A stretch of DNA of 16,132 bases from Actinomycetota bacterium (lineage in GTDB: Bacteria; Actinomycetota; Actinomycetes; Streptosporangiales; Streptosporangiaceae). The position numbers were made by a program, and so were the translations under genes. The DNA is taken from assembly GCA_003140115.1 (NCBI GenBank), contig PLIQ01000360.1, positions 1 to 16,132 on the forward strand. The letters are read 5' to 3'. How positions within the stretch are numbered: position 1 is the first letter of the stretch; each line of letters begins with the position of its first letter. Positions 1 through 16,132 of this stretch are shown one piece after another. The notes under the pieces are model-generated. The model was not told where the DNA came from. It worked only from the letters and a program-made list of their open reading frames with translations, and ran no database searches.

Positions 1-1427
1 ACAACATCGCCGCGGCCAAGGACTCGCGGCTGGTCATGATCGTCAACGACAACGGCTGGTCCTACCAGCCAACGATCGGCGGCCTGGCCGAGCACCTGGC
101 CGCGATCCGGGTCAGCCAGCGGTACGAGAACGTGCTCGACTACATCAAGACCACCCTGTCCCGGGCACCGCTGGGCGGGCCGCTGTACGGCACGCTGCAC
201 GGCATCAAGAAGGGCATCAAGGACGTCCTGCAGCCGCAGGTGATGTTCGAGGACCTGGGCATCAAGTACGTCGGCCCCATCGACGGGCACGACGAGCGGA
301 TGGTGGAGAACGCGCTGCGCCGGGCCCGCGACTACGGCGGCCCCGTGCTCCTGCACGTGATCACCAGGAAGGGCCTGGGCTACCCGGAGGCCGAGCAGAA
401 CACGGACGACCGGCTGCACCAGGTACCCGCCGCGGGTGCGCTGCCCGGCAGCTGGAGCCGGGTATTCGGCGATGAGATGGTGGCGATCGGCGCGCGGCGG
501 CCCGACGTGGTCGCGATCACCGCGGCCATGCTGAACCCGACCGGCCTGACCCAGTTCGCCACGGCCTACCCGAGCCGGACCTACGACGTGGGGATCGCCG
601 AGCAGCACGCGATAACCAGCGCCGCGGGCCTGGCCATGGGCGGCCTGCACCCGGTCGTGGCCATCTATTCGACGTTCATTAACCGCGCCTTCGACCAAAC
701 CCTGATGGACGTGGCCCTGCACCGGCTCCCGGTGACCATCGTGCTGGACCGGGCCGGCGTGACCGGACCCGACGGCGCCAGCCATCACGGCATGTGGGAC
801 GGGTCGATCATGCAGCTCGTCCCGGGTATGAAGATCGCGGCGCCGCGGGACGGCAAGCGCGTGGCCGAGCTGCTGAACGAAGCGGTCGAGGTGTCCGACG
901 GGCCGACCGTGGTCAGGTTCCCCAAGGGCAAGGTGGGCGGGGAAGTCGAAGCTGTCGCCAAGCTCGGCGGCATGGACGTGCTGCGGGCGCCGGGAGCAGG
1001 GCTCGGTCCGGACGTCCTGCTGGCCGGCGCGGGCCCGATGGCCCTGATGGGCATAGAGGTCGCGGACCGGCTCGCCGGTCACGGGATCGGCGTCACCGTG
1101 GTGGACCCGCGCTGGACCAAACCGATTGACGAGGCGCTGGTGGGTGCCGCGCGCCAGCACCGGCTGGTCGTCGCCGTCGAGGACAACGGGCGGGTCGGCG
1201 GGTTCGGCGACGCGGTGTCCAGGCTGCTCCGCGACCATGACGTGGACGTGCCGGTCAAGACGTTCGGGCTGCCGCAGGAGTTCCTCTCCCACGGAAAGCG
1301 CGAGCAAGTGCTCGAGGAGGTCGGCCTGACCTCCCAGCAGCTGGCCCTGCACATCACCGAGGCGGTGGCCCGCCGGTCGTCCGCCGAGGCGCCGGAGGGA
1401 ACGCCGGAACCGCGGCCCGTCGATTGA
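1..1427 (+). CDS. dxs: 1-deoxy-D-xylulose-5-phosphate synthase, 3' part
   Basis: Cytosolic TPP-dependent enzyme that condenses pyruvate and glyceraldehyde-3-phosphate to DXP, the first step of the MEP isoprenoid pathway. The gene runs in from the left edge; the open frame starts at base 3 (NIAAAKDSRLVMIVNDNGWS) and about 475 residues are present of the usual 630-660, so the N-terminal GDG part of the TPP motif is missing while its NDN end is seen. Further on come GIAEQHAITSAAG with the catalytic Glu of the transketolase pyrimidine-binding domain, STFINRAFDQ, and DRAGVTGPDGASHHGMWD. The C-terminal transketolase domain ends with TFGLPQEFLSHGKRE. Stop TGA at 1425-1427. It is followed 46 bp later by a reductase gene in the same direction. 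Family assignment is secure; the 5' end lies outside the window. Confidence 0.97.
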   Translation, partial: NIAAAKDSRLVMIVNDNGWSYQPTIGGLAEHLAAIRVSQRYENVLDYIKTTLSRAPLGGPLYGTLHGIKKGIKDVLQPQVMFEDLGIKYVGPIDGHDERMVENALRRARDYGGPVLLHVITRKGLGYPEAEQNTDDRLHQVPAAGALPGSWSRVFGDEMVAIGARRPDVVAITAAMLNPTGLTQFATAYPSRTYDVGIAEQHAITSAAGLAMGGLHPVVAIYSTFINRAFDQTLMDVALHRLPVTIVLDRAGVTGPDGASHHGMWDGSIMQLVPGMKIAAPRDGKRVAELLNEAVEVSDGPTVVRFPKGKVGGEVEAVAKLGGMDVLRAPGAGLGPDVLLAGAGPMALMGIEVADRLAGHGIGVTVVDPRWTKPIDEALVGAARQHRLVVAVEDNGRVGGFGDAVSRLLRDHDVDVPVKTFGLPQEFLSHGKREQVLEEVGLTSQQLALHITEAVARRSSAEAPEGTPEPRPVD

Positions 1428-1453
1428 CTTCCACCCACACTGAAGGGCAACCG

Positions 1454-1474
1454 TATTGGTAGCGTAGAGCTTTA
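1454..1474 (+). promoter_or_regulatory. Possible -10 element for a leaderless fprA transcript
   Basis: TAGCGT at 1460-1465 fits the actinobacterial TANNNT -10 pattern and ends 8 bases before the ATG at 1474. There is no good Shine-Dalgarno sequence just upstream (GAAGGG at 1442-1447 is about 26 bases away). This arrangement suits a leaderless mRNA starting at or near the ATG. No matching -35 at 17 bp was found, so the call is tentative. Confidence 0.3.
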
Positions 1475-2931
1475 TGCTCAACGTCGCCGTAATCGGCTCT
1501 GGTCCGGCCGGTCTGTATGCCGCTGAGGCGCTGGTCAAGCAGGCCGCCGCGCTGTCCCCGCCGGCGCCCGTGCGGGTCGACGTCATCGACCGGCTGCCCA
1601 CCCCCTACGGTTTGGTCCGCTATGGGGTGGCGCCCGACCATAAGTCGATAAAGTCGATCGCCCAGTACCTGCGCAAGGTCCTGGAGAGCCCGGACGTCCG
1701 GTTCCTGGGCGGGGTGCATCTGGGTGAGGACGTCACCCGCGACGAGCTGCTCTCCGGGTACGACGCGGTGATCTACGCCACCGGGGCCATGCGCGACCGG
1801 CGGCTCGGCATCCCCGGCGAGGACCTGCCCGGAAGCTACGCGGCCACCGACTTCGTGAACTGGTACTGCGGTCATCCGGACGTGGATTCCAGTGCGTTCA
1901 CCCTGGACGCGGAGTCGGTCGCGGTGATCGGTGTCGGTAACGTCGCCGTCGACGTGGCCCGGATCCTGGCCCGGGACCCGGCCGAGCTGCACGCCACCGA
2001 CGTGCCGCAGCCGGTCTTGGACGTCTTGTACGCCAGCAAGGTGCGCGAGGTCCACATGATCGGCCGGCGCGGGCCCGCGTACGCCAAGTTCACCACCAAG
2101 GAGCTGCGTGAGCTAGGCGAACTGCCCGGTGTTGAGCTTGTCGTGCACGCCGACGAGGCCGATTTGAACGGGTTCGATTCCTCCGGCGAGAGTGTCGCGC
2201 TGGCCGAGGCCGACCGGCGCGTCCGCGGCAACCTGGTCGCCATCTCCAAGTGGGCCGAAGGCGGGGCCACCGGACCGGCTCCCTCCGGGCACTCGCGGCG
2301 GCTGATCGTGCGGTTCTGGCTGCGGCCGGTGGAGATCCTCGGGACCGAACGAGTCGGTGGTATCACGCTCGAGCGCACCGCGATCGACGCCAGTGGGAAG
2401 TTCGGCGGCACCGGGCAGCTCGAGACGCTCGACGCACAGATGGTGCTGCGCTCGGTCGGATACCAGAGCGTCCCGCTGCCGGGCGTGCCGTTCGACGACC
2501 GGGCCTCCGTCGTGCCGAACGAACTCGGCCGCGTCCTTGGCCCCGACGGTTCCCCGCTGCCCGGGGAGTACGTGGCCGGCTGGCTCAAGCGCGGCCCGAC
2601 CGGCGTGATCGGCACCAACAAGTCCGACGCCGCCGAGACCGTCCGGTCCCTGCTCGAGGACCTAGCCGGCGGCCCGGCGGTGGGCGACACCCAACTGCCA
2701 AGGGCCGGCTTGCTCCGCTATCCGGAGGCGGCCGCCACGGCCGCGGACCGCGATGACGGCCCGCTGTCGGCGGTTCTCGCCGGGCGCGGGATCACGCCCG
2801 TCTCCTATGACGAATGGCTGCGCATCGAGACCGCCGAAGTCCAGCTGGCCCAGGACCTCGGCCGCGGCGAGCGGGTCAAGCTGCACAACCGCGACGCCAT
2901 CTGGTCCGCCTGCCGCCCCGACCACGCCTAA
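1474..2931 (+). CDS. fprA: Ferredoxin/flavodoxin-NADP+ reductase, FprA (adrenodoxin-reductase) type
   Basis: Cytosolic FAD enzyme passing electrons between NADPH and ferredoxin. It has 485 residues, near the length of mycobacterial FprA (about 456). The N-terminal FAD Rossmann motif VAVIGSGPAG is at residues 4-13, followed by RLPTPYGLVRYGVAPDH. The NADPH-binding motif VAVIGVGNVAVDVAR begins near residue 149. The family signature GWLKRGPTGVIGTNKSDAAE lies near residues 369-388 and closes the FAD site. The C-terminal tail carries the usual SYDEWLRIETAE segment. It lies 46 bp downstream of dxs in the same direction. A role in supplying reduced ferredoxin to IspG/IspH or to cytochromes P450 is inference from family knowledge. 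Start ATG at 1474 places the FAD motif at the expected distance from the N-terminus. Confidence 0.93.
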   Translation: MLNVAVIGSGPAGLYAAEALVKQAAALSPPAPVRVDVIDRLPTPYGLVRYGVAPDHKSIKSIAQYLRKVLESPDVRFLGGVHLGEDVTRDELLSGYDAVIYATGAMRDRRLGIPGEDLPGSYAATDFVNWYCGHPDVDSSAFTLDAESVAVIGVGNVAVDVARILARDPAELHATDVPQPVLDVLYASKVREVHMIGRRGPAYAKFTTKELRELGELPGVELVVHADEADLNGFDSSGESVALAEADRRVRGNLVAISKWAEGGATGPAPSGHSRRLIVRFWLRPVEILGTERVGGITLERTAIDASGKFGGTGQLETLDAQMVLRSVGYQSVPLPGVPFDDRASVVPNELGRVLGPDGSPLPGEYVAGWLKRGPTGVIGTNKSDAAETVRSLLEDLAGGPAVGDTQLPRAGLLRYPEAAATAADRDDGPLSAVLAGRGITPVSYDEWLRIETAEVQLAQDLGRGERVKLHNRDAIWSACRPDHA

Positions 2932-2943
2932 CCATCACCGCCC

Positions 2944-2964
2944 AACCCCCAACCCCCAACCCCC
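2944..2964 (+). repeat. Three tandem AACCCCC heptamers
   Basis: AACCCCC occurs three times in tandem at 2944-2950, 2951-2957 and 2958-2964, 12 bases after the fprA stop, and is followed by CACCCC and GCCC. The complementary strand therefore has five or more G-tracts with short loops over about 2941-2975, a pattern able to form a G-quadruplex. Confidence 0.8.
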
Positions 2965-2985
2965 GCACCCCGCCCATGGTGGCTC

Positions 2986-3005
2986 CTCGCCTCCCGAGCG
3001 GCGAG
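2986..3005 (+). terminator. Weak hairpin after fprA
   Basis: Arms CTCGCC (2986-2991) and GGCGAG (3000-3005) flank an 8-base loop. There is no U-run afterwards, and the hairpin stops 3 bases before the left inverted repeat of the element at 3009. It could act as a T-less actinobacterial terminator for dxs/fprA, but the support is only structural. Confidence 0.25.
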
Positions 3006-3008
3006 CAG

Positions 3009-3070
3009 GATCGTGGACAGTTACTGGTGGTATGTAGACATCCCGAAACAACCTGAGTTTCCGGCGCGTC
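3009..3070 (+). repeat. Left terminal inverted repeat
   Basis: Begins GATCGTGGACAGTTACTGGT and pairs with 3298-3359 on the opposite strand. Mismatches are scattered singly or in short groups, with the greatest divergence around element positions 22-30. Confidence 0.7.
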
Positions 3071-3121
3071 GCGGCACGAGTCCGTTTTATCCAGAATAAT
3101 CCCGTTGGCCACCTTGGAGCT

Positions 3122-3197
3122 GCCTGGCCGAGCATGGTTGATGGACCGCTGTACCAGGAAGAACAGGTAGAACGGACCATCAACCAGGTAGCCAGGC
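3122..3197 (+). repeat. Large two-part hairpin inside the element
   Basis: The inner arms 3135-3148 (TGGTTGATGGACCG) and 3173-3186 (CGGACCATCAACCA) are inverted repeats matching at 13 of 14 positions, separated by a 24-base loop. Outside them, GCCTGGC at 3122-3128 and GCCAGGC at 3191-3197 pair exactly as a second stem, leaving short unpaired sides of 6 and 4 bases. It could be a structured RNA, a terminator or a recombinase site. No poly-U run follows. Confidence 0.6.
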
Positions 3198-3297
3198 CGT
3201 GGGCACACGGGAGGAAGCCGCATAAGAGATCAGACAGATACCACTCAATGGCAGGCCCGTGGAGGGTAGCGGGCCATCTAGCACATCGCTGACCTCG

Positions 3298-3359
3298 GAC
3301 ACGCCGCAAAATCACCTTGTTCCGGAATGCTCACATGACAGCAGTAGCTGTCCACGATC
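3298..3359 (-). repeat. Right terminal inverted repeat
   Basis: Reads on the minus strand from 3359 as GATCGTGGACAGCTACTGCT and matches the left repeat at 48 of 62 positions without gaps. Downstream of 3359 the similarity to the left flank stops at once. Confidence 0.7.
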
Positions 3360-3396
3360 ATTGGCGGCCCGCCAGCGCTCACGGCCGGGCTGGGCT

Positions 3397-3424
3397 GGAA
3401 ACGTACAGCTGGTAGAGAAGTTAC
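3397..3424 (+). promoter_or_regulatory. Possible ECF-sigma-type promoter
   Basis: GGAAAC at 3397-3402 and GTTAC at 3420-3424 are separated by 17 bases, resembling the GGAA...GTT pattern of extracytoplasmic-function sigma factors. It lies about 100 bp upstream of the small gene starting at 3527. This is a pattern match by eye only. Confidence 0.25.
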
Positions 3425-3526
3425 GCGGGGGACAGGTCAGGCGTCTATCCAAGAATGTCACTGGGTGTCCGCATCATGGAGCCGAAGGCGGGACGGCCAC
3501 CGTGGACGATGGAGAGGCAAGCGGAC

Positions 3527-3874
3527 ATGACAAACCACAATGGCGTCCTGATGATGCAGAGGTTGCTGCTGGCCGGGACGCTCGGCCTAGCCGTGGCCCA
3601 GAAGGCGGCGGCGATCCTGGAAGGCGAGTCAGCCTCGGGCGACGCGCTGCTGCCGGTGCCGCCGGTACTCGACGGCCAGTACGCTCCGGATCCGCGCAGC
3701 AACGACGGCGCGGTGCTGCGGGCGATCCTTGACGCGGCCAACGAATGCCTGGGGCATTTCGACGACCGGCCGCCGGGGGACCGGTGGTGCGACGCGCTGC
3801 TCCACCTGCTCGACCTGGCCGCCTTCGCCACCGACCTGGGCTCCACGGCGAATGATGTTCAGCTAGCGGGCTGA
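3527..3874 (+). CDS. Small protein of unknown function
   Basis: Not recognised. The frame is open from 3455, but ATG 3527 is preferred because GGAGAGG at 3511-3517 lies 9 bases upstream; alternatives are ATG at 3455, 3476 and 3509. The product is 115 residues, starting MTNHNGVLMMQRLLLAGTLG. The N-terminal third is hydrophobic and probably helical, but contains Gln and Lys and is not a clear membrane span. The rest is acidic and helical, with two Cys (NECLGHF and DRWCDALL). Third codon positions are strongly G/C, so the gene is probably real. It converges on the MFS exporter gene, their 3' ends overlapping by 16 bp (3859-3874), and may be an accessory gene like the element just upstream. Confidence 0.6.
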   Translation: MTNHNGVLMMQRLLLAGTLGLAVAQKAAAILEGESASGDALLPVPPVLDGQYAPDPRSNDGAVLRAILDAANECLGHFDDRPPGDRWCDALLHLLDLAAFATDLGSTANDVQLAG

Positions 3875-5178
3875 GCAGCGGCGCCAGCGGCGGGCCCCGA
3901 AGCACCCGGGGTCCGCCGGCCGGCGTCGCGCACCGGAGCGAGTACGGTGGCGGCGACGGCCGTGACCGCCATTCCGGCGGCGACCAGGACCATCACGGCG
4001 GCCGGCGACACAGCCTGCAGCAGGAAGCCAGCCAGCAGCGACCCGAGCGGGAGGACCCCCCAGGCGATCTGCAGGGCGACGCTGCTGGTCCGGCCGAGCA
4101 ACTCGTTCGGCGTGATCTGCATCCGGTACGTCTGGACCGACACGTTCCAGGACGGGCCGACGAAGCCGAAGACGGCCACGATCGGGCACAGCCACAGCGG
4201 CACGCGGACCAGTACGATCAGCGTCAGCAGAACAGCCCAGGTCCACATGCATCCCGTGATCGTGATCCCGGCCGGGACCGTGCGCTGGATCCAGGGTGCC
4301 GCGAACGCGCCGGCCAGGCCTCCGGCGCCCATGCACCCCACGATGAGGCCGATCTGCGCGGACGAGGCCCCGTCGTGCCGGGCCAGCACGATCAGGCCCA
4401 GGGTCAGGACCTGCAGCAAGATGTTCACCGAGGCGGCGAAGAACGAGCTGTAGCGCAGGAACGGCTGCCGCCAGGTAAAGGCCAGCCCCTCGGCGAGCTC
4501 GGCCCGCAGCCTGCGGGAGGCCGGGGGAGCGGACACAGCGGACACAGCAGACACAGCAGAGGCCCCAGCCTGCATGGGCGCCTTGATGAACGGCAGCGTG
4601 ACCAGGGAGGCCAGGTAGGACAGGGCGTCCGCGCCGAACGGCGCGGCCCGGGACAGCCCGAACAGCGTGCCGCCCAGCGCCGGGCCAGCCAGTTGCGCCG
4701 CGTTCTGTCGCGCCTCGTTCTGCCCGACGGCCGCCGACCGCTGGGACGGGGCCACGAGCATCGGCAGCGCCGCGCGCTGGGCGACGCCGAAGAACACGGT
4801 CGCCGTACCCTCGACGAACCCCGCCACCAGGATCTGGACGTAGGTGATGTGCGCGGCCCAGCCGGCCACGGCGATGCTGCCCACCGCGGCGAGCCGGATC
4901 GCGTCGCAGCTGATCATGATCCGCTTGCGGTTGTACCGGTCGGCCAGACCGCCCGCCGGCAGCGGAAACAGCAGATAGCCGAGCATGGCCGCGAACCCGG
5001 CGATCCCCGCCTTGGCCGGCGAGCCGGTCATGGCCAGGACCAGCAGCGGATAGGCGATCTTCGAGATCTGCGAGCCGAGCAGCGAGACCGCCTGGCCGCC
5101 CCAGAGCAGCTGGAAGTCCCGGTTCCGCCGCAGCGGCACGGGCTCACGCGCAACTGACTCATCCGCCGGGACGCCCAC
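3859..5178 (-). CDS. Major facilitator superfamily exporter (MFS_3/EntS-like)
   Basis: Inner-membrane secondary transporter of 439 residues, a normal length for 12 transmembrane helices. The N-terminus NRDFQLLWGGQAVSLLGSQI is typical of the MFS_3 (enterobactin-exporter-like) group, and the conserved loop 2-3 motif appears as GGLADRYNRKR near residue 80. Residues about 200-220 form the cytoplasmic central loop, which carries a short Val-Ser-Ala repeat from a 9-bp tandem repeat. The C-terminal half is hydrophobic with a Gly/Ala/Pro-rich tail. The start is GTG at 5178; no strong ribosome binding site was seen. The substrate cannot be read from the sequence; drug or siderophore efflux is common in the family. 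It is divergent from the DUF4232 gene and convergent with the small unknown gene. Confidence 0.88.
   Translation of the reverse strand: MGVPADESVAREPVPLRRNRDFQLLWGGQAVSLLGSQISKIAYPLLVLAMTGSPAKAGIAGFAAMLGYLLFPLPAGGLADRYNRKRIMISCDAIRLAAVGSIAVAGWAAHITYVQILVAGFVEGTATVFFGVAQRAALPMLVAPSQRSAAVGQNEARQNAAQLAGPALGGTLFGLSRAAPFGADALSYLASLVTLPFIKAPMQAGASAVSAVSAVSAPPASRRLRAELAEGLAFTWRQPFLRYSSFFAASVNILLQVLTLGLIVLARHDGASSAQIGLIVGCMGAGGLAGAFAAPWIQRTVPAGITITGCMWTWAVLLTLIVLVRVPLWLCPIVAVFGFVGPSWNVSVQTYRMQITPNELLGRTSSVALQIAWGVLPLGSLLAGFLLQAVSPAAVMVLVAAGMAVTAVAATVLAPVRDAGRRTPGASGPAAGAAAQPAS
4529..4559 (+). repeat. 9-bp tandem repeat in the MFS gene
   Basis: GCGGACACA occurs at 4529-4537 and 4538-4546, then GCAGACACA at 4547-4555, followed by a partial copy. 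Read on the minus strand it encodes the Val-Ser-Ala repeats in the central cytoplasmic loop of the exporter, a place where length change is tolerated. Confidence 0.8.
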
Positions 5179-5315
5179 CTGGTCACGATACCTGCGGACC
5201 GGCCGTCTCGAAATTACCTGATCGGATGGGTCTAGGAAATCGGGTTGAAGCGAACTAAAACAGTAGTTACAGGGTTAGCGCGATCTCGCGCGGGGGATCG
5301 TCCAAGCATCGCCAG
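5179..5315. promoter_or_regulatory. Divergent promoter region with a GC palindrome
   Basis: This 137-bp gap separates the divergent MFS and DUF4232 genes. GCGCGA at 5278-5283 and TCGCGC at 5286-5291 form an inverted repeat with a 2-base spacer, a possible operator or short hairpin about 25 bp before the DUF4232 start. A weak plus-strand -35 candidate (TTGAAG, 5245-5250) precedes TTACAG (5267-5272) at 16 bp. The promoters are not well defined. Confidence 0.35.
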
Positions 5316-5954
5316 ATGGGGTCCGCGGTGACGAAGTACGGCCATATCGGGTTGCGCGTGATCGCGGTGGTGGCCTTCGCAGGGACTGCCGCGCTCGCCG
5401 TCACGCTAAGCCGCGCCCCGGTCCGCCCTGATCACGCCGCCCTGTCCTCGAACCTGATTCAGAGCCCGTGCGCCCCGTCGGGGCTCGAGGCGTGGCTCGG
5501 CCTCGCGCAGACCGCGGGATCGACATCCGTCACGGGCACCGGAGACCGCCTCGAACCCGGCGGCACCTACTACACCCTGGAGTTCACCAACGTCTCCGCC
5601 CGCGTATGCAGCCTGTACGGCTACCCCGTCGTGTCCGCCTACGCCGGCGACCAGGTCGGCGGGACCCAGATCGGTAGCACGGCGGCCCGCGACACCTCGG
5701 TCCGCCCGCGGCCGGTGACGCTCGCGCCCGGCCAGACGGCGCACTCCGTGCTTCGCGTCACCAGCACCGGTACGTTCCGGCCGACCGCGTGCGCACAGGT
5801 GACCGTGCTCGAACTCCGGGTGAAGCTGCCCGACCAGGTCCGGCCCGCGTTCGTGCCTATTCACCTGCCTGCCTGCTCCAAGAAGGGCCCGGAATTCCTC
5901 AGCGTGCAGGCGATTCAGCCGCGCCCCGGCGTCCCCGGGCTCCGTGCGCCCTAA
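5316..5954 (+). CDS. DUF4232 envelope protein
   Basis: A 212-residue protein with one N-terminal hydrophobic segment at about residues 11-31 (LRVIAVVAFAGTAALAVTL) and no lipobox Cys, so probably a membrane-anchored or secreted protein with the rest outside the cytoplasm. The outer part matches the DUF4232 pattern: AGSTSVTGTGDRLEPGGTYY, then EFTNVSARVCSLYGYPVVSA, then VTLAPGQTAHSVLRV, with Cys residues near positions 51, 97, 152 and 187 that could form two disulfides. The function of the family is not known. ATG 5316 lacks a strong ribosome binding site; GTG 5328 (residue 5), with GGGG at 5318-5321 before it, is a plausible alternative. It ends 42 bp before the polyphosphate-kinase fusion in the same direction, so the two may be cotranscribed. 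Confidence 0.82.
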   Translation: MGSAVTKYGHIGLRVIAVVAFAGTAALAVTLSRAPVRPDHAALSSNLIQSPCAPSGLEAWLGLAQTAGSTSVTGTGDRLEPGGTYYTLEFTNVSARVCSLYGYPVVSAYAGDQVGGTQIGSTAARDTSVRPRPVTLAPGQTAHSVLRVTSTGTFRPTACAQVTVLELRVKLPDQVRPAFVPIHLPACSKKGPEFLSVQAIQPRPGVPGLRAP

Positions 5955-5996
5955 TCAGGGGTCTCGAACGTTCCTGTTCATCGCGGGGCGGGGACA

Positions 5997-8900
5997 ATGG
6001 GTGTCATGGGCATGAGCCAGATCAGCATCTCCCCGGCCGCAGGATCATACGATGGCTTGGACCCGCGACCGCGCGAGGCGGCGCGGCTAGCCGAGGCCGG
6101 TGTCGTCGCCCGGGGCGGCGAGGGGGAGGACGGGTTGCCCGAAGAACGCTTCCTGGACCGCGAGGAGAGCTGGCTCAGGTTCAACGAACGCGTCCTCGAA
6201 CTGGCCGAAGACGAATCGGTCCCGCTGCTTGAACGGGTACGATTCCTGGCCATCTTCGCGAACAACCTGGACGAGTTCTTCATGGTCCGGGTGGCTGGGC
6301 TGGTGCGCCGCATGGTGGCCGGCTTCCCGGTCGAGGGCCCCGGGGTCCGGCTGCCCCGCCAGGTGCTTGAGAACACCCTGGAGCTGGCGGGAGAGCTGAC
6401 CGTCAGGCACGCCCGGGTGTTCAGCGAGCGGGTCAACGCCGAACTCGCCGAGCACGGGATCGAGATCCTGCGCTGGAAGGAACTGTCCGCCAGCGAGCGG
6501 GACGACCTCAGCGAGCTGTTCCGCCAGCGCATCTACCCGGTGCTCACCCCGCTGGTGGTGGACCCGGCCCACCCGTTTCCGTTCATCTCCGGCCTGTCGC
6601 TCAACCTGGCCGTCATGATCGCCGACCCCAGGACGGACAGCACGGTGTTCGCCCGGGTCAAGGTGCCGCCGCTGCTGCCCAGGTTCCTCGCCGTGGGGCC
6701 GAACCGGTTCGTGCCGATCGAGGACGTCATCGCCGCGCATATGACCGACCTGTTCGGCGGGGCCGAGGTGCTCGAGCAGCACGTGTTCCGCGTGACCCGG
6801 ATCCGGGACCTCGAAGTGGATGAGGACCTCACCGAGAACCTGCTCCAGGCCATGGAACGGGAACTGGTCCGGCGCAGGTTCGAGCCCGCGGTGCGGCTGG
6901 AGGTCGAGGACACGGTGTCGGGCGACGTGCTCGAGCGGCTGATCACCGAGCTCGACATCGACTCGCGCGCGGTGTACCGGGTGCCGAGTCCACTCGACCT
7001 CAGCGGGCTGTCCGCCCTCGCCGACCTGAACATCGGCGAGCTGCGCTACCCCGCGTTCGTCCCGTCCACCCGGGAGGTCCCGCAGGACACCAGCATCTTC
7101 ACCGCCATCGCCGAACGTGACATCCTCGTCCAGCACCCCTACGACTCGTTCGCCGCGTCGGTCGAGCGGCTGATCGAGGAGGCCGCCGAGGACCCGGGCG
7201 TGCTTGCGATCAAGCAGACGCTGTACCGGACCAGCGGGCAGTCGCCGATCGTGGACGCGCTCATCGACGCGGCCGAGGCCGGCAAGCAGGTCGTCGTGGT
7301 GGTGGAGATCAAGGCCCGGTTCGACGAACGGGCCAACATCGCCTGGGCGCGCAAGCTCGAGCAGGCCGGCTGCCACGTCGTCTACGGCTTCGTCGGCCTG
7401 AAGACGCACTGCAAGATGGCGCTGATCGTGCGGCAGGAAGCCGACGGGACGCTCCGGCGGTACTGCCACCTCGGCACCGGTAACTACCATCCGACCACGG
7501 CCCGGCTGTACGAGGACTTCGGCCTGCTCACCGCTGACCCGGCCGTCGGCGAGGACGTCACCGCCCTGTTCAACCACCTCACCGGGTACACCCGCACCCG
7601 TTCGTACCGCAGGCTGCTCGTCGCGCCGGAGCAACTGCGCAACGGCATCGTGAGCCGGATCGACCGGCAGGCTGAACGCAGCCGGGCCGACCTACCCGCC
7701 CGAATCGTCTTCAAGTCCAACGCGCTCGTCGACGAGGTGGTGATCGACGCACTCTACCGGGCCTCCCAGGCCGGAGTCCGCGTCGACCTGTGGATCCGCG
7801 GCATCTGTACGCTGCGGCCGGGCATCGCAGGGCTGTCCGAGAACATCACGGTCCGCAGCGTGCTCGGCCGGTTCCTCGAGCACTCCCGGATCTACGCGTT
7901 CGGCGTGGGGGAGGACGAGGACAGCCAGATCTGGCTCGGCAGCGCCGACATGATGCACCGGAACCTGGACCGCCGGGTGGAACTGCTGGTACAGGTCACC
8001 GACCCCGCCCATCAACGGCGGCTGCGCGGCCTGCTCGACCTCGGCATGGACGACGGCACCTCGTCCTGGTGGCTCAACCAGGACGGCTACTGGACCCGGC
8101 ACAGCCGGGACGAGTCCGGCCATCCGCTGCGGGACATCCAGGAGACCCTGGTCCGGGAACGCCGGGGTCGTTCGGCCGATGAGTCAGCCTTACTACTGGC
8201 CGCCTGGCGAGCGTGGCCGGGGAGCACGGCTGATGAGTCCCCGCCGGTGAGCGAGGCTATCCTCTCGGCGGGTGCCGTGCTGTGGCGCCAGGCTGCCCAT
8301 GGGCTCGAGGTGCTCCTGGTGCACCGGCCCAAGTACGACGACTGGTCGCTGCCTAAGGGCAAACGAGAACCCGGCGAGCACGTGCTTCTCACCGCGGTCC
8401 GCGAGGTGCTCGAGGAGACCAGCGTGCGCGCCGTGCTCGGTCCCCGGCTGCGGACCGCGGAATACCTCGCCCACGGCCGGCCCAAGCAGGTCGACTACTG
8501 GGCCGCGCTCAGCGCTGAGGATGAGGCCGCGGCCAGTCACGAGATCGACGCGGTGTCCTGGCTGCCGCTGCGCCAGGCGCTGGACCGGCTCAGCTATCCC
8601 CATGACGCCGACGTGATCGCCAGCCTGCAGCCGCACCGCACGGTGCCGCTGATTCTGGCCCGGCACGCCTCGGCGGGCCATAAGCGCGACTGGGCGGGCG
8701 AGGACCTGCTGCGCCCCCTGGACGCCGAGGGCGCGCTGGACGCGCTGCTGCTGGGTGACCTGCTGGCCTGCTTCGCTCCCTGCGCCCGGGTGATCAGTTC
8801 GCCCGCGCTGCGGTGCACCGAGAGCGTGCGCCCATACGCCGCGGGGTTCGGGGGATCCGTGGAGGCTGAGGCCGTTCTGGCCGTGCCCGACCGGGCTACC

Positions 8901-9254
8901 GAGTCATTTTTGGACCGAACGGACCGGGTTCACGCTCTCCGGCACCTGTTCCGCGACCTCGTGGCCGACGGTCAGCCCGTGGTCGCCTGCCTGCACCGGG
9001 AGAACCTGCCGCTGGCCCTGGCCGCCGCATGCTCGGTGCTCGACGCGCCGCCGACCGCCGATTTCGACCCGTCGCTGGCCAAGGGCGGCTTCCTTGTGCT
9101 GCACGTCGCCGCGGGCACGCTCGTCGCCCTGGAACGCTACGAGCTCTTAGGCTCGGTTTCCCCGGCCGTAGCGATCTCACCAGCATCAGTGACCCCGTCA
9201 GCATTCTGGATCCCTTCAACCACTGAGGTCTCTCCGCCCACTGGAGCCCCTTGA
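5997..9254 (+). CDS. ppk: Polyphosphate kinase 1 fused to a MutT1-type Nudix/histidine-phosphatase protein
   Basis: One open frame of 1085 residues with three enzyme modules. Residues about 47-725 are PPK1, which polymerises ATP gamma-phosphate into polyphosphate: [20 protein letters not shown] at the start, [20 protein letters not shown], then His471 in GLKTHCKM (the autophosphorylated His, equivalent to E. coli His435) and His629 in [11 protein letters not shown] (equivalent to His592). A 25-30-residue linker follows. Residues about 752-880 are a Nudix domain with its box at 788-810 ([20 protein letters not shown]), where the usual Gly before the final hydrophobic residue is Ser809. Residues about 885-1045 are a histidine-phosphatase domain, with RHA at 889-891 and a second His at 1000. 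The last two domains together match M. tuberculosis MutT1 (Rv2985), whose gene is next to ppk1 (Rv2984). The final 38 residues are low-complexity and antisense to dedA. GGGG lies only 3 bases before ATG 5997; ATG 6006 or 6012 could also start. Confidence 0.92.
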
Positions 9255-9997
9255 GTCCCTGGGGCATTCCCGGCCTCGGAGGTCTCCCCAGCCTCTTTGG
9301 TCTGGGGATCCGGCGAGCCTGCGGCCGGCCGGCCAGCCCGGTGCCGGCGCACCAGCCGCCGGGTGATGTACGCCATGAGCAGTACCACAAGGACGACCAG
9401 CACGTAGAGCGAGTAGCGGTTGACGTTGCTGTAGATCGAGTCGATATGGTCGCCGGCGAAGTACCCGATGCTCACCCAGGTGCCGACCCAGACGCACGCC
9501 CCGAACACGTTGAAGAAGGCGAAGGTGCGCGCGCGCATCTGGGTGATGCCCGCGATGAGCCCGTTGGCCTCGCGCAGGCCGACGATGAACCGGGCGACGA
9601 CTACCACGATGCCGCCGTAGCGGGAGACGACCGCCTCAGCCCGGTCCAGGTGCTTCGGCTTGAGCAGGACGTACTTGCCATAGCGCAGGACTAGCTCCCG
9701 GCCCGCGTACCGGCCGATCAGGTAGCCGATCTCGGCCCCGATGACCGCGGCGGCGACCGCGACGATCCCGACCAGGACGATGTTCAGCCCGCCCCGGCCG
9801 GTACCGGCGAAGATGGCCCCGCCAATCAGCGCGAACTCGCCCGGGATGACCGGGATGCCGATGTTCTCTAGCAACAGCAGCAGGGCGATGGCCAAGTACC
9901 CGTAATGGTCGAGGGGACCTTGCAGGGAGTTGAGGAAGCCGGGCAGCGGCGCGGACCCTGACCCCCCCAAGGGGTTCGCGCTGGCGAGTAGTCCCAT
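9137..9997 (-). CDS. DedA-family (VTT domain) membrane protein
   Basis: A 286-residue inner-membrane protein of the DedA/VTT family, whose members act in membrane homeostasis and, in some cases, undecaprenyl-phosphate or phospholipid flipping. Visible features are the re-entrant-loop motif [11 protein letters not shown] at residues 44-54, [16 protein letters not shown] at about 94-109, and the second conserved motif [17 protein letters not shown] at 135-151, with further membrane spans at about 160-182 and 196-213. After the basic end of the last helix (RRLVRRHR) there is a 65-residue Gly/Glu/Thr-rich tail, longer than usual for the family. The part from about residue 248 is antisense to the end of the polyphosphate-kinase fusion. 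ATG 9997 lies 2 bases after the RNase D stop, so the two are probably translated together. Confidence 0.9.
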
Positions 9998-9999
9998 GC

Positions 10000-11262
10000 T
10001 CAGCCGTCTCCTGGTTTCTGTGCCTCCGCCTCCCCGGAGTTCAGCGCCTCGGCGAGGGGCCCCGCGGTGAGCTCGACCTGCCAGGGCCTTGCTCCGTACG
10101 CGGAGAGGGCCAGGCTAACCGTTCCGGCGTCGGCTGACTGCGGGGGATCCCAGCTGAGCCTGCGCAAGGCGTCCGGGGCGAGCAGGTTCTCCACTGGCAG
10201 CCTATTGGCTTCGGCGATGGCCGTCACTGTGGCGCGGGCTGCGGCCAGCCGGGCCGCGGCCACTGGATCACGCTCGGCCCAGCGATGCGCGGGTGGCGGC
10301 CCGCTGGGTATCGCTCCGCCGACGGCGTCGGGCAAGTCGCCGTCGGCGCTGGTCCGCGCCTTGGTGACAGCCGCCATCCACTCCTTCTCGTGCCGCCGGG
10401 CCTGGCGGCCGGCGAAGCCGCTGATCCGCGACAACTGCGGATAGTTGGTCGGAAGCGACCTGGCCGCCTCGATGATCGCGTTATCGGGCAGGACGCGCCG
10501 CGGCGACAGGTCGGCGGCCTGGGCGATCTGGTCCCTGACGGTCCAGAGCTCGCGCACCGCGGCCAGCGCGCGGCGGGACTGGACCCGGTGGATGCCCGAG
10601 GTGCGGCGCCATGGGTCTGGCCGGGCCGCGGCGGGCTTGGCGGCGAGCTCTGCCGCGAACTCCTGACGGGCCCATTCGGTCTTGCCCTGGTCGGCGAGTT
10701 CGGCCGCGAGCGCGTCGCGCAATTCGATCAGCACCTCGACGTCTAGGGCCGCGTAACGCAGCAGTTCCTCCCGCAGCGGGCGGACCGACCAGTCCGCCGC
10801 CGAGTGGCCTTTCTCCAGGTGGAAGCCCAGCACCTCCTCGACCAGGGTGCCGAGGGCCACCCGCGGGTAGCCGAGCAGCCGCCCGGCCAGCTCGGTGTCG
10901 AACAGCTGCCGCGGCCGGAAGCCGACCTCGGCCAGGCAGGGCAGGTCCTGCGACGCCGCGTGCAAAATAGCTTCCGCGTCCTGCAGGGCCGCGTCCACCC
11001 CGGACAGATCGGGGCAGGCGATGGGGTCGATGAGCATCGTGCCCGACCCGGCACGCCGGAGCTGGACCAGGTAGGCGCGCTGCCCGTAGCGGTATCCCGA
11101 GGCCCGTTCGGCATCGACCGCGACGGGTCCGTGGCCCTCCGCTAGCCTGCCGGTGGCCTCGGCCAGGGCGGTGTCGGTCTCCACGACCGGGGGCAGACCA
11201 TCGCGAGGTTCGAGCAACGGGACAGCCGCGCCAGGCCCGCTGACCTCACTGTCCGTGCTCAC
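10000..11262 (-). CDS. rnd: Ribonuclease D (DEDDy 3'-5' exoribonuclease with HRDC domain)
   Basis: A cytosolic 3'-5' exoribonuclease for stable-RNA 3' ends. Numbering from the chosen start, the DEDDy residues are visible: Asp50 and Glu52 in VAVDAERASGYRYGQRAYLV, Asp106 in HAASQDLPCL, and Tyr170 and Asp174 in LLRYAALDVEVL. An HRDC domain follows at about 230-305 (ALAAVRELWTVRDQIAQAAD), then a C-terminal helical region. The frame is open to 11334, but GTG 11262 is preferred: its GTGA overlaps the TGA stop of the DUF3000 gene, with GGGGCGAAG just upstream, giving 420 residues. It is coupled upstream to DUF3000 and downstream to dedA. The rnd-DUF3000 pair resembles Rv2681-Rv2680 of M. tuberculosis. 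Confidence 0.92.
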   Translation of the reverse strand: MSTDSEVSGPGAAVPLLEPRDGLPPVVETDTALAEATGRLAEGHGPVAVDAERASGYRYGQRAYLVQLRRAGSGTMLIDPIACPDLSGVDAALQDAEAILHAASQDLPCLAEVGFRPRQLFDTELAGRLLGYPRVALGTLVEEVLGFHLEKGHSAADWSVRPLREELLRYAALDVEVLIELRDALAAELADQGKTEWARQEFAAELAAKPAAARPDPWRRTSGIHRVQSRRALAAVRELWTVRDQIAQAADLSPRRVLPDNAIIEAARSLPTNYPQLSRISGFAGRQARRHEKEWMAAVTKARTSADGDLPDAVGGAIPSGPPPAHRWAERDPVAAARLAAARATVTAIAEANRLPVENLLAPDALRRLSWDPPQSADAGTVSLALSAYGARPWQVELTAGPLAEALNSGEAEAQKPGDG

Positions 11263-12059
11263 CTTCGCCCCGGCGGTCGCAGCGCCCGCGTGCCGGGTGG
11301 TTCCAGGCCGGCCGCGGCGGCCAGGCAGTCGCACCAGGCCGAGAAGTGCGCCGACAGGTCGAGGGTGCCCAGGTCGTTGTCGTCAGGACTGTTCCCGGGC
11401 CCGGGCGGCGACCAGGACGCGCGCAGCTCGAACCCGGTCAGTGGCAGCTCGTCCCGCTTGGCTCCGAAGCCTTCCGTGATCACCCGGGTCACCGTGCCGC
11501 TTGGCACCGCGTACCCGGGCACGTGCGCGTCCAGCGCTTCGGAGAGCCAGCTCCAGCCGACCTCGCCGAGCAGCGGGTCGGCCGCCATTTCCGCTTCTAC
11601 GTCGGCCCGGATGTAGGCCACCAGCCGGAACACGCCATCCCAGCCTTCTTGGCCGTCCGGATCGTAGAGCAGCACCAGCCGTCCCCAGGCCACGTCCGCG
11701 CCGTCCCGCTCGACGGTCGCGGCGATGGCTGATGCGTACGGGGCCAGGCGCTTGGGCGCGGGTAGGTCTTCGAAGGAGAACCCATGCCCGGTCTTGGCGT
11801 CACGGCCCGCCATGAACGTGGCCGCGGCCACGGCGAACGTCGCCTCCGCAGGGCTTTCGGCGCTGGCCGCGGGCGGCTCCTTACTTCCCGTCGGCTTACT
11901 AACTGTCTGCTTACTTCCCGTCGGCGCGCGTTCGGCCGGCGCGGGTGCCGCCGCCAGGCTGGCTGCCGCTCCTGACCGCCGTCCCGCTCCCTCTCGGGTC
12001 GCGCGCCGCTTGCCCGGCTCGTCAGCAGGCTTCATGACCCGAGCGTACGTGTCGCTCAT
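11259..12059 (-). CDS. DUF3000 protein
   Basis: An actinobacterial protein of unknown function that usually sits next to rnd. The conserved core starts at about residue 70: PAPKRLAPYASAIAATVERD, WGRLVLLYDPDGQEGWDGVF, RADVEAEMAADPLLGEVGW, SGTVTRVITEGFG and FELRASWSPPGPG, ending in the helix HFSAWCDCLAAAAGLEPPG. No catalytic motif or membrane segment is seen, so it is probably cytosolic. The first 70 residues are Ala/Lys/Ser/Pro-rich low complexity with a short repeat, longer than is usual for the family. ATG 12059 (MSDTYARVMK) is chosen; a GTG at 12080 in the same frame is possible. Neither has a strong ribosome binding site. The TGA stop overlaps the rnd start as GTGA. Confidence 0.85.
   Translation of the reverse strand: MSDTYARVMKPADEPGKRRATREGAGRRSGAAASLAAAPAPAERAPTGSKQTVSKPTGSKEPPAASAESPAEATFAVAAATFMAGRDAKTGHGFSFEDLPAPKRLAPYASAIAATVERDGADVAWGRLVLLYDPDGQEGWDGVFRLVAYIRADVEAEMAADPLLGEVGWSWLSEALDAHVPGYAVPSGTVTRVITEGFGAKRDELPLTGFELRASWSPPGPGNSPDDNDLGTLDLSAHFSAWCDCLAAAAGLEPPGTRALRPPGRR
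11881..11925 (+). repeat. Three 15-bp tandem repeats in the DUF3000 gene
   Basis: TTACTTCCCGTCGGC at 11881-11895 and 11911-11925 flank the related unit TTACTAACTGTCTGC at 11896-11910. Read on the minus strand they give three five-residue units, PTGSK, QTVSK and PTGSK, in the disordered N-terminal extension. The outer copies are identical, which points to recent duplication. Confidence 0.85.
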
Positions 12060-12083
12060 CCGCTTCTCACGCGGCGTCACGTA

Positions 12084-12110
12084 GTTTCATGCGCAAACAC
12101 CATGTTTCAT
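12084..12110 (-). repeat. Direct repeat ATGAAAC upstream of DUF3000
   Basis: On the minus strand, ATGAAAC occurs at 12110-12104 and again at 12090-12084, 20 bp apart (about two helical turns), just before the DUF3000 start. The spacing would suit a dimeric regulator, but a 7-bp repeat can arise by chance. Confidence 0.3.
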
Positions 12111-12165
12111 CCGAGTTCGACCGGTTCAGCTTCAGCCTAGAACCAGCGTGAATCGGTTAGTCCGG

Positions 12166-12366
12166 TTACGCGGCTCTGGAAGCGGTGCCGCTGCTGACAT
12201 GCTCGCGCACCGGAAGGCCGATGAACAGGGCTTCGCCGCACAGACAACAACCCCACTCCGGGCAGTCGCCGTCGGCGACATCCGGACAGCTGGCCGGCTC
12301 CGCATGCAATTGCTCGAACGGCCGCTCCTCGCCACATTCGGTGCAGTACCTGGTCAGCTGGCTCAT
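12166..12366 (-). CDS. Small Cys-rich, probably zinc-binding protein
   Basis: A 66-residue protein starting MSQLTRYCTECGEERPFEQL. The start is well supported: AGGAGG (complement of 12375-12380) lies 8 bases before the ATG at 12366. The first CxxC is at residues 8-11 (CTEC). The second half, CPDVADGDCPEWGCCLCG, supplies several more Cys including another CxxC near residues 44-47, so one or two Zn sites of the zinc-ribbon type are likely. The product is acidic, soluble, and lacks a signal peptide. It is divergent from hemE and lies about 106 bp upstream of the DUF3000-rnd-dedA run, which it may lead. I do not recognise the family; a nucleic-acid or protein-binding zinc ribbon is a guess. Confidence 0.72.
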   Translation of the reverse strand: MSQLTRYCTECGEERPFEQLHAEPASCPDVADGDCPEWGCCLCGEALFIGLPVREHVSSGTASRAA

Positions 12367-12506
12367 CCCGGCGACCTCCTCGGTGCGGTGCAACACGAAC
12401 GTGCAGCGGATTAATAGAGGTTGCCGCCGATAGTGACATGCTGGCCGGCCAATTCGTGGGATCTCAGGCGGCGTGTCTCCAGACGGTGACCACGCTCTGG
12501 CATGAA

Positions 12507-12570
12507 ACGATCGCCGTTGTGCAGCCAAACGATCCCCGACGTGCAGCCATGTGAGACGATCCCAGACGTG
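12507..12570 (+). repeat. Triplicated ACGATC...GTG module before hemE
   Basis: Three direct repeats start at 12507, 12529 and 12556 (periods of 22 and 27 bp). Units 1 and 2 match at 18 of 21 positions, including GTGCAGCCA; units 2 and 3 match at 14 of 15. Each has ACGAT followed 7 bases later by GTG. The last GTG (12568) is the preferred hemE start. Confidence 0.8.
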
Positions 12571-13614
12571 ACCGTGCGCTCGGGAAAATCCCCCTTCATC
12601 CAGGCCTGCCGGAGGGAGCCGGTTCCCTTTACGCCGGTCTGGTACATGCGCCAGGCCGGCCGCTCGCTGCCTGAGTACCGCAAGGTGCGCGAGGGCGTCT
12701 CGATGCTCGATTCGTGCACGCGGCCCGACCTGATCACCGAGATCACCCTGCAGCCGCTGCGCCGCTACGACGTAGACGCGGCGGTCCTGTTTAGCGACAT
12801 CGTGGTCCCGCTACGCGCGGTGGGCATCGATGTCGACATCAAGGCGGGCATCGGGCCGGTGGTGGCCACCCCGGTCCGGACCTCGGCGGATCTAGAGCGA
12901 CTGCGTCCGCTGGAACCCAGTGACGTGCCCTACGTGACCGAAGCGGTCCGAATGCTCGTCGCCGAACTGGATGACCGCCCGCTGATCGGCTTTGCGGGCG
13001 GCCCGTTCACCCTCGCGTCCTACCTGGTCGAAGGGGGGCCATCGAAGAATCACGACAAGACCAAAGCCCTGATGTACGGCAATCCCGAGCTCTGGCACGC
13101 GCTGCTCGGCCGGCTCGTCGACATCACGATCTCGTTCCTGCAGATCCAGGTCGCGGCGGGCGCCTCGGCGATCCAGCTCTTCGACTCGTGGGTCGGCGCG
13201 GTTGGACCAGATGACTACCGGCACGCGATCCTGCCGCACACCAGCCGGATCTTCAGCGCGCTCGGATCCACAGGAATACCGCGTATTCATTTCGGCGTCG
13301 GAACGGGCGAATTGCTCGGGCTGATGGGACAGGCCGGCGCCGACGTGGTCGGGGTCGACTGGCGCATCCCGCTGGACCAGGCCGTCCAGCGGGTGGAACC
13401 GGGTAAGGCGTTGCAGGGCAACCTGGACCCGGCCGTCCTGCTCGCGCCGTGGGACGTGGTCGAGGAACGGGCCCGGGACGTGCTCGTGCGCGGGCGGGCC
13501 GCGGAGGGGCATGTGTTCAACCTGGGGCACGGCGTGCTGCCGGAGACCGATCCAGGCGTCCTGGCCCGGCTCGCCGACCTGGTGCACGCCGAGTCGATCC
13601 GGCCGCAGACCTAG
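12568..13614 (+). CDS. hemE: Uroporphyrinogen III decarboxylase
   Basis: A cytosolic cofactor-free enzyme that decarboxylates the four acetate side chains of uroporphyrinogen III to give coproporphyrinogen III in heme synthesis. The substrate-binding Arg motif [20 protein letters not shown] is near residues 23-42, followed by the catalytic Asp in LFSDIVVPL, then [35 protein letters not shown], and the C-terminal [19 protein letters not shown] 12568 gives 348 residues, normal for HemE. ATG 12502 would add 22 residues encoded almost wholly by the upstream DNA repeat and unlike the family, and GTG 12574 is a further option. None has a clear ribosome binding site, so translation may be leaderless. 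Pathway partner hemY lies downstream beyond an opposite-strand gene. Confidence 0.95.
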
Positions 13615-13665
13615 CTTCAGGGTTTCCAGTGCGCGACGAAGCCCAGGGCGGTCCGTCGACGTCCC

Positions 13666-13689
13666 GGCCCGGCGCCGGGCCCTAGTTTT
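13666..13689 (+). terminator. Hairpin terminator after hemE
   Basis: GGCCCGGCGCCGGGCC at 13666-13681 is a perfect 16-base palindrome (six G:C pairs plus a GCGC centre), followed after CTAG by TTTT at 13686-13689. It lies 52 bases past the hemE stop and just touches the end of the converging DUF4349 gene, so it could serve both strands. Confidence 0.5.
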
Positions 13690-14677
13690 CCGGTGCGGCC
13701 GGGCGCGATGCGGGCTTGCGGCGGAGCATCCAACGCCTGGCCCGGTAGATCGCGTAACCGGCGATGACCGCGATGGCGACGAAGGGCGCGACGGCCCCGA
13801 GGAAGGCCAGGGTCCAGGACAGCGTGACCCGGAGCGCGTGCCAGCCTGCGCCAAGGCCTCCAGCCAGGGACGGCGGCGCCTTCGGACGGTGCACAACCGG
13901 CTTGGCCTTCGGGCCGAGGATGGTGAGGGTCACCGTCGCGTAGCTGGTCTCGTGGCTGAGTGCCCGCTGCTGCGCCTGCATCGCTTCCAGCGTGGATTCC
14001 TCGTTGTTGATCTGGTCCTGCACGTTGAGCAGATCATTGACCGAACCGGCGTGCGCGAGCAGCACCCGCAGCTGCACGATGGCGGCCTGGTCCGAGGCGA
14101 CCTGGCTGTTCACGTCGGCTACCTGCTGGGTGACGTCCTGGGCCTGCTCCTGCAGCGACAGCTGAGTGCCCAGGCCGCCCGCGAGCTGGCCCAGCGTAGC
14201 CGGATAGGACGCGACCGGGATCTTCAGCTGCACGGTGGCCGTGGCCTCGGACGGGTGATCCGGGTCGGCCGAGGTGGTCTCGTTCGAGACGTAACCGCCC
14301 ACTCCCTCGGTGATCTGGGTGGCCCGGGCGGCAGCGGAGCCGACGTTCGCCGCCCGGACGGTCAGCTGCGCGGTGTAGATGATGTCGCCGGCGGGCGCCA
14401 GCTGGGCCGTGGTTCCCGCGTTGGCCGACGGTCCCGAGGCGCTTCTGGCGGCCCCGGACGGCAGTGCCCCGATGCCTGGCGCAGCCGCCGCAGCCGTCGG
14501 CGCGGCCACCACTGCTGACCCCGCTGCCGTGCCGGACGAACTGGCCGAACTGCCGGAGCATCCGGCCAGCAGCATTCCCCCGGCGAGCATGACACCGCCG
14601 ATCGCCAAGCCGGCGACGCCGAATCGTGTGCGCCCGGTCCGTGCGGACCCGCGGTTCAAGCTCCGTGTGTTCAACAT
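13682..14677 (-). CDS. DUF4349 lipoprotein
   Basis: A 331-residue envelope protein. Starting at ATG 14677 (MLNTRSLNRGSARTGRTRFG), a basic N-region and hydrophobic stretch lead to a lipobox, LLAGC, with Cys at residue 40, so it is expected to be lipidated on the outer face of the membrane. An Ala/Ser-rich linker follows, then the DUF4349 core: DIIYTAQLTVRAANVGSAAA, GGYVSNETTSADP and TVQLKIPVASYPATLGQLAG. A helical, probably coiled-coil stretch follows (about 180-250, ending NNEESTLEAMQAQQRALSHE), then TSYATVTLTILGP. A second membrane span lies at about 285-315, with a basic cytoplasmic end. Both ends may therefore be held in the membrane. The function of the family is unknown. The gene lies between hemE and hemY on the opposite strand; no clear ribosome binding site was found. 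Confidence 0.85.
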   Translation of the reverse strand: MLNTRSLNRGSARTGRTRFGVAGLAIGGVMLAGGMLLAGCSGSSASSSGTAAGSAVVAAPTAAAAAPGIGALPSGAARSASGPSANAGTTAQLAPAGDIIYTAQLTVRAANVGSAAARATQITEGVGGYVSNETTSADPDHPSEATATVQLKIPVASYPATLGQLAGGLGTQLSLQEQAQDVTQQVADVNSQVASDQAAIVQLRVLLAHAGSVNDLLNVQDQINNEESTLEAMQAQQRALSHETSYATVTLTILGPKAKPVVHRPKAPPSLAGGLGAGWHALRVTLSWTLAFLGAVAPFVAIAVIAGYAIYRARRWMLRRKPASRPAAPEN

Positions 14678-14831
14678 GCCGGTGTGACGGCGGCATCCGC
14701 CGGGCGGTTCCGTCGCCGTGGTCACGATCCCGCACCGGCCCGGCCGCACCCCGGTTACGAGGCTTATGTCCCCTCCAGAGGCGGTGGCCCTGCCGTCCCG
14801 GGCACGGCGCGGTATCTGCCAGGCTGGAGGA

Positions 14832-16132
14832 ATGAACCCTTCGACTTCGCGACCGCACGTGGTGATCGTGGGCGGCGGGATCGCCGGGCTAGCCGCGGCG
14901 TTCTTCCTCCGGGATGAGCCGGTGCGGGTGACTGTGCTGGAGGGGTCGTCCCGGCTAGGCGGCAAGCTGTCCGTATCCGAGATCGCCGGCATCGCGGTCG
15001 ACGAGGGGGCCGAGGCGCTGCTCGTCACCCGGCCGGAAGGTACCGGGCTCATCGCGGAGGTCGGGCTGGCCGGTGACCGGGTGGCGCCGGGAACCACGTC
15101 CTCGGCGATCTGGACGCTCGGCGCGCTCCACCCGCTGCCCCGGCGCCAGTTCATGGGCGTGCCGTCCGACCTGGCCGAGCTGGCCCGGTCCGGGGTGGTG
15201 TCCGGGGAAGGCGCCGCCCGGGCCAGCCAGGACCTCGAGCTGCCACCGACCACGCGGGACGGTGACGTGCCGGTCGCGGATTTCGTCGGAGCCAGGTTCG
15301 GCACGGAGGTGGTCGACCGGCTGGTCGACCCGCTGCTCGGCGGGGTCTACGCGGGACGCTCCTCGGACCTGTCTTTCGACGCGACGATGCCGGCTCTGGC
15401 CGCCGCGTCGCGGCGGTACCGGTCGCTCGCGGAGGCCGTGGGCTCGCTGCTCCCGCCACCGGCGCCGGTTCCGGCCGGAGAGCGGGACGGGGCACCGGCC
15501 GGCCCGCGGTCCGGCGGTTCGGTGTTCACCACCTTGGCCGGGGGACTGGGCCAGCTGCCGGCCTTCCTGGCCAAGGCGTCGGGCGCTGAGGTCCGGACGA
15601 CCGCCATGACCCGGGCGCTGTCCCCGGCTCCGGGTGCTCCGGGTGCTCCGGGTGCCGGGCCCGGCTGGCGGCTCACGATCGGATCCGCGGCGGCGGAAGA
15701 GTTGATCGACGCCGACGCGGTGATCCTGGCCGTGCCCGCGCGTCCGGCCGCCCGGCTGCTCACTGGCGTGCCGGGCACCTCGGCTGCGGTCACGGCGTTC
15801 GGTGAGATCAGCTACGCGAGCATGGCGATCGTCACGCTGGCCTATCCGCGTTCGGCGTTTCCCGGGGCCGGACTGGCCGCGCTGGGCTGGAGCGGGTACC
15901 TGGTCCCGGCCGTGGACGGGCGGGCCGTGAAGGCGGTCACCTTCTCCAGCGTCAAGTGGCCCCACCTGGCCGACGTGACCGCTCCCGGTGCCGAACCGCT
16001 GGAGGTCGTGCGCTGCTCGGTCGGCCGTATCGGCGAGGAAGCCCTAGTGCAGCGGGCCGATGAGGATCTGGCTGCGGTGGCCGCGGCCGAGCTCGCGGCC
16101 GCGACCGGGGTGCGCGGCGCTCCGGCCGCGCA
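14832..16132 (+). CDS. hemY: Protoporphyrinogen/coproporphyrinogen III oxidase, 5' part
   Basis: A FAD enzyme of late heme synthesis. Actinobacterial HemY usually oxidises coproporphyrinogen III to coproporphyrin III in the coproporphyrin-dependent route. The frame stays open from ATG 14832 to the window edge (433 codons of a usual 460-490). The FAD motif HVVIVGGGIAGLAAAFFLRD is at residues 9-28, then LEGSSRLGGKLSV and a GIAVDEGAEALLVTRPE segment typical of the family. PLLGGVYAGRSSDLS and FTTLAGGLGQLPAFLAKA follow, then a HemY-like C-terminal half (YASMAIVTLAYPRSAFPGAG). GGAGG at 14826-14830 is only one base from the ATG, short but usable. A PGA repeat from a 9-bp tandem repeat lies near residue 270. 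It is divergent from the DUF4349 gene. Confidence 0.93.
   Translation, partial: MNPSTSRPHVVIVGGGIAGLAAAFFLRDEPVRVTVLEGSSRLGGKLSVSEIAGIAVDEGAEALLVTRPEGTGLIAEVGLAGDRVAPGTTSSAIWTLGALHPLPRRQFMGVPSDLAELARSGVVSGEGAARASQDLELPPTTRDGDVPVADFVGARFGTEVVDRLVDPLLGGVYAGRSSDLSFDATMPALAAASRRYRSLAEAVGSLLPPPAPVPAGERDGAPAGPRSGGSVFTTLAGGLGQLPAFLAKASGAEVRTTAMTRALSPAPGAPGAPGAGPGWRLTIGSAAAEELIDADAVILAVPARPAARLLTGVPGTSAAVTAFGEISYASMAIVTLAYPRSAFPGAGLAALGWSGYLVPAVDGRAVKAVTFSSVKWPHLADVTAPGAEPLEVVRCSVGRIGEEALVQRADEDLAAVAAAELAAATGVRGAPAA
15630..15656 (+). repeat. 9-bp tandem repeat in hemY
   Basis: CCGGGTGCT occurs at 15630-15638 and 15639-15647, then CCGGGTGCC at 15648-15656, encoding three Pro-Gly-Ala units in a surface-loop-like insert. 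It is in frame, so it changes only loop length. Confidence 0.8.

Follow-up and report, generated by a model that had tools for sequence, protein, structure and literature searches.

The open reading frame at 5997-9254 (+ strand) of the 16,132-nucleotide stretch of actinobacterial DNA analysed here (the window) is, on balance, best read as a young in-frame fusion of ppk1 and mutT1 that arose by read-through of an overlapping gene pair. The join is probably real in the window organism, and fusion of the two genes is very probably recurrent among its relatives. We met no description of this PPK1-MutT1 fusion in the literature searched. By title and abstract, no published PPK1-Nudix or PPK1-MutT1 fusion was recognised in the open-access PubMed Central literature, and a word search found 'polyphosphate kinase' absent from the main text of a review of the Nudix clan (PMC5389931).

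A single frame encodes PPK1 and a MutT1-like protein

In the list of open reading frames, one uninterrupted frame runs on the + strand from an ATG at 5997 to a stop ending at 9254 and encodes 1085 residues. The initial annotation had described such a 1085-codon frame with a complete PPK1 and both catalytic histidines, and these are present as described. All of the Pfam domains fall on this frame (four PPK1 domains, NUDIX and a weak histidine-phosphatase match), and its Pfam and NCBIfam matches lie far above chance level. The features are as follows, with the basis of each in brackets.

5997-8171, + strand: PPK1 part, residues 1-725 (Pfam, NCBIfam, alignment)
7407-7409 and 7881-7883, + strand: codons of the catalytic histidines H471 and H629 (alignment)
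8172-8246, + strand: linker, residues 726-750 (codon-position GC, TTA codon count)
8179-8181, + strand: ATG in the +1 frame, probable relic of a mutT1 start (comparison with L086 and L087, N-terminus of P0178)
8219-8222, + strand: GGGG run where frame 0 of the window and the frame of the split relative P0012 diverge (tail comparison)
8247-9146, + strand: MutT1 part, from GTG to ERYEL (start and end of stand-alone relatives)
8265-8621, + strand: NUDIX domain, with the Nudix box at 8358-8426 (Pfam)
8649-9020, + strand: histidine-phosphatase-like region, end approximate (Pfam, alignment)
8664-8666 and 8994-8996, + strand: codon of the RHA histidine and possible codon of a second histidine (alignment)
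9147-9254, + strand: C-terminal tail beyond ERYEL, with the stop (position antisense to the dedA-like gene, composition)

PPK1 makes polyphosphate from ATP, or catalyzes the reverse reaction, via a phosphohistidine. Pfam divides the PPK1 part into PP_kinase_N (residues 52-157), PP_kinase (167-340), PP_kinase_C_1 (366-533) and PP_kinase_C (540-706), and the NCBIfam model NF003922, 'RNA degradosome polyphosphate kinase', is matched at 1093.9 bits, above its equivalog cut-off of 981. The catalytic histidine pair is present as H471 (KTHCK) and H629 (LEHSR). In an alignment to the E. coli PPK1 chain (1xdo) run through the near-identical P0012, these residues pair with H435 and H592, a numbering also found in an excerpt of PMC6537752. 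The four domains and both catalytic histidines are thus common to the window protein and to PPK1 (NF003922; solved chains 1xdo and 1xdp), but the window protein is longer than 1xdo/1xdp by about 360 C-terminal residues.

Those additional residues include a NUDIX domain (PF00293, residues 757-875) that scores 58.4 bits against a cut-off of 21.1. Of the full Nudix box described in the initial annotation, the acidic residues are kept, but serine replaces the last glycine of the consensus GX5EX7REUXEEXGU; the same serine occurs in P0002, P0004, P0005, P0069 and P0097. The histidine-phosphatase motif that it had also described is there as RHA but not in the canonical RHG form, and the His_Phos_1 match (PF00300, residues 885-959) reaches 21.4 bits, just below the cut-off of 21.7 that the relatives P0005, P0007, P0069 and P0097 pass. 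A candidate second histidine, H1000 (CLHRE), faces glutamine in both aligned MutT1 chains, 9cxx and 5gg5, which we take to be mycobacterial. The NCBIfam MutT1 model NF052459 matches residues 755-1045 over model positions 1-283 of 292, with a score of 184.3 bits that is far under the equivalog cut-off of 475, and the second part is therefore named MutT1-like.

Like MutT1 (NF052459; 9cxx, 5gg5), this part carries a Nudix domain followed by a histidine-phosphatase-like domain, with about 290 residues aligning with 9cxx, and in the window's relatives mutT1 adjoins ppk1 as the MutT1 part does here. In contrast to 9cxx and 5gg5, it has RHA for RHG and a histidine at position 1000, and is fused to PPK1. 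The fusion and the identity of its partners as ppk1 and mutT1, proposed in the initial annotation, both hold. The GTG at 8247 is the counterpart of the start codon in many stand-alone relatives (VSEAIL...), for which ERYEL is the usual end; on reading the window DNA, no clear ribosome-binding site was found at this GTG.

Database matches of the MutT1 part bear on what it might do to the product of its partner. Weak matches to diphosphoinositol polyphosphate phosphohydrolases, together with the description of Ddp1-type Nudix enzymes as polyphosphatases in an excerpt of PMC6537752, would fit a synthase-hydrolase pair whose MutT1 unit shortens or breaks down the polyphosphate of PPK1 in the manner of DIPP/Ddp1 Nudix enzymes. 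We consider this very improbable, as the matches favour MutT1 and Ap4A hydrolases, the latter better than the phosphohydrolases. An excerpt of PMC8064635 calls M. smegmatis MutT1 an Ap4A hydrolase and argues that MutT1 lacks the residues for binding the chain and might be unable to hydrolyse long polyphosphate.

The joined and split forms probably differ by about one base at the junction

The nearest relative, P0012 (a cluster of 52 sequences), has a PPK1 that is 98.5% identical to that of the window, and its genes are split. Its PPK1 tail follows frame 0 of the window up to AWPG and the +1 frame thereafter, and after AWPG the +1 frame of the window runs to a stop within the GTGA at the mutT1 start. 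This comparison, in which the indel is read from the protein sequence of P0012, suggests that the joined and split forms are separated by about one base.

An indel error in the G run would give exactly the joined frame. A sequencing or assembly error would accordingly consist of one G gained or lost in the GGGG run, with ppk1 and mutT1 being in reality separate, GTGA-overlapping genes, and the fit of the P0012 tail to the +1 frame right after the run is what such an error predicts, as is a linker that is not coding-like. Nonetheless, the same-clade fusions P0003, P0002 and P0004 are independent of the window sequence, and P0001 and P0012 differ in the linker beyond the G run, so this stretch does evolve. 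The surrounding genes also speak against it: eleven of the twelve window genes match at least one of four relatives' stretches, each as a single aligned piece, which argues against general frameshift errors in the window. The open frames of the other window genes are weak evidence of quality, because the genes were picked from the open reading frame list. Taken together, we regard an error at this junction as possible but somewhat unlikely, and junction error as the source of this kind of fusion is unlikely given its recurrence.

The neighbourhood itself has the order dxs, FAD oxidoreductase, ppk1, mutT1, dedA-like (reverse), rnd (reverse), DUF3000 (reverse) and hemE. The dxs-to-hemE order recurs in L168, L169 and L170, while dxs and the FAD oxidoreductase have no matches within the L171 stretch compared. 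The MFS gene of the window found no match in any of the four relatives' stretches.

Returning to the young fusion, composition sets the linker apart from the parts that it connects. GC at codon positions 1/2/3 is 0.68/0.72/0.72 in the linker, 0.71/0.41/0.93 in the PPK1 part and 0.80/0.49/0.88 in the MutT1 part; the linker lacks codon periodicity, and an equally flat profile occurs in none of 915 overlapping 75-nt windows taken from within these two parts. The frame contains just two TTA codons, at 8190 in the linker and at 9147 as the first codon of the C-terminal tail; nine window gene pieces totalling 3,726 codons, among them its PPK1 and MutT1 parts, contain none. TTA can restrict translation in streptomycetes, and the joined product might depend on Leu-TTA tRNA. 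Among the MutT1 fusions, linkers vary in length and letters.

At its C-terminus (9132-9254) the fused frame runs into the 3' end of the dedA-like gene, which converges on it (9137-9997, - strand), and GC in the tail is highest at codon position 2. The tail looks like read-through. A functional tail is unlikely, since this stretch is antisense to dedA and P0002 stops at ERYEL. Tails rich in Ser, Ala and Pro are also found in several stand-alone MutT1 relatives. The flat linker, the TTA codons and the antisense tail fit recent read-through. An ancient, optimised fusion in the window is rejected on account of the aperiodic linker, the split nearest relative and the scattered fused tips.

The junction may also retain a trace of an older gene boundary. 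L086 and L087 read ATGAGTGA, in which the ppk1 stop overlaps the mutT1 start, and the window reads ATGAGTCA at 8179. The ATG at 8179 is thus a probable relic, by this comparison, of an ancestral mutT1 start that once overlapped the ppk1 stop. The N-terminus of P0178 is still MSQAY...ADESPP, which is one of the varied starts of stand-alone MutT1 among the relatives.

Split gene pairs are the rule and fusions recur

The initial annotation had named ppk1 (Rv2984) and mutT1 (Rv2985) of M. tuberculosis as separate neighbouring genes, and this arrangement proved to be the rule among the relatives examined, whose two genes frequently adjoin or overlap each other. All 28 related loci, which are the best-scoring ones and not a random sample, are split: the two genes stand in relative frame 1 in 16 loci, in frame with a stop between them in 10 and in frame 2 in two. 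All resolved loci were likewise split in a script comparison of related loci. A possible mutT1 start lies 8 nt inside ppk1 in 15 of the 28 loci, and a 1-nt overlap is present in one. According to an excerpt of PMC10666635, gene pairs of this sort most commonly overlap by 4 or 1 nt; these short overlaps support the coupling of translation and are overrepresented among complex subunits.

Wider searches returned mostly separate genes. Fused PPK1-MutT1/Nudix was found in none of the best 80 genome loci of at least 595, and the PPK1 and MutT1/Nudix genes of many Streptomyces loci are about 1 kb apart. In the related family of G003 (297 sampled genomes, 290 with a match), there was no uninterrupted PPK1-MutT1 among the matches listed, and the best full-length matches among those listed bear at least one stop.

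The search for other full-length fusions proposed with the initial annotation did find them, in P0002-P0005 and P0007, scattered on the tree. Four of these protein clusters, P0002-P0005, are close full-length fusions, 70-80% identical over residues 690-1040. They comprise 4 (P0002), 37 (P0003), 5 (P0004) and 1 (P0005) sequences; the contig that carries P0002 measures up to 537,565 bases. Assembly errors could be among the rare fused tips, P0005 being one sequence. Four of the best 120 PPK1 clusters listed are full-length fusions. The fifth, P0007 from Glycomyces (983 aa), is a full-length PPK1-Nudix-His_Phos fusion whose three-part architecture equals that of the window protein, but it occupies a separate tree position and its Nudix box ends in EETG. 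Among the matches listed for 101 genomes sampled around Glycomyces, no uninterrupted fusion was found; the closest of these matches, in G761, is 85% identical to P0007 over its full length and has one TGA at the ppk1 end.

In P0038 (832 aa), PPK1 is extended by a long tail, and NUDIX is absent from its listed domains. Its tail resembles the mutT1 region in another frame, a further sign of a loose ppk1 end in this clade.

How often the state of the gene pair has changed was assessed on two trees. On the 44-row tree the fused rows need five changes, at least three of them forced, and without Glycomyces (43 close rows) there are four changes between fused and split. On the 87-row tree the MutT1 fusions again need five changes, at least four of them forced by supported branches, and a single clade of all MutT1 fusions is rejected on this ground. 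With shuffled labels the MutT1 fusions gave a mean of 5.7 changes in the 44-row analysis (121 of 500 shuffles as low as observed) and 5.9 in the 87-row analysis (62 of 500), and since these counts are similar to those observed, the MutT1 fusions are not clustered. The change counts cover both gains and losses, such that repeated gains and one gain with repeated losses look alike, and one gain with repeated losses may be compatible with them.

PPK1-Nudix fusions are stable in another actinobacterial family

On the 87-row tree, PPK1-Nudix fusions need five changes (at least three forced), compared with a mean of 8.8 for shuffled labels and none of 500 shuffles as low; these fusions are clustered on the tree. 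Examples of the PPK1-Nudix arrangement are L122, L128 and L152-L154, from other Actinomycetota, and the clusters P0018, P0030, P0031 and P0035. As in the window protein, PPK1 is followed in frame by Nudix in these fusions; unlike the window protein, the four clusters showed no histidine-phosphatase domain in our scan. Across a phylum sample of 396 genomes, 321 of which gave a match, uninterrupted full-length PPK1-Nudix is present in at least five (G679, G601, G342, G628 and G637).

One further actinobacterial family, that of G342, shows a simpler PPK1-Nudix fusion in stable form. Twelve of its 14 genomes have a match across the junction, where all 12 lack a stop; ten are fully open, the open match of G793 is partial, and the PPK1 of G797 is interrupted by a TAG at query residue 433. 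The remaining two, G801 and G794, are uninformative at the junction. The four linkers read from this family resemble that of L152 (RFQxLAxxxxQGAxPDP). Among the matches listed for the other 105 of 119 sampled genomes in the order, there was no uninterrupted match to both parts. The family-wide fusion with similar linkers is seen in L152-L154 and L172-L176, and the genomes are of 1.8-3.1 Mb. In the linkers of five PPK1-Nudix fusions from other genomes, GC at codon position 3 exceeds that at position 2 by 0.16 to 0.33; these five stretches include a few domain-edge residues, and the flat-window control covers the frame of the window alone. An artefact of the whole kind is unlikely given P0002-P0005, P0007 and this family-wide Nudix fusion.

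Proposed origin and function of the fusion

We propose that the mutT1 start codon originally overlapped the ppk1 stop (such as ATGNNTGA). The ppk1 stop would then have been lost, extending the PPK1 tail into a loosely constrained stretch, and mutT1 initiation would have shifted down to the GTG at 8247, overlapping the new ppk1 stop as GTGA. Finally, both genes would have come into the same frame by an indel of one base net, probably within the GGGG at 8219-8222. The resulting protein would be a PPK1 that forms or consumes polyphosphate via phosphohistidine, with a MutT1 unit (a Nudix and a SixA-like domain) attached by a tether of about 50 residues, and the tethered unit would hydrolyse nucleotides such as Ap4A or 8-oxo-GTP. 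The frame, its domains, the relatives, the trees and the aperiodic linker are observed here, and from these we infer the order of the steps, co-translation, the flexibility of the tether, the enzymatic activities and the cellular effect. Because both enzymes were probably already made from one message, the joining would be tolerated and probably changes little. The case shows how an overlapping gene pair may become one gene through about one base.

The initial annotation had also read the fusion as a functional device. The window protein itself argues little for this reading, given its flat linker, split nearest relative and fused tips beside split ones; the recurrent fusions and the one family-wide PPK1-Nudix fusion back it better. 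In the strongest form of this idea, selection would have favoured a bifunctional enzyme in which the MutT1 unit acts on the phosphohistidine of PPK1, or on nucleotides made by PPK1, and thereby tunes synthesis. PPK1 works via phosphohistidine, fusions recur on the tree, PPK1-Nudix is kept in all 12 junction-spanning genomes of the G342 family with similar linkers where read, and another protein, P0008, couples a MutT1-like unit to a polyphosphate-binding CHAD domain. In excerpts of PMC11784022, mycobacterial MutT1 converts 8-oxo-(d)GTP to the diphosphate; the phosphohistidine of NDK is dephosphorylated by the Nudix domain of MutT1 with the aid of its C-terminal domain. However, the window linker shows no sign of constraint and the nearest relative is split, the scanned Nudix fusions lack the phosphatase domain, and an excerpt of PMC8003754 describes no obvious phenotype upon deletion of the Nudix gene of the ppk operon in S. 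lividans. We therefore consider a selected bifunctional enzyme unlikely. More speculative still, and decidedly unlikely in our estimate, is that the overlap of ppk1 with mutT1-type Nudix genes and their repeated fusion reveal a physical partnership, in which Nudix would hydrolyse the PPK1 phosphohistidine as an off-switch and the fusion would be a covalent complex.

The repeated joining of PPK1/MutT1 pairs suggests that both act in one pathway, and a functional link between PPK1 and MutT1/Nudix is likely on this genomic evidence; its chemistry may be hydrolysis of Ap4A, 8-oxo-GTP or phosphohistidine. The recurrent fusions and the family-wide PPK1-Nudix fusion are independent pointers that would tie polyphosphate synthesis directly to nucleotide or phosphohistidine hydrolysis, and the fused proteins are ready material for testing the PPK1-Nudix link.

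A related arrangement is described in excerpts of PMC8003754, where the commonest genes downstream of ppk are PPX/GppA, Nudix, MutT and histidine-phosphatase genes. A single phosphate-controlled transcript of S. lividans spans ppk, a CHAD gene and a Nudix gene. This ppk-pptA(CHAD)-Nudix operon resembles the window in bringing ppk together with a Nudix gene and in its overlapping gene ends, but differs in that the genes are separate, CHAD lies between them and the Nudix protein has 142 residues (PMC8003754).

Other proteins contain comparable units in different settings. P0008 (890 aa) has CHAD, Nudix and histidine-phosphatase domains in one protein, and is thus another MutT1-like unit fused to a polyphosphate-linked domain. 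Similar Nudix domains, however, also have unrelated partners: several of P0006-P0029 combine them with an MFS transporter, an M48 peptidase or a MOSC domain, and in P0006 a MOSC domain is fused together with Nudix and a phosphatase domain.
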